From Planctomycetaceae bacterium (GTDB lineage: Bacteria > Planctomycetota > Planctomycetia > Planctomycetales > Planctomycetaceae): a stretch of 64,000 nucleotides of DNA. This document shows positions 1-64,000 of the stretch, piece by piece (position 1 is the stretch's first letter; the number at the start of each line of letters is the position of its first letter). A program made the position numbers and the translations under genes. The notes beneath the pieces were generated by a model. The model was not told where the DNA came from. It searched no databases and worked only from the letters and a program-made list of their open reading frames with translations. Where the stretch lies: assembly GCA_014762625.1 (NCBI GenBank), contig JABURQ010000044.1, positions 1 to 64,000 on the forward strand. Reading direction: 5' to 3'.

Positions 1-99
1 TATAAGGAACAATCTATATACAATCCAGGAACTGATACTGATGGCAACGGTTTCTATACTGGTCCAAGGTGCCCTCTAGGGATTTTGCTAGGAATATAG
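1..99 (+). CDS. possible 3' end of an unrecognised gene
   Basis: Frame 1 is open from the window edge to a TAG at 97-99 and encodes about 32 residues, including the stretch NPGTDTDGNGFYTG, which looks like real, possibly Ca-binding, protein rather than random translation. The other frames give less plausible peptides. It has the same AT-rich composition as the protease gene that follows. No function can be assigned from so short a tail, and it may be chance. Confidence 0.3.
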   Translation, partial: YKEQSIYNPGTDTDGNGFYTGPRCPLGILLGI

Positions 100-188
100 A
101 TGCTCTAATTGCAATCTATATTGTTGTGTCATAGAGGGAATTCATGTGTTGTGGTTGTAGATAAAATCTAAATAAAAATGATGCACGT

Positions 189-231
189 CAAGCTGTTGTC
201 TTATGTCAGCCAAGCTGTTGTCTTATGTCAG
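189..231. repeat. tandem duplication of a 21-bp unit
   Basis: Two perfect 21-bp copies (189-209 and 211-231) separated by one base lie just upstream of the matrixin-like gene start. The unit begins CAAGCTGTTG and ends TTATGTCAG. It may be replication slippage in the leader or a doubled regulator site; nothing else in the window carries it as far as I can see. Confidence 0.8.
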
Positions 232-255
232 TAGGTCTTTGTTGAGAGGTGTAAT

Positions 256-1098
256 ATGCCTGTGTTTGGTGAACAGTTACTTAAAAATTTGTCTGATAAA
301 CTGACTGATAAGTGGAAAGAGCTGCCAGAGTTCCAAGGCGAAAGAGGAAAATTGATTCTTGAGTCGAAGAACTTGCTGCGATCGGCTATTGAATTATTGG
401 CATCTGTTGATGGTGACTTGAGAAACATTCTCACTCAAACAGCAGCAAACGCTGTTGAAGATATAATTGAATCCGTCGAAGAAAGAATTGAAAACTATCA
501 AAGAAATTCTTCTTTGCAAATAGTTGATGGAGTACTGGGAAAGTTCACCTTGGAAAGGCTTTTTAAATCTAAAGGTTGTGCAGGAGCAAAAGAAGAAGAT
601 CCTTCGGCTCTGTCTGATGATGCAAATAATCGAATTGATTCGATGCCTGAACGAGGTTGGTATTTCTATTACGTTGAGAGCTTGCCAACAGTACCCGGGC
701 CTGTCGATAACTATGGTCGCATATTGTTAGATACTGCTTGGATGATGTGGGGGCAGTACGCAGGCGTTAAGTCACAACCCGTTTCTAACAAGGCACTGGC
801 AAACGTAATAATACGAGAAAAACCCCTTCATGGGCTAGTTTTGGGGCAAGCCCATGTTGGAAACCCATACGGAGGCTGGATATTAGAAATGGAGCTAGAT
901 TACCGTCCAGGCGAGTGGACTGAAAGAGAGTTTATGAACGCGGCTTGTCATGAAATTGGACATATCATAGGACTTCATCATTCCGCAAACCCGGCTGATT
1001 TAATGTATCCTATAATCCCTAGAGATATCTTTGGTCCTACTCTCAGAGACGGTAATAGAGCAAAGGCTTTACCTTGGCTAGGACCTCCTGTGTCGTGA
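256..1098 (+). CDS. matrixin-like zinc metalloprotease (M10-type metzincin)
   Basis: A 280-residue protein. The C-terminal third carries the metzincin zinc site HExxHxxGxxH (H232, E233, H236, G239, H242), followed seven residues later by LMYP, fitting the Met-turn. These features define a matrixin-type peptidase. Residues 1-130 are helical and charged with no signal peptide, so they could be a pro-region or a targeting domain; secretion is unclear. Codon usage is AT-rich (about 40% GC by eye) against mid-50s in the genes to the right, which suggests acquisition by transfer. ATG at 256 follows a weak AGAGGTG ribosome site. A proteolytic role is family inference; the substrate is unknown. Confidence 0.8.
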   Translation: MPVFGEQLLKNLSDKLTDKWKELPEFQGERGKLILESKNLLRSAIELLASVDGDLRNILTQTAANAVEDIIESVEERIENYQRNSSLQIVDGVLGKFTLERLFKSKGCAGAKEEDPSALSDDANNRIDSMPERGWYFYYVESLPTVPGPVDNYGRILLDTAWMMWGQYAGVKSQPVSNKALANVIIREKPLHGLVLGQAHVGNPYGGWILEMELDYRPGEWTEREFMNAACHEIGHIIGLHHSANPADLMYPIIPRDIFGPTLRDGNRAKALPWLGPPVS

Positions 1099-1144
1099 TT
1101 CCTCACAAAACCAACTGCAGCCAAATGGTGAAGTCAACCTTTTC

Positions 1145-2008
1145 TCAATTGAGTACGAGTGGGTTCTCTAGGTCACTGCGAGAATGTTCTAGCCTTTCAA
1201 GTGATGAGGGGCGGTAAAGAGGCTCATTCAGCTTCTCAAGATAATTCAAGCGATTCGTTTTCTGTCTATTTCGAGCTTCGCTTGCCGGTGCTTGAAAGAT
1301 TCCGTTCGCTGATGAACTGGTGCCTGTGGTTTGGTCGTTGTCCGTGCAGGCATCGGTACAACTTTCGGCACCCTGTTCACAAGGTTGGCAAGCCTGACCT
1401 GGGACAAAGTTACGTTCGACATTCGTCCGGGCGAAACTGGTCTGACGTGGTGTCATTTTGTAACGAGCATGAATCACCACCGGCAGGTTATCCAATCCGA
1501 CCGCCGGTTTCTTAGGTGGTGGACCCAAAGCGGATTCCTGTTCCGGTTTTGCACAACCGCAATTTTTCCCACCACCTGTTCTGGCTTGTTCCATCTTTTG
1601 AATTTTCTCGAGGACCTGAAGCTTGTGATAAGCATCGAGTTCTTTTTTATAAGCCTCTTCCATTTGAGCCTGCTGTTTTTCTAATGCTCGCAGCTCTCCA
1701 AAATCCAACCCAATCGATTCAATTTCCATCCCTTTTTCCAGAGTGATGGTGTAGTCGGTTTTGACAACTTCCTCGATGGTTCCTTGCGGCTCTTCCTGGG
1801 CTTTCGCTAAGGCTTTCTCTTTTTTCTCGTGGGCCTTTTTCGCCTCAGCAATGCGCGCTCGTCCTGCTTCCCAACGCCAGAACTCCGCCAGATTGCCGGC
1901 GACTTCCGATTTGGTACGTGCGATCGAACATCCCGACTGACAACTGACGACTATCAGCGGAAGCAAGCAAAGACAGATATTTTTGATGTTCAAGCGTGCC
2001 AGAAACAT
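1145..2008 (-). CDS. putative lipoprotein with coiled-coil region
   Basis: About 287 residues. The N-terminus has a hydrophobic stretch (CLCLLPLIVVS) ending in a lipobox-like VVSC, suggesting an outer or inner membrane lipoprotein. Residues about 45-150 are rich in E, K, Q and A with heptad-like spacing (coiled coil). Further on there is a Cys-rich part (CGCAKP, then CQPCEQ...CTDACTD) and a low-complexity tail. I chose ATG at 2008, with an AAGGAT ribosome site about 9 nt upstream, over the TTG three codons earlier. No family recognised. It converges on the protease gene at its left. Confidence 0.65.
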   Translation of the reverse strand: MFLARLNIKNICLCLLPLIVVSCQSGCSIARTKSEVAGNLAEFWRWEAGRARIAEAKKAHEKKEKALAKAQEEPQGTIEEVVKTDYTITLEKGMEIESIGLDFGELRALEKQQAQMEEAYKKELDAYHKLQVLEKIQKMEQARTGGGKNCGCAKPEQESALGPPPKKPAVGLDNLPVVIHARYKMTPRQTSFARTNVERNFVPGQACQPCEQGAESCTDACTDNDQTTGTSSSANGIFQAPASEARNRQKTNRLNYLEKLNEPLYRPSSLERLEHSRSDLENPLVLN

Positions 2009-2017
2009 TTCGAACAA

Positions 2018-2284
2018 TCCTTGTTCTTTAGATTTATCAGTTCTCTTAGAAAACCGAAGTTTCTTTCAACCGCATCCTAGGGTTGTGATGGAGGTATCGA
2101 CCTGCTGAGAATTCCCCAATGAGATATTATGTACATTTATACTTGTAGCGGTTTTGTCGATAATGCCTGTCAGGCATCTCCTAGCGATAGCAGAAGACTT
2201 ACCGACATGACGGTGTCATTATTGCCGTCAAAACACCCCGCGCAGCAGGATGTATCATTTTACTAAGAAACAACTTGCGGCGAA
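2018..2284. other. intergenic region, no gene seen
   Basis: Lies between the starts/ends of two leftward genes. It contains short imperfect palindromes (TGCCTGTCAGGCA near 2165) and probably the promoter of the lipoprotein gene. No ORF with a ribosome site was found. Confidence 0.5.
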
Positions 2285-2297
2285 TCAAGCATTCGCC
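2279..2297 (-). terminator. hairpin overlapping the DAHP synthase stop codon
   Basis: GGCGAAT at 2279-2285 pairs with ATTCGCC at 2291-2297 around a 5-nt loop. The stem spans the gene's stop codon, and the leftward transcript continues with a loosely T-rich stretch. It could act as a weak intrinsic terminator or only stabilise the 3' end. Confidence 0.4.
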
Positions 2298-3355
2298 GGA
2301 GCGGGGACGGCCGTTTCGAGACGTTGATAGGCGTCGCGGATCAGTTGCTCGGTTTCTTCCCAACCGATGCAGCCGTCGGTAATGGAAACGCCGTATTCGA
2401 GCCCTTCGGCTCCGCCGTTCAGTTTCTGGTTGCCGGGGTTCAGATTACTTTCGAGCATCAGGCCGATGATGTCTTTATTGCCGGCGATCCGCTGATCGAT
2501 GACATTGTTCCAGACGACGTTTTGCTTCGTGTAATCCTTATTGGAGTTGGCGTGCGAGCAATCGACCATGAAGCGCGGGGAGAGCCCTTCCGAGTCGAGG
2601 ATTTCGCGCGCTTTGGCGAGATGTTCGGCGGAGTAGTTGGGGCCGTCATAACCGCCGCGAAGGATCAGATGCCCCCACGGGTTGCCGGCGGTATTGACGA
2701 TGCAGGTGTTGCCTTCGGAATCGATCCCCAGAAAACTGTGCTGAGTTTTCGAGGCGTGCATGGCGTTGGTGGCGACGTCGAGGCTGCCATCCGTTCCGTT
2801 CTTGTAGCCGACCGGCATCGACAATCCGCTCGCCATCTGGCGGTGCGTCGGAGATTCGGTCGTACGGGCTCCGATGGAAGCGAGCGTGATCAGGTCGGCG
2901 ATGTACTGCGGCGTGATCGGTTCGAGCATCTCGGTCGCAGCCGGCAATCCCATCTCGTTGATGTCGATGAGAATATCGCGGGCCATTTCCAACCCCTTCG
3001 GAATATCGAAGGTATCGTTGAGATGCGGGTCGTTGATCAAACCTTTCCAGCCGACAGTCGTACGAGGTTTCTCAAAATAGACTCGCATCACGATTTTGAG
3101 GCGATCTTTGACCTGTTCCGCGAGTTGGCTCAAGCGTTTCGCGTATTCGACTGCGGATTCCTTCAAATGGATGGAACAGGGCCCGACGACCACGATTAAG
3201 CGTTCATCCTCGCCGGAGAGAATTTTTTTGATCTCTTCGCGTCCCTCGACCACCGTATCGATGACGGTCTGGCTGAGCTCCCGCTTGGATTTGAGTTCGT
3301 TCGGCGAAATCAGCGGAATGGTGCTGAGGACATTGATATCTTGTGTGGGCTGCAT
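2285..3355 (-). CDS. aroF/aroG/aroH family: 3-deoxy-7-phosphoheptulonate synthase (DAHP synthase, class I)
   Basis: A 356-residue protein, close to the 350 of E. coli AroG. It joins phosphoenolpyruvate and erythrose-4-phosphate in the first step of the shikimate pathway (cytosol). Visible family motifs in order are VVVGPCSIH, KPRTTVGWKGL, GARTTESPTHRQMASG, GNPWGHLILRGG, DCSHANSNKDY, MLESNLNPGNQ and SITDGCIGW. These include the metal and PEP ligands of the class I alpha enzymes. Which aromatic amino acid inhibits it cannot be read from the sequence, so no specific symbol is claimed. ATG at 3355 is directly supported by the family start. It is divergent from pyruvate carboxylase. Confidence 0.96.
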   Translation of the reverse strand: MQPTQDINVLSTIPLISPNELKSKRELSQTVIDTVVEGREEIKKILSGEDERLIVVVGPCSIHLKESAVEYAKRLSQLAEQVKDRLKIVMRVYFEKPRTTVGWKGLINDPHLNDTFDIPKGLEMARDILIDINEMGLPAATEMLEPITPQYIADLITLASIGARTTESPTHRQMASGLSMPVGYKNGTDGSLDVATNAMHASKTQHSFLGIDSEGNTCIVNTAGNPWGHLILRGGYDGPNYSAEHLAKAREILDSEGLSPRFMVDCSHANSNKDYTKQNVVWNNVIDQRIAGNKDIIGLMLESNLNPGNQKLNGGAEGLEYGVSITDGCIGWEETEQLIRDAYQRLETAVPAPANA

Positions 3356-3595
3356 GATGGAAACGAATTCTGAGTGGTGTGCGTCTCAGCGCATCTGGAA
3401 GGAAGGAGTTTTCGCGAAACTATTATTCTAGCTTGCAGGGCGGATTCGGGCAAACCACCTCACTCGACTCTTTCGCTCCAAAGTGGTTTGCAGATCCCGA
3501 GGCGGTTGGAGTATCTTATTGCGGAACAACCGCGCTGACCGCCAATCCGGGCTTGATAACTTGCAAGTGGTCTGGATTTCACGCCTTACAACGAT

Positions 3596-7048
<3,453 letters not shown>

Positions 7049-7053
7049 TCATC

Positions 7054-7851
7054 GTGTCGGGTCACGAACCTTTGTCGTCGGACGATCTCGCGGAACTGGT
7101 CCGTGAGACCTTTCTGCGGGATGTTTTACGATTCGATGAGACCGATTCGACCAACACCCAGGCTCTCGCGCTCATTGCGGCAGGAGAAACTCTCGAAACC
7201 CCTCACCTCATCTACGCCGAATCCCAAACGGGAGGCCGCGGTCGCGGCGGCAACGTCTGGTGGTCGCAACCGGGGAGCCTGACGTTTTCGGTCATCGTCA
7301 ACGCCGCCGAACTTGGCATCTCTCCCGAACAACAACCGCAACTTTCCCTCCTCACCGGCATCTCGTTATTACGAACCGGACAAGCCATTCTTCCGCGGGC
7401 CGACTTCGCCGTCAAATGGCCCAACGACGTCTATCTCTCGGGTCGCAAGCTGGCCGGTATCCTGACGGAAGTCCCGCCGCAATCGTTTCAGCATGCGGTC
7501 ATCGGCGTCGGCCTGAACGTGAATAACGAGTTCCATTCCGCTCCCGCTGAACTTCAACACACGGGCATTTCGCTCGCCGACCTTTCCGGACGTCCGCATT
7601 CACGCCGCGAGATCCTGAAACAGTTTCTGCAACATCTGGACGCGCTGTTCCAGTCTCTCTCTCGAGGGGAACCGGTTCTCGAAGAGTGGCCCGAGCATTG
7701 CCTGCTGACCGGCAAGACCGTCACAATTCAGGCCGGACCGAACGAAGTTCGCGGCGTCTGCCGCGGCATCGACGAGTCGGGCGCGCTGCTGGTGGAAACC
7801 CGAGACGGCCTGGAAACAATGCTGGGAGGCGTGGTGGCGCGTTGGGAGTGA
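7054..7851 (+). CDS. birA: biotin--[biotin carboxyl-carrier protein] ligase
   Basis: 265 residues. Motifs of the biotin protein ligase catalytic domain are clear: GGRGRGGNVWWSQPGSL (adenylate loop) and KWPNDVYLSGRKLAGIL. A C-terminal SH3-like part follows (GKTVTIQ...GVCRGIDESGALL). There is no N-terminal winged helix, so this is a class I ligase that cannot act as the DNA-binding biotin repressor. It starts with GTG at 7054, 5 bp after pyc, pointing to pyruvate carboxylase as a main substrate. The enzyme makes biotinyl-AMP and transfers biotin to the MKM lysine. Confidence 0.95.
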   Translation: MSGHEPLSSDDLAELVRETFLRDVLRFDETDSTNTQALALIAAGETLETPHLIYAESQTGGRGRGGNVWWSQPGSLTFSVIVNAAELGISPEQQPQLSLLTGISLLRTGQAILPRADFAVKWPNDVYLSGRKLAGILTEVPPQSFQHAVIGVGLNVNNEFHSAPAELQHTGISLADLSGRPHSRREILKQFLQHLDALFQSLSRGEPVLEEWPEHCLLTGKTVTIQAGPNEVRGVCRGIDESGALLVETRDGLETMLGGVVARWE

Positions 7852-8333
7852 GAGAATCGGGAAACGGGATTCAGGAGACAGATATTAGTGATGTGACCTC
7901 CCTGTTTTTCGCTAGTTGCTAATTGCCAGTTTCTAGTTTCTTCTTGGCAACTGACCACGAACCACTGACGACTAACAAAAATCTAAATTGCCAAAGATCG
8001 AACCTCGAACGCTAACTCTGGTACGCAGGAAACGGCGAGGTCAAATTTGTAGGGTCCGCTGTGAGGACCGTTGTGTTTGACGCAAAGTCAATGAGACGCT
8101 GAGAAACGCAAAGTAAGTAATGAACACGGTTGATACAAAATCGGAAACTCACGGAAGAAAGTGTACCTAGACTTATCACCATCGAAGACTACTCAACACT
8201 TGCACGATCAGGATGTGATTTCCTGTGAGTTCGCCACCAGGCGGATTGTCCGGGCATCGATGAAGGTGCAGAGGAATGTGACCCGACTCACCGGCGAGAG
8301 CGGTGTGAAAAAATCCACCGCAATCCCGTTCGG
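7852..8333. other. intergenic stretch with short repeats and half of a duplicated flank
   Basis: No convincing gene. A small inverted repeat GGTCC (8053-8057) / GGACC (8065-8069) and repeated ACGCAAAG words near 8080-8120 are of the dispersed kind. Segment 8192-8238 is about 81% identical to 11066-11112, and 8245-8333 resembles 11651-11735; both belong to the duplication described for the secreted-protein paralogs. Confidence 0.6.
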
Positions 8334-9152
8334 CTATTTTCCGACAGATTTCTTGGCGGTATTGTTGATCGCGGCTTGCTCATCTGAGGTGATTAAGCCA
8401 GCTTTCTCCAGTTCGCGTGACAGCTTGCGTACATCGCTAAGAAACTTTCCATCGCTGGGAGCGCTGGCTGAGAATTCTGTAATCGTTTTGGTGATTGTGG
8501 AACCTTCGTATTCGAAGTCTTCGACGCCCGTATTGAGACCGCCAATGATGATCGTCGTCGGGACCGGGACGAAAGTATCGACGCTGTAGAACGCTTCGGA
8601 GGTGACCCCGAAAACGCTGTCCCAATCACGAATAATGACTATCGGTTCGTCCCCTGCGAGTGGATTCCAGTCGGTCAATTCAGCCAGTCCGTCCGAATCG
8701 GGATTATTATAGATCCTGCTGGACAGCAGGATATCTTTCGACCAGCCATTTCCAGAGATGTAATTCCGGACTGTCCCGCGTTGAACGGAATCGTACTGAT
8801 CATCGATCAGGAAGTAATCCTCTATCGTGAGAAATGTCGTTCCACCGTCGATCGTATTTCCCGTCATGTATCCGCTGTTGGTAACTCCATCGATGGTCGC
8901 ATCGGGATTCCTCCACTGGCCATATTGGCCGAACTTATCGTAATCGCTCACATCATTAAGAATGATCGGCGCTGCCTCATAGTTGATCGTGATGGTCCCC
9001 TGCACGGCTGTCCCGAACTGCTCTACATTCGGCCCCCGAGTGAACAAGAGCGTTGCGGAATACTCATATTCGGTCACCTGAGCTTGAGTTTCAGCAGTAA
9101 ACATCGGGGTCAACACAAGTAAGAAAAGCAAGAGGGGTCGTAAGCCTAGCAT
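8334..9152 (-). CDS. secreted protein of unknown function, paralog A
   Basis: 272 residues counted from MLGLRPLLLF at 9152; the upstream in-frame ATG at 9197 is less likely because the paralog starts at the equivalent MLGL. A signal peptide of about 22 residues ends at ETQAQ. The mature part is rich in beta-forming and Asp/Gly residues, with a highly charged C-terminus (SDGKFLSDVRKLSRELEK). No catalytic motif or known domain was recognised, and there is no PEP-CTERM tail. It is about 90% identical in protein to the gene at 11736-12551, and 364 bp inside (8618-8981) are identical in DNA to the paralog. Confidence 0.75.
   Translation of the reverse strand: MLGLRPLLLFLLVLTPMFTAETQAQVTEYEYSATLLFTRGPNVEQFGTAVQGTITINYEAAPIILNDVSDYDKFGQYGQWRNPDATIDGVTNSGYMTGNTIDGGTTFLTIEDYFLIDDQYDSVQRGTVRNYISGNGWSKDILLSSRIYNNPDSDGLAELTDWNPLAGDEPIVIIRDWDSVFGVTSEAFYSVDTFVPVPTTIIIGGLNTGVEDFEYEGSTITKTITEFSASAPSDGKFLSDVRKLSRELEKAGLITSDEQAAINNTAKKSVGK
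8618..8981. repeat. 364-bp block identical to 12017-12380
   Basis: Compared base by base, 8618-8981 and 12017-12380 match without a difference at a constant offset of 3399. The next 169 bp to the start codon contain about 21 substitutions (about 12%), and the other end also diverges and has a 3-nt length difference. This is the pattern left by gene conversion or a recent exchange between paralogs. Confidence 0.9.
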
Positions 9153-9515
9153 CGAGTCTCCTCCGCGCTGAGGATAAAATGATGAGAAACGCGGCAATGA
9201 GCATCACCGCCCTAGATAATGATCTCAAGCTAAGCGTCTATACCTCTGGTTGTCAATATGAATTTTAAATGCACCAAGAGGATCTTTGTCAGCCACAGCC
9301 TGACCTACTGGACTTATTGCCGGTTAGTTCGAAGTTTAAAACACAATAGGCTTTTGCACGGACAATAAGCATTCTATCAATTCGGACACCTGATTGAAAA
9401 ATGTAGCAATGTGATGCTGGTATTTAGCGTTGCTACACCTCAGGGTCCTTAGTGAAGGTAATTCCTGTTGCAACTCGCGAACTTGATCAATACTCAAGAA
9501 ATCACCGCGGGGTGG

Positions 9516-9535
9516 CCCAGCCGCACTCGGCTGGG
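9516..9535. repeat. REP-like inverted repeat
   Basis: Eight-base perfect stem CCCAGCCG / CGGCTGGG around CACT, with GGTGG before and GTCGC after. No T-run follows, so it is more likely a dispersed palindrome than a terminator. Confidence 0.6.
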
Positions 9536-9571
9536 TCGCGTATGCGACAAGAATCAGACATCATCATTCAG

Positions 9572-9610
9572 TCAAGTCAGGCAGATCAAGAACAGTTCGC
9601 ACCCGCAGGA
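9572..9610 (+). repeat. 39-bp direct repeat, copy 1 (left of the GNAT gene)
   Basis: Matches 10309-10347 in 35 of 39 positions, same orientation. The two copies bracket the acetyltransferase gene. They share the core CAAGAACAGTTC, which includes the small palindrome GAACAGTTC. Confidence 0.75.
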
Positions 9611-9633
9611 TGGGGAGATTCTTGTGACTGACA

Positions 9634-10233
9634 TCACCCAACCGATCTATCGATCGGTTCGGGCCACCCTGCGGTACTGGGCTCTTTCCATTCATCTTCG
9701 AGCATGGCATAAATGTAGTCGTCAATCCACTTACCCTCTACAAGATTCGCATGCACAAAATGTGCCTCGCGACGCATGCCGACACGTTCCATTAAACGCC
9801 ACGATTGCTCGTTGCGCGCATCAACACCTGCGATGATTCGATGTAAATTCAGTCGCGTAAATCCATAACCAAGCGCCGCATGGACGGTTTTTGTGGCGAA
9901 TCCGTGACCCGAAAACAAAGGATTGAAGGTAAAGCCGATTTCACCTTGTCGATCCTGCACACTGTTTATGGTGATTTGACAGTCTCCGATCACCTTCTTC
10001 TCAGCGAGAAGTACTGCGACCAGAACGAATGGGACACCTGGATCTCCGACAAACACGTCCGATTGCGAATACACGAATTGTTCGACTTGCTCCATCGTCC
10101 ATGGTGTAAAGAACTGATATCGAGCAACATCGGGATTGGAGTAGATTTCGAAAAGGTCTGTCGCGTCACTATATTCCAATCGCCGCAGCATTAAATCATC
10201 TACTTCGATCGGCAGTCCGTCATCGTTAGTCAT
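9634..10233 (-). CDS. GNAT-family N-acetyltransferase (RimJ/RimL-like)
   Basis: 199 residues from MTNDDGLP (10233); an in-frame upstream ATG at 10308 would add 25 residues that do not look like the family. The opening LMLRRLEYSDATDLFEIYSNPDVARY is the usual start of the RimJ/RimL-type acetyltransferases. The middle has GEIGFTFNPLFSGHGFATKTVHAALGYGF (split here: GHGFATK is the acetyl-CoA loop), followed by LNLHRIIAGVDARNEQSWRLM and MRREAHF. It transfers acetyl from acetyl-CoA to an amine; the substrate may be a protein N-terminus or a small molecule. It is bracketed by 39-bp direct repeats, so it may have moved as a unit. Confidence 0.85.
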   Translation of the reverse strand: MTNDDGLPIEVDDLMLRRLEYSDATDLFEIYSNPDVARYQFFTPWTMEQVEQFVYSQSDVFVGDPGVPFVLVAVLLAEKKVIGDCQITINSVQDRQGEIGFTFNPLFSGHGFATKTVHAALGYGFTRLNLHRIIAGVDARNEQSWRLMERVGMRREAHFVHANLVEGKWIDDYIYAMLEDEWKEPSTAGWPEPIDRSVG

Positions 10234-10308
10234 GAGTCGAGGTCTCTCAGGCACAAACCGGGAAAGCAAGTCACAACGTGACCAGAAACTTATAACAAAA
10301 TCGTGCAA

Positions 10309-10347
10309 TCAAGTGAGGCAGACCAAGAACAGTTCACACCCGCACGA
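10309..10347 (+). repeat. 39-bp direct repeat, copy 2 (right of the GNAT gene)
   Basis: Partner of 9572-9610, 90% identical, about 737 bp apart in direct orientation. Confidence 0.75.
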
Positions 10348-10424
10348 ACTCTTATTCCTGACGGCACTCGACCAAAATCAATTTTGGACGGGCCACACTG
10401 TGGACTAGTGCTTTGCCCGGCAAT

Positions 10425-11066
10425 TCATTCTTCATCTCGATAAGGCTGTTTGGCCTCATAGGCTGCCAACTGGGTCTGCATCTGTGTTGTTCGTTCGCGT
10501 CGGCGTTTTGCAGCCTGTTCGTTTTTCGGTTCCGGCAAGTCCTCCAGTTGCTGAAGCGCCCGTTTCTGAGCGGCCACCGCCTCATCAAACTCGCCGATTT
10601 CCGCGTAAGCTGCGGCCAGTGTCTTCCGATCTTTGGTCTTTTTGGCCAGTTTCAAAGCCAATGGGCCGTCTCGGTATTTCGCCTCCGGGCAGGTGGCGAG
10701 TTGCCACGCCCAGGCATTCAACAGATTCGGGTCATCCGGGGTTCGATCATACGCCGCCGCAAAATCAGCATGGGCTTGGGCGTATTTCTTGAGTTCGTGA
10801 TAGGCACACGCCCGGCGGTATCGAACCATTCTGATTTCCGGATCCAGACGCAACGCCGCCGTATAGTCATCAGCCGCTTGCAGTTGATCGTTTTTATGCC
10901 ACTGGTAAATCCGTCCGCGGTAGTGATAGGCATGTGCGCGGGCCTCATTGGCAGACACCCAAACCGCCGCCTGTCCAATCGTATCTGCTACTGGCTTGGT
11001 TGTCACATTATTTTCTGTGTGACGGGTGGTGTATGTTTGCGGGTACGAACTTCCCCTGGACACCAC
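10425..11066 (-). CDS. TPR-repeat protein, probably 5'-truncated
   Basis: 213 residues with two or three tetratricopeptide repeats (for example AHAYHYRGRIYQWHK...AADDYTAALRLDPE and MVRYRRACAYHELKKYAQAHADF). A tail follows, LNAWAWQLATCPEAKYRDG...LAAAYAEIGEFDEAVAAQKRAL, ending KQPYRDEE. This is the C-terminal end seen in many much longer planctomycete TPR or kinase-TPR proteins. There is no signal peptide or kinase domain here, and the only starts are a GTG at 11066 inside a repeated sequence or later internal codons. The segment between the RDG and LAAAYAE parts looks shortened relative to what I remember of the family. I regard it as a remnant that may not be expressed. Confidence 0.55.
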   Translation of the reverse strand: MVSRGSSYPQTYTTRHTENNVTTKPVADTIGQAAVWVSANEARAHAYHYRGRIYQWHKNDQLQAADDYTAALRLDPEIRMVRYRRACAYHELKKYAQAHADFAAAYDRTPDDPNLLNAWAWQLATCPEAKYRDGPLALKLAKKTKDRKTLAAAYAEIGEFDEAVAAQKRALQQLEDLPEPKNEQAAKRRRERTTQMQTQLAAYEAKQPYRDEE

Positions 11067-11112
11067 TCAAAAGTGGCACGATCATGAAATGATCTCCTGC
11101 GAGTTCGTCACC
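11066..11112 (+). repeat. 47-bp sequence also found at 8192-8238
   Basis: About 38 of 47 bases match the segment at 8192-8238. In the first locus the next homologous block follows within about 8 bp; here it is 538 bp away, so a segment holding two small ORFs separates the two halves. Confidence 0.7.
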
Positions 11113-11650
11113 CGGACGTTATTCTCGTGTTGTTTCAGGATTGCCCCCGCCCATTCTATCAGATCCGATGTTAACGCCCTTTTGATAAGGAGACTCATGG
11201 ATATCATCATTCTTATACTTGTTGGGTTTGGAATTGTCGGTTCCATCGAAAGTCGAATTCGACCGTTGCTCAAGAATCAGGAATTTGAACTTCGTCAGTT
11301 GAAAACTTCCGTTGAACGACTCGAGCAAAAACTGGAGACCATCCTGGGAAAACTCGGCGATGAATGACTCAGAAAAAGGCTAAAATTCTCAAGAAGTAAG
11401 TGATTGTTGCAGTTCGATCACGCCTCTCTACCTGGACAAGACAATGCACTCATCTTCTGGAGCTTCCTATGGACTCACCCTTGAGAATTCTGATCTCGGT
11501 CGTCTGCCTCGCCGTGGCCGCCTGTTGCGTATATGGGTTCATGGCATCTTTCGAACCGGGGATCGGTGCCGTTTGGAAAATTGGATATGCCGCGGTTGGC
11601 ATTTCCAGTCTGGGATTTTCCGTCTCCCATGGCTTATCGCAGGGACAATG
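11113..11650. mobile_element. 538-bp segment inserted in (or lost from) the duplicated flank
   Basis: Inferred by comparing the flanks of the two secreted-protein paralogs. The junctions carry an 8-bp inverted repeat, CCCGGACG at 11111-11118 and CGTCCGGG at 11653-11660. The segment contains two short ORFs, each with a ribosome site. No transposase is present; it could be a MITE-like or cassette-like insertion, or the ancestral state with a deletion in the other copy. Confidence 0.4.
11197..11367 (+). CDS. small membrane-anchored coiled-coil protein (56 aa)
   Basis: ATG at 11197 is preceded by an AAGGAG ribosome site at 11188-11193. The N-terminus MDIIILILVGFGIVG is a membrane helix, and the rest (ELRQLKTSVERLEQKLETIL) is an amphipathic coiled coil. 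This layout of one short helix plus a coiled coil is common in small bacterial membrane proteins and phage-like modules, but I recognise no family. It lies in the 538-bp segment absent from the other copy of the duplication. Confidence 0.6.
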   Translation: MDIIILILVGFGIVGSIESRIRPLLKNQEFELRQLKTSVERLEQKLETILGKLGDE

Positions 11651-11651
11651 A
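11469..11651 (+). CDS. small integral membrane protein (60 aa)
   Basis: ATG at 11469 has CTGGAG at 11456-11461 upstream. The 60 residues form two hydrophobic helices (ILISVVCLAVAACCVYGFM and WKIGYAAVGISSLGFSV) and a short tail SHGLSQGQ. Function unknown. It is the second ORF of the extra segment and ends exactly at its right junction. Confidence 0.55.
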   Translation: MDSPLRILISVVCLAVAACCVYGFMASFEPGIGAVWKIGYAAVGISSLGFSVSHGLSQGQ

Positions 11652-11735
11652 TCGTCCGGGCCAGCTACGAAGGTTCAGAGCGATGTGATTCGACTCACCG
11701 GGGGCCGGATAAATAAACGTCACAATTCCGTTTGG

Positions 11736-12551
11736 CTATTTCCCCACAGATTGCTCGGCCGTGCTGTTGATTGCGTCTTGCTGATCTGAGGTGATTAAAC
11801 CGTCTTTCTCCAGTTCGCGCGTCAGCTTGCGAACATCGCTGAGGAACTTCCCGTCGCTGGGGGAACTGGTCGAGAATGAAGCAATCGTTTCAGTGATCGT
11901 GACACCTTCAAACTCGAAATCTTCGACGCCCGTGTCGAAACCGCCGATGATGATCGTCGTCGGGACCGGGGCGAAAGTATCGACGCTGTAGAACGCTTCG
12001 GAGGTTCCGGTAACGATGTCCCAATCACGAATAATGACTATCGGTTCGTCCCCTGCGAGTGGATTCCAGTCGGTCAATTCAGCCAGTCCGTCCGAATCGG
12101 GATTATTATAGATCCTGCTGGACAGCAGGATATCTTTCGACCAGCCATTTCCAGAGATGTAATTCCGGACTGTCCCGCGTTGAACGGAATCGTACTGATC
12201 ATCGATCAGGAAGTAATCCTCTATCGTGAGAAATGTCGTTCCACCGTCGATCGTATTTCCCGTCATGTATCCGCTGTTGGTAACTCCATCGATGGTCGCA
12301 TCGGGATTCCTCCACTGGCCATATTGGCCGAACTTATCGTAATCGCTCACATCATTAAGAATGATCGGCGCTGCCTCATACTTGATCGTGACGGTTCCTT
12401 GAACGGCAGTGCCGAATTGCTCTACATTCGGTCCCCGCGTGAATAAGAGTGTTGCGGAATACTCATATTCGGTCACCTGAGCCTGAGTTTCAGCCGTGAA
12501 CGTCGGGCTCAACACCAGTAAGAAAAGCAAGAAGCGCCGTAAGCCTAGCAT
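11736..12551 (-). CDS. secreted protein of unknown function, paralog B
   Basis: 271 residues, same layout as the gene at 8334-9152: signal peptide ending ETQAQ, beta-rich body, and charged tail (SDGKFLSDVRKLTRELEKDG). The central third is identical to paralog A at both DNA and protein level. Differences are concentrated in the signal peptide region and the last 90 residues, including a one-residue shortening around IVTGTSEAF. Both copies have intact frames, so both may be functional. No enzyme motif seen. Confidence 0.75.
   Translation of the reverse strand: MLGLRRFLLFLLVLSPTFTAETQAQVTEYEYSATLLFTRGPNVEQFGTAVQGTVTIKYEAAPIILNDVSDYDKFGQYGQWRNPDATIDGVTNSGYMTGNTIDGGTTFLTIEDYFLIDDQYDSVQRGTVRNYISGNGWSKDILLSSRIYNNPDSDGLAELTDWNPLAGDEPIVIIRDWDIVTGTSEAFYSVDTFAPVPTTIIIGGFDTGVEDFEFEGVTITETIASFSTSSPSDGKFLSDVRKLTRELEKDGLITSDQQDAINSTAEQSVGK
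12017..12380. repeat. 364-bp block identical to 8618-8981
   Basis: Partner of the identical tract in paralog A; see that entry for the comparison of divergence inside and outside the block. Confidence 0.9.
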
Positions 12552-12757
12552 CGAGTCTCCTCAGCGCTGAGGTGAAATGATGAGAAGCGTGGCGGTGCAC
12601 ATCAACGCCAAAAGTGATGATCTCAAGCTAAGCGTCTATACCTCGTCTGTCAATATGAATTTTAAATGCACCAAGAGGCTCTTTGTCAGTCACAGCCTGA
12701 CCGATATCTCATCCGTGCCATCCGCAATTTCTCAACACACCCTCTTGTGCTGACGCA

Positions 12758-12780
12758 CCCCGTTTGGCGAGCAAACGGGG
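12758..12780. repeat. hairpin downstream of the FtsQ-like gene
   Basis: CCCCGTTTG at 12758-12766 pairs with CAAACGGGG at 12772-12780 around GCGAG. It follows the leftward FtsQ-like gene by about 30 bp and could help terminate it, but there is no T-run. The CAAACGGGGCTACCC word suggests a dispersed element. Confidence 0.55.
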
Positions 12781-12808
12781 CTACCCTTCGCGTCTTCGTG
12801 CTACACCA

Positions 12809-13756
12809 TCAGAACTTTTCTTTCGGCAACTGAGCGTCGTGGGAAGCGGGGATCTGTTTGCGGGAGATTTGTTGCCATTGCCGGATGTCGATCTCGTACG
12901 GTCCCGCGGGGGCGTCGAAGCTGCCGTAGTCGGCGAGATAGGTTTTCATGCGGTCGATTTTCTGCGTGACCGTCAGTTCCTTCTCGTGTTTGACGCCGGG
13001 TGCACGGCCCCAGAGAATTGTCGAGCCGGACGAGGTGAGCAGTGAGAACTGGGCGTCCTGCAATTTGATCTCTTCGGTGGTGCGCGGAGGGACGCGGATC
13101 GAACGCAGATCGAGTGTCTGCCAGTCGGTTCGCAAAGCGGCGGCAATGCGTGCCGCTCCCTGCACCAGCGGATCGTCCCAGACTTCGCCCTGAAGCGACG
13201 GCGGGGTCGAACGGACGCCGGTGATAGCGGGATAGTCGGCTGTTGCGGAGAGTGAGAAATCCTCTTTCGGCAGCAGGACGCCGGACGCATCGACGGGATA
13301 GAGCCCCGTTCTTTTTTCGATCATGGCGACCGGACGCCGGTAGTCGAGCGTGACCACCAAACGCGCGGGAAAGGAGGCTTTGCGGACTTCCTTGACCTCG
13401 GCGACCCAGGGATGCCGGGCGAACAGCTTGGCGATTTCGAGGGTGAGGCTCTCATCGAGCAACGACATCTCCTCGGGAAAGCCGACCCGTTCGACCGCGT
13501 CCTCGACAAATTCGTGAGGCACCCAATGGGGCGGCTCGTTCACTTCGATGTCGGCGACCGTCACTCGGTATTCGGGATTTTGCGTCAAATCGGGGAGGTT
13601 GGCTTGAAGCATGGGCCAGAAGATGACCGCGCAGACCAACAGCGCCGCCGTCATCAACGGTTTGGGGCGGAAGACAGCGCGAACCACGCGCACCCAGCGT
13701 CGCTGGGGAGTCTCTGGCTTGGGGGACTTTTTGTCGAGTTTGTCCTTGTCGGTCAT
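12809..13756 (-). CDS. FtsQ/DivIB-like POTRA membrane protein
   Basis: 315 residues from ATG at 13756; an upstream open frame to 14134 lacks protein-like sequence. Layout: charged cytoplasmic tail (1-33), one membrane helix (34-53), a POTRA-like domain (about 65-143, including HPWVAEVKEVRKASFPARLVV and YRRPVAMIE), then GLYPVDASGVLLP. That sequence and order are those of the divisome proteins FtsQ/DivIB, which scaffold FtsB/FtsL and septal synthesis in other bacteria. Planctomycetia are generally reported to lack FtsZ, so its role here may be in wall synthesis or a modified division machine. The HD-domain gene lies upstream in the same direction with a 182-bp gap. Confidence 0.75.
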   Translation of the reverse strand: MTDKDKLDKKSPKPETPQRRWVRVVRAVFRPKPLMTAALLVCAVIFWPMLQANLPDLTQNPEYRVTVADIEVNEPPHWVPHEFVEDAVERVGFPEEMSLLDESLTLEIAKLFARHPWVAEVKEVRKASFPARLVVTLDYRRPVAMIEKRTGLYPVDASGVLLPKEDFSLSATADYPAITGVRSTPPSLQGEVWDDPLVQGAARIAAALRTDWQTLDLRSIRVPPRTTEEIKLQDAQFSLLTSSGSTILWGRAPGVKHEKELTVTQKIDRMKTYLADYGSFDAPAGPYEIDIRQWQQISRKQIPASHDAQLPKEKF

Positions 13757-13938
13757 ACTTCTATTATCGCATCCGGAGTGCGATGGCCGACGTTTCAATC
13801 GACTCGCTCCACCGTCGAGGACGATTTTCCGGGAACCGCAACGGTTACGAAAAGTTATCGCGGGATTCGGATTGTGCCGACTGCGGAAAGTCTGCCGGAA
13901 GAGACACTCTCTTTCCGATGTCGTGAGAGACGCTGCCG

Positions 13939-14607
13939 CTAACCAAACTCTTGTTCCAGAGAACGGATATAATCCAACGCCTCGTCCAGGTCGGAGACGG
14001 GAACTCCGAACTGCCGCCCCTGGACGTCGCATTCCGCCAGCAACAGAACGTCTTCGTAATTCTCTGAGTCCTGCAATCGTTTGCGGGAACGGCTGCCGAT
14101 CGTTCCTTCCTTGATCTTCCGGGCTTCGTGGCAATGTTCGATCAGCCAGGCGGTCCGCTCGGTAATCGTATCCCCCAGCACGCCCACTCCCGCTTCCACA
14201 TGATTGAGCGGATCGATGGCTTTCCCGACATCGTGCAGGAGCGCGGCGAGCAACAGCTCTTCATCGTAAGGAACCTGATCGCAGACCAGATCGAACACCT
14301 GCAAACTATGATTCAACGCGTCCCCTTCCGGATGCGATCGTTTCGGTTGCTGGACTTTTTCGAGAGCTGCGAGCAACTGCCGAAAATAGTCGAATCGGTC
14401 GTCGGGAGCCGGTTGATGAAAGTTCGACATGCGATCGAGTTCCGAACGAATTTCCCGTTCGGAAGGAAGGTCGGCCGGTTTGACCCAGCCTTTGTAGAGT
14501 TTTCGGGCCGCTTGAATACGTGCTCGTCCGACGTGCGTTTCCTGTTGAGTCATCAACAGACGGGCCGTCTCGTAAAGAATCTGACGACGCAATTTTTCGT
14601 GAGCCAT
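13939..14607 (-). CDS. HD-domain phosphohydrolase-like protein
   Basis: 222 residues. The metal-site pattern of the HD superfamily is present: H100 (in DALNHSLQVFD), H125-D126 (LLAALLHDVGKAID) and D194 (LLLAECDVQGR). This resembles the HD part of tRNA nucleotidyltransferases and related phosphohydrolases, but the polymerase head domain is missing, so it is a stand-alone hydrolase. The substrate, possibly a nucleotide or a phosphorylated RNA end, cannot be read. The start at 14607 (MAHEKLRR) is well placed. It is upstream of the FtsQ-like gene on the same strand. Confidence 0.8.
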   Translation of the reverse strand: MAHEKLRRQILYETARLLMTQQETHVGRARIQAARKLYKGWVKPADLPSEREIRSELDRMSNFHQPAPDDRFDYFRQLLAALEKVQQPKRSHPEGDALNHSLQVFDLVCDQVPYDEELLLAALLHDVGKAIDPLNHVEAGVGVLGDTITERTAWLIEHCHEARKIKEGTIGSRSRKRLQDSENYEDVLLLAECDVQGRQFGVPVSDLDEALDYIRSLEQEFG

Positions 14608-14772
14608 GGATCGTCACCACTTGATTGTGGTGTGGAGGTGAGGTCTCAAAAAGGAAGAGTCTCTGAAGTGTTCCTATTGTAATGGCGAACGAGGTCAAGG
14701 CAAGCGGTGCCGGTGGGATCTCTCCTGACGAAAAAAGCCGCGCATTTCTCGAAGTCGAGCGGTCGCCCCGTG

Positions 14773-14799
14773 TACCTCGCTCAAAAAAAGAGCGAGGTA
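14773..14799. promoter_or_regulatory. third copy of the terminator stem arm, alternative hairpin
   Basis: TACCTCGCTC at 14773-14782 repeats the stem arm found at 14816-14825. It can pair with GAGCGAGGTA at 14790-14799 across the seven-base A/T tract. So the middle arm can form either of two exclusive hairpins. This could be a remnant of terminator duplication or a bidirectional terminator. Confidence 0.5.
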
Positions 14800-14825
14800 T
14801 CGCCCCCCAGGACCATACCTCGCTC
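14783..14825 (-). terminator. intrinsic terminator of the leftward gene 14864-15550
   Basis: Read on the minus strand, GAGCGAGGTAT (from 14825) pairs with ATACCTCGCTC (to 14790) around a G/C-rich loop, and is followed at once by seven T. The 11-bp perfect stem plus T-run makes this the clearest intrinsic terminator on this side of the window. It lies 39 bp after the stop codon. Confidence 0.88.
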
Positions 14826-14863
14826 ACAGATTCTCATCACATTCCAAGTGAACTGTTCCGGAA

Positions 14864-15550
14864 TCACCTGTCGTCGAGAGAGAGTTGGTAGCAAAGATTG
14901 TTAAATTGCTGTTGGAACTCTTCGGTGGAAGAGTGGACGTGTTCGGCTTCCGTGATGAATTTCATGCGATCATCGCGTTCCAGGCCGTGGTTCATCAAAA
15001 TCGCTTCCATACGTTCCAGATCGCGGCCATACATCACGAGCAGTTTGTGTTCGTCGAGTTGCACTTCCATCGGAATTCGCGGATTCAAAATGGCGATTCC
15101 CGCACAACCATCGTTCGTCAGCATTTCTTCAAAGTCGTACAACGTACTCATCAGGATCGGCAGTTCGATCCGTTCACGATGGAGGTCGTTGTGTCGATCG
15201 CCCATCGAGGAGTGGCTGGTTTCCAGAACCAGATCGACTTCGTCTCCCAGCGGTCGGACGAGATCGAGAAATAAATCGAACAGGTCGTGCTTGGAAGCGG
15301 AAGCGATCAGGACGGGGATCCGGGCGCCGCTCTCTTTGTCGTCGTACTGATCCCAGCGATAGCCGGCTTTCGGAACCACTTCGAGTTCGTACGACGGACG
15401 CACCGCGTCGGTCAACACGAAGTCGCCGTATTTATCGATGCCGAGATGCGCGTCGATCTCCTCCTGAGAAAGTGAGGCAAATCCTCCCGCTTTCTGTTGA
15501 GGCTGAACGTTGCGTTCTGTGCTTTTGAGAATTTTGTTAAGGAAACTCAT
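14864..15550 (-). CDS. conserved protein of unknown function
   Basis: 228 residues from MSFLNKILKS at 15550; an upstream frame to 15697 reads like noise. It is soluble and acidic, with no signal peptide or membrane helix. Notable stretches are SYELEVVPKAGYRWDQYDD, VDLVLETSHSS, and NPRIPMEVQLDEHKLLVMYG. The alternation of beta and helix suggests an alpha/beta fold. I do not recognise a family; the sequence looks like a well-conserved cytosolic protein, not an accessory one. It has its own strong terminator, so it is probably transcribed alone. Confidence 0.7.
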   Translation of the reverse strand: MSFLNKILKSTERNVQPQQKAGGFASLSQEEIDAHLGIDKYGDFVLTDAVRPSYELEVVPKAGYRWDQYDDKESGARIPVLIASASKHDLFDLFLDLVRPLGDEVDLVLETSHSSMGDRHNDLHRERIELPILMSTLYDFEEMLTNDGCAGIAILNPRIPMEVQLDEHKLLVMYGRDLERMEAILMNHGLERDDRMKFITEAEHVHSSTEEFQQQFNNLCYQLSLDDR

Positions 15551-16022
15551 GTCTGGGATGTCCTGACACGCTCGGTTCATTCCCTTCATGACCGATCGTG
15601 AATGGGTGATGGGTTGCCGCTTGCAACCCGGTGTCGTCGTTAATGTTTTCCAATGCCGGCGATGTCGCTCATCGACATCAGCCAAAACGTACCACATCTC
15701 TCTCGTAGAACTCGATCACCGTTTACGCGAGGTGGGATTTTCCCCGAGAAAGGTGGTCTGTCAGGTCTGACAGGGTGAGGTAGTCGAAGTCGAATGATTG
15801 TGTAAACTTCTCCGAATGGGACGGTTGGCGAGGTCGTCGCCGTGTTGCGGCGATCCCCTCTCCTCAACAATGCTTTTGATCTCTGTTTCGGGCAAATGGC
15901 CAATCGGGAATTTCACCACTCCCCAGCGGTTCCCTGCGCCAAAATGGGACTGTAGTGATTGTAGGGATTCGCTAAGATACGAAGAAACCGCCCGCCATCA
16001 GGTTGACCAAAGGACTGTCACG
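15551..16022. other. divergent intergenic region with two inverted repeats
   Basis: 472 bp between two divergently read genes; both promoters must lie here. A perfect hairpin GGGTTGC (15611-15617) / GCAACCC (15623-15629) and a compact inverted repeat CTGTCAG (15758-15764) / CTGACAG (15767-15773) are visible. No ORF with good codon use was found. Confidence 0.6.
15758..15773. promoter_or_regulatory. possible operator (inverted repeat with 2-nt spacer)
   Basis: CTGTCAG-GT-CTGACAG is a near-continuous dyad in the divergent promoter region. Its size fits binding by a dimeric regulator, but no regulator gene is adjacent. Confidence 0.35.
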
Positions 16023-17504
16023 ATGAATGGATTCAGGACCGAATTTCGCCTTCTCTGCCTGGGAATCGGGGTATTTCTGCACTTCGTTTCCTCCGCCTCG
16101 GCTCAGCAAACCGTCACCACCGACTGGCAGGTGATGGTGCTCGATCGACAACGGATCGGCTACGCGAGCCTCGAAACGCGACGGTCGGGAGACGTCTTGC
16201 GTCTGAAGCAGTCCTCCCATATGGAGTTCCAACGGTTCGGCGAGAAGATCGAATTACAATCGGAACTGCAAACCGAAGAACTTCTGGACGGCACGCTCCG
16301 CTCCTTCCGGTTTGAACTCCGCAACCCTCCCAACAAACCGACCATTTCTTCCGGAACCGTGCGGGGCAATTCCCTCGATTTGGAATTAAACGTGAACGGT
16401 CGGCGCAGCGAGAAAACGGTCACCCTCCCGCCCGATTTGAAATCGCCCCTCTGGCAGGAGCGTATGTTTCGAGGACGGACGCTCCGCGAAGGAGTCGCCG
16501 AATCGTTCGACACCTGGCTCCCCGAACTCTCGAAAACGAGTCGCATGAGATTTCGCGTCGATCAAGAGCGCGAGACGAAGATGTTTGACGGCGACAATCA
16601 GAGACTCTTCAAAGTGCACATTCAAAACTCGGCTCTGCCGACTCTGCGGACGCGCGCCTATCTCGACGCGCAGGGAAACTGGCTTAAAACCGAAAGCGAT
16701 TTCTTCGGGAAGACGCTTTATACCTATCAGGTTCCCGAGACCGAAGCGCTCCAGGAACTGGCGGGGGACGAACTCGATCTCGCCATGAACACGATTGTCA
16801 AAGCGGGAGGGATCCGCGATCCCCATCGGTTTCTGGAAGTGACCTATCGCATCACTCTGGAGAAGGACGATCCGTCTCGCTACTTTTCTTCCGGACCGAC
16901 GCAGACCATCCAGAAAGTGGACGATCGCACGATTCTGTTGATGGTCCGGAAACTGGCTCTTCCTCCCCGCACCACCATTTCCCGCAAGCCGGACGACAAA
17001 TATTTGAAACCGACCGAGTTTCTCCAAGCGGACGACTACCGCGTCGCACAACTCGCGCGGCGCGCCGCAGCCGGGATCACCGATCCCAACCGGGTCGCCG
17101 TCAACATGGAAAAATCGGTCCACGAGCTCGTCAAAGATAAAAACTTCTCGACCGCGCTGGCATCCGCCGCGGAAGTCGCCGAGCAACAGGAAGGAGATTG
17201 CACCGAGCACGCCATGCTGCTGGCGGCGATGTTACGGGCTGAGAATCTACCGTCGCGCATCGCGGTCGGTTTTGTCTATTCGGATCGCCTGAACGGCTTC
17301 GCCGGGCATATGTGGACGGAAGTCTGGTTGCGGGATCGCTGGTACCCCCTCGATGCCACACTCGCCCAGGGAGGAATCGGTCCCGGTCATCTGAAACTGA
17401 GCGACAGCGCGCTCGATGAGAATTCACCCGCTCCGGTGACGTCGTTCCTGCCGATGATGCAGCTACTCGGCCAGATGACGATCGAAGTCGAACGCAAGCG
17501 ATGA
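16023..17504 (+). CDS. exported transglutaminase-like (papain-fold) protein
   Basis: 493 residues from ATG at 16023, which opens a signal peptide (LCLGIGVFLHFVSSASAQQ). The C-terminal third has the transglutaminase-like core with a full Cys-His-Asp triad: C393 (EGDCTEHAMLLAAM), H429 (FAGHMWTEVWL) and D444 (WYPLDATLA). In bacteria such domains usually act as peptidases or amide-bond-forming enzymes in the periplasm. The N-terminal 330 residues form a beta-rich region that I do not recognise. The GDCTEHA form is frequent in this superfamily. No neighbour points to a substrate. Confidence 0.85.
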   Translation: MNGFRTEFRLLCLGIGVFLHFVSSASAQQTVTTDWQVMVLDRQRIGYASLETRRSGDVLRLKQSSHMEFQRFGEKIELQSELQTEELLDGTLRSFRFELRNPPNKPTISSGTVRGNSLDLELNVNGRRSEKTVTLPPDLKSPLWQERMFRGRTLREGVAESFDTWLPELSKTSRMRFRVDQERETKMFDGDNQRLFKVHIQNSALPTLRTRAYLDAQGNWLKTESDFFGKTLYTYQVPETEALQELAGDELDLAMNTIVKAGGIRDPHRFLEVTYRITLEKDDPSRYFSSGPTQTIQKVDDRTILLMVRKLALPPRTTISRKPDDKYLKPTEFLQADDYRVAQLARRAAAGITDPNRVAVNMEKSVHELVKDKNFSTALASAAEVAEQQEGDCTEHAMLLAAMLRAENLPSRIAVGFVYSDRLNGFAGHMWTEVWLRDRWYPLDATLAQGGIGPGHLKLSDSALDENSPAPVTSFLPMMQLLGQMTIEVERKR

Positions 17505-17576
17505 GGGATTGTCAGCGACGTTGATTTCAGTTGCCGCGCGGCCCGCGGCTCCGTCGTGCAACTGTTAGTTCGCCGA

Positions 17577-18107
17577 TCAAGGGGATGGGACTGCCGTGGG
17601 GTCGCCGCTAAAAGGCAGCATGCAAATTGAAGTCTGGCCACCACCGCTGACGGGGAAGTCGACCTGAATGCCATCACTGTCCGCAAGTTGAATGGTATAG
17701 AACCTGGTCAGTATGGGCTTCTCCCAGGCCTGGCGTCCATTATCAAAAAACTCATTGAGCCAACCACTCATGGAGGCTCGCATATAGGGCAAACCCGAAT
17801 CCGGTTCGACCGTCAGACGGCCATCTTTATCAACACTCCATTTTCCTACCATCGTCATTCTCGGGACAGTCGGCCACGCAGATGTCAGATGGTAATGTTC
17901 TTCTCGAACGTGACGATCGTCGTCGAAGTGGTAGACAATAACGGTCTTGCCTTTATGGTTAGGGCTGATAAACGCCCAACTTCCAACAATGGCACTCTCT
18001 GCCTTCGTCAACGAGGCAGAATGCGGACGGATCGTAAGATACGCCACGACGCATAAGGCCAACATCGCAACCAGTGCCGCCAAGCCGAATCGATGCTTTT
18101 TCTTCAT
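17577..18107 (-). CDS. membrane-anchored protein of unknown function
   Basis: 176 residues from MKKKHRFGLAALVAML at 18107 (GGAG 7 nt upstream). The N-terminal helix is followed by an extracytoplasmic domain with AIVGSWAFISPNHKGKTVI and MTMVGKWSVDKDGRLTVE. The repeated VGSW/VGKW pattern and beta character resemble lipocalin-like small barrels that recur in planctomycetes, but this is only an impression. It converges with the transglutaminase-like gene; between them is a GC-rich inverted repeat CAGTTGC (17528-17534) / GCAACTG (17558-17564). Confidence 0.6.
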   Translation of the reverse strand: MKKKHRFGLAALVAMLALCVVAYLTIRPHSASLTKAESAIVGSWAFISPNHKGKTVIVYHFDDDRHVREEHYHLTSAWPTVPRMTMVGKWSVDKDGRLTVEPDSGLPYMRASMSGWLNEFFDNGRQAWEKPILTRFYTIQLADSDGIQVDFPVSGGGQTSICMLPFSGDPTAVPSP

Positions 18108-18308
18108 GAGCAACTCCATTTGCTTTCTGCGATTAAATATTCGTCCTCCGAAGTGCGGCAATACATGACCGTATTTGTTGTGGCCTCGTATGGAACCATC
18201 AAACTTGATGTATCAAAGTGTATAGTGACCTGCGGCGGATCGCAAGAAATTTCCCCTGCGAGGGAGAACCTCGAACTCGCAATACGCAAACCGGGATTAT
18301 CTGGCTTG

Positions 18309-19250
18309 CTAGTCGTCATCGAATTCCGGTTCTTCCAAGCCATAGGAAGTGAGGAAAAACTCCTCGAAGGAGATTTCTTGCGGCTTGGGTTCCAGTTCCA
18401 GCGCATGGATTTCCCAGCCGTTCATTGATACGCCGCGATAGAGAACGGTCGATTTTCGGACAAAAGGGACCGCGAAACCGTCCGCCGTTGCCAGACGATT
18501 CTCGATGATCATCCGACAGGGCTTGTCCGAGAAAGTTGTTTGCAGGCGGGCTCGCTTCAAGCACCAGTAACCTTCGATCGGGATGAAATAGAGCGTCCCA
18601 CCGGTGAGTCCCGAGAACTTTTGATCGTCGTCCTCTTGTTCGAACTCAAAGATCAGTTCAACGATGTCCCCTTTGGTGTGAATTGCGACGGTAGAAAAAT
18701 TGGGATGCGAGAGCAGTGACGGGAGGTCGGTCATGGGGAGAGTCGTGGCCCCGCATTTTTTCAAATTATCGGTCAATGTTTTTTCCAGCCACAAAAGTCC
18801 GCGACCAGGGGGATGTTCAATCCGCTTGACTTGATACAAAGGCATTAAATCGTCGCGAATGGGACCTTCAATCCACAAGGCGTACACGGGATTCCGTGCC
18901 AGCACCATTTGTTTCTGTTCTGGAGGTTTGTTTCCTCGCGGTTGTAAGTCACTGAGGCTCCTCGCTCGGAAGTGTAACTCGGTTTTGATGATTTCCATTG
19001 ACCAGTCATGCAACTTGGTCACATTGTCAGGATCGTCGGGGTCTTCTTCGGCCGCTTCACTGTGTAGTGTTGCGATATGGTTCTTCAAGATTTGATCGTA
19101 CTTGGTCTCATATTTTCTGGAGGACTCCAGAATCGTCTCCAGCGTGACGCCGTCTTGTTCTTGCGCAGGGCTACTTTTCAGTCCCAGGCAGACCATGCCC
19201 AAAACGAGCAGACTAAGAATTCGCAGAGAGGAGAGGGGTGATTTGTGCAT
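18309..19250 (-). CDS. secreted protein of unknown function
   Basis: 313 residues from MHKSPLSSLRILSLL at 19250, with a signal peptide ending near KSSPAQEQ. The mature protein is mixed alpha/beta, with a stretch IIENRLATADGFAVPFVRKSTV split over VPFV and a tail ending EEPEFDDD. Planctomycetes encode many secreted outer-membrane lipoprotein-sorting-like proteins of this size (DUF1571 type), and the early segment MVLARNPVYALWIEGPIR would fit, but I cannot confirm this by eye. It is divergent from the next gene, sharing a 133-bp promoter region. Confidence 0.6.
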   Translation of the reverse strand: MHKSPLSSLRILSLLVLGMVCLGLKSSPAQEQDGVTLETILESSRKYETKYDQILKNHIATLHSEAAEEDPDDPDNVTKLHDWSMEIIKTELHFRARSLSDLQPRGNKPPEQKQMVLARNPVYALWIEGPIRDDLMPLYQVKRIEHPPGRGLLWLEKTLTDNLKKCGATTLPMTDLPSLLSHPNFSTVAIHTKGDIVELIFEFEQEDDDQKFSGLTGGTLYFIPIEGYWCLKRARLQTTFSDKPCRMIIENRLATADGFAVPFVRKSTVLYRGVSMNGWEIHALELEPKPQEISFEEFFLTSYGLEEPEFDDD

Positions 19251-19383
19251 GGTTCCATCATCCCCGTTATGTGTGTTACACGTCAATCTTTTTCAAAAAC
19301 TCACAATTCGATTTTCATTCCTGCACGAACTCCGAGTAAGGTCGAAGTACACAGTCGAGTCGCTAACCTGAGAACGAATTGCC

Positions 19384-20667
19384 ATGAGACATTGCCTCAC
19401 ATCGCTGCTACTCCTTCTGTTTCTCCTTCAACCTTCCAGCCTGTTCGGTTGGGGACGCGGGCACGATTTGATCCGCGCCTGGATGCTCGCTCATCTTCCC
19501 GAGTGGCAGAAAGAAAAACTCGACGCGGTTTACTGGAAGCGGCTCGGCAAAGATTACAACAAACTCCAGGATCAGCACGCCGGCGGTCGCGCGCCGCAGC
19601 TCGATAAATACTGTCTCCCGCCCGGTCCCCGATTATCGCTGCACGATGTGAATCCACCCGCGAAATCGATTCCCGCCATGCAGTGGTATCTCGAACAAAC
19701 CATCGACCGCATCCAGCATCCCGAGAAGTACGACGAAGAAGACCCGCTCGACGAAGCGATGAAGTTCCTCGGCGTGTTGTGTCACTGGAATGAGGATCCC
19801 GGTTCCCCTTCCGCCCATTCCAGCCCCGTCAATGAAGCCGCCTTGCGAATTCTGTTGCCCCCGGCGAAAGACAAGGTGAATCTGAATTACACCTACGGTT
19901 ACGGCGGGATCAGTAGCGTCGGCACGTTCGAAATTCCGGACGCCGAATACAAACCGAGATTGTTGGGCGCGTCGATTCCCGCAGCGGCGTTAAGAATCTA
20001 TCAGCATCAGCGATTGCTGGAACGGAACGCGGCGGCGGGCATCATTCCCATCGTCCAGTCGATCCAGTACGGCGACGGAACTCTGGCGGAGAAGACGCGC
20101 TCGCGTCTGGCTCATCGCAACGCCGAGCATGTGACCGATATTTGCTACACGGTCTTCTGCTTGGCGTTCGATCGAATCGATCCTGCGGAAGCCCGCTTGT
20201 GGGACGAACAGAATCTGTCGTCGTGGTTGTCGGAGACGGTCCCCCGCATGACGACTCATCCGTATTACGTAACGCCGTTCCTGGTGGATCAGAGCTTCGA
20301 CGCCCAGCGAAATCTGCATCCGTTGAAGATCGGCGAGAAAGAATATGCGCGGGGATTCGGAGCGGGCGTGCCGTCCTCGATCGATTACACGCTGACTAAC
20401 GGCGGGGCGTATCGCAAGCTCGTTTGCGAGGTCGGCCTGCATCCATCCGCGGGACCGACCGGCAGTGTGAAGTTTCAGATTCAGATTGATGGCCAGGTCG
20501 TCGCGGAGAGCGGTTTTCTGACCGGTAAGGATTCCGCCGTCACACTGTCTGCGGAATTGCCGACCGATAAACTGTTTCAGTTGAAGTTGGTGACCGTCCC
20601 CGGCGAGGGCTCGGAGTCACTGCACAATCTGGCCATCTGGGGAGAGCCGCGGCTTGTCGAAGAGTGA
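19384..20667 (+). CDS. secreted S1/P1-nuclease-like protein with C-terminal NPCBM-like domain
   Basis: 427 residues. A signal peptide (LLLLLFLLQPSSLFG) is cut just before WGRGHDLIRAW, where the mature N-terminal Trp and nearby His recall the zinc cluster of S1/P1 nucleases and zinc-dependent phospholipases C. A later FLGVLCHWNEDPGSPSAHSS adds further possible ligands. Residues about 305-425 (SFDAQRNLHPLKIGEKEYARGFG onward, to AIWGEPRL) match the NPCBM carbohydrate-binding type domain. This suggests a periplasmic or extracellular hydrolase bound to sugar polymers. The zinc-cluster reading is moderate; the NPCBM-like reading is better. Confidence 0.65.
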   Translation: MRHCLTSLLLLLFLLQPSSLFGWGRGHDLIRAWMLAHLPEWQKEKLDAVYWKRLGKDYNKLQDQHAGGRAPQLDKYCLPPGPRLSLHDVNPPAKSIPAMQWYLEQTIDRIQHPEKYDEEDPLDEAMKFLGVLCHWNEDPGSPSAHSSPVNEAALRILLPPAKDKVNLNYTYGYGGISSVGTFEIPDAEYKPRLLGASIPAAALRIYQHQRLLERNAAAGIIPIVQSIQYGDGTLAEKTRSRLAHRNAEHVTDICYTVFCLAFDRIDPAEARLWDEQNLSSWLSETVPRMTTHPYYVTPFLVDQSFDAQRNLHPLKIGEKEYARGFGAGVPSSIDYTLTNGGAYRKLVCEVGLHPSAGPTGSVKFQIQIDGQVVAESGFLTGKDSAVTLSAELPTDKLFQLKLVTVPGEGSESLHNLAIWGEPRLVEE

Positions 20668-20680
20668 TCGACTGCCGGTC

Positions 20681-20720
20681 CCCCGCTCTTCAGTCGGACA
20701 GGAAGAACTGAAGAGCGGGG
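20681..20720. repeat. strong inverted repeat after the nuclease-like gene
   Basis: CCCCGCTCTTCAGT (20681-20694) pairs perfectly with ACTGAAGAGCGGGG (20707-20720) around a 12-nt loop, 13 bp after the stop codon. There is no T-run, so it may act as a 3' stabiliser, a factor-dependent terminator or a REP element. Confidence 0.7.
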
Positions 20721-20776
20721 ACCTGATTCAAGGTTCCGGAACGAGAGAGAGAGGTCAGAGAGTTCCGGAAGCTCGC

Positions 20777-21034
20777 TCAGGAATGCACTTTCAGTTGCGG
20801 CAACTGCTGGAGCTCACCCTTCTCCTGAAGTTGCTGCAACTTTTCATTGAGGATTCGCAGACGGTCCGTCAGCAACTCGTCCTGCAAATCCCATTGCTGT
20901 CGCCAATCTTGCTGGAGGCGATCGAATCGAGCATCCTGCTCGATGGCCTCCTGGAGGGTCGAATCAAGCTCGTTGAGGGCCGTAGTTAAACGAGCTTCTT
21001 GATCCGAAAGCGTTGGCGACATCGGGACGGCCAT
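20777..21034 (-). CDS. small coiled-coil protein (85 aa)
   Basis: ATG at 21034. Nearly the whole protein is a long amphipathic helix rich in Q, L, E and D (for example LNELDSTLQEAIEQDARF and RILNEKLQQLQEKGEL). No membrane helix or signal. Such short coiled coils act as adaptors or structural spacers; no family was recognised. It sits alone between converging and diverging genes. Confidence 0.55.
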   Translation of the reverse strand: MAVPMSPTLSDQEARLTTALNELDSTLQEAIEQDARFDRLQQDWRQQWDLQDELLTDRLRILNEKLQQLQEKGELQQLPQLKVHS

Positions 21035-21226
21035 GAATCAAACTCCAAATTCTTTAGGCGGGAAGAATACTGGTAGGTAGAGATGGTTCTTAAAACTCAT
21101 CGGATAAATAGAATGGACAACTTGAGCGGTAGAGAAAAAATAAATAGCAAAGGAAGGAATAGTAAAATATACCGATTGTGCGGGCCGGCAGATTCGTCGA
21201 ATTTCCGACATCAACGGCGCTTGAAT

Positions 21227-21901
21227 TTACGGGCAAAACGCACTAATCGTCCAGTGACGTTCGGTCGTTGCCGAGACGCAGGAGGGAGGGAGATGAAATT
21301 CCTCCAGCATCTTTTGCACTTCGTCCACCGTGAGGGCGGCGTGCAGCGACTGGCGGAAGAGTTGTCGCGAATACTCGGTTTCCTCGGAAGCCTGCTGCTC
21401 CACGATCGTTTCCAAGTCTTTCACCGATTCGGGACGCATCAGGTCCCGCACGAACAACAGGCCTCCCGGTTTCAAAACCCGGACCATCTCCCGCAGCGAC
21501 TCGATCGGCTCGGGAATATGATGAATGATGCTGTTCGACATCACGGCGGCAAAGGACTGCTCCTGAAACGGCAGACGCTTGGCGTCGCATTTCTTTAACT
21601 GGACGCGCTCCGTCATTCCCGCGGTTTCCAGATTGGCCGCCGCCCGTTTCAACATCTCGGCCGCCAAGTCGATGGCGACGAGATTTCCGATCGGGCTCTG
21701 CCGACAGAACTCGATGGGGATGAGCGCCGTCCCCGTCCCTACATCGAGAATCTGCGCGTCGTCCCGGAGTGCCTGTTCGGGACACGCTTTTAGAAAATCA
21801 CTCACGAACACGTCATTCACGCCGACGTGATCCATCTCGTCGTATTCGCGCGCTTCCTGCTCGGAGTCCATCACTTCGGGTTCGAGGGTCCGAGGAATCA
21901 T
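21227..21901 (-). CDS. class I SAM-dependent methyltransferase
   Basis: 224 residues from ATG at 21901 (MIPRTLEPEVMDSEQEA); an in-frame GTG at 21919 is a weaker start. Motif I is ILDVGTGTALIPIEF, followed by NLVAIDLAAEMLKRA, the acidic motif II region, FAAVMSNSIIHHIPEP (motif IV) and VLKPGGLLFVRDL (motif VI). This is the Methyltransf_11/25 type acting on a small molecule or lipid. It follows the CHAD gene by 25 bp on the same strand, so the two are likely one transcript. The substrate cannot be assigned. Confidence 0.88.
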   Translation of the reverse strand: MIPRTLEPEVMDSEQEAREYDEMDHVGVNDVFVSDFLKACPEQALRDDAQILDVGTGTALIPIEFCRQSPIGNLVAIDLAAEMLKRAAANLETAGMTERVQLKKCDAKRLPFQEQSFAAVMSNSIIHHIPEPIESLREMVRVLKPGGLLFVRDLMRPESVKDLETIVEQQASEETEYSRQLFRQSLHAALTVDEVQKMLEEFHLPPSCVSATTERHWTISAFCP

Positions 21902-21926
21902 GGCCAGGCTTTTCTCCACAAAGCCG

Positions 21927-22802
21927 TCACGATGCTTTGACGTTTGAGAATTGTTTACGGACGAACGAGACCTTGCGGCGATAAAGTTCTCGACCGAGTT
22001 CGAGACAGGCGACCTGTAACGATCGCCGCTGAGCGTCGATCAGGTTTTGGATCTCCCGATCGGCGGGAGAGGTCCGCGACGAGAGGACCTCAATCGTCTC
22101 GCTCAAATTTTGCAGATCGTGATCGTAGCCGAGCAAGTCGGCGAGTTGTCGTAATCGGGCGAGCCGCTTCTTTGTTCCGCCCGCGCGATAGTCGGCCAGT
22201 AACTGCGTTTGATACCAGTCGTCCTTCACCCGCTTTCGCCAGGTGTGCCAGTCTTCCTGTTGTCGGGAGTCGGGAAGCTGCTTCCAGAGTTTGCGGGCTT
22301 TGTGGTAGGTCTCCAGATAACCCGCGATGAGCGCGTCGTGCGAATAGTCTCCCCGTAGACTCATTTCCGCCGCCGCGCGAGCGTCGAGGAGTTTGTTGCG
22401 GAGGGACTCCGTATCGATAACCGTGTGCTGATGCGTTGGTTCCGCGTGTTGATTCTGCAGCCGCTGCAACAGTGTTTCCAGGCGGCGAATCACCCCCTGA
22501 TCGTCGGTCAGAAATTGCAATTTGACCAGGGTTTGTTCCATCACATCCCGGTCGCGCGAGAAGGACAACTCTTGTCCCAGATCGCGATAACGGGCAATTT
22601 CCCGTGTTCCCGTGAAGTCATCGAGGGTGCGCACGAGTCGAAACAGGGCTTTCAGACGCTTGAATTGCTTGCGGAGCTGATGGACGCCCTCGGAGCTCAA
22701 GTGGCCGTTTTCCACGATCAGATCGATGGCCGAGTCGAGTCGGTCGCGAACCGTCCTCAATAGTTCTCGGGAAACCGGTTTTTCAGGTTGCAGACGGAAC
22801 AC
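21927..22802 (-). CDS. CHAD-domain protein
   Basis: 291 residues, GTG start. The helical CHAD pattern (conserved His, basic residues on helices) is visible: VHQLRKQFKRLKALFRLVRTL near residue 42 (split at RLKALFR), then REIARYRDLGQELSFSRDRDV, and later WHTWRKRVKDDWYQTQLL and LADLLGYDHDLQNL. CHAD domains bind inorganic polyphosphate and are often found beside CYTH triphosphatases, but none is present here. It is co-directional with the methyltransferase. Polyphosphate association is family knowledge, not seen directly. Confidence 0.87.
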   Translation of the reverse strand: MFRLQPEKPVSRELLRTVRDRLDSAIDLIVENGHLSSEGVHQLRKQFKRLKALFRLVRTLDDFTGTREIARYRDLGQELSFSRDRDVMEQTLVKLQFLTDDQGVIRRLETLLQRLQNQHAEPTHQHTVIDTESLRNKLLDARAAAEMSLRGDYSHDALIAGYLETYHKARKLWKQLPDSRQQEDWHTWRKRVKDDWYQTQLLADYRAGGTKKRLARLRQLADLLGYDHDLQNLSETIEVLSSRTSPADREIQNLIDAQRRSLQVACLELGRELYRRKVSFVRKQFSNVKAS

Positions 22803-22975
22803 GCTGAATCCTCAAAAAAGTGCCTTCCGAGGGGTCACGAAATCTTCATACTTTGTACAATACCGCTTCCGGATCGGGAGATCCCGGAAAATCGTGGAAC
22901 AGAACATGAATTCCCGACAGCTCGATGGAGCCTGTCGGATCGCAATTTCGCAGTTGGCTGGAGACGATGGAGCAC

Positions 22976-24229
22976 ATGAGTCAGATTGTTATTAGCGGCC
23001 TCGGAGTCGTCACTTCTCTCGGCAAAACTCTGGACGAATTCTGGGACGGCTTGATGCACGGCCGCAGCGGCATTCGTCCGCTGACTCGTATGAGGACGGA
23101 CGATCTGCAGGTCAGGATCGGAGGCGAAATCTCCGACCTGGATCTCGATCTGTTGCAGGAACATCTGGGAGAAACGATCGACGTCAAACGGATCGACTGG
23201 TCGACCCGCTTCGCTCTGGTCGCTGCCCGCGAAGCACTGCTCGATGCCGCACTTCCGCTGGCGGAACTCGGCTCGCGCGTGGCAGTGATTCTGGGATCGG
23301 GGTTGTCGGGGATGGAAACTCTCCAGGAACAGACCGAACGACTGATCGAACGCGGTCCGCGTCGCGTGAGTGTCTTCACGATCCCCATGCTGATGCCCAA
23401 CGCCTCGCCGGCCAATATTTCACTGGCATTCGGTGCGAAAGGCCCCGCCTATACGGTCAGTACTGCTTGTGCGTCGTCCGGGAACGCCATGATCGACGCC
23501 TACGAAATGCTCAAGCGGGGCGAGGTGGACGTCGTGATCAGCGGCGGAACCGAAGCGTCGCTCACCCGACTGGGGCTGGCCGCTTTCAGCAACATGAAAG
23601 CGATGAACAAAGGCTCGAACGACGATCCTGCCAAATCAGTCCGACCGTTCAACAAGGAACGGAACGGCTTCATTATGTCCGAAGGGGCGGGAATCTTGAT
23701 CATGGAAACCGCCGAACATCTCGCCAAACGGGGGGGAACTTCCTACGCCGAACTGATCGGCTACGGCTCGACCTCGGATAGTTTTCATCTGGTCCAACCC
23801 GATCCCGATGCCGTGGAAGCGAGCCGCGCGATCAATGAAGCCTTTGAAATGGCGCAACTCGCCCCCGCCGATGTCGCCAGTAACGTCTACGTGAACGCCC
23901 ACGGAACGGGAACCAAGCTCAACGACGCCATGGAAACGGTCGCTTTGAAGAAAGTGTTCGGCGACTCCGCCAGTCAGCTTCAGATCAGTTCCACCAAGAG
24001 TATGACCGGACACATCATCGGAGCCTCCTGCGGCATTGAGATGGTGGCCTGTTCCCTGGCGCTTAAAAACGGCAAATTGCCCCCGACGATTAACTATGAG
24101 GAAGCCGACCCCGATTGCGATCTCGATTACATCCCCAACCAGCCGCGGGAATCACAACTCGACTACGCCCTCAATAACAGCTTCGGTTTCGGCGGCCACA
24201 ACGTCAGTCTGCTGGTGAAGAAGACGTAG
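22976..24229 (+). CDS. fabF: beta-ketoacyl-ACP synthase II-type enzyme (KAS II)
   Basis: 417 residues from ATG at 22976 (MSQIVISGLGVVTSLG); an in-frame ATG at 22967 is also possible. The thiolase-fold catalytic triad is complete: C165 in VSTACASSGNAM, His in NAHGTGTKLND, and His in STKSMTGHIIGASC. The GSGLSG and SFGFGGHN motifs agree. It elongates acyl-ACP by condensation with malonyl-ACP. No acyl carrier protein or other fab gene is beside it, so it might be one of several paralogs, or serve a specialised lipid. It is divergent from the CHAD gene. Confidence 0.93.
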   Translation: MSQIVISGLGVVTSLGKTLDEFWDGLMHGRSGIRPLTRMRTDDLQVRIGGEISDLDLDLLQEHLGETIDVKRIDWSTRFALVAAREALLDAALPLAELGSRVAVILGSGLSGMETLQEQTERLIERGPRRVSVFTIPMLMPNASPANISLAFGAKGPAYTVSTACASSGNAMIDAYEMLKRGEVDVVISGGTEASLTRLGLAAFSNMKAMNKGSNDDPAKSVRPFNKERNGFIMSEGAGILIMETAEHLAKRGGTSYAELIGYGSTSDSFHLVQPDPDAVEASRAINEAFEMAQLAPADVASNVYVNAHGTGTKLNDAMETVALKKVFGDSASQLQISSTKSMTGHIIGASCGIEMVACSLALKNGKLPPTINYEEADPDCDLDYIPNQPRESQLDYALNNSFGFGGHNVSLLVKKT

Positions 24230-24260
24230 ACTTTATCGAATCCTGCGGCGATGACCAACG

Positions 24261-25112
24261 TCACACCGCCGGCAATCGGTCCGACACCACAAATTCTCCC
24301 CGGTCGTCGGCACTGATTTTGACCGCCGCCAGCTCCGGATCGTGATCGAACAACAGCCAGGCATTCCGCTCGGCAATCTCCGTCAGGATACGGCGTTTCG
24401 CTCGCCGCGTTTCCAACTGATTCAGATCGAACCCCGTGCACCACGCCGTCGGCAGATTCCAAGACGTCGGACAGATATCGGCCAGATAATAGAACGCTTC
24501 CTGTCCGTGTTCGATGACGATTGCCTGATGAAACTCGGTATGACCGCCGGTCACGAGAGTCCGCACCCCCGGCAATAATTCGACATCCCCCTCGATCGAG
24601 CGAAGCTGCCCCGAGTCGGCGAGCAACTCAAAGTTCTCGGCGGAGTAGACGTTCTTCAGTTCGGGCCAGTCAGCGGTCGCCACGTTCCACTCGCCCTGTT
24701 GCACGATATGTTCGGCCTGCGGGAATTCGAGTTCCAGGTTGCCGTCGGCGTCGTAGCGCGTGACTCCCCCGGCATGATCGAAGTGCAGATGCGTGAGAAT
24801 GACCAGATCGATGTCGTCTCGACTCACACCGACCTCGGACAGACTGTCGCTCAGCGGATTTCCCGCCTCGGCGTCCAGAAACTTGCGTTGTTTCTCACTC
24901 AGTTTGGAACCGTAGCCGGTGTCGATCAGCAGGTTCTTTTCTCCGGTCTGGATCAGTAAGCAGTTCGTCGCCTGATCGACCCGATTGAGGTCATCGGCGG
25001 TCACCTTGCGGGACCAGAGCGGCTTGGGGACCACGGAGAACATCGTCCCGCCGTCCACTTTGAAGCGGCCTCCCGAGACCGTTTGCAGTTGCCAATCTCC
25101 GACTTGCATCAT
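24261..25112 (-). CDS. metallo-beta-lactamase-fold hydrolase
   Basis: 283 residues. The binuclear metal motif is complete: H108, H110, D112, H113 (LTHLHFDHAGG), H191 (TGGHTEFHQ), D212 (YYLADICP) and H257 (LLFDHDPE). These ligands suit a lactonase, phosphodiesterase or thioesterase of the MBL fold; the N-terminal strand arrangement (VDGGTMFSVVPK) resembles quorum-lactonase-like proteins. It has no signal peptide, so it acts in the cytosol. Substrate unknown. An AGGA ribosome site precedes ATG at 25112. Confidence 0.9.
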   Translation of the reverse strand: MMQVGDWQLQTVSGGRFKVDGGTMFSVVPKPLWSRKVTADDLNRVDQATNCLLIQTGEKNLLIDTGYGSKLSEKQRKFLDAEAGNPLSDSLSEVGVSRDDIDLVILTHLHFDHAGGVTRYDADGNLELEFPQAEHIVQQGEWNVATADWPELKNVYSAENFELLADSGQLRSIEGDVELLPGVRTLVTGGHTEFHQAIVIEHGQEAFYYLADICPTSWNLPTAWCTGFDLNQLETRRAKRRILTEIAERNAWLLFDHDPELAAVKISADDRGEFVVSDRLPAV

Positions 25113-25189
25113 GATGTCCTCAGTGAATAGTGATTCGCGGTGACGGTATTACCTATAACTCCCGCCACTTTAACGAGGAATCCCCCGTC

Positions 25190-25624
25190 ATGACCACTCA
25201 CTCCAAACCGTCTCGAATTCTGCAACTCGCCGCGATTTATAATCTGCTCTGGGGAGCCGGTGTGGTGCTGTTTCCCGAGACCTCGTTCCGCTGGGCGGGT
25301 TTCGACGAGCCGGCCCGCTATCCACAATTGTGGCAATGTATCGGGATGATCGTCGGCGTGTACGGAATCGGTTATGGAATCGCCGCCGGTGATTTCGTGC
25401 GTCACTGGCCGATCGTGCTGGTCGGCCTGTTGGGAAAAGTGTTCGGCCCGATCGGATTTCTGCAAGCGGCCCTTGCCGGCGATCTCCCCTGGACGATGTT
25501 TCGCTGCATCGTGTTCAACGACCTGATCTGGTGGCTGCCGTTCGGCCTGATCCTCTGGAAGTGTTATCGGGAATCCTCGCCCGAGACTCTGAATCTCTCC
25601 CCGTCGACTCCGCGTCGTTCGTGA
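25190..25624 (+). CDS. polytopic membrane protein of unknown function
   Basis: 144 residues from ATG at 25190 (ACGAGGAA just upstream). Four hydrophobic helices are seen: LQLAAIYNLLWGAGVVLF, CIGMIVGVYGIGYGIAA, WPIVLVGLLGKVFGPIGFL and IVFNDLIWWLPFGLILW. The pattern is that of a small conserved inner-membrane protein found in several phyla; no function known to me. It diverges from the MBL-fold gene and converges on the oxygenase gene. Confidence 0.72.
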   Translation: MTTHSKPSRILQLAAIYNLLWGAGVVLFPETSFRWAGFDEPARYPQLWQCIGMIVGVYGIGYGIAAGDFVRHWPIVLVGLLGKVFGPIGFLQAALAGDLPWTMFRCIVFNDLIWWLPFGLILWKCYRESSPETLNLSPSTPRRS

Positions 25625-25647
25625 AAGTTGTCGTCGAAAGCCTGGCA

Positions 25648-26559
25648 TCAGCTCCAGACGAAAATCTCATCCTCGTCCGGACTGAAACCGATGAACGTCG
25701 CAAGCACGATCCGCGGCAATTCCCCGGAGAGCCCCGGAACCTCGTGAATCAGCCGCGTATTGAAGAAATACAGATCGCCCGGCTGCAGATGAACTTCCAC
25801 ATTCTCGATCTTGTGCTGCTCGGCGTATTCATGAAACGTCGCCGACTTCAACCACGGATCGACGTCCGGCTCCCACAAACAGCGATGCAGAATTCCCTGC
25901 GCGGTTTGATCTCCCAGCGACGAGTTCTGTAACACCAGAACGCCCGCAAACTGGTGTTCGAAGCGGCTGACCGCGTAATCGTCCCGTTTCTCGCGCAGGC
26001 GGACCGAATCGAAGTGCGGTTTGTAGGTATAGCCGCCGTAATGGGCGCGAATGATGGCTCGACCGTACTCGCATCCGTCCGGCTCATGAGCCGTGACGAC
26101 TCGTTTGTCGCGCGAAAGTTTCTGCAGGTGGTCGTACAACAGTTCGACGGGGTTGTCTCGGTTCTCGAACAGTCGGTCGAAGAGTGCATTGGTCTCAGCG
26201 GAATGCGCGAAAAAGCCCTCCCGGTTCGAACCGCGATATCCGAGACTGCTGCCGATATCGATGCGGGCTTTCTCCTTCTGGGGAATTTCCGTGTCCCAGG
26301 CGTAAGCGGGCATGTGCCGACGCCCCTCGCGGTAATACCCTTCCGGAATTATCTGCGGGCGGAATTTTTCGGGAATCGGCTCCTGTGGATCGTATAGCAG
26401 TTCTTCGTCGATTAACTGCTGAACCAGAGAGGTACACTGCTCCGGCGACCAGACATTCCGCAGGACCACAGCCGGTCGTTCTCCCGAGGCGAGCTGATCG
26501 AGCGGTCGCTCATGCTGAGAAAAAATCGTCTGAAGATCGGGTTCGAGGGGAGTCCACAT
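25648..26559 (-). CDS. 2-oxoglutarate/Fe(II) dioxygenase-like protein
   Basis: 303 residues with the facial triad of the 2OG-Fe(II) oxygenases: H182-x-D184 (YKPHFDSVRL), H272 (LIHEVPG) and R283 (PRIVLATF) as the likely 2-oxoglutarate anchor. Spacing fits the prolyl-4-hydroxylase-like group. There is an N-terminal half of unknown role (RNVWSPEQCTSLVQQLI) that is also common in that group. It lacks a signal peptide. It could hydroxylate a protein or a small molecule; neighbours give no hint. Confidence 0.8.
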   Translation of the reverse strand: MWTPLEPDLQTIFSQHERPLDQLASGERPAVVLRNVWSPEQCTSLVQQLIDEELLYDPQEPIPEKFRPQIIPEGYYREGRRHMPAYAWDTEIPQKEKARIDIGSSLGYRGSNREGFFAHSAETNALFDRLFENRDNPVELLYDHLQKLSRDKRVVTAHEPDGCEYGRAIIRAHYGGYTYKPHFDSVRLREKRDDYAVSRFEHQFAGVLVLQNSSLGDQTAQGILHRCLWEPDVDPWLKSATFHEYAEQHKIENVEVHLQPGDLYFFNTRLIHEVPGLSGELPRIVLATFIGFSPDEDEIFVWS

Positions 26560-26849
26560 GCGTCGGCCATCTTTTCTGGTGTTCGAGGAGGAGCAAGATC
26601 CACTCTACTCCGATTCTTTCAGACAGTCGAAGCGAAAAACGATCGATTCCGCGGCAGCCAATTGTGTCGTGTCTCATAGAGATCCGTCAAAATCTGGTGG
26701 TTTATAGGTTCTCAGGAGCGATCATCCCCCAAAAATGCAAACGCCCCAAAATAATCTCCTGCAAAACCGAGACACTACAATCGCTGGCTTCATCTTATAT
26801 AATCGGATCCGTTATCTGATAGAGTCTTCCTCCCGAAAGGAGTTTTCGC
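26560..26849. promoter_or_regulatory. divergent promoter region
   Basis: 290 bp between a leftward and a rightward gene. A perfect TATAAT lies at 26798-26803 with a weak CTACAA at the -35 position (26775-26780, 17-bp spacing), pointing to the receiver-like gene at 26850. No gene is visible. Confidence 0.45.
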
Positions 26850-27224
26850 GTGTCGAAACGAGTTCTCGATGTCGGGCAATGCAATCCCGATCATGCATCG
26901 CTGTCTTCCTTCCTGAAGTCCCACTTCGATGTGGAAGTGGACCGCTCCCATCAGATGGAAGATACGTTGGACAAACTTCGCGCCAACTCGTACGACCTCG
27001 TGATGATCAATCGCAAGCTGGACGCCGATTACTCCGACGGGATGGCGATTCTCAAAACCATCAAAGAGGACGAGGAGTTAAAGTCTGTGGCGGTGGTGCT
27101 GATCTCGAACTACTCCGATGCACAAGAGCGGGCCGTTTCCGCAGGAGCCGCCCCCGGATTCGGCAAAGCCGAACTGCGCGATCCTTCCACGCTGGAAAAA
27201 GTGAGCGCGATTCTGGGGAGCTGA
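26850..27224 (+). CDS. receiver-like (REC) domain protein lacking the phosphoacceptor Asp
   Basis: 124 residues, the size of a lone receiver domain, from GTG at 26850 behind a strong AAAGGAG site. The fold pattern is kept: VLDVGQCNPDHASL, YDLVMINRKLDADYSDG, VAVVLISNYSDAQERAVSAGA, GFGKAEL with K106 and S86 in place. But the acidic pair at the N-terminus is reduced to one Asp (D7) and the expected phosphoacceptor is N54. It is therefore probably a pseudo-receiver that works without phosphorylation. The next gene converges 5 bp away; no sensor kinase is near. Confidence 0.72.
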   Translation: MSKRVLDVGQCNPDHASLSSFLKSHFDVEVDRSHQMEDTLDKLRANSYDLVMINRKLDADYSDGMAILKTIKEDEELKSVAVVLISNYSDAQERAVSAGAAPGFGKAELRDPSTLEKVSAILGS

Positions 27225-27229
27225 GCCGT

Positions 27230-28186
27230 TTAGCTAATCGGTTCGAAAAACCGACTCAATTCGTGCTCCAGATCGGATGAATTGAATCCGGTGACGATCT
27301 CGACATCTTCGGTCGCCCGGCTTCGCATCCGCCGATCGATCACCGTCATGCCACGCGTCAATTCTCCCTGCAACTCGACATCGACATGGCGCATCTCGGT
27401 GGTCAGTTGCGACGGTTCGGTAATCGCCATCAACGCCAGCAATTCCGACAGGGAAACTCCCTCGACGCCCAAGTGGGAATGATTGGCTCTCAGAAAGTAA
27501 GTGACCAACCGTTTGAAGAACGCTCCCAACTCACCGGCCGCTTCAAAATGGAATCGATTCAATTCCTCGAATGAGAAGACGAACTGACTGGCGACATCGA
27601 GAGGGACCAGAGTTTTAGTGGCGTGGGACGTCATGACGGCCCGCGCGGCGTGAGGATCGGCATGGAAATTAAAGTCGGCGACCGCGGTCACATCTCCCGG
27701 CCCTTGATTCACTCCGCCGAAACAGACCAGACGATTGAGCTGTTCGAGGAAATCGGGCATTCGCTCGATGGCCAGTTGGAGATTGGTGAGTGGGCCGAAC
27801 GTCAATAACGTAATTTCGTTCGGTTCCTCCCGTACCAGATCGGTCATCAATTTGACCGAATCCTTGAGGTGCTGCAGCGAACTGACGGGGGGTTCGATAT
27901 CGCCCAGGCCATGCGTCCCGTGCAGATCGACAGGACGGGTAGGTCCTCCGAGGGAATCGTACGACGAAACCGGCGTCGGGAGAGAACAGCATCCCAGACG
28001 AGGCCATTTCGACGGATCGAGCGATTCGAGAATAGACTGCAAGTTTCGGGTCGCCTGCTCTCCCGAGACCACTCCCGCTGTCGCCGTTAACGCGAGGACA
28101 TCCAGTCGAGGGTCGAACAACGCCAGTGCAATCGCCAGCGCGTCTCCAATTCCCGGATCGGCATCGATCATTACTTTATGTGGCAC
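27230..28186 (-). CDS. nucleoside-hydrolase-like protein with altered active site
   Basis: 318 residues, GTG start at 28186 with GGAGAAGAG upstream. The inosine-uridine nucleoside hydrolase fold is clear: MIDADPGIGDALAIAL at the N-terminus, LLTFGPLTNLQLAI, and DFNFHADPHAA. However, compared with the family motif DxDPGxDD, the third Asp is Gly (G14; D8, D10 and D15 kept), and the C-terminal HD pair is S247-E248 (VSLSELLALMA). In family enzymes these residues bind calcium and protonate the leaving base. The protein may hydrolyse a different N-glycoside or have lost activity. Confidence 0.8.
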   Translation of the reverse strand: MPHKVMIDADPGIGDALAIALALFDPRLDVLALTATAGVVSGEQATRNLQSILESLDPSKWPRLGCCSLPTPVSSYDSLGGPTRPVDLHGTHGLGDIEPPVSSLQHLKDSVKLMTDLVREEPNEITLLTFGPLTNLQLAIERMPDFLEQLNRLVCFGGVNQGPGDVTAVADFNFHADPHAARAVMTSHATKTLVPLDVASQFVFSFEELNRFHFEAAGELGAFFKRLVTYFLRANHSHLGVEGVSLSELLALMAITEPSQLTTEMRHVDVELQGELTRGMTVIDRRMRSRATEDVEIVTGFNSSDLEHELSRFFEPIS

Positions 28187-28384
28187 GCGGTCTCTTCTCC
28201 CACAGGCACTCGATTTCCTCTATCCATCCTATCGTTTGAACGGCATCGATCCAATCCCCCCTCCAGGTCGGAAATCCACTCAAAGGGCCGATGTACTCCG
28301 GGATTTCTCTCTGTTAGACTGGACAGGCTGGTTGAAGAATTCCGATCCTGGTGACGAAGTTTGTTAGTGAAAGCCAATTCGAAT

Positions 28385-30697
28385 ATGAACATCCTGTCCC
28401 GCCGGCTGTTGTTTTCTGTTTGCGTCTGCGTCTCTGTCGTCTCACCGCGGCTCCTCTCTGCCGAGGACGAGATTTCCTCCCACTTCGGATTTGACGGATT
28501 GGAGATTTATAAAGTCTCGTCTCGTTCGGAAAATCTCCTCGCGGGGGATTTCAATCACGACGGTAAACAGGACGTCCTTGTCGTCGATAACAGCAAAAGT
28601 CGGATCGATCTGTTCCAGCAACGGAATCCCGACGCAGTCGAACAGCCCGCAACGTCCAACAGCGTCAATGAAATTGTGAACGACCGGCGCTTCGAACATC
28701 GGAAGTTGCCGGTCGATTTTCGCATCGCTTCGCTGACGGTGGGGGATCTGAATGCGGACGGTCGCGACGACATCGCTTATATCGGCGTTCCCGACCGCTT
28801 GATCGTGCTGCTCCAGCAGGAGGATTCCCGTTTTGAAGCCGCTCCTGAAATAAGACTGTCGGGCGTCTCGCAATCGAGTTGGGCAATCGACGCCGGCGAC
28901 TTGAATCAGGACGGTAAAGACGATCTCGTCGTCCTCGGCAAGGAAGAAACGTGGATCCTTCGACAGGCGGCCAAGGGATTCGAACGTCCGGAAAAGTTAT
29001 TGAACACGTCGGATCAATTGGCGATTGCCCGCATTGTCGATCTCGACGGCGATGGACGGAACGATCTTTGTTACCTCGCCGCCAACGGACAGGAGACCAA
29101 TTTCTGCGCTCGCTTGCAGGACGAGGAAGGGAAGTTGGGAGCCGAGTTGCAATTTGATGTCAAACGCCAACGCTCACTGACCACCGATGACGTGGATGGT
29201 GAGCCGGGGGTCGAGATTCTGACGATCGATCCGTTAACGAATCGTGTGAAAGTACTGAAGCTGATCAAAGCCGAACAAAAGGCGGGGGAACTTTCGGGCA
29301 AGCTGGTGCAATATGGGTTTGGAGGGAACGAAGGAGCCCGCGACCGGGATTTGGCGATCGGAGATGTGGACGGAGATGGACGCGTTGACCTTGTCGCCAC
29401 CGATCCCGCGGGCGCTCAGGTGTTTGTGTTCCGTCAGCAGAATGGATCCGGACTCGACCTCGGTACCGCCTACCCCGGCTTACAGGGAGCGTCACAAGTC
29501 CGCATCGGCAAAACATCGCCCGACGGTCCTACCGAAGTAGTCACCTTGAGCGACAAGGAAAAGTCGATCGGCATCAGCACGATGGAAGATGGCCGACTCT
29601 CCATCCCGCAGGTCTTGCCGACCGCCGGTGAGCCGGTCGCACTGGAGATGGCCGACCTGACGGGTGATGGCATCGACGAAATCATTTACGTCAGCCGGGA
29701 ACGGATGGGCCGCAGTTCGGATTATTTTGTCCGCATACTGATTCGCGCGGGAGAGACCTGGGCGCATCTGGCCGAGGAGGGACTGGAAGTGGATCTCTCC
29801 AGTGCGCCCGATCGTTTGTCAGTCGGGGATCTCAACCAGGACGGACATCCCGACTTTCTGATTTCCCAGGGTTCCGAACGTCAGCAAATCATCCTGCTTT
29901 CGGATGAGGCGGGAAAACTCTCGATCGTCGAACCGGGGGAAGGATTCACGCTCGGCACAGTCCCCACCGGAGCGATTTATCTGGGAACGCAAACGGACCC
30001 AGCGGTCATCGTCTCTCAGGAGAACTTCGCCCGCAGCTTTCTCCTCGATGAAGAGAATCGCTGGAAGCTCCTCGAACAATTCAACGCCAACGAACCGAAC
30101 GCCAAGTTGAGCGGCTCGGTCCTACTCAATCTCGACGGACAACCGGGAGATGAAATCGTCCTGGTCGATACGGGCGTCAAACGGTTACGGGTGTTGCGAA
30201 AAGAACCGAACGCCGAACAATACTCCGCCTGGAAAGAAATTGAACTTGGCGATTTCCCGTTCACATTCGCTCGTCGCGCGGACCTCAACGGAGACGAGCA
30301 GGAAGACTTGCTGCTCTTCGGAGGAAGTCGCTTTGCGGTGTTGTATGCGGGACGGACCGATCCCGAGCTCAAAGAGATCGCCTTTTTCGAGACGGCTTTG
30401 GAAAAAGTCTTTTTCGCCGATGTGGTGGCGGGAGACGTAAGCCACGACGGTCAGACCGATTTGATCGTGCTCGACACGCGGTCGCACTATCTGGAAATCC
30501 TCGATTACGACGCGGACGCCGGACTCCGGCACGCACTACACTTCCGGATTTTTGAAGAGAAAAGCTTCAGCAGTTCCGACGAAAGAGGAGGATCGGAACC
30601 GAGGGAAGGCCTGGTCGCCGACGTGACGGGGGATGGTTTCAACGATCTGATCATTCTCGTTCACGATCGATTGATCGTCTATCCCCAGGACAAGTGA
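28385..30697 (+). CDS. secreted FG-GAP/VCBS-repeat beta-propeller protein
   Basis: 770 residues from ATG at 28385; a TTG at 28361 is unlikely. The signal peptide (LLFSVCVCVSVVSPRLLSA) is followed by about 11 repeats with the calcium-binding D-x-N/D-x-D-G pattern, e.g. GDFNHDGKQDVLVV, GDLNADGRDDIAYIG, GDLNQDGKDDLVVLG, VDLDGDGRNDLCYLA, GDVDGDGRVDLVATD, GDLNQDGHPDFLIS and GDVSHDGQTDLIVLD. These form one or two integrin-like beta-propellers exposed outside the cell. There is no other domain and no anchor, so it is probably a soluble or surface-associated ligand-binding protein. Confidence 0.88.
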   Translation: MNILSRRLLFSVCVCVSVVSPRLLSAEDEISSHFGFDGLEIYKVSSRSENLLAGDFNHDGKQDVLVVDNSKSRIDLFQQRNPDAVEQPATSNSVNEIVNDRRFEHRKLPVDFRIASLTVGDLNADGRDDIAYIGVPDRLIVLLQQEDSRFEAAPEIRLSGVSQSSWAIDAGDLNQDGKDDLVVLGKEETWILRQAAKGFERPEKLLNTSDQLAIARIVDLDGDGRNDLCYLAANGQETNFCARLQDEEGKLGAELQFDVKRQRSLTTDDVDGEPGVEILTIDPLTNRVKVLKLIKAEQKAGELSGKLVQYGFGGNEGARDRDLAIGDVDGDGRVDLVATDPAGAQVFVFRQQNGSGLDLGTAYPGLQGASQVRIGKTSPDGPTEVVTLSDKEKSIGISTMEDGRLSIPQVLPTAGEPVALEMADLTGDGIDEIIYVSRERMGRSSDYFVRILIRAGETWAHLAEEGLEVDLSSAPDRLSVGDLNQDGHPDFLISQGSERQQIILLSDEAGKLSIVEPGEGFTLGTVPTGAIYLGTQTDPAVIVSQENFARSFLLDEENRWKLLEQFNANEPNAKLSGSVLLNLDGQPGDEIVLVDTGVKRLRVLRKEPNAEQYSAWKEIELGDFPFTFARRADLNGDEQEDLLLFGGSRFAVLYAGRTDPELKEIAFFETALEKVFFADVVAGDVSHDGQTDLIVLDTRSHYLEILDYDADAGLRHALHFRIFEEKSFSSSDERGGSEPREGLVADVTGDGFNDLIILVHDRLIVYPQDK

Positions 30698-30724
30698 CCG
30701 GGGCGAGATTTCCGTTTCCATCTC

Positions 30725-32590
30725 TCAAGCGGCGTGTTTGCTGTCGTCGAGATTCTCGGGTTTTTCGGGACCGATTTTTTTGGTCCCCTGCCCGGCTTTG
30801 GCTTTGAGATCGAAGAGACCGAAGATTTCCGCCGCGTTCATGCTGAGCGATTCGGTCGAGGTATCTCCGTCGCCGAGAATGGCCTGGAAGAGTTCCCGTT
30901 TTTGTTGCAGGACGAGATCGATTCGTTCTTCGACGGTCTCTTTGCAAATGAACTTCGTCACGATCACCGGGCTTTTCTGACCGATGCGATGAGCGCGGTT
31001 GATCGCCTGATCCTCGACCGCCGGATTCCACCACCGGTCATACAGGAAAACGTAACCGGCGAATTGCAGATTCAAGCCGACCGCTCCGGTCCCGTAACTC
31101 ATCAACAGCAGATTGGAACTGGGATCGTGTTTGAACTGATCGAGAATCGGTTCGCGTTGTTTGGTGGGGATACCGCCGTGATAAATCAGCGTCCCCGCTT
31201 CGGGCACGCGTTTGGTCATTTCGTCCTTGATCCAGTCGAGCGTTTTCGTCCATTGGCTGAAGAGGATCGCTTTGCCGCCGGAAGCCGCGATTTCTTCCAT
31301 ATCGGCGGCGAGTCGATCCATTTTGGCGGATTCGCCGGTGAGCGGATCGTAATTGGCGATCTGCTTGAGACGTAACACCAGCTCGAAGACATGCTGAATT
31401 GTGATCGATTCTCCCATGTCGTTGAGTTGGATCACGCCTTCTTTCTCGGCGGTTTTGTAAGCGTATTCCTGGGCGGGGTTGAGTTCCAGATATTCGTCGC
31501 GGTCGAGGCGCGGCGGCAGATCGGTCATCACCAGGTCTTTCGTCCGACGCAGCACGTAGACCTCGGAGAGCTTCTGAAGCTGTCGCAGGTCGGGTGTTCC
31601 GCGGGGGGGAACGATCTCCATAAACTCAAACAGCGACGCCATTTCTTCGGGTCGGTTTTCGATCGGCGTTCCGGTGAGCGCCCAGCTCCGTTTGCGGCTG
31701 ATGTCCTTGGTGACTTCGGACGTTCGGGAGGTTCGATTTTTGATCCGCTGGGCTTCGTCGAGAATGACGAGGTCGAATTCCGGACGATCGTCTTCGTGCA
31801 TGTTGTCGAAATCGCGAACCATCGATTCGTAATTGCATAACAGAATCGGATTTCCGGGCATCCTCCACAGCATGTTGCGGCGATTCGTATCCCCCTCGAC
31901 CGTCACGATGGGAAGTTCTTCCGCCCACAATTTGAATTCCCGTTGCCAGTTCGGGATCAGGGGCTTCGGACAAACCAGCATGATCTTTCTCACGCGACCG
32001 CTCCGTAACAGGAGACGCATTGCCGTGATCGTCTGCATTGTTTTGCCGAGACCCATTTCATCGGCCAGCAAAGCCGACTTCTGAGCGAACAGCCACGCGA
32101 TCCCCTCGTATTGATACGGGAAGGGCTCGAAGGGCATAATCAATTCCTGGCCCGACAGCCAGTTTTCCAACGGTGGCTGCAACACGTAGAACAAACGATC
32201 TTCGAGCGACAGCGCGTCGCTCGGCGGTTTGAAGCGCGTCGATTTTTTCTTGTTGGGATCGCCGTTGGCGGAAGGAGGCTTGAGACTTTTCAGCTTCGGC
32301 TTTTCGTCTCCCTCTTTGTTCTCTTCCGCGGGCGTGAGAAATTCCAGACCGTCGGGAAACGTCAGGCGAAAGACTTTCACTTTCTGCCAGTGAGGTTTCC
32401 ACGCCGGAACGAACGGCGCTTTTCCCAGCAGCGGAACCGGCGTCGTCTCGACGCTCGGCCATCGATGCAGGGCCGCGTTCACCCCCGCCAGATGTAGCTC
32501 GGTCGGAATGCCGAGCGGCACCTGCGCGCACTCGGGATTCGAGAGGATGGGATCCGCTGGCGATTCGGATTGTCCGAATTCGTCGGTCAC
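30725..32590 (-). CDS. SNF2-family DNA-dependent ATPase
   Basis: 621 residues, GTG start. The SNF2/RapA two-lobe motor is complete: Walker [15 protein letters not shown] (K183), [11 protein letters not shown] (motif II, DEAQ), [13 protein letters not shown] (III), [15 protein letters not shown] (IV), and [17 protein letters not shown] then [14 protein letters not shown] (V-VI). The 130-residue N-terminus has a charged low-complexity linker ([20 protein letters not shown]) and no known domain. It probably remodels protein-DNA complexes such as stalled RNA polymerase. Its start overlaps the stop of the upstream gene by 4 nt (GTGA), so the pair is translationally coupled. Confidence 0.92.
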
Positions 32591-33117
32591 CTCGTTGCCC
32601 CCGGGTTGAGAACTTCCTGGAGCGCTTCCCGCACCCGTTCGAACGGTTCCTGAAGATCGGCTTGTTCGGGCAACAGATGCGATCGCTTGAGAATCGACCC
32701 CCGATCGGTGTCGTGAGCGTGGTGGACTCTCAGGTGCTGTTGGCCGAGCGTCAGCGGCTCTTCTTCGGGTCCACCGACCATCGCGGGAACCTGAGATTCC
32801 AACGACAGACAGGCGACCGGTTTATCGATCAGTTCGCGTAAACCGAGCAGGTCGTCATCTTCGACCAGTAAGACGTCCGGTTTGACGTCGGCTCGCTCGT
32901 AGAGCGTCTTGCCGATCAATTCGGTCATGACGAACGGCTTGAGCGTCGGGCCGTAGAGTATCTTCTGGGTGGAGTTCGGACGAACGGGTGTCGTACATTG
33001 AAATTCGAGCGGTCGACCAAGGTGATTGGTGATCAGCAATCCGCCGACAAAGCAATCGTTGGCCTGTTCGACGGTGGTTAAAAAACCGAGGCGAAGTGTG
33101 TCCCGCGAAGCTGTCAC
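32587..33117 (-). CDS. protein of unknown function coupled to the SNF2 ATPase
   Basis: 176 residues, GTG start at 33117 with AGGAGAG about 9 nt upstream. It is basic-acidic mixed and cytosolic, with [20 protein letters not shown] at the N-terminus and [21 protein letters not shown] in the middle. I recognise no domain. Because its stop and the SNF2 start share GTGA, the two products are likely made together and may form a complex, for example as a specificity factor. Confidence 0.65.
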
Positions 33118-33495
33118 AGAGTGGGCTCTCCTTCGGCGATAATATCGAAAAAGCTGTCGAAAGATTGGGGATCGACAGCTCGGAAATTCGGGGTAACCCC
33201 CAGAAGATCATCGTCTTGCGAAGGGCGGGACTTGAACGATGAGGCAAGATCCCCACTTGATCCGGAGGAATCGACTCATCGGCCACCTCCCAATCGATAA
33301 ATTGAACCGATTTCGAAAAAATTCCGGGGAATTCGGAAATTCCCGCCCCCGCCGATAGATCCGAAAACTCCGCTCCGGTGAAATAGGTAATTCGATTCGT
33401 TACTGTGATTGATCGGTCTTGATTCGAGGCCCCATCCTTTCGCACGGTGCTCTCTGAGACCGCGTCAAAGCGACAATACCAACGGAGAAACAAAC
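33118..33495. other. divergent intergenic region
   Basis: 378 bp between a leftward operon and a rightward gene. No plausible ORF, and no strong hairpin or promoter consensus beyond scattered A/T-rich patches such as GAAATAGGTAATTCG near 33380. Confidence 0.5.
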
Positions 33496-35301
33496 TTGGA
33501 TATCAGCGTGGCGACTCTCATTTGGAACGGTGAAACCGATCAACTCCCCGTGCATTCCGACACCGCTCCGTGGAACGAGATTGTTTCGTTACGGGAAAGC
33601 CGGGGTGAGGAAGTCTTCCTGTCCAAAATGACCAAAGCACTCAAAAAGAATCTGACGCGACTCAAGAAAAAATCGCGCCAACGATGGGTCTCCGAATCGC
33701 TGGCTCTCGAACCGTGGGACGAGCTGACTTCTGGAGATGAAGCAATCCGAGACTTCCGGCACCATTGCTGGCAGCAACCGGATGACGACGTGACGTCGGC
33801 CGCGTTCCAGGCGTGGCTGGAGTCTCGTGACGAGAACCAGTTGTATTCACTCTGGGAGACGTGGCATCTGTTGTCGGCTCTGGTCCTCAACGGCGCAAAG
33901 CTGCCGGACGCTTTGTTCTGGCAAGTCTGGAATCTGGGAGCGGAAGCGTTTCAACAACTCCGCAACAGTCTCGATGCGCCCGAAGGAGCAGAAGGTGAAC
34001 TGGACCAATTTCTGATCGCCGGTGTGGAACTGCGTTGGTTGGCGGTGGCCGTCTATCCCGAAATCGAAGAGGCCGCCAAACTTCCGAAACAAGCCCGACG
34101 CGCGTTTTCGGATTGGGTCGACGGATTTTTTCCACGGGCGGGAATTCCCGACGCAGAAGACTTGCCTCGCTTGCCGTTACTCTGGAGATCGCTGGCCCGC
34201 ACGTCGCTGTTGTGTGACGCGTTGAACGAAAAGCCGTTCCGTAAATCCGATCACGGGGAACTTCGCAAACTACTCTCCACCACCTGTCGTCTGGCGGGTG
34301 ATGATGGCTCACTCTTTGTGAGCCATGAGAAACTTCCCTGGGATTATCTGTCTCAACTCGGGCAGGAAATCCTGACCAAAAAACAGAGCAGCCTCCAGGA
34401 TCTGCTCAAGGTCTACGCTCAATCCAAATCTCCCCGGAAATTAAAACCGCCCAAGCAGAAACCGGCGTTACAAACCGATGAATCGGCGTGGGCCGTGTTG
34501 CGAACGGATTGGTCTCCCGAGGCGGCCAGTTGCTGCGTCCTGCACCACGACAATGATGTCGAGTTAACTCTGCGTACGCCCGACGGAGAGTTGCTCTCCG
34601 GACTGTGGAACCTCGAAGTCGAAATGAACGGCGAGGTGGTGAGTGCTGATGAAGACTGGGAAGCGACTTGCTGGCATTCCGATTCGGACGGCGATTATCT
34701 CGAACTGGAGCAGAAACTGACCGACGACATCGTGATCGATCGGCAACTCTTTCTGTCGCGACGCGATCACTTCCTCTATCTGGCGGAGATCGTTCACGCT
34801 CCCGACGACGCCCAACTGACGATCCGTTCAACCCTCCCCTTTGAGAACCGTCTCAAACTGAAGCAGGACCAGTACACCCGCGAATGGAAAATCGGGCCGA
34901 AGAAGAAACCTGCCGCCCGCTTCTTCCCGGTCGGTCTCGATCAGGAGATCGTCCACAAAACCGACGGCGGGATTCAACAGACAGAGGACGGACTGTCTGT
35001 CGAACGAATCGGGACCGGCAGCACTTATCTGCCGATGGTGCTTGATTGGCACCGTCATCACGCAGCCGCTCCCGCGGAATGGAGAACGTTGACCGTCACG
35101 CAAGCGCGTCAGAAAACTCCTTCGTTTGAGGCGGGTGCGTACCGTTTGCGACTCGCCGACCAGCATCTCTTCATGTATCGCTCGCTCGTCAAGCCATCGA
35201 CGCCGCGTGCGATTCTCGGCGAGCATACGTTGAACGAATCGCTGATCGGGAATTTTGATGCCGACGGCGATGTCCTGCCGCTGCTGGTCGTCGAAGAGTA
35301 A
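33496..35301 (+). CDS. protein of unknown function, heparinase-II/III-like C-terminal part possible
   Basis: 601 residues from TTG at 33496 (GGAG 8 nt upstream); the frame is open from 33409 but that extension reads like noise. The N-terminal half is helical (for example SLWETWHLLSALVLNG). The C-terminal half starts with ESAWAVLRTDWSPEAASC and continues with strands such as VELTLRTPDGELLSGLW and DIVIDRQLFLSRRDHFLYLAE, which recalls the beta-sandwich of heparinase II/III family lyases. No signal peptide or obvious catalytic residues were found. Assignment to that family is weak. Confidence 0.6.
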   Translation: MDISVATLIWNGETDQLPVHSDTAPWNEIVSLRESRGEEVFLSKMTKALKKNLTRLKKKSRQRWVSESLALEPWDELTSGDEAIRDFRHHCWQQPDDDVTSAAFQAWLESRDENQLYSLWETWHLLSALVLNGAKLPDALFWQVWNLGAEAFQQLRNSLDAPEGAEGELDQFLIAGVELRWLAVAVYPEIEEAAKLPKQARRAFSDWVDGFFPRAGIPDAEDLPRLPLLWRSLARTSLLCDALNEKPFRKSDHGELRKLLSTTCRLAGDDGSLFVSHEKLPWDYLSQLGQEILTKKQSSLQDLLKVYAQSKSPRKLKPPKQKPALQTDESAWAVLRTDWSPEAASCCVLHHDNDVELTLRTPDGELLSGLWNLEVEMNGEVVSADEDWEATCWHSDSDGDYLELEQKLTDDIVIDRQLFLSRRDHFLYLAEIVHAPDDAQLTIRSTLPFENRLKLKQDQYTREWKIGPKKKPAARFFPVGLDQEIVHKTDGGIQQTEDGLSVERIGTGSTYLPMVLDWHRHHAAAPAEWRTLTVTQARQKTPSFEAGAYRLRLADQHLFMYRSLVKPSTPRAILGEHTLNESLIGNFDADGDVLPLLVVEE

Positions 35302-35307
35302 TCAGAT

Positions 35308-36078
35308 TTACTCTGTTGCCAGCAACGGCGTCGCGTTCCCGGTCGCGATTGCCATCGCGATCGTCTCTCCCAAATCCGATTCTTTCATCTTCAGCAAAGA
35401 TGATTCCAGATAAAAGAATGGGAAATGCGATCCGAACAGCACATGTTGGTACGGGACCTCGCGGATGAACTTGCCCACACCGCCGATCCCTTCCAGCATG
35501 GCGATGTCGAAAGAGACCTGTCCGGTTTCCGCGAGCTGGGTGCTTAAGGGAGCCCGCAATGAGCGTTGAGAATTGAGCAGAACCAGTTTCAGGCTCGGGT
35601 ATTTCGGGAGCAATTCCAGTAACGGGTTGAGATCGACATCGGGCACCTGAACCAGAGGATGCTGAGTGCGGATGTCTTCCATTCGCGCACTGATTTGGAC
35701 GATCAGCTGATGACGCTCGCATGCCGACAACAATTCCGCGAACAGTTCGGAATCGAGCGTGTAGCCGTGATAGTTGGGGTGCAATCGGACGCCGGGCATT
35801 CCATACTCTTCCCGACAGCGTCGCACATCCTCTTTCCAATCGGGCAAGGTCGGATTCACACAACCGAACGGAATCAGCATTCCGGCTCCGCGCGTCCGAC
35901 ATTCCTCCGCCAGACGTCGATTCACGCCGTCCGCGTCTTCATGGAGGATCGCTTCGAAGCTACCCACCCAGGCTTGAGTCACTCCCGCCGACTGTAACTT
36001 CTGGACCAGGGAGGCTGTGTCATCGTGCGGCAGTCGTCGAAACGGCCATTGGAAGAGAGAGACATTAACATCGATCAC
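35308..36078 (-). CDS. amidohydrolase-like TIM-barrel protein lacking the HxH motif
   Basis: 256 residues. It is a smaller member of the amidohydrolase (Amidohydro_2) group: VRLHPNYHGYTL, LKLVLLNSQRSL and the C-terminal HVLFGSHFPFFYLE are the barrel strands of that superfamily. The first strand reads MIDVNVSLFQW, where the metal-binding HxH of typical enzymes is replaced by NxS, so it may be metal-free or inactive. Its GTG start overlaps the stop of the upstream paralog by 4 nt, suggesting the pair function together. Confidence 0.75.
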   Translation of the reverse strand: MIDVNVSLFQWPFRRLPHDDTASLVQKLQSAGVTQAWVGSFEAILHEDADGVNRRLAEECRTRGAGMLIPFGCVNPTLPDWKEDVRRCREEYGMPGVRLHPNYHGYTLDSELFAELLSACERHQLIVQISARMEDIRTQHPLVQVPDVDLNPLLELLPKYPSLKLVLLNSQRSLRAPLSTQLAETGQVSFDIAMLEGIGGVGKFIREVPYQHVLFGSHFPFFYLESSLLKMKESDLGETIAMAIATGNATPLLATE

Positions 36079-36863
36079 GGCTTGATCCCCTTCTCTCTCA
36101 AAATCGGCAACAACATCTTCTTCAAGTTCCCTCCCAGAATTTTCTGTTTCGATTCCTCGGGAATCTCGGCCCCTTTGATTTTGGCCAGTTGCGAGGAAAA
36201 AGAGCGTCCGCCGATGTCGCTGCCGTAAATGATTCGGTCGTCTCCCAGTTCGCGGACCGCCATTTCGGTGATGCCGGCGTTCGGGTCAAATCCTCCCGTC
36301 CCGATGCTGACGTTCGGACAATCGCGAATCGCACGAATCCCGCGTTCCCAATCACCGCCGGTATGACCGCAGATGAGAGGAATTCCAGGGTGTCGTTTGG
36401 CTAGCCGGGCGAGTTCGTCGGGAGTCGATTCTCCCTCCAGATTGCCACTCACCTTATACCAGGTATGTTGAAAGATGACCCCTTTCAGGTCGGCCACTTT
36501 TTCGATGATCTGATCGACGGCTTTGTCGTCACATTTGGCGGCGACCCACAATTTGATCCCGACCAACGGACCGTTTGTGATGCAGCGGTCGATTTCGTCG
36601 AGGCTTTCCTGGAGATAATTGGGGTTGAGATAGGCAAAGCCCAACGCCCGATCCATCCAATGAGAAATCGCCTGGATGACTTCGTCGTTCTGCTGACGGA
36701 AATCATCCGGCTTGGGATCGTAGCTGCGGGTGAAACTCAGACCGAGAAATACAATTAACCGATCGACCCCCATCCGGTCGGCGAATTCGAGCAGTTGCGC
36801 CATCCGTTCTTCGGGAGTGCGTCCGTTAACGCCGCTCAAGTGGCAGTGCAAGTCCCAGATCAT
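36075..36863 (-). CDS. amidohydrolase (metal-dependent TIM-barrel hydrolase)
   Basis: 262 residues from MIWDLHCHLSG at 36863 (an upstream frame reads as noise). H6 and H8 form the HxH of strand 1. Later strands include GVIFQHTWYKVSG, IPLICGHTGGDWERG with a His, and IIYGSDIGGRSF with the conserved Asp. This fits the Amidohydro_2 group, which contains decarboxylases and hydrolases with one zinc. It keeps the metal residues that the overlapping gene at 35308 has lost, suggesting an active/inactive pair. Confidence 0.85.
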   Translation of the reverse strand: MIWDLHCHLSGVNGRTPEERMAQLLEFADRMGVDRLIVFLGLSFTRSYDPKPDDFRQQNDEVIQAISHWMDRALGFAYLNPNYLQESLDEIDRCITNGPLVGIKLWVAAKCDDKAVDQIIEKVADLKGVIFQHTWYKVSGNLEGESTPDELARLAKRHPGIPLICGHTGGDWERGIRAIRDCPNVSIGTGGFDPNAGITEMAVRELGDDRIIYGSDIGGRSFSSQLAKIKGAEIPEESKQKILGGNLKKMLLPILREKGIKP

Positions 36864-36948
36864 ATTGATAACTCGGTTGATGAATGCGTCAGCTCGAGCG
36901 GCTTTTTTGCAGCTTAACCGGAGCTTCAAAGCCATGCGAGCAGAATCT

Positions 36949-37791
36949 TCAACCTTCGTGTATTGTCAGTGTTTCGTTCTCAGCAGACTGCAATCTCTCC
37001 GCGACCTGTTCCGCGGGTCGGTTTTGCAGTTCGGAAGCTCTCTTCCGTTTCATCCACTCCCAGAGATCGCCTAAAACGATTCGGAACGGATTATACGTAT
37101 TCACGGGATTTGGAATACCGTATCGCACCGGTTCGTCTTCCGCCTGGTACGTTCCGAACAGTTTGTCCCAGATCACGGTGATCCCGCCGAAGTTCTTGTT
37201 GAGATATTTTTCATTCCGTCCGTGATGCACGCGATGGAAGGAAGGCGTCACGAACACCCATGAATAGACGGGAGGAGAGGGAATCCAGGTGGAATGGACC
37301 GGGGCCTGATAGAGTCTGACCAGCATAAACACAATGGTGGTCATCTCCGGGGAATATCCCATCAAAGGGAGAGGCACCCAGAACAGCCAGCGGTAAGCGT
37401 TCGAAAACCAGGAGAGCCTGATGGCGGTTGTGAAGTTGTAATCCTGGGAACTGTGGTGGACGGAATGTATCGACCACAGCGGTCGCAAGTGATGTGAAAC
37501 TCGGTGATAAACGTAATAGCTCAGGTCGGTCAATAGTATCGCCAGAGGCCAAGCCCACCAGTTCGACATTTCGATCCGTAAGGGCGTGAGTGCATAGCAA
37601 ACGGACCACCCCGCGTACATCAACATCAGCCAGATCGTCAGGGTGAGAAATTTATCGGTACACCCTATCACGATATTGGCCGCTGAATCTTTCCAATCGA
37701 CTCCCTCGCGATCGAAAAACCAGCGCACAATCAACTCGGCGCAGACCAGACCGGTGAACAGAATTGAAAGCGGCCCGTTGATATGATCCAT
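36949..37791 (-). CDS. sterol desaturase / fatty acid hydroxylase-family membrane protein
   Basis: 280 residues with several membrane helices. The eight-plus histidines of the di-iron site are in place: H96 and H100/H101 (YHRVSHH), H109 and H112/H113 (SIHSVHHSSQ), H166 (VHSTW), H186 and H189/H190 (FHRVHHGRN). It should hydroxylate or desaturate a lipid using O2 and an electron donor. The substrate may be a fatty acid, hopanoid or sterol-like lipid. No other lipid gene is adjacent. Confidence 0.9.
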   Translation of the reverse strand: MDHINGPLSILFTGLVCAELIVRWFFDREGVDWKDSAANIVIGCTDKFLTLTIWLMLMYAGWSVCYALTPLRIEMSNWWAWPLAILLTDLSYYVYHRVSHHLRPLWSIHSVHHSSQDYNFTTAIRLSWFSNAYRWLFWVPLPLMGYSPEMTTIVFMLVRLYQAPVHSTWIPSPPVYSWVFVTPSFHRVHHGRNEKYLNKNFGGITVIWDKLFGTYQAEDEPVRYGIPNPVNTYNPFRIVLGDLWEWMKRKRASELQNRPAEQVAERLQSAENETLTIHEG

Positions 37792-37999
37792 CGCTTATCG
37801 ACTCCACGTAATCGAGCCAGTTTCGGAGTGCGAACTCGCTCAAGGACAATTCTAATCGTCGGCGCGAGAGAGAGCAAATTCAAGTTTGTCTCGGCACTTC
37901 TGATGCGTCCGAAGGCGACTCGGCAGATCGTCGTTGTTTCGCCTTGAGATTCCTGTCATCATGAAATGAGCGCTGGTCTTTTTCCGGGAGTCTTATTCG

Positions 38000-38992
38000 A
38001 TGGATGTTACCAAAACACATCTCGCACACGATCTCGACCACAACAGCCCGCTGATCTCCTGCCGCTATCTTCCCGGCTCATCGAACACCGTTTTCGTGGG
38101 TTCGCAGGATTATTCCGTCTGGCGCTTCGATGTCTCCAGCAAAGCCAAAGTCGAATACAAATTCCCGGAGAAGACCTGGGTCCGCGGGATGGCGTTCGAT
38201 TCCGCCGGGAAGACGCTGATCACCGCCGGTTTCGACGGTCGATTGATCTGGTGGCCGACTGAGGGTGAAAATCCCGAACCGATCCGCGTGCTCGATGCCC
38301 ATAAGGGCTGGGCGCGGGCGGTCGTCGTCAGTCCCGATGACTCACTGGTGGCGTCGGTGGGGAACGATAGGGTGGTGCGTCTCTGGAATTTCTCCGACGG
38401 ATCGCTGGTCCGGGAGATGCCCGGGCACGAAGCGCATATCTACAACGTCGCTTTTCATCCCGACGGCAAGCATCTGGTGACGGGCGACCTCACGTGTCAG
38501 TTAATTGACTGGGACCTCGATACCGGGAAGCAACTTCGTTCCTGGCAAGCGGAGTCTCTGCAAAAATACGACAAAACCTTCAAAGCGATCATCGGCGGCT
38601 TCCGCAGTATGACGTTCAGTGAAGACGGACAATTCATCGCCGTCAGCGGCATCACCAACGTCTCGAACGCGTTTGCCGGTGTGGGCAATCCTTCCGTCGT
38701 GGTCTTCGACTGGGAGACTGGGAAACAGCAAATCGAACATCTCTCCTCGAAAAAAGTTCGCGGCGTCGCGTGGGGTGTGGAAATCCATCCGTCAGGTCTG
38801 CGTATCGCGACGGTTGGGGGGAGTGGCGGACATCTCTTTTTCTGGAAACCGGACGGAGCCGAAGAGTTCAGCACGCTCAAACTCAAACGGGACGGTCGCG
38901 ATCTCGATCTCGCACCCGATAATCTGCATCTGGCGGTCGCGCATTCAGACGGCCACCTCCGGATCTACAAAATGGATGCCAAGGACGCTTGA
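38000..38992 (+). CDS. WD40-repeat protein
   Basis: 330 residues, ATG at 38000, with GGGAG about 10 nt upstream. Seven-bladed propeller pattern: MAFDSAGKTLITAGFDGRLIWW, VVVSPDDSLVASVGNDRVVRLW, NVAFHPDGKHLVTGDLTCQLIDW, MTFSEDGQFIAVSGI and so on (each repeat given in part). The blades end in W-x-x-D/E or similar. No signal peptide or enzymatic domain; it is a cytosolic scaffold of unknown partner, preceded by a short own promoter region. Confidence 0.85.
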   Translation: MDVTKTHLAHDLDHNSPLISCRYLPGSSNTVFVGSQDYSVWRFDVSSKAKVEYKFPEKTWVRGMAFDSAGKTLITAGFDGRLIWWPTEGENPEPIRVLDAHKGWARAVVVSPDDSLVASVGNDRVVRLWNFSDGSLVREMPGHEAHIYNVAFHPDGKHLVTGDLTCQLIDWDLDTGKQLRSWQAESLQKYDKTFKAIIGGFRSMTFSEDGQFIAVSGITNVSNAFAGVGNPSVVVFDWETGKQQIEHLSSKKVRGVAWGVEIHPSGLRIATVGGSGGHLFFWKPDGAEEFSTLKLKRDGRDLDLAPDNLHLAVAHSDGHLRIYKMDAKDA

Positions 38993-39328
38993 AGCTTACC
39001 TCCTCGGCTATCAACTTTCGACTTAATGTGATCGGCGCTGCGCGATTCCCCCCAATCCATCTTCAAACTGCAAACGATCGATGAAGATCGGATATACGTT
39101 TGCAGAAATTTCGATGTCTTATTCCACCAGGCGTGAATTTTTTCGCTGCGAACCGCTACAGAAATGTCGGTTTCTTCTTTCTGCATTGCGATTTCACGGG
39201 GCCTTCATCATTTCTTGTTCTGCGGATACATACTGAGAACAAATCGAAGGCAAGCCTCGTGTTTTCGATTTCCTCCCTGAAATCTCCTTCCTCATTTTTC
39301 TTCCGGTTGAACTTACCAAAGGAATTCC
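38993..39328. other. intergenic region upstream of the pseudopilin-like cluster
   Basis: 336 bp. It probably holds the promoter of the 39329-43025 gene set. AAGGAA at 39319-39324 is the ribosome site for 39329. No gene or strong hairpin was seen; A/T-rich patches (GAAATTTCG, TTTTCTTCC) lie at 39100 and 39295. Confidence 0.5.
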
Positions 39329-40348
39329 ATGCCTACTAAACGAACTACTTTCAAAAAACACCAAGGTTTTACGTTGATCGAACTGCTGGTTGTGATCGCG
39401 ATAATTGCCGTCCTGGTCGCATTATTGCTCCCGGCCGTACAACAGGCTCGCGAAGCGGCCCGACGTTCGGATTGTAAAAACAAGCTGAAGCAGCTCGCCC
39501 TCGCCGTCCACAATTATCATGACACCTATCAGGTCTTCCCACCGGGGACGGTGAATGGGGCCGGACGTAGCGGGAGCCCTGATGATCCCAATGGTTGTCA
39601 CGGCGGCGGTCAACTGTGTATTGGCGGTCCCTGGAGTGTCTTGATCCTCCCTTACATGGATCAGGCTCCGCTCTTCCAACAGCATCAACAGATCGTTGAA
39701 GAACGTGCTGAAGCGGTCGACTGGTACGGCAACGGTTATTACACCAGTCAGAATATTGACATCGGGAGCAAGCGAGTCCCCTTCATGGATTGTGCCAGTC
39801 ACCCCAAAAACGATCAGCAAATGGCAAACGGTACGGGGTTGGAACATCTCGCGCGAGGGAACTACGCCGCCTGCTATGGATCGGGTGGTTACGGACAATC
39901 CTACACTGATAGCAAACTGACCGGTGGCATGTTTGGAAACAACTCGAACTACCGCATGGGAGACGTCGTTGATGGAACATCGAATACGGTCATGCTGAGC
40001 GAATTGAAATACCGCAAACCGGGAACCAATAGTACGGGTGACATCCGTGGAACCTGGGCCTATGGATCGATGGGGGCGAATATCTTCAGCACCTTTACCG
40101 GCCCGAACAGTAATGTCTACGACCGTATCTGGGGTTGCCGCCACGTTCCCGATATGCCCTGCGGCGGAAGTACGAGCGATGGAGGAACGTATCAAAATCT
40201 GTACGCGGCGGCACGTTCTTACCATACGGGCGGGGTACACGTTGCCCTGGGTGACGGTTCCGTTCGCTTCGTGAGCGAAAACATTGACCTCGGTACCTGG
40301 CACGCGCTCGGGACCCGTTTTGGAGGAGAAGTTGTGGGTGAATTCTGA
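39329..40348 (+). CDS. DUF1559 protein with type IV pilin-like N-terminus
   Basis: 339 residues. The class III/pseudopilin signal is plain: KHQGFTLIELLVVIAIIA, cut before Phe by a prepilin peptidase, then a long hydrophobic helix and QQAREAARRSDCKNKLKQLALA. The rest matches planctomycete DUF1559 (SBP_bac_10) proteins, ending VHVALGDGSVRFVSEN. Such proteins are very numerous in planctomycetes and look like secretion-system or surface pseudopilins. It heads a same-strand set of four genes. Confidence 0.92.
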   Translation: MPTKRTTFKKHQGFTLIELLVVIAIIAVLVALLLPAVQQAREAARRSDCKNKLKQLALAVHNYHDTYQVFPPGTVNGAGRSGSPDDPNGCHGGGQLCIGGPWSVLILPYMDQAPLFQQHQQIVEERAEAVDWYGNGYYTSQNIDIGSKRVPFMDCASHPKNDQQMANGTGLEHLARGNYAACYGSGGYGQSYTDSKLTGGMFGNNSNYRMGDVVDGTSNTVMLSELKYRKPGTNSTGDIRGTWAYGSMGANIFSTFTGPNSNVYDRIWGCRHVPDMPCGGSTSDGGTYQNLYAAARSYHTGGVHVALGDGSVRFVSENIDLGTWHALGTRFGGEVVGEF

Positions 40349-40438
40349 GAATTCGTTCGCCACGTTGATCCAAATTCCATGACCCCGCTTTCCTGAGGAA
40401 AGTGGGGCTTCCTTACTCCACGACTATCACCGGTGACT

Positions 40439-40918
40439 ATGATGAAACGACAGATATGTTTTGCAGTCAACTTATCTATTTTATGTGTTTGTTTGGGATG
40501 CGGCGACGGAAACCCGGATGTCTATCCGGTCACCGGAAAACTGCTGTATGAAGGGGAGCCGATGCCGATGGGGGCCACGGTCACATTCATCCCCATCAAC
40601 GACAGTACGGGAGTCTCCACCAGCGGCATGGTCGATGCCGAGGGCAATATCGATATCACGACCTTCGAAGACCAGACGGGCCTGGTTCCTGGAGAATATC
40701 GCGTGATCGTGTATCAGATCGTGGAAAAAGAACCCGATCAGGTAGGTGAAGATGGCGAAATCCGTCCCCCGGTGGATGCAGATTTCACGGTTGTCGCCCC
40801 CAAAGATCAAATCCCAGAGATCTACGGCGATCACATGCGTTCTCCGCTCACCATCACCGTCAATGCCGAAGAGACCGACCTGGGAACCATCGATCTGAAA
40901 GCGAACCCGGACGCGTGA
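40439..40918 (+). CDS. putative lipoprotein, carboxypeptidase-regulatory-like domain
   Basis: 159 residues from ATG at 40439 (a GTG at 40433 is also in frame). A lipobox is visible at LCVCLGCGDGN. The mature part reads VYPVTGKLLYEGEPMPMGATVTF and TTFEDQTGLVPGEYRVIVY, the pattern of small Ig-like carboxypeptidase regulatory-like domains that follow DUF1559 genes in planctomycetes. Asp/Glu-rich loops suggest calcium binding or protein contacts. It lies 90 bp after the DUF1559 gene. Confidence 0.78.
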   Translation: MMKRQICFAVNLSILCVCLGCGDGNPDVYPVTGKLLYEGEPMPMGATVTFIPINDSTGVSTSGMVDAEGNIDITTFEDQTGLVPGEYRVIVYQIVEKEPDQVGEDGEIRPPVDADFTVVAPKDQIPEIYGDHMRSPLTITVNAEETDLGTIDLKANPDA

Positions 40919-40943
40919 TCCTTTCACGCCAGATTTGATTGTT

Positions 40944-41945
40944 ATGAGTGTTTCCACAATCCCGCAACAGATTTCCTCTTCGGAGGCGACGACTGCGAAA
41001 GCAAAATCAGGTCAGTGGATTCTGGGGCCGGGATTCGACCTGTTATTCATCATGAATCTGATGTGGCCGTTGCTGTTCTGGATCGGCTTCGAGTCAGATT
41101 TGGCCGGGCACTCCTCGTTACAGTTCTGGCAGATTTATTTCGTGACGACGCCTCACCGCTGGATCACGTTGTTCATTGTGTTGGGAGACTGGAATCGGTT
41201 TCGCGAACGACAAACGATGTTTCTGACTCTGGGAGCGGCGATCGTCGCGATCTGTTTACTGGTGCGTGGTTTGACCGGCACAATGACATGTCTGTTAGCC
41301 GTCGATTACCTTTGGAATGCGTGGCACTTCGCCTCTCAACACCACGGGATCTATCGCATCTATCAACGGAAAGCGGATCCCGGTTGTGGATCGGATCCCG
41401 CCCAGAAGTGGGTCTTTCGATTGCCTCTGCTGTATATCATTTCCCGAATTGTCGGTTGGAGCTGGCAATTTGAAACACTCGATCGGGCGTTTCTCCAACT
41501 CGATTATGCCGTGGGAGGACTTCTGGTGATCATGATGGCGGCGGTCTGGTTCAAACCGCGAGCTTCCTGGGCGCAAATCGGTTACTTGACCAGCGTGCTT
41601 ACGCTGTATCTGGCGTTACTGGCGGCGGTTCATTATTCCCGTCCCGATATGGTCCTCGTGCTTTCGACCTGCTCGGCCCTGTTCCACGCGACGGAATATC
41701 TCGCGGTCATCAGTTGGAATGTGAAGGACCGGGAGGCCAAAGAACAATCGACTGGGCCGGTGCGAAATTTCGCTCCGATCTGGCTATTCTTTCTCGCCAT
41801 GTTCGTCGTGGCGTTGGGAATTGCCGGCTGGTACGCCGACAAATACTGGTTGAAAGTCTGGGTCACCTTGAATGTGATCATGGCGTTTCTGCATTATTCC
41901 TACGACGGCTTGATCTGGCGTCGCCGCCCCGCACCCCAAACGTGA
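40944..41945 (+). CDS. His-rich polytopic membrane protein of unknown function
   Basis: 333 residues from ATG at 40944, with about eight or nine hydrophobic helices. Histidines cluster within helices: NAWHFASQHHGIYRIY, ALFHATEYLAVISWN and FLHYSYDGLIW, and an early TTPHRWIT. The pattern suggests an intramembrane metal site, loosely like Brp/Blh-type carotenoid oxygenases or membrane desaturases, but I cannot claim a family. It follows the lipoprotein gene by 25 bp and precedes a TPR protein by 6 bp. Confidence 0.72.
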   Translation: MSVSTIPQQISSSEATTAKAKSGQWILGPGFDLLFIMNLMWPLLFWIGFESDLAGHSSLQFWQIYFVTTPHRWITLFIVLGDWNRFRERQTMFLTLGAAIVAICLLVRGLTGTMTCLLAVDYLWNAWHFASQHHGIYRIYQRKADPGCGSDPAQKWVFRLPLLYIISRIVGWSWQFETLDRAFLQLDYAVGGLLVIMMAAVWFKPRASWAQIGYLTSVLTLYLALLAAVHYSRPDMVLVLSTCSALFHATEYLAVISWNVKDREAKEQSTGPVRNFAPIWLFFLAMFVVALGIAGWYADKYWLKVWVTLNVIMAFLHYSYDGLIWRRRPAPQT

Positions 41946-41951
41946 GCCTCA

Positions 41952-43025
41952 ATGTTTTCTTTTTTGGACACATTTCCTGACCTCCGCGTGATCGCCTTGC
42001 TGGCGGCGGCCCCGCTCGCCTGGCGAATCGGTCAAACAATCCCCGCACGCCTGGGACGAATTTCCGTGGTTCTCTCGGCGGGACTCAGTTTATTCCTGGC
42101 GAGTATTTCGGACCTCTGGATGAGCTCCCAGTCGGGAGAGACGTTGTGGCCGAGCGTTCTGCAACAGTCGTTGGTCTATCTCCCTCTTGCGTTGAGCGCT
42201 TCGCTGCTGGTCCGCATGATTCGAGCCTCTCGTGAGAAATCCAACACTCCCCAACCGTCATCGCAAACAGTCTGGCTCTGGAGTTCTTTGATTCTCTTAG
42301 CCCTCATTCCCGCCGGCGTTTATCGATTGGCTCGCATCTCCCAGACGACCGATCGCTTACAGGAACTCCAGTCACAATCGCGGATCGGAGAATTTGTCGC
42401 GCTGAGTCAGGAGTTAATCACCATCGCGCCCGCGGTTTCTTTTCAGGACCAACCGCTCGCAGAAGTCTTACCCCCCACCGAACTTCAACTGCAGTCGATG
42501 ACCGCAGCCTTGTCGCAGGTGCAGGATCGCTACCAGAAAGGACGATTGCTGGCGATGTTGGGGCGACGGGACGAAGCTCTCGATGTACTCGATCTCGATC
42601 CATCCCGCGAGGAGAATCCCGCCGAAGTCTGTTTGCTGGCGGGAACGATCTACGAGCACAACGCCGACTGGAGCAAGAGTCGTGTCTGGTATGAACGCGC
42701 CCGTCAGCAACTTAAACAAAGTAATTCGACCAAGTCCTCACTGTGGGCGACTGCGTATCGTGGGCTGGGATTCTCTCATCGTAAACAAGGTCATAACCGC
42801 GCCGCGGAAGCCGCGTATCTGAAGCTGCTGGAACTGGAACCGACCGCGGAAACCCATTTCCTGCTGGCGCAATTCTATGAAAATGCCCAGGCCGGTGAAA
42901 AATCAGCCTTCCATCTGCAGCAAGCTGTCGCGCTGAATGCGGAAAAGTTTCGACCTTTGGCCGCCGATCTGAAAGCCAAACTCCAGTCGCACCAGTTCAG
43001 TTGTTTTCAAATCTGGCGCGACTGA
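41952..43025 (+). CDS. membrane protein with C-terminal TPR repeats
   Basis: 357 residues, starting 6 bp after the previous stop. Three N-terminal membrane helices (for example VIALLAAAPLAWRIG and WLWSSLILLALIPAGVYRL) are followed by a soluble helical part with tetratricopeptide repeats, e.g. AYRGLGFSHRKQGHNRAAEAAY and THFLLAQFYENAQAGEKSAF. It likely scaffolds the membrane protein encoded just upstream. Function unknown. Confidence 0.78.
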   Translation: MFSFLDTFPDLRVIALLAAAPLAWRIGQTIPARLGRISVVLSAGLSLFLASISDLWMSSQSGETLWPSVLQQSLVYLPLALSASLLVRMIRASREKSNTPQPSSQTVWLWSSLILLALIPAGVYRLARISQTTDRLQELQSQSRIGEFVALSQELITIAPAVSFQDQPLAEVLPPTELQLQSMTAALSQVQDRYQKGRLLAMLGRRDEALDVLDLDPSREENPAEVCLLAGTIYEHNADWSKSRVWYERARQQLKQSNSTKSSLWATAYRGLGFSHRKQGHNRAAEAAYLKLLELEPTAETHFLLAQFYENAQAGEKSAFHLQQAVALNAEKFRPLAADLKAKLQSHQFSCFQIWRD

Positions 43026-43334
43026 CGTCCCCTGGCCCAACATCGCCGATAAATCCGTCTGCTCTGGTTGAAAATGGAGCCTATCCCCGCTGAGCACAAA
43101 AAAACCGAAGTGGTAGGCTCCACTTCGGCGGAATCAGAAAGGAAGTGTCTGGGTGGGTCTCTAAGCCTCCCGGGAGAACTCCTTATGAGAAATCTTTGAG
43201 TGTGACTCCCGGAGTAGTGTTTTTATAACATTCTGTCTTCGTCGGTTCAAAATTATTTTGAGTTGTTCACATTTCTTCCGGGACTGTCCATAATAGAGAG
43301 TCCTGCCTCAACTGCCTCCAGATTCCGAGTTGAT
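43026..43334. other. intergenic region before the first PSD1 gene
   Basis: 309 bp. It holds a 9-bp perfect hairpin (43105-43128) and two near-identical palindromic words, CTCCCGGGAG at 43167-43176 and ACTCCCGGAGT at about 43205-43215. The latter could be regulator sites for the PSD1 gene. No ORF was seen. Confidence 0.55.
43105..43128. terminator. hairpin after the TPR gene
   Basis: CCGAAGTGG (43105-43113) pairs with CCACTTCGG (43120-43128) around TAGGCT. On the + strand no T-run follows; on the - strand seven T follow. It may end the rightward operon or be a bidirectional element. Confidence 0.5.
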
Positions 43335-46300
43335 ATGAACTTGCGTCTCCTGCTCTCCATGATGGTTGTGTCTCTCTCCTGTGGTTTTTCCGTGAGTGCG
43401 GAGGAATCTGCGCCTGATTTCACGCGCGATATTCTCCCCATTTTTGATGCGCGCTGCACTTACTGTCACGGCGAAGATGAACAGAAGGGGGGACTCAGTC
43501 TTCACGAACTCGGGCATCTGAAACGGGGTGGTGATCGAGCGGTCCCCGTGGTGCCGGGGAAGAGTGAGGAAAGCCTGTTGTACAAAGCGTTGGTGGAAGA
43601 CGGCGACCTGCCGCGTATGCCGCTTGAGGATGACCCACTCTCTGCCGAAGAGATTGATCTCATCAAGCGCTGGATCGACGCCGGTGCTCCGGGTTGGAAA
43701 GAAACCCCGGTCGCCGAACGGATCGTGAAAACTGATCACTGGTCGTTTCAGCCGATTGTGCGTCCCGTTCCGCCGCGGCTCGACGATCCATCGCTCGTCG
43801 AGAATCCGATCGATCGCTTCATCCAACACAAACTCGCGCAGGAAGGGCTCTCCCCTGCACCCGCAGCCGACCGGCGTACGTTGATCCGACGGCTCTCACT
43901 CGATTTACTCGGATTGCTGCCCGAACCTGCCGAGGTTGAGCATTTCGTCAACGATACTCGTCCTGACGCTTATGAGCGGTTGGTCGATCGTCTGCTTGAT
44001 TCGCCTCACTTCGGAGAGCGCTGGGGGCGGCACTGGCTCGATGCAGCCCGCTACGCCGACTCGAATGGTTACACGATCGACGGAGCCCGCAGTATCTGGC
44101 CGTATCGCGACTGGGTGATTGAAGCCTTCAATCGCGACTTGCCGTTCGATCGATTCATCATCGAGCAGTTGGCGGGTGATTTGCTTCCCGAGCCTTCGCG
44201 GGAACAGCTGGTCGCGACCGGCTTTCATCGCAACACGCTCATCAACGAAGAAGGCGGCACCGACAAAGAGCAATTTCGCGTCGAAGCGGTCGTGGATCGA
44301 GTCTCCACCACGGGAACGGTCCTGCTCGGCCTCACTGTGGGATGTGCCCAATGTCATACGCACAAATACGATCCGATCACTCAACGCGAATTCTATGAAC
44401 TATTCGCCGTTTTCAATCAATGCGACGAACCGTATCTCGACTTGCCGACCGACGAGCAATCCACCAAAAAGCAGGAACTTTCCGCGAAAGTCGCCGACGC
44501 GAAACAAGCCCTTAAAGATTACACCTCCGCTCCGGAACAGGATGCGAAAGTCACCGAGTCCCGGAAAGAAATTGAAGCCTGGCTGGCTTCTTCCGAACGA
44601 TTCTGGAAAGAGACGGAACTGTCCAAAGTTTCGGCCCAGGGAAGTACACAATTCGAAGATCTCGGCGACCGTTCCTGGCTGGTCCTCGAACCTGAAAATC
44701 ACGAAACCTACATCCTGGAATTCGAGGCGGATGTCTCGATACTGAGCGGGCTGCGACTCGAAGCGCTCACCCACGAGCGGATTCCCAACAAGGGACCTGG
44801 TTACACGCCGCACGGGAATTTCACGCTCAATAACGTCCGTCTGGAAAAAGCGGACGGCACGGAAATTCCCCTCGTTCGGGCGGTGGCCGATCATTCGCAG
44901 GGAGGCGGTGAGGCGCTGAACGCGATCGATGATGATCCAAAGTCGTTCTGGGCCATCAATGGCGATAAAGCCCATACTCCCAAGGAGATACAGTTCGAGC
45001 TCGGCGAAGATGTTACCGTCACCCAAGGAACCAAACTCCGTCTGATTCTGGAACAGGCGTACGGCTCGGCGCCGTATGTGATCGGTCGCTTCCGGGTCTC
45101 CCAGACCTCGGCTCCGCGAGATTACCTGCAAATCGCCCTGCTCGACCGTCGCCAATGGGAACAGGATTCCGAATTCAATCCGAAGAAACATGCGGAAGTC
45201 TGGCAGAAACTTCAGGAACTCGACCCCGAACGAAAACGGCTCGAACAAGCCGTCAAATCCGCCGAAGCGGAACTGAAAAACCTAAACGCTCGGGTCGCCA
45301 GGACCATGATCCTGCGACAGCGGACGGAACTCCGCACGACTCACGTCCATATTCGCGGCGATTTTCTCCGCAAGGGAATTGAAGTCCAACCGAACGTGCC
45401 GGCGGTGCTACACGATCTGCCGGAAGGAGTCGATGCCCCCAATCGCCTGGAGTTTGCGCGGTGGCTGATGTCGCCCGAAAATCCACTGACGGCCCGCGTG
45501 ACCGTGAATCGATTCTGGCAACGGCTGTTCGGGTTGGGAATCGTCGAAACGGAGAACGATTTCGGGATACAAGGCTCTCTGCCTTCTCATCCAGAACTGC
45601 TCGACTGGTTGGCCGTGGAATTCATCGAGCAGGACTGGAGTGTCAAAGCGATTCTGAAAACGATCGTGATGTCACACACTTATCGGCAGTCGTCGAATTT
45701 GCGTCCGGAGTTGCAGCAACAGGATCCTCGCAACCGACTGCTGGCTCGTCAGTCTCGCGTTCGTCTGGAAGCGGAAATCATCCGGGATGTCGCCCTGGAT
45801 GCTGCCGGGCTGCTCTCGTCCAAAATGGGCGGACCGGGTGTCTATCCACCTCAACCGGAAGGGATCTACGTTCTGACTCAAGTTAAGAAACGGTGGGACA
45901 CCGATACCGATGAAGATCGTTACCGTCGCGGTATTTACACCTACCTCTGGCGTTCGAGTCCGTATCCGTTTTTGCCGACCTTCGACGCTCCCTCCCCGAC
46001 GATGGCGTGTACCCGTCGGGCTCGTTCCAATACACCCTTGCAGGCGCTCACTCTGGCGAACGACGCCGCCTTTGTCGAGATGGCGAAAGGTTTGGCTCAA
46101 CGGATCCTCGCAGAAGGTCCCGATTATCAGGAAGGTCGAATCCGCTACGCGTGGGAAGTCTGCTTCTCCCGAGAACCAACCGAAGACGAACTCAACCGCC
46201 TGTCGCAATTCGTCAGCCGACAAAAAGAACAGCTCAACAATTCAGAGGCCGCAACCGCACTCGCCAACGCGATTGACGTCGAAGAGATCGACCAGACCGA

Positions 46301-46367
46301 TAAAGCCGCCTGGCTGTTGACGGCTCGCGTGCTGATGAACCTCGATGAATTTATTACCCGTGAATAA
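43335..46367 (+). CDS. planctomycete cytochrome-c-like PSCyt1/PSCyt2/PSD1 domain protein
   Basis: 1010 residues from ATG at 43335 (an upstream ATG at 43263 adds 24 unlikely residues). After a signal peptide, C41-x-x-C44-H45 (CTYCHGEDEQKGG) is a heme-binding type motif (PSCyt1). A DUF1549-like region (about 135-370, with RLSLDLLGLLPEPAEVEHFV and RWGRHWLDAARYADSNG) and a coiled-coil middle follow. The C-terminal DUF1553 region starts near EFARWLMSPENPLTARV. Members are exported and thought to work in polysaccharide or redox processes; the exact role is not established. Forms a pair with the DUF1501 gene 12 bp downstream. Confidence 0.93.
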   Translation: MNLRLLLSMMVVSLSCGFSVSAEESAPDFTRDILPIFDARCTYCHGEDEQKGGLSLHELGHLKRGGDRAVPVVPGKSEESLLYKALVEDGDLPRMPLEDDPLSAEEIDLIKRWIDAGAPGWKETPVAERIVKTDHWSFQPIVRPVPPRLDDPSLVENPIDRFIQHKLAQEGLSPAPAADRRTLIRRLSLDLLGLLPEPAEVEHFVNDTRPDAYERLVDRLLDSPHFGERWGRHWLDAARYADSNGYTIDGARSIWPYRDWVIEAFNRDLPFDRFIIEQLAGDLLPEPSREQLVATGFHRNTLINEEGGTDKEQFRVEAVVDRVSTTGTVLLGLTVGCAQCHTHKYDPITQREFYELFAVFNQCDEPYLDLPTDEQSTKKQELSAKVADAKQALKDYTSAPEQDAKVTESRKEIEAWLASSERFWKETELSKVSAQGSTQFEDLGDRSWLVLEPENHETYILEFEADVSILSGLRLEALTHERIPNKGPGYTPHGNFTLNNVRLEKADGTEIPLVRAVADHSQGGGEALNAIDDDPKSFWAINGDKAHTPKEIQFELGEDVTVTQGTKLRLILEQAYGSAPYVIGRFRVSQTSAPRDYLQIALLDRRQWEQDSEFNPKKHAEVWQKLQELDPERKRLEQAVKSAEAELKNLNARVARTMILRQRTELRTTHVHIRGDFLRKGIEVQPNVPAVLHDLPEGVDAPNRLEFARWLMSPENPLTARVTVNRFWQRLFGLGIVETENDFGIQGSLPSHPELLDWLAVEFIEQDWSVKAILKTIVMSHTYRQSSNLRPELQQQDPRNRLLARQSRVRLEAEIIRDVALDAAGLLSSKMGGPGVYPPQPEGIYVLTQVKKRWDTDTDEDRYRRGIYTYLWRSSPYPFLPTFDAPSPTMACTRRARSNTPLQALTLANDAAFVEMAKGLAQRILAEGPDYQEGRIRYAWEVCFSREPTEDELNRLSQFVSRQKEQLNNSEAATALANAIDVEEIDQTDKAAWLLTARVLMNLDEFITRE

Positions 46368-46379
46368 CGGACCTGTGAT

Positions 46380-47825
46380 ATGAACGACTCACCACTCGAA
46401 CAAGCTCAATTGCGAGACATCACCCGCCGGCATTTCTTTTCCGATTGTCGCGTCGGACTGGGAGGTCTCGCGCTGGCCAATATGCTCGGCGAGCAATCGC
46501 TGTTCGCGAAGAACGACCGGAGCACGAATCCGCTGGCTCCACAGCAGCCCCATTTCCCCCCCAAAGTGAAGAACGTTATCTATCTCTTCATGGCGGGAGG
46601 ACCGAGTCAGTTTGAGTTGTTCAATCCAAAACCGAAACTCGCCGAACTGCACGGCAAGATCATTCCCGAATCGTTTGTGGAAGGGAAACGGTTTGCGTTT
46701 TTGAAGAAGGACGCCCAGCTTCTCGGTCCCCGTTACCAATTCAAACAGTACGGCGAATCGGGCCGGACGATGTCGGAACTGCTCCCGTATATGTCGGAGA
46801 TTGTCGACGATGTCGCATTTATCAACACGATGAAAACGGATGTCTTCAATCACGGTCCCGCGAAGCTGTTTACCAATACCGGCTCGCCTCAATTCGGTCG
46901 TCCGAGTATGGGGGCGTGGGTGACGTACGGCATCGGCAGCGAATCGCAATCGCTGCCGGGATTCGTCGTGTTGCAATCGGGACCGCGAGGGCCGCGCGGC
47001 GGGACTCCTCTCTGGGGAAGTGGTTTTTTACCGACCTCGTATCAAGGCGTTCCGTTCCTGAACGGGAAAGATCCGATTCTGAATCTCTCCTCCCCGGAAG
47101 GGATTTCTCCTGAGCAGCAGGGTGATTTTGTCGGCGCGGTGAAAGACTTGAATTCGCTGCGATTGTCGGCAACGAACGACCCGGAAATTTCGACGCGTAT
47201 CTCTTCTTACGAGATGGCCTATCGGATGCAAACGAGCGCTCCTGAGTTGATGGACCTTTCCGGAGAAACGAAGGAGACGCTCGACATGTACGGCGTCGAT
47301 CCGAACAAGCCGTCTTTCGCCCGCAATTGTTTATATGCGCGTCGACTGATTGAAAAAGGGGTTCGCTTCGTGCAGCTTTATCACACCGACTGGGATCATC
47401 ACGGCGGCGGACAAAACCTGGAAAAGAATCTGCCGGCAGTCGTCAAACAGGTCGATCAATCATCGTCGGCATTGATCAAGGATTTGAAACAGCGCGGTCT
47501 GCTCAAAGATACGCTGGTCGTCTGGAGCGGCGAATTCGGTCGCACACCTCAGGGAGAACCGCGCGATACGACCGGTCGCGATCATCACATCGATGCTTAC
47601 ACGCTCTGGATGGCGGGGGGGGGCGTGAAGCCGGGCGTCAGCATCGGCGAGACGGACGAGATCGGTTACGAAGCGATCGAAGATCCGGTCCACGTTCACG
47701 ATTTGCAGGCGACGATTTTGCATCTGTTGGGACTCGATCATAAGCGGTTGACTTTCCGCTTTCAGGGACGCGATTTCCGTCTCACCGATGTGCACGGTCA
47801 CGTGGTGGATAAGATCCTCGCCTGA
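46380..47825 (+). CDS. DUF1501 protein, Tat-exported, alkaline-phosphatase/sulfatase-like fold
   Basis: 481 residues. Twin-arginine signal DITRRHFFSDCRVGLGG precedes a hydrophobic stretch, so it is exported folded. The body contains YLFMAGGPSQFELFNPKP, SELLPYMSEIVDD and VVWSGEFGRTPQG with the conserved acidic and His residues (GRDHH) of the DUF1501 family, related to phosphatases/sulfatases. Always found next to PSD1 genes in planctomycetes; here 12 bp after one. Enzymatic activity and substrate are unproven. Confidence 0.92.
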   Translation: MNDSPLEQAQLRDITRRHFFSDCRVGLGGLALANMLGEQSLFAKNDRSTNPLAPQQPHFPPKVKNVIYLFMAGGPSQFELFNPKPKLAELHGKIIPESFVEGKRFAFLKKDAQLLGPRYQFKQYGESGRTMSELLPYMSEIVDDVAFINTMKTDVFNHGPAKLFTNTGSPQFGRPSMGAWVTYGIGSESQSLPGFVVLQSGPRGPRGGTPLWGSGFLPTSYQGVPFLNGKDPILNLSSPEGISPEQQGDFVGAVKDLNSLRLSATNDPEISTRISSYEMAYRMQTSAPELMDLSGETKETLDMYGVDPNKPSFARNCLYARRLIEKGVRFVQLYHTDWDHHGGGQNLEKNLPAVVKQVDQSSSALIKDLKQRGLLKDTLVVWSGEFGRTPQGEPRDTTGRDHHIDAYTLWMAGGGVKPGVSIGETDEIGYEAIEDPVHVHDLQATILHLLGLDHKRLTFRFQGRDFRLTDVHGHVVDKILA

Positions 47826-47853
47826 CCGAGAAAGCTGCTTTCCATCAACCCAT

Positions 47854-47890
47854 CAAAAAACACCCCGAAGGAATCCCTCGGGGTGTTTCT
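47854..47890. terminator. bidirectional intrinsic terminator after DUF1501
   Basis: CACCCCGA (47861-47868) pairs with TCGGGGTG (47878-47885), followed on the + strand by TTTCTTTATT and preceded by AAAAAA, so it can end transcription from both sides: the DUF1501 gene and the leftward lipoprotein gene. Confidence 0.82.
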
Positions 47891-47938
47891 TTATTGTGTG
47901 CCTGAATGAATCAGACTATCACGAATCGCGGACCGAAA

Positions 47939-48166
47939 TCATTCGGGGGTAGCCGATTCGCCTTCACCTTCGGCAGGAGCTTCTTCGCCTTCACCTTCGG
48001 CGGGAGCTTCTTCGCCTTCAGCCGGTGCTTCTTCCATGCCACCTTCTTCTCCAGCGGGAGCAGCTTCTTCACCGCCGCCAGCAGGTGCCGCTTCGTCACC
48101 ACCGCCGCAACCGATGGTTGCGAACGTCAGACCGAAAATCATCATCCAAGTGAACAGTTTCTTCAT
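47939..48166 (-). CDS. small low-complexity lipoprotein (75 aa)
   Basis: A signal peptide MKKLFTWMMIFGLTFATIGC with a good lipobox (C20) leads to a mature chain built only of G, E, A, P and a few others. The unit EEAPAEGEG recurs. Such acidic, glycine/alanine-rich tails behave as flexible spacers. Isoelectric point will be very low. It is leftward and ends facing the DUF1501 terminator. The + strand ORF opposite it is a mirror of its codon repeats and was not kept. Confidence 0.8.
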   Translation of the reverse strand: MKKLFTWMMIFGLTFATIGCGGGDEAAPAGGGEEAAPAGEEGGMEEAPAEGEEAPAEGEGEEAPAEGEGESATPE

Positions 48167-48661
48167 AACAACAGACTCCTTAAGTCTTTCAATGTCTATC
48201 TCCGGCCATTCCCGGACAATCGGGAACGAGCCTGTCCACCTAGGTAGAGACGTGTCGAGTCGGATTTATTCCCCGGATTTTGAAATTTCTGCAACTTATT
48301 TCCAGACTGTTTTTTAGGGGGTGAACGGCAAAAATTGCAAAATGTTCCGAATGAAATGGAATTTTTGATTCTTCGCTTGACACATCACGGGACTTTCCAT
48401 AAAAGCCTCCCACCTATCCGAAGTCCCGTTCCGGGGCTGAGACCCGAATTGATCGGCCAATCACGAAACTGACGTTCCTCGTCACTCTGATTCACCGCCA
48501 ATTCAACCCATCCAGAGGACCATCCGGTCCACACAAGATTACCCACACGATTACGAACACCGATTCACGAATTCAATAATCCTTCCTCACCGAATGACCT
48601 GAGTTCCGAACCGGACCTTGAAATCACCTGTATTCATTCAATTGCGAAGACAGGAACATCG
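48167..48661. promoter_or_regulatory. long divergent leader region with a promoter candidate
   Basis: 495 bp between the small lipoprotein and the giant surface-protein gene. A perfect TTGACA at 48377-48382 with CATAAA or TAAAAG about 16-17 bp downstream could drive the rightward gene with a 5' leader of about 260 nt. The long leader leaves room for regulation. No ORF was found. Confidence 0.5.
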
Positions 48662-51600
48662 ATGAAAACTTTGCGACCATTAGCCGCCTTTGTCATTACT
48701 GCCGTCAGCATCCTGACGGGACCGAACGTCGTTCGGGCTGCTGAGCCGATCAGCATGTCCGAAACTCAATCCGACGCCCAGGTCTCCGGAACGCTTCCAA
48801 ACTCGCGAGCGGGTTTGATGACGTTGGGATCTCTGAGCGGTCTCAACGAAGTCACCATCGGGGCTCTTCCCTCGGTCGGGTTCTCCGGAAACTTCGGAGA
48901 CAACTACTGGCGGCAGGACTTCTACACAGTAGACGCCTTCCTCCCTTGGAACCTAAATCCGGGAACGGATTACTTCTTCGGAGAAATCGGCCTCTCCATT
49001 ACCGAACAAGGTCAGGCCGCCGGGAACCTCGGTGTGGGATACGCCTACTACCTCGCAAATCTCGACCGACTAATGCGAATGTCGAGTTACTTAACCATCG
49101 ACGGTCAATACGAAAAGACCCGTGCCGCCTGGTCGTTACGGGGGGAAAGTCTCGGTAAGTATGTCGATGTGCTCTCCGGAATCCAGATCGTCACCACCGA
49201 CTCCGACGATATTGTCGGCACAGGATTTACGGGAGTGGAAGGTTTCTCCGGAAACAAATATCTGCTTCAGGGAATTCAGGTCCGGGAAACCGCGTTCCAC
49301 AACGCCGACATTGAAATCGGCGGACCGCTCCCCTACCTGGGTGACTACGGGATCAGCGCGTATGCCAAAGGGTACTACATGTTGAATACCCAGAACGATC
49401 TCGACTCACTCGGATTCGGATTCCGCAGCGAATGGTCGATCACGGAAGATGTCACCTTCAATGTCAACTACACCAAAGACGACATCTTCGATCACAGCTC
49501 CTGGTTCAATATTACCATGGCGACTCCGGACGGGGCACCGCGAAACTTCCTGCGCCCGATCAGCACTCGTGAACGATTCTCGAAACGTGTTCATCGCACG
49601 GGAAGAATTCCGACCAAAGTTACAGAGACTTATTCTTCTATTGCAGCTACCAATGCTAAAGGTGGAGGAGCACTTGATTTCTTATGGGTTGATCCTAATC
49701 GGGCAACCGATGGGAACGGAACATTTGAGAATCCGTATAATAATCTGGAATCTGCCCGATTAGCAAATTCTGCAGCAACAGACGTGATCCTGGTCACTCC
49801 CGACACCACAAATCTTGATCCGGGAGAGAATCTTGTCCTAACGGACACCTTGCAATTATTCGATAACCAATACCTACTTTCGACCAGTGTCGATCACACA
49901 ATCCCCACTGGTAACGTGGGCGATCTATTCTTTGCAGGAACTGGTGGAAATGGGGCTCTCATCAGCAACGAATCTACCATACCTGATTCCGTCGTAACGC
50001 TCGCGAATTGGAACACGGTTTCTGGATTCATCATTGACGGGCGAGATGAAAACGGTGACATCATTCATAACGGTATCACCGGTTCGGGAATCAGCGGATT
50101 CGACATCAATCGAAATACGATCCAGAACGTTGTCAATGGAACGTTGATCACCCACATGGGTTCGGATATCGGCTATTTCAACGACAACATCGTCACTGGT
50201 GGCGGAAATAATTCAACTCGCGGATTTTCCATCACTCACACGGGTGGAACACTCGCTCTCTCAGCGCAACGAAATAATATTTCAGGCTTCCTGGGTGAAG
50301 ACGTCGATGCCGACGGGATGCTCGATCCGGGCGAAGACTTGAACATGAACGGTCAACTTGACTTTGGTATTGGGCTAGAGATCATCGCCAACGGTGGCAC
50401 GATCAATGCTTGGGATCCGAACGTTTTCGGGCAACCAGTCCCACTACCTCCAGAGATGTTGGATGAAAAAGAGTTTGGAATTCTGGACAACGTTTCGAAC
50501 AGTAACGGTACAGGAATGTTGATTCAGGCCAATAATGGAGCCACTGTCAATGCCGACATCCAAGGCAATCAGTTTTCAAATAACGTGAATCCCGAGACTG
50601 GAGCTCGTCTCGAATCCATCGGAGGTACACTCAATGTATTGGCCTTCAACGAAAACCTGGTCACAAACAATATCGGCAACGGGCTTATCTTCCGAGCTGA
50701 CGACAATGGCGGTGGACCGGGGACCATCAATATCTTTGACATGAACAACAACACCATTACCGGCAATGGTTTCAACACCATGGAAAATCCCGAAGGAACC
50801 AATAACAACGGAATATTCATGGTTGCCGATAATGCAAGTGTCATTAACGCACACACGGGTCTGATGGGTCTCGGATTCGACGGAATGGGACTTACTGACA
50901 ACAACATTAGTAATAATGCGGGTGGCGGTTTACTGGCTCTCGTCGATAACGGCAGTATTTTGAGATTGGATTTCGAAGAGGGTGAAACAGGTAATGTCGT
51001 TAACAACAACGGCAGAGACGGCCTCTTCTTCCAGATCGAAAACGGTTCACTTGTTTCTGCAAACATCTTCAACGGCGAATTTAGCAATAATAGCGGCTTC
51101 GGTATTGGTGCCGAATTGTTGAGTGGCAGTGCATTGACCGCTAACATCGGGTCGTACGGTGCCGGAACAGGAAATACGGTCTTTAACAACCAACGGGCGG
51201 GTATCGGGTTCGCAGCCTTCGAAACCAGCACGATCTTCAACACCAACATCATCAACAATGTCGTTCAATCCACTAACGCCAGCCAAATCCCGCTGGATAG
51301 GTTCGGAGGTGATGGAGTTGCTATTCTGGTCGATGAATCGACTCTCGTAGATACGGTGATTGATTTGAACATCATCGGGGAACTTGATACTCCGGCGCTT
51401 GGAAACATTGGTAACGGTATTCGCATCGAAACAACGGGCTCCTCGGCCAGCGGTATTCAAAATCTCGTGATTGGTAATCTGGACGGAGACAACAATAACG
51501 GAAACCAGATTGGCAACAACGCAGGCGACGGTATTCACATCGAACGTAGCGTCGCGTCTTTGATTCCAGCATCGCTACAAATTGTGGATAATAAAATCTG

Positions 51601-53233
51601 GAACAACAACTCAGATGGTATCGAAATCATTTCTCGCGGATCGGACAACGCGGTCTCGTTCTTCAACATAGAAGACAATCAAATTTTTACCAACGCATCC
51701 AACGGGATCAATCTACAGCTTCAATCCGATGCCCAAATGAATGTTGATATCATCAACAATGTGATCGACGGCAATAGCTCCAACGGTATCCTGACGAGCG
51801 AAAACGTCAACGCGGCAGAGGATATGCGATTCATATCGGGAACTTGGGATTCCAACCTGATCATTAACAACGGTGGAAACGGGATTAATAATAATGCTCT
51901 TCTGAATAACCTCGTGGTCTCAGCAAATCTCATAGAACAGAACGGTTTGAACGGCATTCTTCATAACAGTGCTGGCACAGCTTTTTACGTCGGCAATCGT
52001 GTTTTGAGCAACGGGGTCAATAGCGTGACCGGTGCAAACCACGGTATCGATATTCAAGGGCAACAGTTCAAACAAGTCGGTCTCCAGAACAATTTGGTGG
52101 ACAACAACGACGGGGACGGGCTTGAAGTCCGATTCAACGATGCTGGCATCGACGACGGGTTCTCCCCTGGATTCTTCCTGTTCTCTCTCAACGACGTCTT
52201 CTCAAACAACGGCGAACGCGGCATTGATATTCTGAACCAGGGGGAGGCAGATTCCTTTATCCAATTCGATTCTGCAAGGGTCGTCAACAATCAACTTGAA
52301 GGTGTTTATGTAGTAAATACTGCTTCCACTACGCAGGGACAGAATGCTGCTGCGGGAGCGGCTCTGGACTCTAACGGTAGCATAGACGCAGATGTTCAAC
52401 TTAACTTCGCCTTCACAAATGGTACCGTTGAAGGTAACGGAGTCGGAAGTGGGTTCAACTCAACCGGACTCTTGATTCGAGTCGGAACTTCGGAGATTGC
52501 GGCTCAAAATTTTGCAAGCAATACGTTCAGCGGTGTCGTTGCCAATATCGATAATAACATCATGCAAGGAAACCAAGGGCACGATTTCTACGTTGATGCA
52601 TTTGTCTCAACGGTTAATCCACCAACGAACCGAGCGAACGTTGACCCCTTGGCACGATTGGACCTGAATTTCACCAACAATACTGGTGACTCGATCAATG
52701 TTGATGCCTCGAACTTCGCCGTCTTCTATGACAATGCGGATGCTGGCAAATCGCCTTGGGATATTACTCGCCGCCGAAACGCGACGCGACTGTCCGATGA
52801 CGACTTCATCTGGTTTGGAGCGGTTAACGATACAATGGCCGACTTGGATGACTTCGATGTCGACGACCAGTTCATGCCTGGCTTCTTCAACGGGGCCGAT
52901 GACAGTTTCAATGGACGTGACCTAACATTTACCAGTGGTCCGAATGCAGGTGCAACCCGAACTATTACTGATTCAACAGCAGCTGGAAACTTCACCTTCG
53001 GCGTTCCCTGGTTAGCAGTTGCGGGTAATAACAATCAATTCTTCGTCGATTTCACAGGAACGTTTTACCCCGGATTGGGAGAGAGCACATTCCGTTTCTT
53101 TGACGATGGAAACTCGAATAACTTCACCTCCGGACTTGGTGGCTTTAACACCTTCGGTGATATCCGACCAGGAGCTGCAAATCGTCAAGGTGAAGAAAAT
53201 TCCGAATGGGACGAGGTGTTCGCTCCTTTCTAA
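48662..53233 (+). CDS. inverse-autotransporter-like outer membrane protein with beta-helix passenger
   Basis: 1523 residues with a signal peptide ending VVRAAEP. Residues about 35-315 are beta-rich and contain a pattern of the inverse-autotransporter barrel: GYAYYLANLDRLMRM, PYLGDYGISAYAKGYYML, FGFRSEWSITEDVTFNVNYT. Residues about 340-1460 are a right-handed parallel beta-helix with many asparagine-rich rungs (NNTITGNGF, NNISNNAGGG, NNVIDGNSSNGI). The passage WVDPNRATDGNGTFENPYNN begins it. Residues 547-567 contain two EF-hand-like loops (DVDADGMLDPGED, LNMNGQLD). The likely arrangement is a barrel in the outer membrane with a surface-exposed beta-helix stalk. Codon usage turns AT/AAT-rich at about 49620, the domain junction. 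Confidence 0.75.
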   Translation: MKTLRPLAAFVITAVSILTGPNVVRAAEPISMSETQSDAQVSGTLPNSRAGLMTLGSLSGLNEVTIGALPSVGFSGNFGDNYWRQDFYTVDAFLPWNLNPGTDYFFGEIGLSITEQGQAAGNLGVGYAYYLANLDRLMRMSSYLTIDGQYEKTRAAWSLRGESLGKYVDVLSGIQIVTTDSDDIVGTGFTGVEGFSGNKYLLQGIQVRETAFHNADIEIGGPLPYLGDYGISAYAKGYYMLNTQNDLDSLGFGFRSEWSITEDVTFNVNYTKDDIFDHSSWFNITMATPDGAPRNFLRPISTRERFSKRVHRTGRIPTKVTETYSSIAATNAKGGGALDFLWVDPNRATDGNGTFENPYNNLESARLANSAATDVILVTPDTTNLDPGENLVLTDTLQLFDNQYLLSTSVDHTIPTGNVGDLFFAGTGGNGALISNESTIPDSVVTLANWNTVSGFIIDGRDENGDIIHNGITGSGISGFDINRNTIQNVVNGTLITHMGSDIGYFNDNIVTGGGNNSTRGFSITHTGGTLALSAQRNNISGFLGEDVDADGMLDPGEDLNMNGQLDFGIGLEIIANGGTINAWDPNVFGQPVPLPPEMLDEKEFGILDNVSNSNGTGMLIQANNGATVNADIQGNQFSNNVNPETGARLESIGGTLNVLAFNENLVTNNIGNGLIFRADDNGGGPGTINIFDMNNNTITGNGFNTMENPEGTNNNGIFMVADNASVINAHTGLMGLGFDGMGLTDNNISNNAGGGLLALVDNGSILRLDFEEGETGNVVNNNGRDGLFFQIENGSLVSANIFNGEFSNNSGFGIGAELLSGSALTANIGSYGAGTGNTVFNNQRAGIGFAAFETSTIFNTNIINNVVQSTNASQIPLDRFGGDGVAILVDESTLVDTVIDLNIIGELDTPALGNIGNGIRIETTGSSASGIQNLVIGNLDGDNNNGNQIGNNAGDGIHIERSVASLIPASLQIVDNKIWNNNSDGIEIISRGSDNAVSFFNIEDNQIFTNASNGINLQLQSDAQMNVDIINNVIDGNSSNGILTSENVNAAEDMRFISGTWDSNLIINNGGNGINNNALLNNLVVSANLIEQNGLNGILHNSAGTAFYVGNRVLSNGVNSVTGANHGIDIQGQQFKQVGLQNNLVDNNDGDGLEVRFNDAGIDDGFSPGFFLFSLNDVFSNNGERGIDILNQGEADSFIQFDSARVVNNQLEGVYVVNTASTTQGQNAAAGAALDSNGSIDADVQLNFAFTNGTVEGNGVGSGFNSTGLLIRVGTSEIAAQNFASNTFSGVVANIDNNIMQGNQGHDFYVDAFVSTVNPPTNRANVDPLARLDLNFTNNTGDSINVDASNFAVFYDNADAGKSPWDITRRRNATRLSDDDFIWFGAVNDTMADLDDFDVDDQFMPGFFNGADDSFNGRDLTFTSGPNAGATRTITDSTAAGNFTFGVPWLAVAGNNNQFFVDFTGTFYPGLGESTFRFFDDGNSNNFTSGLGGFNTFGDIRPGAANRQGEENSEWDEVFAPF

Positions 53234-53265
53234 ACTTCACTTAATGACTTGATGAACACTCCACA

Positions 53266-53303
53266 CTCCCTCGGTTGTTATCACAACCGGGGGAGTTTTT
53301 TTA
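53266..53303 (+). terminator. intrinsic terminator of the beta-helix gene
   Basis: CTCCCTCGGTTGT (53266-53278) pairs with ACAACCGGGGGAG (53283-53295), with one G-U pair, around TATC, and is followed by seven T. It lies 32 bp after the stop codon. Confidence 0.9.
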
Positions 53304-53329
53304 TGCGCACAGTCTGACAGGTCACCACA

Positions 53330-54847
53330 TCACGGAACGACCGGCTTGAGCCGCTGCTCGGGATTCGCTTTGCTGACCGGATAAACGGCGTGATGATCGT
53401 TCATCGCGGTCACCAGCCCCTGCATCAGTTCGCGGAGCTTGGCCGGTTTCTCCTCGGCCAGATTGGTCGATTCAAAGGGGTCCTCGGCGAGATTGTAGAG
53501 CTGATAGGTCATGCCGTCCGATTGCTCCGACGGATAGTAATGATAGATCACCTTCCAGTCGCCTTGGCGATAGACGGTGAAGTAATCGCTGCGATGCGGC
53601 GAATGCGGATAGTGCATCAGAAATTCTTCCGATCGGCTGGGATCCGGTTTGCCGGTCAACAATCGATTCAACTTGTGACCGTCGACGGTGTGAGATTTCG
53701 GCACATCGACATCGACGAGTCCCAGAATGGTGGGGAAGAGATCCATGACAGCGGCCTGCTGCGATTGAATCACATTTTGAGCGACCGGCAGTTTCTGTTG
53801 ATAGGGATTGTCTTTGTTCGGTTTGGCCCAGGCGGCGATCAGCGGCACCCGCATCCCCCCTTCGTAATGGGCGCCTTTCTTTCCTCGCAAGGGAGCGGCA
53901 CAGGCGACTGCATGTTGATGGCCGAGCGGCGCGTCGGAGCCGTTGTCTCCCAGGAAAAAGACGAGCGTATTTTCGGCAACACCCAGTTCGTCCAGATGAT
54001 CGAGAATATCCCCCAGCGACTTGTCCATCCCTTCAATCAACGTGGCGAATGCCTGAGCGTTTTTTGGCTTGCCGGAATCAGTGTAATGGTCGGCGAACCG
54101 CGGATCGGAATTGAACGGTGCATGCACCGCGTAATGAGACATGTAGAGATAGAACGGCTTGTCCGCCTCCACGGTTTCGGTGAGTCGCTTCTTGGCCTCG
54201 ATCGTCAATGCTTCCGTGAGAAATGTTTCCGTGCCGTGATACTTTTCCAGATGGGGGACTTTGTTTTTATGATTGGGATTGCCGTAGTTCTTTTCGCCGT
54301 AATAGCTGCCCGGGGCGCCGACCGAACGGCCGGCGATGTTGACGTCGAAACCGAGATTGAGCGGTTCGGCCCCTTCATGTTCTTCGGGACCGAAGTGCGC
54401 TTTCCCGACATGGATGGTTTTGTAGCCGTTCTTGTGGAGAATTCCCGGCAAAGTCACATCACCGATATTCAAACCGTCCCAATCCCAGTCGGGCGGACCG
54501 TACGGTCCTTTGTTGTTCTGCCACGGATTAATCCAGTTGGTGGCGCGGTGTCGGGCGGCGTTCTGTCCGGTCATGATGGCGATGCGGGTCGGCGAGCAGA
54601 CGGACATCGCGTAGAAGTTATTGAATCGCGTCCCGATTTTCGCCAGGCGTTCCATATTCGGCGTGCGGTAATAATCGTTGAGCGGATAGCGTTTCGGCTG
54701 GTCGTTCTCGTCAGTCAGAAACGGAACGGAGGTGTCCATGACTCCCATGTCGTCAACCAGAAAGACGACGATGTTCGGCTTCTCAGCCGCAGAGAGCGAG
54801 AAAACTGTGCACAAAAATAATGTGAGTGTGAGGAAGAGACGTATCAT
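53330..54847 (-). CDS. secreted sulfatase (formylglycine type)
   Basis: 505 residues from MIRLFLTLTLFLCTVFS at 54847 (GGAGAAG upstream); earlier in-frame Mets lack a ribosome site. After a signal peptide, D32-D33 begin the metal site (VFLVDDMGV), and C84 in CSPTRIAIMTGQ is the CxPxR residue that is oxidised to formylglycine in active sulfatases. Other parts fit, e.g. VGKAHFG and YLYMSHYAVHAPFN. Planctomycetes carry many such enzymes for desulfating marine polysaccharides. No maturation enzyme is in the window. Confidence 0.93.
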   Translation of the reverse strand: MIRLFLTLTLFLCTVFSLSAAEKPNIVVFLVDDMGVMDTSVPFLTDENDQPKRYPLNDYYRTPNMERLAKIGTRFNNFYAMSVCSPTRIAIMTGQNAARHRATNWINPWQNNKGPYGPPDWDWDGLNIGDVTLPGILHKNGYKTIHVGKAHFGPEEHEGAEPLNLGFDVNIAGRSVGAPGSYYGEKNYGNPNHKNKVPHLEKYHGTETFLTEALTIEAKKRLTETVEADKPFYLYMSHYAVHAPFNSDPRFADHYTDSGKPKNAQAFATLIEGMDKSLGDILDHLDELGVAENTLVFFLGDNGSDAPLGHQHAVACAAPLRGKKGAHYEGGMRVPLIAAWAKPNKDNPYQQKLPVAQNVIQSQQAAVMDLFPTILGLVDVDVPKSHTVDGHKLNRLLTGKPDPSRSEEFLMHYPHSPHRSDYFTVYRQGDWKVIYHYYPSEQSDGMTYQLYNLAEDPFESTNLAEEKPAKLRELMQGLVTAMNDHHAVYPVSKANPEQRLKPVVP

Positions 54848-55004
54848 GATAACTTCTCCGAGCATTACAATGATTGAGATCAGTGACGGCATATTTCGGA
54901 CGTCAATTCACTCTACCAGAATCGGATCGTGAGTTCGAAAATGAAATCTGATGAGAAATAGAAAACGACGTACCGTGGTTTGAGTCTTAATGAGAAGGAA
55001 GTTC

Positions 55005-55607
55005 ATGCAGGACGATTTTGATTCCCATCCCGCCAGTCATCCTACCAAAACAGCACTCAATCCCTGGAAAGTGGCGGGCTGGACCTGCGCGCTCGTGATA
55101 CTTGGGAGCGTTTTGGCGTGCGTCACGATGGCCGGTCTGAGGAGTGAAGGATTGACCCACGTCACAGTCACTGCGTTGCCGCAAACGGAAGAGCCCCGCG
55201 ATCACAAGCTGCCGTTCATCAAGAAAAAAGAAGCCCTTCCTGATTACGAACTGGTGGTCAATCTTGTTGACGGATCGCGCCGGTCATTGGGAATGAAGCC
55301 CGATCAGTCGGCGAAAGCGGGATTGAATTGGGGACTGAATGAACCGATCAGCCTCAAAGAGATTGTCAGTCTCCGCCTAATGGACCAGGATCAATATGTT
55401 TCGGACACGGTTGCCGAAATCCAGTTTCAAGATCAGGACCAGATTGAATCCGGGTATCGATTTGAATACGAGACTCGACGTTCGATGGGTGTTGGTCTCA
55501 AATCGTTTTTTCAGACACCAATCGGGATGGCGATTTCGGCAGGATTCACTCTTTCGATCATTATCCTCATCTTGGCAATCTTCTGTGCTGCTGGAGGAGT
55601 TCTCTAA
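55005..55607 (+). CDS. membrane protein of unknown function, two helices
   Basis: 200 residues from ATG at 55005, with AAGGAAG just upstream (ATG at 54990 is less likely). One membrane helix near the N-terminus (WTCALVILGSVLACVTMAG) and one at the C-terminus (GFTLSIIILILAIFCAAGGV). Between them is a soluble domain with YELVVNLVDGSRRSLGMKPDQ and YVSDTVAEIQFQDQDQIE. No family seen. It sits between the sulfatase and the second DUF1501 gene but on the other strand. Confidence 0.65.
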   Translation: MQDDFDSHPASHPTKTALNPWKVAGWTCALVILGSVLACVTMAGLRSEGLTHVTVTALPQTEEPRDHKLPFIKKKEALPDYELVVNLVDGSRRSLGMKPDQSAKAGLNWGLNEPISLKEIVSLRLMDQDQYVSDTVAEIQFQDQDQIESGYRFEYETRRSMGVGLKSFFQTPIGMAISAGFTLSIIILILAIFCAAGGVL

Positions 55608-55655
55608 AATATTGACCTGTTCTCAGGGCGATGACGAGGATTGATGCGTGTCCCT

Positions 55656-57092
55656 TCAGGTGAGAATCTCGTCGATGACATAGCCGTGCACATCGGTCAA
55701 ACGGCGATCGAGCCCATTGTGATACCAGGTCAATCGCTCGTGATCGAAGCCTAACAGTTGAAGAACGGTGGCGTAAAAATCCCAGACGGTCGTCGGGTTC
55801 ACTTCCGCGCGACGTCCGAATTCATCGGTCGCTCCGTAGCTCACGCCTCCTTTAACGCCCGCTCCCATCATCCAGCAGGTGAAACCATCCGGATTGTGAT
55901 CGCGACCGGCGGTTCCCGCCTGATGGGTCGGCATGCGACCGAACTCGGTCGTCCAGAGAACGAGGGTGTCTTCCAGGAGCCCCGATTGCTTCAAATCGGA
56001 GAGGAGCGCGGCGGTCGGTTGATCGAAGATGGGGCAATGCCGTTCGTAATCCGATTTGAGCGTTTTATGAGCGTCCCAGTTGAGCAGTCCGTCCACTCCC
56101 GACGCCCGAGACGCACAATACAGATTCACGTAACGGACATCCCGTTCGAGCAGTCGTCGCGCGAGGAGACAATTCCGCGCGTAGGCGGCTTTCAGTTTGT
56201 TTTCGTCTTGGGTGCCGTAGGATTGGTGTGTCGAGGCCGATTCCTGCGAGAGGTCGGAGACCTCGGGAGCCGACATCTGCATCCGTCCGGCGAGTTCGTA
56301 CGCCGCGATGCGGGCCGAGAGATCGGATTGACCCGGATTCTGTGCGGCGAAGTTGCGATTGAGCGTTTTCAACAGATCGCGGGACGCCGACTCGGTCTCG
56401 CGGGAAATCAGGTCCGGACGTTCGATATTCCGGATCGGCTGATGATCGCTCATCATGATCGCCTGATGTTTGGCGGGCAAAAAACCGTTCGACCAGTTCG
56501 CTTTTCCGTTGGGGGGTTCGCCGCGGATGTCACTGATCGCCACATAAGTCGGCAGGTTTTCATTGGCGGATCCGAGAGCGTAACTTGTCCAGGCTCCCGC
56601 GGCCGGAAAGCCTTCGGTCGGATGCCCTGTATTCATAAACACACACCCTGGGCCGTGCGTGTTGGACTTGCTCTGCATGGAGTGAATGAAGGCGATGTCG
56701 TCCACATGCTGCGACATATGGGGTAACATGCTGGTCCACATCTTGCCCGATTCTCCCGCCGGCGCAAACGCCCACGGACTCTGCATAAGGTTGCCGTTCT
56801 TTCCCTGGAAGGAGACGAAGTTCTCCTCGCCGGGCAGCGGTTGGCCGTGATATTTCTCAAGCGACGGCTTGTGTTCCCAGAGATCGAGATGGGAGGCGGC
56901 TCCGGGGCAGAAGATTTGCAGGACCCGTTTGGCTTTCGGTGCGTGATGCGTCAAACCGCGACCCGGTTGCCAATTCGTCGGTTCGCTGGCGAAAGCACCG
57001 CCGTTGAGTAAGTGAACCAACCCCACACCGGTGAGACCGGTGGTGACATTGTTTAGAAATCCGCGTCGGGTGATGTCTTGAAAGGTCATCAT
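55656..57092 (-). CDS. DUF1501 protein, second copy
   Basis: 478 residues. Tat signal QDITRRGFLNNVTTGLTG, then LQIFCPGAASHLDLWEHKP, GCVFMNTGHPTEGFPAAGAW and LVLWTTEFGRMPTHQ with GRDHN. It is the same family as the gene at 46380, with the usual length. The nucleotidyltransferase-like gene lies 16 bp upstream and separates it from its presumed PSD1 partner, which is unusual for this gene pair. Confidence 0.92.
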   Translation of the reverse strand: MMTFQDITRRGFLNNVTTGLTGVGLVHLLNGGAFASEPTNWQPGRGLTHHAPKAKRVLQIFCPGAASHLDLWEHKPSLEKYHGQPLPGEENFVSFQGKNGNLMQSPWAFAPAGESGKMWTSMLPHMSQHVDDIAFIHSMQSKSNTHGPGCVFMNTGHPTEGFPAAGAWTSYALGSANENLPTYVAISDIRGEPPNGKANWSNGFLPAKHQAIMMSDHQPIRNIERPDLISRETESASRDLLKTLNRNFAAQNPGQSDLSARIAAYELAGRMQMSAPEVSDLSQESASTHQSYGTQDENKLKAAYARNCLLARRLLERDVRYVNLYCASRASGVDGLLNWDAHKTLKSDYERHCPIFDQPTAALLSDLKQSGLLEDTLVLWTTEFGRMPTHQAGTAGRDHNPDGFTCWMMGAGVKGGVSYGATDEFGRRAEVNPTTVWDFYATVLQLLGFDHERLTWYHNGLDRRLTDVHGYVIDEILT

Positions 57093-57108
57093 TCCACCTC
57101 AATGAATT

Positions 57109-57987
57109 CTAGTCGTCGTCGAGAAATTCCGATTCCTCGTGCATATCGAAACGTTTGGCGACTTCGGGATCGGTCGTGACTAATAAAACCTTCCCATCCC
57201 GAATCCCTCTACCGAGATCAACGAATACCCCTGAATCCTTCATGTCGGATAAGAGAGCGTCGTCTGATCCTGTCGCTTGAATGAACGATTCCAGCGACTC
57301 CACTTCCGCGATTGAATCGAGCGAGAGCGAATCGGGAACCGGCCAAAACCGGAGATACCGTCGCGGAGTCTCGTTCACACCCAGCCAAAGCTCGTCATAT
57401 TTGGATCTCACATAGGGATTCAGAACATCCGCATAACCTCGAGAGAGAGGAACTAACTTGATCAGTTCCTGTACATCGGCCAGATCTTTCATCCGATCCG
57501 CCCCCGACATCCCGGACGCCAGTTTGAGTTCAATCAGTGTCTTCAGATTGACGTAAGAGATGCCGTCTTCAACTTCGGTAACTTCCTGTGGAGCGGGAAA
57601 ACTGATGGGTTTCTCTTTTCCGTCACCTGGAAACGAACCACTCGTCAGGAATACAATGCGGACTCCCGATTGCGTATCGCGTAAATTTTTGCTGCGTTCG
57701 AAGGGAGGGGTGTAACCGAGGCCAGTCAGCTTTTCGTGAATCGTTTTCAAGTCTTCTTTATTGACGAGAATATCCACATCTTCGGTAAATCGGCGAAACC
57801 CATGCTTCGCGAGCGCCATCCCTCCGACGATAGAATAGGGAATCCCTAATTCAGACAAGCGCCCGGCAATGCGACGTAAGGTCTGATGCGTTTCGCTCGT
57901 CTCTTCAAAAAAACGATCCCCTTCACTCATGGCCCACCTCGGATCCTGATTGAGTCGCGATTCGTAGTTGATAACGACATCAGACAT
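57109..57987 (-). CDS. nucleotidyltransferase-like protein
   Basis: 292 residues. The NTase-fold start is clear: IPYSIVGGMALAKHGFRRFTEDVDILVNK, with a GG-type motif and the metal-binding D-x-D (EDVDI). This suggests the MNT/AbiEii type superfamily (also proteins called nucleotidyltransferase-domain or DUF6036). After it come helices and an acidic tail FLDDD. I see no HEPN or AbiEi-type partner beside it. It lies between PSD1 and DUF1501 in the same direction, with short gaps (57 and 16 bp), so it is probably co-transcribed. Confidence 0.75.
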   Translation of the reverse strand: MSDVVINYESRLNQDPRWAMSEGDRFFEETSETHQTLRRIAGRLSELGIPYSIVGGMALAKHGFRRFTEDVDILVNKEDLKTIHEKLTGLGYTPPFERSKNLRDTQSGVRIVFLTSGSFPGDGKEKPISFPAPQEVTEVEDGISYVNLKTLIELKLASGMSGADRMKDLADVQELIKLVPLSRGYADVLNPYVRSKYDELWLGVNETPRRYLRFWPVPDSLSLDSIAEVESLESFIQATGSDDALLSDMKDSGVFVDLGRGIRDGKVLLVTTDPEVAKRFDMHEESEFLDDD

Positions 57988-58044
57988 ATGATCGATCTCC
58001 GGAAGTAACCCGTTTGCCAGAGGTGGTTTCCGTTCGTTTCTCTA

Positions 58045-61000
58045 TTACTGCACGTAAATCAGTTCGCTGGTATTCAGTAACACGCGGCAGAAGGCTTGCA
58101 AGGAATGCTCTTCGATCAGTCCTCGACATTCCTCGAGTTCATCGTTCTTTGGTTCTCGCCCGTAACAAAGTGCGAACGCCCGCTTGATTTGTTGTTCGAG
58201 GTCGTCACCCGCCTCAGAGCGGAGACGTTCCGCCAGTGCGCTCGCCATATCGATTGTGAAATTGTGATTCAGGAGCGTGAGCGCTTGCAGCGGCGTGGTC
58301 GTTTCGGCCCTGTTGGGCGCGGAGAACGCACAATCAGGTTGATCGAACTCGGTCATCAGATCGACGACCGACGCGCGGGCATTCTGGTGATAGACGGCCC
58401 GGCGATAGGTTTCGGGACCGTGATTGTCGAGAGGCACATAAGTCGCCACATTGTCCTGCTGGTATTCGTAGAGACGGAAACCGGGGCCGCCCATGCGTTC
58501 GTCCAACTTGCCGGCAACCTGTAAGATCGTGTCGCGGATTTCTTCCGCCGAGAGACGGCGAGGAGGAAAACGCCAGAGCAGGCGAGAGTCGCCGTCGATC
58601 CGGGAAGCATCTTCGCGCCAATCGGATGATTGTCGATACGTTTGGGAAGAGACAATCAGACGATGGAGAGGTTTGAGACGCCAGTCGTTTTCGATCAGAT
58701 AATTCACGAGGAAATCGAGCAATTCCGGATGCGTGGGTCGTCCGCCCATGTAGCCGAAGTCGTTCGGCGTCGCCACGATGCCGGTTCCGAAATGATGCTG
58801 CCAGACTCGATTGACAAGCACGCGAGCCGTCAGCGGGTTTTCCGGACTCGCGATCCACTCCGCCAGTTCGAGGCGTCGTTGTGATTCGGAGGCGTCTTTG
58901 TTGACTCGATAAGTCGGCCCTCGTTCCTCCAGTATCGACAAGCTGGCGGGGACGACTGCGTCCCCTTTTTTCTGCGGACTTCCACCCAGAAAAATATGAA
59001 ACGGCCCCGGAGCGGCTTGATGGGTTCCGAGCCAGGCGGTCTTCAGCGGAGGCACGGAATTAATTTCATTGGTGACCTGCGCCAGTTCCTGATTGATGCG
59101 AGTCAGCTCGGCCGCCTGTTCGGGAGTTGGTTGGGTCGCCCGATCGATACGATATTGGCGATGAGCTTTGCTGACCGGTTTTCGATCGCGGCCGTTGGCG
59201 ACTTCCTGCCACGACTTTCCATCCAGAGAAACTTCGATGCGATACTCGGCGACGAATACGAACTTTCGATGGTCGGGTTTGGATTCTCCCAGTGCGCTCG
59301 AGAATGTGACGCGGTCGATCTTCGTCGGCTGGGCCAGTTCAATCGTGAGATCGTTTCCGGCGGCCAGAAACCGCTCCCCCGGTTTGCCGTCGATGGCGAG
59401 ATGCGGCCCATAGGCTCCGGGGAAGTCTTTAATTTCCCGGGCTCGACCGGTGGCTTTGCCTCCGTTCGCGGCAAGTGCCACATTTGTGGAATCGGAACTC
59501 GCCGACCAGACTTCAAATTCGTCGATGCGAAACCCGGACTTCGCGCCGAAATTGATGTCCTGCGAATCACAGATCAGGCGGACAAACTTCGCCTCCACGG
59601 GCTCGAATTCTTCGGTCGTCCCGCGCCGATCGACGGAGGGACGCGTCCAGTTTTTCTCCAGCGATAATGCTCCCGCCGTTTTACCGCGATGCGAGAGATG
59701 ACGTTCGTCGACGGGCTTCCGGTCTTCGCCGTTCGTCACTTCACGCCAGGACTCTCCATCGATCGATACCTCGATCCGATATTCGAGCGGCAGGCGGTCC
59801 TGGTATTGTCCTTCGCGATCGCGTCCCCAGACGACGCGGTTCACGTCCGTCAAACGGGGAAGTTCAATCTGAGCCCAGCCGGTCGTTTCGCGGCTGATCC
59901 AGCTATGTTGATTCCCGTGTTGACCGTCATTGAGATGTTCGATCTGATGAATCGGATATCCGGGCAACAACGACGAAGCGGTCGCCACGCTACCAGCCGA
60001 AGCCAGTGCAAGATTCTCGTCACTCTCCGGACCATACACTTCCAGTTCATCGAGGCACGGCTGGCTTTGATTCGCATGGGTGATCGTGAATCGAACGAAC
60101 TTCGCCGAGACGGTGGGAAATTCGTCGACATTTCGGCGGACGTTGACGGCAGGCCGTGACCATTCGTCATTCGATTCCCACAACCGCTGGGCAATTTCTG
60201 TTTTGAGCTGTTGTTGCTGGCGGGTTAACTCGACCTTTCGCTCGTTCAACGGCTTGATTTTCGCGGCGTAGGCCTGTTGTTCCTTGTCCGAAGCCCAGAC
60301 GCGTGAACCGTGTCGCACGCCGGCAAACGTCGCGTACCAACCATAGTAGTCTTCCTGAGTGAGTGGGTCGAATTTATGATCGTGACACCGCGCGCATCCC
60401 AGAGTGAGTCCCAGAAAAGCTTCCCCCGACGCCCGGATCATTTCGTCGATCGTATTCGCTCGAATCTGGGCCGCCGCCACCGGATCCTGATTCCCGACAT
60501 TGTCGTAAGGGCCGGCGACCAGAAACGCGGAGCCAATTTCGCGTGCCGGATCATCGGGTGCGATAATGTCTCCGGCGAGATGCTCGCGAATCAGTTGATC
60601 GAAGGGCTTGTCTTCATTGAAGGAACGAATGACGTAATCCCGGAACGGCCAGAGATCGTTGATGATTACGTTTCGTTCGAACCCGTTGCTTTCGCCGAAC
60701 CGAACCACATCGAGCCAGTGGCGTCCCCAGCGTTCGCCGTAATGGGGAGAGGCCAATAAGCGATCGACCAGATTTTCGTAAGCCTGTGGATCGGAATCAT
60801 TCACAAAGGAATTGATCTCTTCCGGAGTCGGCGGGAGACCAGTGAGGTCGTAAGTGACTCGGCGGATCAGCGTGCGTCGATCGGCGGGAGCGTTCGGAGT
60901 CAGATCCTGATCGCTCAGTTTCTGGAGAATGAAGGCATCGATGGGGTTGGATTTCCAATGCGGGGGAGAATCGTCGACAACCGGAACGGACACTTGTTCC

Positions 61001-61431
61001 AACGGCTGTAACGACCACCAGGACTCGTCGGCTTTGGATTTCTCTTTGACCAGTAGCCCGGCGGGCCATTCAGCTCCCTCGCGGATCCATTGTTTCAATA
61101 AATCGACTTCCACGTCCGAGAGAGCGTCGCCTTCCTTCGGCATCTCGGGCGACGTTCCGCTTTGAGAGACGACGAGATCGATCAGATAGCTGTTCTCGGG
61201 ATCACCGGCAATTACATAACCGTTCTCTTTGAGATCTGCGAACGTCTCCAGGGAAAGCTCCCCTTTCCGGTTATTCGGTGAGTGGCAGCGAATACAGTGC
61301 GTTTCCAGCAAGGGAGCAATCTGTCGTTCGAAGTCAATCTTCCCGTTCTCGCCTGTCTCCTCTTGAGCGGGAGTCGAGACGATGAACGAGGTCGCCAGAA
61401 TTAGAGCGGTGAGCGAGACCGTAATTCTCAT
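58045..61431 (-). CDS. PSCyt1/PSCyt2/PSD1 protein with two F5/8C-like domains
   Basis: 1128 residues. Signal peptide, then C46-x-x-C49-H50 (THCIRCHSPNNRKGE), DUF1549-like region (RWGRHWLDVVRFGESNG near 230) and a C-terminal DUF1553 region (LAEWIASPENPLTARV). Between about 430 and 770 are two discoidin-type beta-sandwich segments, e.g. FVRFTITHANQSQPCLDEL with PLEYRIEVSIDGESW, and VRLICDSQDINFG with EYRIEVSLDGKSW. The first PSD1 gene at 43335 has only a shorter, divergent insert, so this one probably binds a different carbohydrate or surface. Start ATG at 61431 is 30 bp after the regulator gene. Confidence 0.92.
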   Translation of the reverse strand: MRITVSLTALILATSFIVSTPAQEETGENGKIDFERQIAPLLETHCIRCHSPNNRKGELSLETFADLKENGYVIAGDPENSYLIDLVVSQSGTSPEMPKEGDALSDVEVDLLKQWIREGAEWPAGLLVKEKSKADESWWSLQPLEQVSVPVVDDSPPHWKSNPIDAFILQKLSDQDLTPNAPADRRTLIRRVTYDLTGLPPTPEEINSFVNDSDPQAYENLVDRLLASPHYGERWGRHWLDVVRFGESNGFERNVIINDLWPFRDYVIRSFNEDKPFDQLIREHLAGDIIAPDDPAREIGSAFLVAGPYDNVGNQDPVAAAQIRANTIDEMIRASGEAFLGLTLGCARCHDHKFDPLTQEDYYGWYATFAGVRHGSRVWASDKEQQAYAAKIKPLNERKVELTRQQQQLKTEIAQRLWESNDEWSRPAVNVRRNVDEFPTVSAKFVRFTITHANQSQPCLDELEVYGPESDENLALASAGSVATASSLLPGYPIHQIEHLNDGQHGNQHSWISRETTGWAQIELPRLTDVNRVVWGRDREGQYQDRLPLEYRIEVSIDGESWREVTNGEDRKPVDERHLSHRGKTAGALSLEKNWTRPSVDRRGTTEEFEPVEAKFVRLICDSQDINFGAKSGFRIDEFEVWSASSDSTNVALAANGGKATGRAREIKDFPGAYGPHLAIDGKPGERFLAAGNDLTIELAQPTKIDRVTFSSALGESKPDHRKFVFVAEYRIEVSLDGKSWQEVANGRDRKPVSKAHRQYRIDRATQPTPEQAAELTRINQELAQVTNEINSVPPLKTAWLGTHQAAPGPFHIFLGGSPQKKGDAVVPASLSILEERGPTYRVNKDASESQRRLELAEWIASPENPLTARVLVNRVWQHHFGTGIVATPNDFGYMGGRPTHPELLDFLVNYLIENDWRLKPLHRLIVSSQTYRQSSDWREDASRIDGDSRLLWRFPPRRLSAEEIRDTILQVAGKLDERMGGPGFRLYEYQQDNVATYVPLDNHGPETYRRAVYHQNARASVVDLMTEFDQPDCAFSAPNRAETTTPLQALTLLNHNFTIDMASALAERLRSEAGDDLEQQIKRAFALCYGREPKNDELEECRGLIEEHSLQAFCRVLLNTSELIYVQ

Positions 61432-61461
61432 CAGAAAACCTTTCCGACTTGGCGGAAAAAA

Positions 61462-62253
61462 TTATCGCAGACCGGGGGTGGGAGTCTGCTCGGCAAGAAA
61501 TGAGTCGAGATTCAATTGGTCGAGTTCCCGGCGACCAAAGAGATCCTGCACCAGCGCGTACCCCGCCTGATTCACGTGATAACCCATCGCGTCGGCGGCG
61601 GCTTCGCGATCGTTCTTGATAATTGCCCGGACGATCGCCAGATGCTCGTCGTTCTCTTCCATTTCAGAATAATTCGCGCGGGCAGCCCGCACGTTATCTC
61701 GAGCATCGCGCAATGTGCGATACAGAACCGCATATCGGTCGATTTCGTATCCCAGTCGCTCGTTACCGCAACGTTCCGCAAGAACCGTATGCAGTTCGTT
61801 ATCGAGCAATTTGGTTTCTTCCAGCCACGCTTCGTCACGATCCGCTGTGGAGAGACGCGAAAAGTTGGCCTCCATCAACTCCAGTTCGCTGGGTGTAAAA
61901 TGGCCCACGCAACCTCGCACCGCCTCACATTCGAGAATGCGACGCAGATGACAGATTTCCCAAAGCTGTTTCGGGCCGAACTCGCGAACTTCCGCACCAC
62001 GATTCGGTCGCAACTCAATGACGCCGACACCCGCCAGCTCAACGAGCGCCTCGCGCACGGGCGTCACGCTGACGTCGCACTCTTCGGCCAGATGTTCAAC
62101 GCGCAGCCGCGCTCCAGTTTCGTATCCGCCATTGAACAGTCGTGTCAGAATGAACCGGACGACCGCATGGCGACGGTTTCCATGATTAAAGCCCATGCGA
62201 CCGGCCTTATGATGGGAGAGGGATTGTGCATAATTTTTGTCAATTATATGCAT
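61462..62253 (-). CDS. GntR-family regulator (FadR/FCD type)
   Basis: 263 residues; a later start at 62196 (MGFNHGNRRHAVV) is also possible. The winged helix reads RLRVEHLAEECDVSVTPVREAL then LAGVGVIELRPNRGAEVREF. The C-terminal FCD-like helical domain (ICHLRRILECEAVRGCVG, ERYAVLYRTLRDARDN type helices) binds an effector, often a small acid or sugar derivative. It sits 30 bp upstream of the PSD1 gene on the same strand and is 38 bp after apt, so it may govern the carbohydrate-related genes. Confidence 0.85.
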   Translation of the reverse strand: MHIIDKNYAQSLSHHKAGRMGFNHGNRRHAVVRFILTRLFNGGYETGARLRVEHLAEECDVSVTPVREALVELAGVGVIELRPNRGAEVREFGPKQLWEICHLRRILECEAVRGCVGHFTPSELELMEANFSRLSTADRDEAWLEETKLLDNELHTVLAERCGNERLGYEIDRYAVLYRTLRDARDNVRAARANYSEMEENDEHLAIVRAIIKNDREAAADAMGYHVNQAGYALVQDLFGRRELDQLNLDSFLAEQTPTPGLR

Positions 62254-62291
62254 TCGTCAGACTCGATCGCAAGCAGATTCCCCGATTTCTC

Positions 62292-62825
62292 TCAGGTTTC
62301 GTCTGCATAGTGGATCAAGCTGAAACATTCATGAGGAGCGAGTTTTTCCCGACCGTTGAGGAAGTCGAGTTCAATCAGGAACGCGCATCCGAGGATCGTC
62401 GCCTGACTGTGTTCGACCAGTTTGACGCAGGCTTCCATTGTACCACCGGTTCCCAGCAAATCATCTAAAATTAAGACCCGATCGTCTTGAGAAATAGCGT
62501 CAGTGTGAATCTCCAGGGAATCGGTTCCGTATTCCAGTTCGTAATGAAACGCTTGCGTTTCAAACGGCAACTTTCCCGGTTTCCGAACCGGTATGAATCG
62601 AGCACCAAGTGCTAAAGCCAACGGAGCAGCGAAGATAAAGCCTCTCGCTTCTGCGGCCACAATCGCCGTGACTCCCGCGTCCTTGTACTTTTCTACGAAC
62701 TGATCGATCACCGCCTGAAAGGTTTTTGGATCGGCCAGCAGAGGAGTAATGTCGCGGAACATGATGCCCGACTTGGGAAAATCGGGAACATTGCGGATAC
62801 AGGCTTTGAATTCGGCTTCGTTCAT
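62292..62825 (-). CDS. apt: adenine phosphoribosyltransferase
   Basis: 177 residues, typical length. Motifs: GIMFRDITPLLADPKTF, AIVAAEARGFIFAAPLA and the PRPP loop VLILDDLLGTGGTMEAC. It makes AMP from adenine and PRPP (purine salvage). It is 66 bp downstream of hpt in the same direction, forming a small salvage operon. Confidence 0.96.
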   Translation of the reverse strand: MNEAEFKACIRNVPDFPKSGIMFRDITPLLADPKTFQAVIDQFVEKYKDAGVTAIVAAEARGFIFAAPLALALGARFIPVRKPGKLPFETQAFHYELEYGTDSLEIHTDAISQDDRVLILDDLLGTGGTMEACVKLVEHSQATILGCAFLIELDFLNGREKLAPHECFSLIHYADET

Positions 62826-62891
62826 GACGGGGACTCTTTGGTCAGAGAGAGTTCACAGTTTTTCACAGGTTACCCCAAGCGAAAGCGAAAT

Positions 62892-63437
62892 TCACTCCGG
62901 GATCACACGCACATCGGGCAGGTTTCGATAGAGCCCATCGTAATCCAGGCCGTAACCGACGACGAATTTATTCGGGATTTCAAAGCCGAAGTAATCGGGG
63001 GACAGACCCGTTTCGTTCCGTTCGGTCTTCCACAACAGAACGGCGGATTGCAAAGAGGCGGGTTGCATCGCGGAAATGATGCCGATCATCCGATTTAAAG
63101 TGTGTCCGGTGTCGAAAATATCGTCGAGCAGGAGAACGTGCTGCCCTGTAAGGACAGGCAAGCCCGAAATATCGACGGCCAATTCGCCCGCCGAAGTAGA
63201 AGCTCCCCGATAACTGGAGGCGTTCAAGAACTCCAGTCGCACGGGAATTTCCAGTCCGCGGATCAGATCGGACAGAAAAACAACCACGCCGGACATGATC
63301 CCCACCACGACAACTTCCCGGCCTGCGTAATCGTTGTTGATCGTCGCCGCCAAATCGCGCAGCCGGGAATCGATCCGTTCCCTGGTAAGGAGGACATCCA
63401 ATTGTTCGGCGGGAGGGTGATCCATGAACTGATCCAT
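62892..63437 (-). CDS. hpt: hypoxanthine(-guanine) phosphoribosyltransferase
   Basis: 181 residues. The type I PRTase features are present: VVVGIMSGVVVFLSDLIRG, LEFLNASSYRGASTS, and PRPP loop VLLLDDIFDTGHTLNRM. It makes IMP (and GMP) from hypoxanthine (guanine) and PRPP. It leads the salvage pair with apt. ATG at 63437 has a ribosome site region GAAG further up. Confidence 0.95.
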   Translation of the reverse strand: MDQFMDHPPAEQLDVLLTRERIDSRLRDLAATINNDYAGREVVVVGIMSGVVVFLSDLIRGLEIPVRLEFLNASSYRGASTSAGELAVDISGLPVLTGQHVLLLDDIFDTGHTLNRMIGIISAMQPASLQSAVLLWKTERNETGLSPDYFGFEIPNKFVVGYGLDYDGLYRNLPDVRVIPE

Positions 63438-63785
63438 CCGAAGTTGAGCACCATTCGGGCATCAGACTCTAATCAGCCGGCGGAAAAAAGTCGAATGCCC
63501 CAAAACCGGGTGTGACGTAACGATCGGTCAAGCAGCGCAGTTTGCACAGAATATGCGGCCCGAATTCGGGCGTCAAATGTTGCCAGAACGACACACATTC
63601 ACAGCTTTTGAGAACGGATTTACGTCGAAACTTCGCGCGCCAAGCAACGTCGTAGACTCCGCGTTGACAGCAACTTGCGCGAGAATTAGAGTTCCATCGT
63701 CAGAACGAAAATCCGACACCAACCAAGACACGGCGAGACACAACGGATTAACTCGTCGAAGCAACATTTTCAGCGAAAGATCGTT
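63438..63785. other. divergent intergenic region
   Basis: 348 bp between hpt and the gene cut by the right edge. No ORF with a proper start is seen; an antisense ORF 63573-63857 overlaps the next start and was rejected. Confidence 0.5.
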
Positions 63786-64000
63786 ATGAACTCTCGTTTC
63801 GAACAACATCACGAATCCAACTGGTGGTCGCAGATGTCGCGTCCTCATTTTCTGCATCCGCCGGAATCTCTGCAGGAGATCTCCCTTTCCGAAGAAGATT
63901 TAGAGCATGAGCTGGCTGCTGTCGATACCGACTTGCCGCTTTCGCTCCACTTACCGGAGCCGTTTGAGCCTCGCTACCATTACCCGGTCGTGATCTGGTT
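63786..64000 (+). CDS. unrecognised gene, 5' part only (cut by window edge)
   Basis: ATG at 63786; the frame stays open to the edge and gives 71 residues. It begins MNSRFEQHHESNWWSQMSR and contains LSEEDLEHELAAVDTD and the end PRYHYPVVIWF. The last stretch resembles the first strand of alpha/beta-hydrolase or esterase proteins (before the oxyanion loop), but too little is visible to say. Its codon use agrees with neighbouring genes. Confidence 0.65.
   Translation, partial: MNSRFEQHHESNWWSQMSRPHFLHPPESLQEISLSEEDLEHELAAVDTDLPLSLHLPEPFEPRYHYPVVIW

What the first reader, a model, noticed from the sequence alone, without database searches (positions are those of the whole stretch)
8334..12551. 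Two secreted-protein paralogs share a 364-bp perfectly identical core: gene-conversion tract
Paralog genes 3.4 kb apart differ by about 12% just upstream of the core and also in the last third, yet 8618-8981 and 12017-12380 are identical without exception. Sharp borders between 0% and about 12% divergence are typical of conversion. It implies ongoing exchange, perhaps to keep the core constant while the ends diversify, or as an antigenic-variation-like shuffle of a secreted protein.
Basis: seen in the sequence. Interest (0 to 1): 0.68.

Follow-up and report, generated by a model that had tools for sequence, protein, structure and literature searches.

The report
Gene-conversion tract between two paralogs
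Two neighbouring copies of a secreted-protein gene share an identical middle, most likely because one copy recently overwrote the other there, an ordinary kind of copy-to-copy DNA exchange with no sign of an antigen-switching system.

Summary
Window 8618-8981 and 12017-12380 are identical over 364 bp. The paralogs differ by 12.3% in the coding sequence before the core and 16.7% after it. Silent divergence is 0.47 and 0.53 on either side, but 0 differences over 79 synonymous sites inside. No shuffle of 20,000 gave a run above 124. Constraint is a poor explanation: in two distant relatives the core is not the best conserved part, it shows no unusual RNA fold or Rfam hit, and an antisense frame is broken in copy 2. 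Best reading: one recent ectopic gene conversion, whose downstream border meets a mismatch cluster with a 3-nt gap. Direction is unresolved. Assembly collapse of a nearly identical core cannot be excluded. The antigenic-variation idea is not supported: only two copies, both intact, under purifying selection, no silent cassettes. The pair lies in a slot that in two congeners holds a GDPD gene. An ordinary, clean example of a known process.

The parts
8334..9152 (-). copy 1: secreted-protein gene, 272 aa, signal-peptide-like N-terminus (by eye), no Pfam/NCBIfam match above cut-off
11736..12551 (-). copy 2: paralog, 271 aa, 91% protein identity to copy 1
8618..8981 (-). identical core in copy 1 (codons 58-178): proposed conversion tract
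12017..12380 (-). identical core in copy 2 (codons 58-178): proposed conversion tract
8604..8617 (-). downstream border: cluster of mismatches with a 3-nt gap, next to the end of the tract (copy 2 counterpart 12006-12016)
8545..8603 (-). 59 bp with one mismatch just beyond the border; possible older or patchy second tract (weak)
   Evidence: runs of 34 and 24 (P 0.027 for the longest run in that flank); codons 184-206 have 1 silent difference in 21 against 31 in 101 elsewhere outside the core, Fisher 0.013, unadjusted
8244..9305 (-). copy 1 of the duplicated unit, with shared upstream region
   Evidence: 89% identity to 11650-12702
11650..12702 (-). copy 2 of the duplicated unit
9288..9305 (-). 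REP-like palindrome GGTCAGGCTGTGGCTGAC at the upstream edge of unit 1
12685..12702 (-). REP-like palindrome GGTCAGGCTGTGACTGAC at the upstream edge of unit 2

Best explanation
The two genes arose by a duplication of about 1.05 kb and diverged for a long time (silent divergence about 0.5). Recently, homologous recombination between the two direct copies, 3.4 kb apart on one chromosome or on sister chromosomes, copied one gene's middle over the other's: an ectopic gene conversion tract of at least 364 bp. Shown: identical core, sharp borders, full silent-site identity inside, and divergence outside. Inferred: RecA-type strand exchange (recA was not looked for), non-reciprocal transfer, a single event, and termination at the mismatch/gap cluster on the downstream side. 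Which copy was donor cannot be told. The event is recent relative to the duplication: with 0 of 79 silent sites changed, the 95% upper bound is 3.7% against about 50% outside. No function of the homogeneity is demonstrated.
For: Exact 364-bp identity with different bases on both sides. dS 0.47 / 0 of 79 sites / 0.53 across the gene. Shuffle test and union bound. Silent-codon test: 120 successive silent-identical codons, no shuffle of 100,000 above 92. dN 0.048 and 0.107 in the flanks against dS about 0.5, so the copies look to be under purifying selection. The downstream border falls on a cluster of mismatches with a gap, as expected if heterology stops processive conversion; in Salmonella tuf genes conversion was processive, with a fitted mean walk of about 500 nt each way, and was blocked by a large heterologous insert (PMC5485169, passages and section 7 read).
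Against: The genome is a 208-contig draft of unknown read type; I have no reads, so the core could be near-identical rather than identical. No congener carries the gene (1 of 3 genus genomes has it, the window's own), so there is no orthologue to polarise the event or to show concerted evolution directly. No GENECONV program was run, only my own permutation tests.
Confidence: 0.85

Rival explanations
1. Assembly artefact: the two cores really differ by a modest number of sites and the assembler merged them into one consensus used twice.
For: Draft of 208 contigs; several copies of a dispersed repeat lie within about 1 kb of contig starts, so repeats probably broke this assembly elsewhere.
Against: At the flanks' divergence about 50 differences would be expected in the core, too many for ordinary merging. 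With two direct copies the order flank-core-spacer-core-flank is the only path through one contig, so flank assignment is not in doubt (reasoning, not a test). Even a merged core would have to be far more alike than the flanks, which again means conversion.
Confidence: 0.08
2. Strong DNA-level constraint (overlapping antisense gene, RNA structure, binding sites) holds the core identical.
For: An antisense frame, 8781-9122, runs through part of the core in copy 1.
Against: That frame has a stop in copy 2. RNA fold z-score -1.14, 15 of 100 shuffles fold as well. No Rfam hit. In two distant relatives the core is not the best conserved part of the protein.
Confidence: 0.02
3. Antigenic-variation-like or contingency shuffle: repeated programmed exchange diversifies a surface protein.
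For: A signal-peptide-like N-terminus (by eye); a possible second short patch at 8545-8603.
Against: Only two copies in the genome, both full length and open; no third copy or long fragment at DNA level. The exchange made the copies more alike. The copies look to be under purifying selection. The known systems described in PMC4534519 (passages) mostly use an expression site fed by silent cassettes.
Confidence: 0.02
4. Import: the identical core came into one or both copies by recombination with DNA of another strain rather than from the neighbouring copy.
For: None directly.
Against: Needs either two imports or one that happens to match the other copy exactly; less simple. Not testable without other strains.
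Confidence: 0.03

Closest known systems
tufA/tufB gene conversion in Salmonella (PMC5485169; passages and section 7 read)
   Same: Two paralogs on one chromosome, processive tract of hundreds of bases, blocked by heterology.
   Different: The tuf copies in the assay differ at 12 positions and conversion was measured; here it is inferred from one genome and the copies are much more diverged.
mtrA-1/mtrA-2 domain-limited conversion in methanogens (PMC4632066; abstract and outline read)
   Same: One part of two paralogs is homogenised while another part differs.
   Different: There it recurs over very long times in many species and the differing part is a separate domain; here one tract in one genome is shown.
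Long-lasting concerted evolution in prokaryotes (PMC6053082; abstract and outline read)
   Same: Paralogs more alike to each other than their history would predict.
   Different: Those are mostly key-pathway genes followed through many species; this is a rare accessory gene without orthologue in its two congeners.
Segmental gene conversion in antigenic variation, e.g. vlsE, pilE (PMC4534519; passages read)
   Same: Short segmental tracts inside a secreted or surface protein gene.
   Different: No silent cassette library found, and the exchange reduces difference here.

Membership tests
Ectopic gene conversion tract between paralogs | Stretch of identity far longer than chance between diverged paralogs | tested here: met
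   364 bp; longest in 20,000 shuffles 124
Ectopic gene conversion tract between paralogs | Silent sites identical inside, diverged outside | tested here: met
   0 of 116 against 33 of 124 degenerate same-residue codons
Ectopic gene conversion tract between paralogs | Paralogs in the tract closer to each other than either to its orthologue | not testable with these tools
   No orthologue in the 2 congeners; nearest full-length relatives 32% and 27% identical
Ectopic gene conversion tract between paralogs | Non-reciprocal transfer (donor unchanged) | not testable with these tools
   Needs the ancestral state of the core in each copy
Antigenic variation by gene conversion | Library of silent or truncated donor copies | tested here: not met
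   Two intact copies only; no other long DNA match in the draft genome
Antigenic variation by gene conversion | Single expression site; donors without promoter | tested here: inconclusive
   Both copies keep about 150 bp upstream, partly at high identity; no convincing sigma-70 match (5 found in the region, 4.3 expected)
Antigenic variation by gene conversion | Exchange generates variants within a population | not testable with these tools
   One genome only

The most novel reading that the evidence does not exclude
Repeated conversion, favoured by selection, keeps the middle of a secreted domain the same in both proteins while a separate C-terminal tail module diverges and gives the two proteins different partners or placement. 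The faster divergence of the C-terminal part (dN 0.107 against 0.048 at the N-terminus) and a possible second patch leave this open.
Probability: 0.08. Interest if true: 0.35.

Novelty: new member of a known kind. Interest (0 to 1): 0.17.

Why it matters
It is a clean natural example of ectopic conversion between paralogs whose flanks are 12-20% diverged. Practically, it warns against using such pairs for dating duplications.

Tried and rejected
Structure: AlphaFold2 on the two-row alignment gave mean pLDDT 33, useless, so no fold search was made. Protein families: nothing above cut-off in Pfam or NCBIfam for the pair and only a chance-level PDB hit. Donor direction from base composition: core GC3 0.57; before it 0.63 (copy 1) and 0.61 (copy 2), after it 0.60 and 0.67; no decision. 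Overlapping antisense gene and RNA structure rejected. The genome-contig scan gave four Oscillospiraceae loci with a partial match of about 32% over residues 145-265; not pursued as homologues. Plasmid searches with a tail module and with copy 1 gave no match. A search of the order returned the same 170-genome set and the same hits as the family search. A paper search on assembly collapse and one on intrachromosomal conversion gave listings that I did not use; of the listing on ectopic conversion I opened one paper. Two translations of L005 and L006 were in the wrong strand or frame and were replaced by ORF lists.

Full report
WHAT WAS CLAIMED. Two secreted-protein paralogs 3.4 kb apart share a 364-bp perfectly identical core between borders of about 12% divergence, read as a gene-conversion tract, perhaps an antigenic-variation-like shuffle.

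OBSERVATION. The core is there exactly: 8618-8981 and 12017-12380 are identical and the next base on each side differs. The genes are 8334-9152 and 11736-12551 on the minus strand, 272 and 271 aa, 91% identical as proteins. Over the alignable unit of 1047 ungapped columns there are 111 mismatches: 40 in 323 columns upstream (12.4%), 0 in 364, and 71 in 360 downstream (19.7%; 16.7% in coding sequence). In 20,000 shuffles of the mismatches the longest run was 124; the union bound for 364 is about 1e-19. This is not chance.

IT IS NOT PROTEIN CONSTRAINT. Silent divergence (Nei-Gojobori with Jukes-Cantor) is 0.467 before the core, zero in 79 synonymous sites within it, and 0.531 after it. Among degenerate codons that keep the residue, 0 of 116 differ in the core against 33 of 124 outside (Fisher 3e-11); the run of 120 silent-identical codons exceeds the maximum of 92 in 100,000 shuffles.

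IT IS NOT OBVIOUSLY DNA- OR RNA-LEVEL CONSTRAINT. There is no Rfam match in 7800-13200. The core folds only slightly better than shuffled sequence (z -1.14, 15 of 100 shuffles as good). The one antisense frame of 100 aa or more through the core in copy 1 has a stop in copy 2. The two full-length relatives (in G158 and G022) match the core at 28% and 24% and the C-terminal part at 40% and 28%, so the core is not the best conserved part of the family. An alignment search of 397 genomes of the class found 3 with a match, own included.

MECHANISM. Direct repeats 3.4 kb apart with long stretches of identity are a substrate for RecA-type recombination. The simplest history is duplication of about 1.05 kb (8244-9305 and 11650-12702), long divergence with both copies apparently under purifying selection (dN 0.048 and 0.107), and then one recent copying of the middle from one to the other. 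The downstream end of the tract meets a cluster of differences with a 3-nt gap at codons 179-183, where heterology could stop strand exchange. In Salmonella tuf genes conversion is processive, with a fitted mean walk of about 500 nt each way, and is blocked by a large heterologous insert (PMC5485169), so 364 bp is an unremarkable length. With 0 of 79 silent sites changed the 95% upper bound on silent divergence since the event is 3.7%, under a tenth of the divergence since duplication. Donor and recipient cannot be told: base composition does not decide and there is no orthologue. RecA-type exchange is inferred from general knowledge; I did not look for recA.

A POSSIBLE SECOND PATCH. Beyond the border, 8545-8603 has one mismatch in 59 bp. 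The longest run in that flank has a permutation P of 0.027, and codons 184-206 have 1 silent difference in 21 against 31 in 101 in the remaining non-core codons (Fisher 0.013, segment chosen after seeing the data; codons 179-183 left out of both sides). This part is also the better conserved part of the protein in relatives (44% and 41% over residues 184-217). I count it as weak.

RESULTS AGAINST. The genome is a 208-contig draft, and repeats probably broke it elsewhere: several copies of a dispersed repeat lie within about 1 kb of contig starts. A merged consensus of two nearly identical cores cannot be excluded without reads. It would change 'perfectly identical' to 'nearly identical' but not the need for conversion. 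I ran permutation tests of my own, not GENECONV.

NOT AN ANTIGEN SHUFFLE. The whole draft genome has two matches to the protein at E <= 10. At DNA level, of 25 matches at E <= 10, the query itself included, the only other long one is the second copy; the next is 57 bp, in the 3' flank, and the rest are at most 35 bp. Systems described in a review (PMC4534519, passages) mostly draw on silent cassettes feeding an expression site. Here exchange made two intact genes more alike.

SURROUNDINGS. The pair sits between a biotin protein ligase gene (Pfam) and a gene at 12809 that I would call FtsQ-like by eye only (no Pfam match). In both congeners these two genes flank a GDPD gene instead, and in window 7800-13200 only the part from 12816 on, at the 12809 gene, gave a DNA match to them. 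So the pair, a GNAT gene, a TPR protein and small ORFs occupy a slot whose content differs in the window's genome. The upstream edge of both duplicated units is a REP-like palindrome found 9 times in the genome and 0 times for the reversed control pattern.

VERDICT. Confirmed and ordinary: a clean conversion tract between two accessory paralogs. Interest 0.17; new member of a known kind.

Noticed in passing
window 9506-9673: Dispersed element of about 170 bp with ends GGGTGGCCC / GGGCCACCC (by eye), 17 matches at E <= 1 in the own genome including itself and a decayed copy at 10300-10347; it overlaps the 3' end of the GNAT ORF that ends at 9634 and seems to supply its last codons. MITE- or REP-like by my reading.
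   Followed up: partly
window 9288-9305 and 12685-12702: REP-like palindrome GGTCAGGCTGTGNCTGAC at the upstream edge of both duplicated units; the looser pattern occurs 9 times in the genome, reversed control 0.
   Followed up: partly
window 8340-8567 and 11742-11969; L006 1501-1731; L007 1384-1614: C-terminal tail of about 75 aa shared with secreted-looking proteins of quite different N-terminal make-up in G159 and G160; no Pfam or NCBIfam match to the tail. Looks like a portable, unnamed C-terminal module.
   Followed up: partly
window 7852-12808; L044, L045: Variable slot between a biotin ligase gene and the gene at 12809: two congeners carry a GDPD gene there instead.
   Followed up: partly
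window 8200-8255, 11076-11130: Another weakly repeated intergenic stretch downstream of copy 1; 82% match on contig C87, and a similar stretch by eye near 11076-11130.
   Followed up: no

Follow-up and report, generated by a model that had tools for sequence, protein, structure and literature searches.

Can a planctomycete protein whose exported part is one long beta-helix be an inverse autotransporter? This question is raised by a gene for a 1523-aa inverse-autotransporter-like protein (48662..53233, + strand, an open reading frame with its translation) in the 64,000-nucleotide stretch of Planctomycetaceae DNA analysed here, hereafter the window. Passengers of inverse autotransporters (type Ve: intimin, invasin, YeeJ, FdeC; Pfam IAT_beta PF11924, TC 1.B.54) are typically, though not obligatorily, Ig-like or lectin-like (PMC6555100), and have been described as strings of independent Ig-like domains (PMC8151025). 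The phyla listed for the family in 2010 (PMC3008723) and 2016 (PMC4827864) do not include Planctomycetes, and our search of papers, as distinct from database annotation, found neither a beta-helical type Ve passenger nor a type Ve protein in planctomycetes. The initial annotation had proposed exactly this combination, an IAT barrel joined to a parallel beta-helix lacking Ig-like domains, and the computational tests reported here support it. They add two points to it, a family-wide architecture with multiple paralogues and an apparent swap of the passenger. By its barrel, domain order and linker motif the protein is an inverse autotransporter; by its passenger it is not an adhesin of the intimin/invasin type.

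The gene, its leader and its flanks

The gene stands by itself, its neighbours being a PSD1/DUF1501 gene pair and a convergent sulfatase gene. A promoter-like TTGACA-N16-CATAAA element lies upstream on the + strand (48377..48405); it is a consensus match only, is kept in two congeners and is the sole match of that type in the window. A near-invariant leader (48623..48661, + strand; ATCACCTGTATTCATTCAATTGCGAAGACAGGAACATCG) with a Shine-Dalgarno-like AGGA abuts the ATG start codon and may contain a translational control element. These 39 nucleotides are the same in three species despite diverged flanks. An Rfam search upstream of the gene gave chance matches only. An intrinsic terminator with a 14-bp stem and a T run (53265..53303, + strand) closes the gene. 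Elsewhere in the window, an AbiEii-like nucleotidyltransferase gene (57109-57987) is flanked by DUF1501 and PSD1 genes.

The initial annotation had linked its reading to use of a signal peptide, and by inspection of the sequence a Sec-type signal peptide is present at residues 1-26 (48662..48739, + strand), reading MKTLRP, hydrophobic LAAFVITAVSILTG, then VRA, with the predicted cut before AEP. In the two congeners the signal peptide reads MKTLRPIAALLISAVTLLTG...VWS, with the cut before Q.

The N-terminus is predicted to be an invasin/intimin-type barrel

Searched alone, the window protein gives no Pfam IAT_beta match, a sub-threshold Beta_helix match in Pfam and nothing in NCBIfam or the PDB, and its own genome holds no IAT_beta above the cut-off. 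It is placed in the family through its relatives and through a structure predicted from the alignment of these. When relatives were sought with the N-terminal 343 residues, 31 of the 42 aligned sequences matched IAT_beta (best 1.5e-14). L045, the first member, exceeds the curated cut-off of IAT_beta, and the window barrel matches L045 at 1.4e-34. Some family members also match NCBIfam models (intimin, SinH, YchO and others). With the family profile, invasin 4E1T was the only significant solved chain in the PDB (3.3e-9), and profile comparison with the Escherichia coli K-12 inverse autotransporters YeeJ and YchO gave E-values of 5e-7 and 1e-6, respectively.

The loci taken for structure prediction were the window and L073-L105. 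An AlphaFold model of residues 40-490, built on an alignment of 29 sequences, reached a pLDDT of 86.6 and places the barrel strands between residues 71 and 287 (48872..49522, + strand). The count is twelve once two strands split by short gaps are joined, and the model suggests a long outward hairpin. In a Foldseek search, invasin and intimin barrels took ranks 1-3 (7.5e-11 to 2.0e-10, target TM 0.73), and the next barrel followed five orders behind, at 1e-5. A barrel of the invasin/intimin kind had been postulated for residues 35-315. The prediction agrees on its nature but makes it narrower. The core reading thus passed the computational checks that the initial annotation had proposed, and neither of the outcomes it had named as refuting, a non-barrel N-terminus or a missing signal peptide, was seen. 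The order of signal peptide, barrel, linker and C-terminal passenger is that of type Ve. The C-terminal barrel of type Va is absent, as the barrel is N-terminal and no PF03797 match was obtained.

The segment behind the barrel (residues 288-337; 49523..49672, + strand) carries the conserved motif RERFSKRVHRTGRI at 303-316 and is expected to form the passage back out through the barrel. Read from the alignment columns, the family motif is R.R[LM]..PV.RN.R[VI], with a core R that 38 of 42 rows share. K-12 YeeJ has LVDRNNNIVLEYRK / RSLAGSRYDLVDRNNNIVLEYRK at the equivalent place. Some relatives carry the variant VERNNRLNVYRRE, and shorter planctomycete IATs VRDIDIVLN.

The passenger is predicted to be one long beta-helix

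Residues ~340-1350 are modelled as a right-handed parallel beta-helix. Between residues 340 and 1460, Asn makes up 15.2% and Lys 0.4%. The ladder motif [IVLF]xxNx[IVLF]xxN occurs 10 times, compared to 1.9 times in shuffled sequences, and none of 1000 shuffles reached 10. In the passenger model (residues 330-1523), the beta-helix is confident from about residue 430 to 1350; the barrel-containing model covers the passenger start, residues 339-488. Confidence is low beyond about residue 1352. The Asn-rich helix that had been assigned to residues 340-1460 is therefore retained over most of its length, but not in its last part, where the final ~170 residues are predicted with low confidence. Among the 32 passengers scanned against Pfam, 20 matched Beta_helix; neither these nor the window protein showed an Ig-like domain, and no LysM was seen.

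Conservation is highest over the passenger's first ~160 residues, those nearest the barrel. This membrane-proximal cap (residues 338-500; 49673..50161, + strand), confidently modelled, has 0.80-1.42 bits per position, compared to ~0.35-0.6 in most of the distal helix, values that are approximate since the alignment is one of repeats. Distal to it, in the main helix (residues 501-1350; 50162..52711, + strand; Asn ladder period ~28.5), which is delimited by ladder, model and PDB matches, mainly Gly and Asn are kept. A conserved proximal segment followed by a variable distal part is the pattern of a folding nucleus near the membrane with an exposed rod, not that of an enzyme. According to a review, inverse autotransporters have no known autochaperone (PMC8151025), and we therefore regard the cap as a candidate folding nucleus and no more.

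The best PDB matches of the helix model are right-handed beta-helices, namely AlgG, AlgE4, PL6 alginate lyases and the adhesin PfbA. With carbohydrate-active enzymes at the top of this list, a weak resemblance of the cap region of the family profile to the start of a beta-xylosidase, and sulfatase genes adjoining, the barrel could be thought to display a polysaccharide lyase, an epimerase or another enzyme of this class. We consider this very unlikely, as the matches are at the level of the fold only (8-14% identity) and none of the 32 passengers matched a carbohydrate-enzyme Pfam family at 0.001. Nor do these passengers share a conserved acidic, Lys, Arg or His set resembling a lyase site; positions conserved in at least 70% of them are chiefly Gly, Asn, Pro and aliphatic residues. 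The low Lys content points in the same direction. A rod that most likely acts as a surface adhesin or cell-contact fibre is the reading we prefer. Polysaccharide binding and a link to budding or attachment, as suggested by the initial annotation, would be further putative roles.

The helix is interrupted by a double EF-hand-like insert (DxDxDG / DxNxNG; residues 545-569; 50294..50368, + strand), which appears as a low-confidence loop in the model. Its sequences, DVDADGMLDPGED at 547 and DLNMNGQLDFG at 559, are as the initial annotation had described them for residues 547-567. Inserts of the GEDxDxDGxL type are present in 28 of 74 relatives, in up to 16 copies. The C-terminal region (residues 1351-1523; 52712..53230, + strand), delimited by the passenger model and the alignment, lacks confident structure and contains GLGESTFR at residues 1471-1478, a motif that 21 of 74 relatives carry 44-76 residues before their C-terminus. 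Beside this GxGxSTFR type, a second strongly conserved tail type, FINFGITQ...NIRAAADPLFPNIGFAPFLP, occurs at the C-termini of L078-L096 (e.g. L079:8698-14724). In alignment A5, three passengers contain a nidogen-like domain and one has a leishmanolysin-like peptidase match.

The architecture recurs in one planctomycete family

With the N-terminal 343 residues as query, relatives were found in 59 of 99 genomes including the window's own (58 of 98 when that one is left out), and many genomes had more than one. A genome-contig scan with the single window protein returned no matches; one with an 11-row subset of the 42-row alignment did. In a sample of 294 genomes from across the phylum, 29 matched profile A1, nine of them only around the cap region and with weak E-values. 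IAT_beta matched 18 genomes, of which 16 belong to the window's family. The architecture is nearly confined to one planctomycete family, usually with multiple paralogues, and the titles of named relatives are mostly Planctomycetaceae. In the barrel tree, the paralogues of one genome spread over different deep clades. By eye, remote and short members have beta-helix-like passengers too, and some relatives have open frames of >4000 aa.

The passenger seems to have been replaced behind a constant barrel

In two congeners (L033, L034), the upstream genes match those of the window at 90% and 78-80%, the leader is kept and the barrel is 74-76% identical, which identifies the locus as orthologous. 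At residue ~321 (window 49622 onward), DNA identity drops from about 0.75 to 0.55, and beyond residue 500 no BLAST match to the congeners was obtained at 1e-3. The reverse search, congener passenger against window, gave a single 48-residue stretch (4e-4). Past residue 500, passengers of other genera match the window at 31-42% identity. Neither congener genome contains the window's distal helix, and the window genome lacks theirs; a reciprocal exchange was sought and not found. The 3' flank differs as well, the genes downstream in the window (sulfatase, DUF1501, PSD1) sitting elsewhere, on another contig, in a congener. From these comparisons, a constant barrel with an unrelated passenger in the congeners seems to reflect passenger replacement with a break at residue ~321.

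Since the genome is a 208-contig assembly and the window's 3' flank lies on another congener contig with no adjoining IAT gene (no IAT 3' end adjoins the sulfatase in G002), the break might also be an assembly join that made the window gene a chimera of two genes. This is unlikely, given that the reading frame is intact over the break and the gene ends in the family C-terminal motif and a terminator. In addition, L035, from another genus, is a colinear full-length homologue encoded as a single gene (34.5% over residues 70-1516, E 5e-179). Passenger replacement thus remains our preferred reading. The window's sulfatase has over 110 matches in each congener genome (G001, G002). In congener G002, L134:6237-7736 contains barrel and passenger fragments broken by stop codons, i.e. 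a decaying second IAT gene.

Discussion

We consider it probable that the protein is a type Ve variant that is exported N-to-C and forms a surface rod with exchangeable passengers. What supports this comes from comparison and prediction: the kinship of the barrel, the motif in the linker, the beta-helical fold, the way conservation is distributed and the congeners' different passenger. In the proposed pathway, Sec would export the chain, the N-terminal 12-stranded barrel would insert into the outer membrane and the linker would loop outward again through it. The conserved cap would emerge first and start the beta-helix, which would then grow one coil at a time towards the C-terminus and pull the remaining chain out. 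The result would be a stiff, cell-anchored rod with the C-terminus as its tip; with about 32 coils, each of ~28.5 residues and rising 0.48 nm, its length would be roughly 15 nm. Behind the constant barrel, passengers would be exchangeable. A variable distal part that keeps only structural Gly and Asn is as expected for an exposed rod.

A 12-stranded barrel by itself ends in the periplasm, and the barrel could accordingly be an anchor only, its beta-helix staying periplasmic. We regard this as most unlikely: the linker motif typical after intimin-type barrels is kept, the periplasm would have to house the ~15 nm rod, or a far longer one in relatives with frames of >4000 aa, and the variable, swapped distal parts suit an exposed position. 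The surface location and the N-to-C folding direction, both of which we infer, thus remain parts of the preferred pathway.

With known type Ve proteins, the window protein shares the family and fold of the N-terminal 12-stranded barrel, the linker motif and a C-terminal passenger of very variable length; it departs from the usual member in that this passenger is one long beta-helix. Like type Va (Ag43), it has a beta-helical passenger and a conserved barrel-adjacent segment that could start folding. Unlike in type Va, however, the domain order is reversed, the barrel is N-terminal and of the IAT kind rather than PF03797, and the helix would fold from N to C. PfbA-type surface adhesins share the right-handed beta-helix and, in the case of PfbA, are attached to the cell wall in a Gram-positive (PMC3718772); PfbA has no barrel.

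A more far-reaching proposal, which we hold to be about evenly balanced, is that planctomycetes possess a type Ve branch whose single beta-helix folds N to C from an autochaperone-like cap, as a mirror of type Va, and whose whole passengers are swapped behind a constant barrel. With a beta-helix behind an IAT barrel, the type Va arrangement would have its natural counterpart in reverse. Whether a conserved segment next to the barrel initiates vectorial folding and drives export could then be tested in both directions. Surface secretion is little known in planctomycetes, and the family would give them a widespread group of candidate surface rods, each genome having many paralogues.
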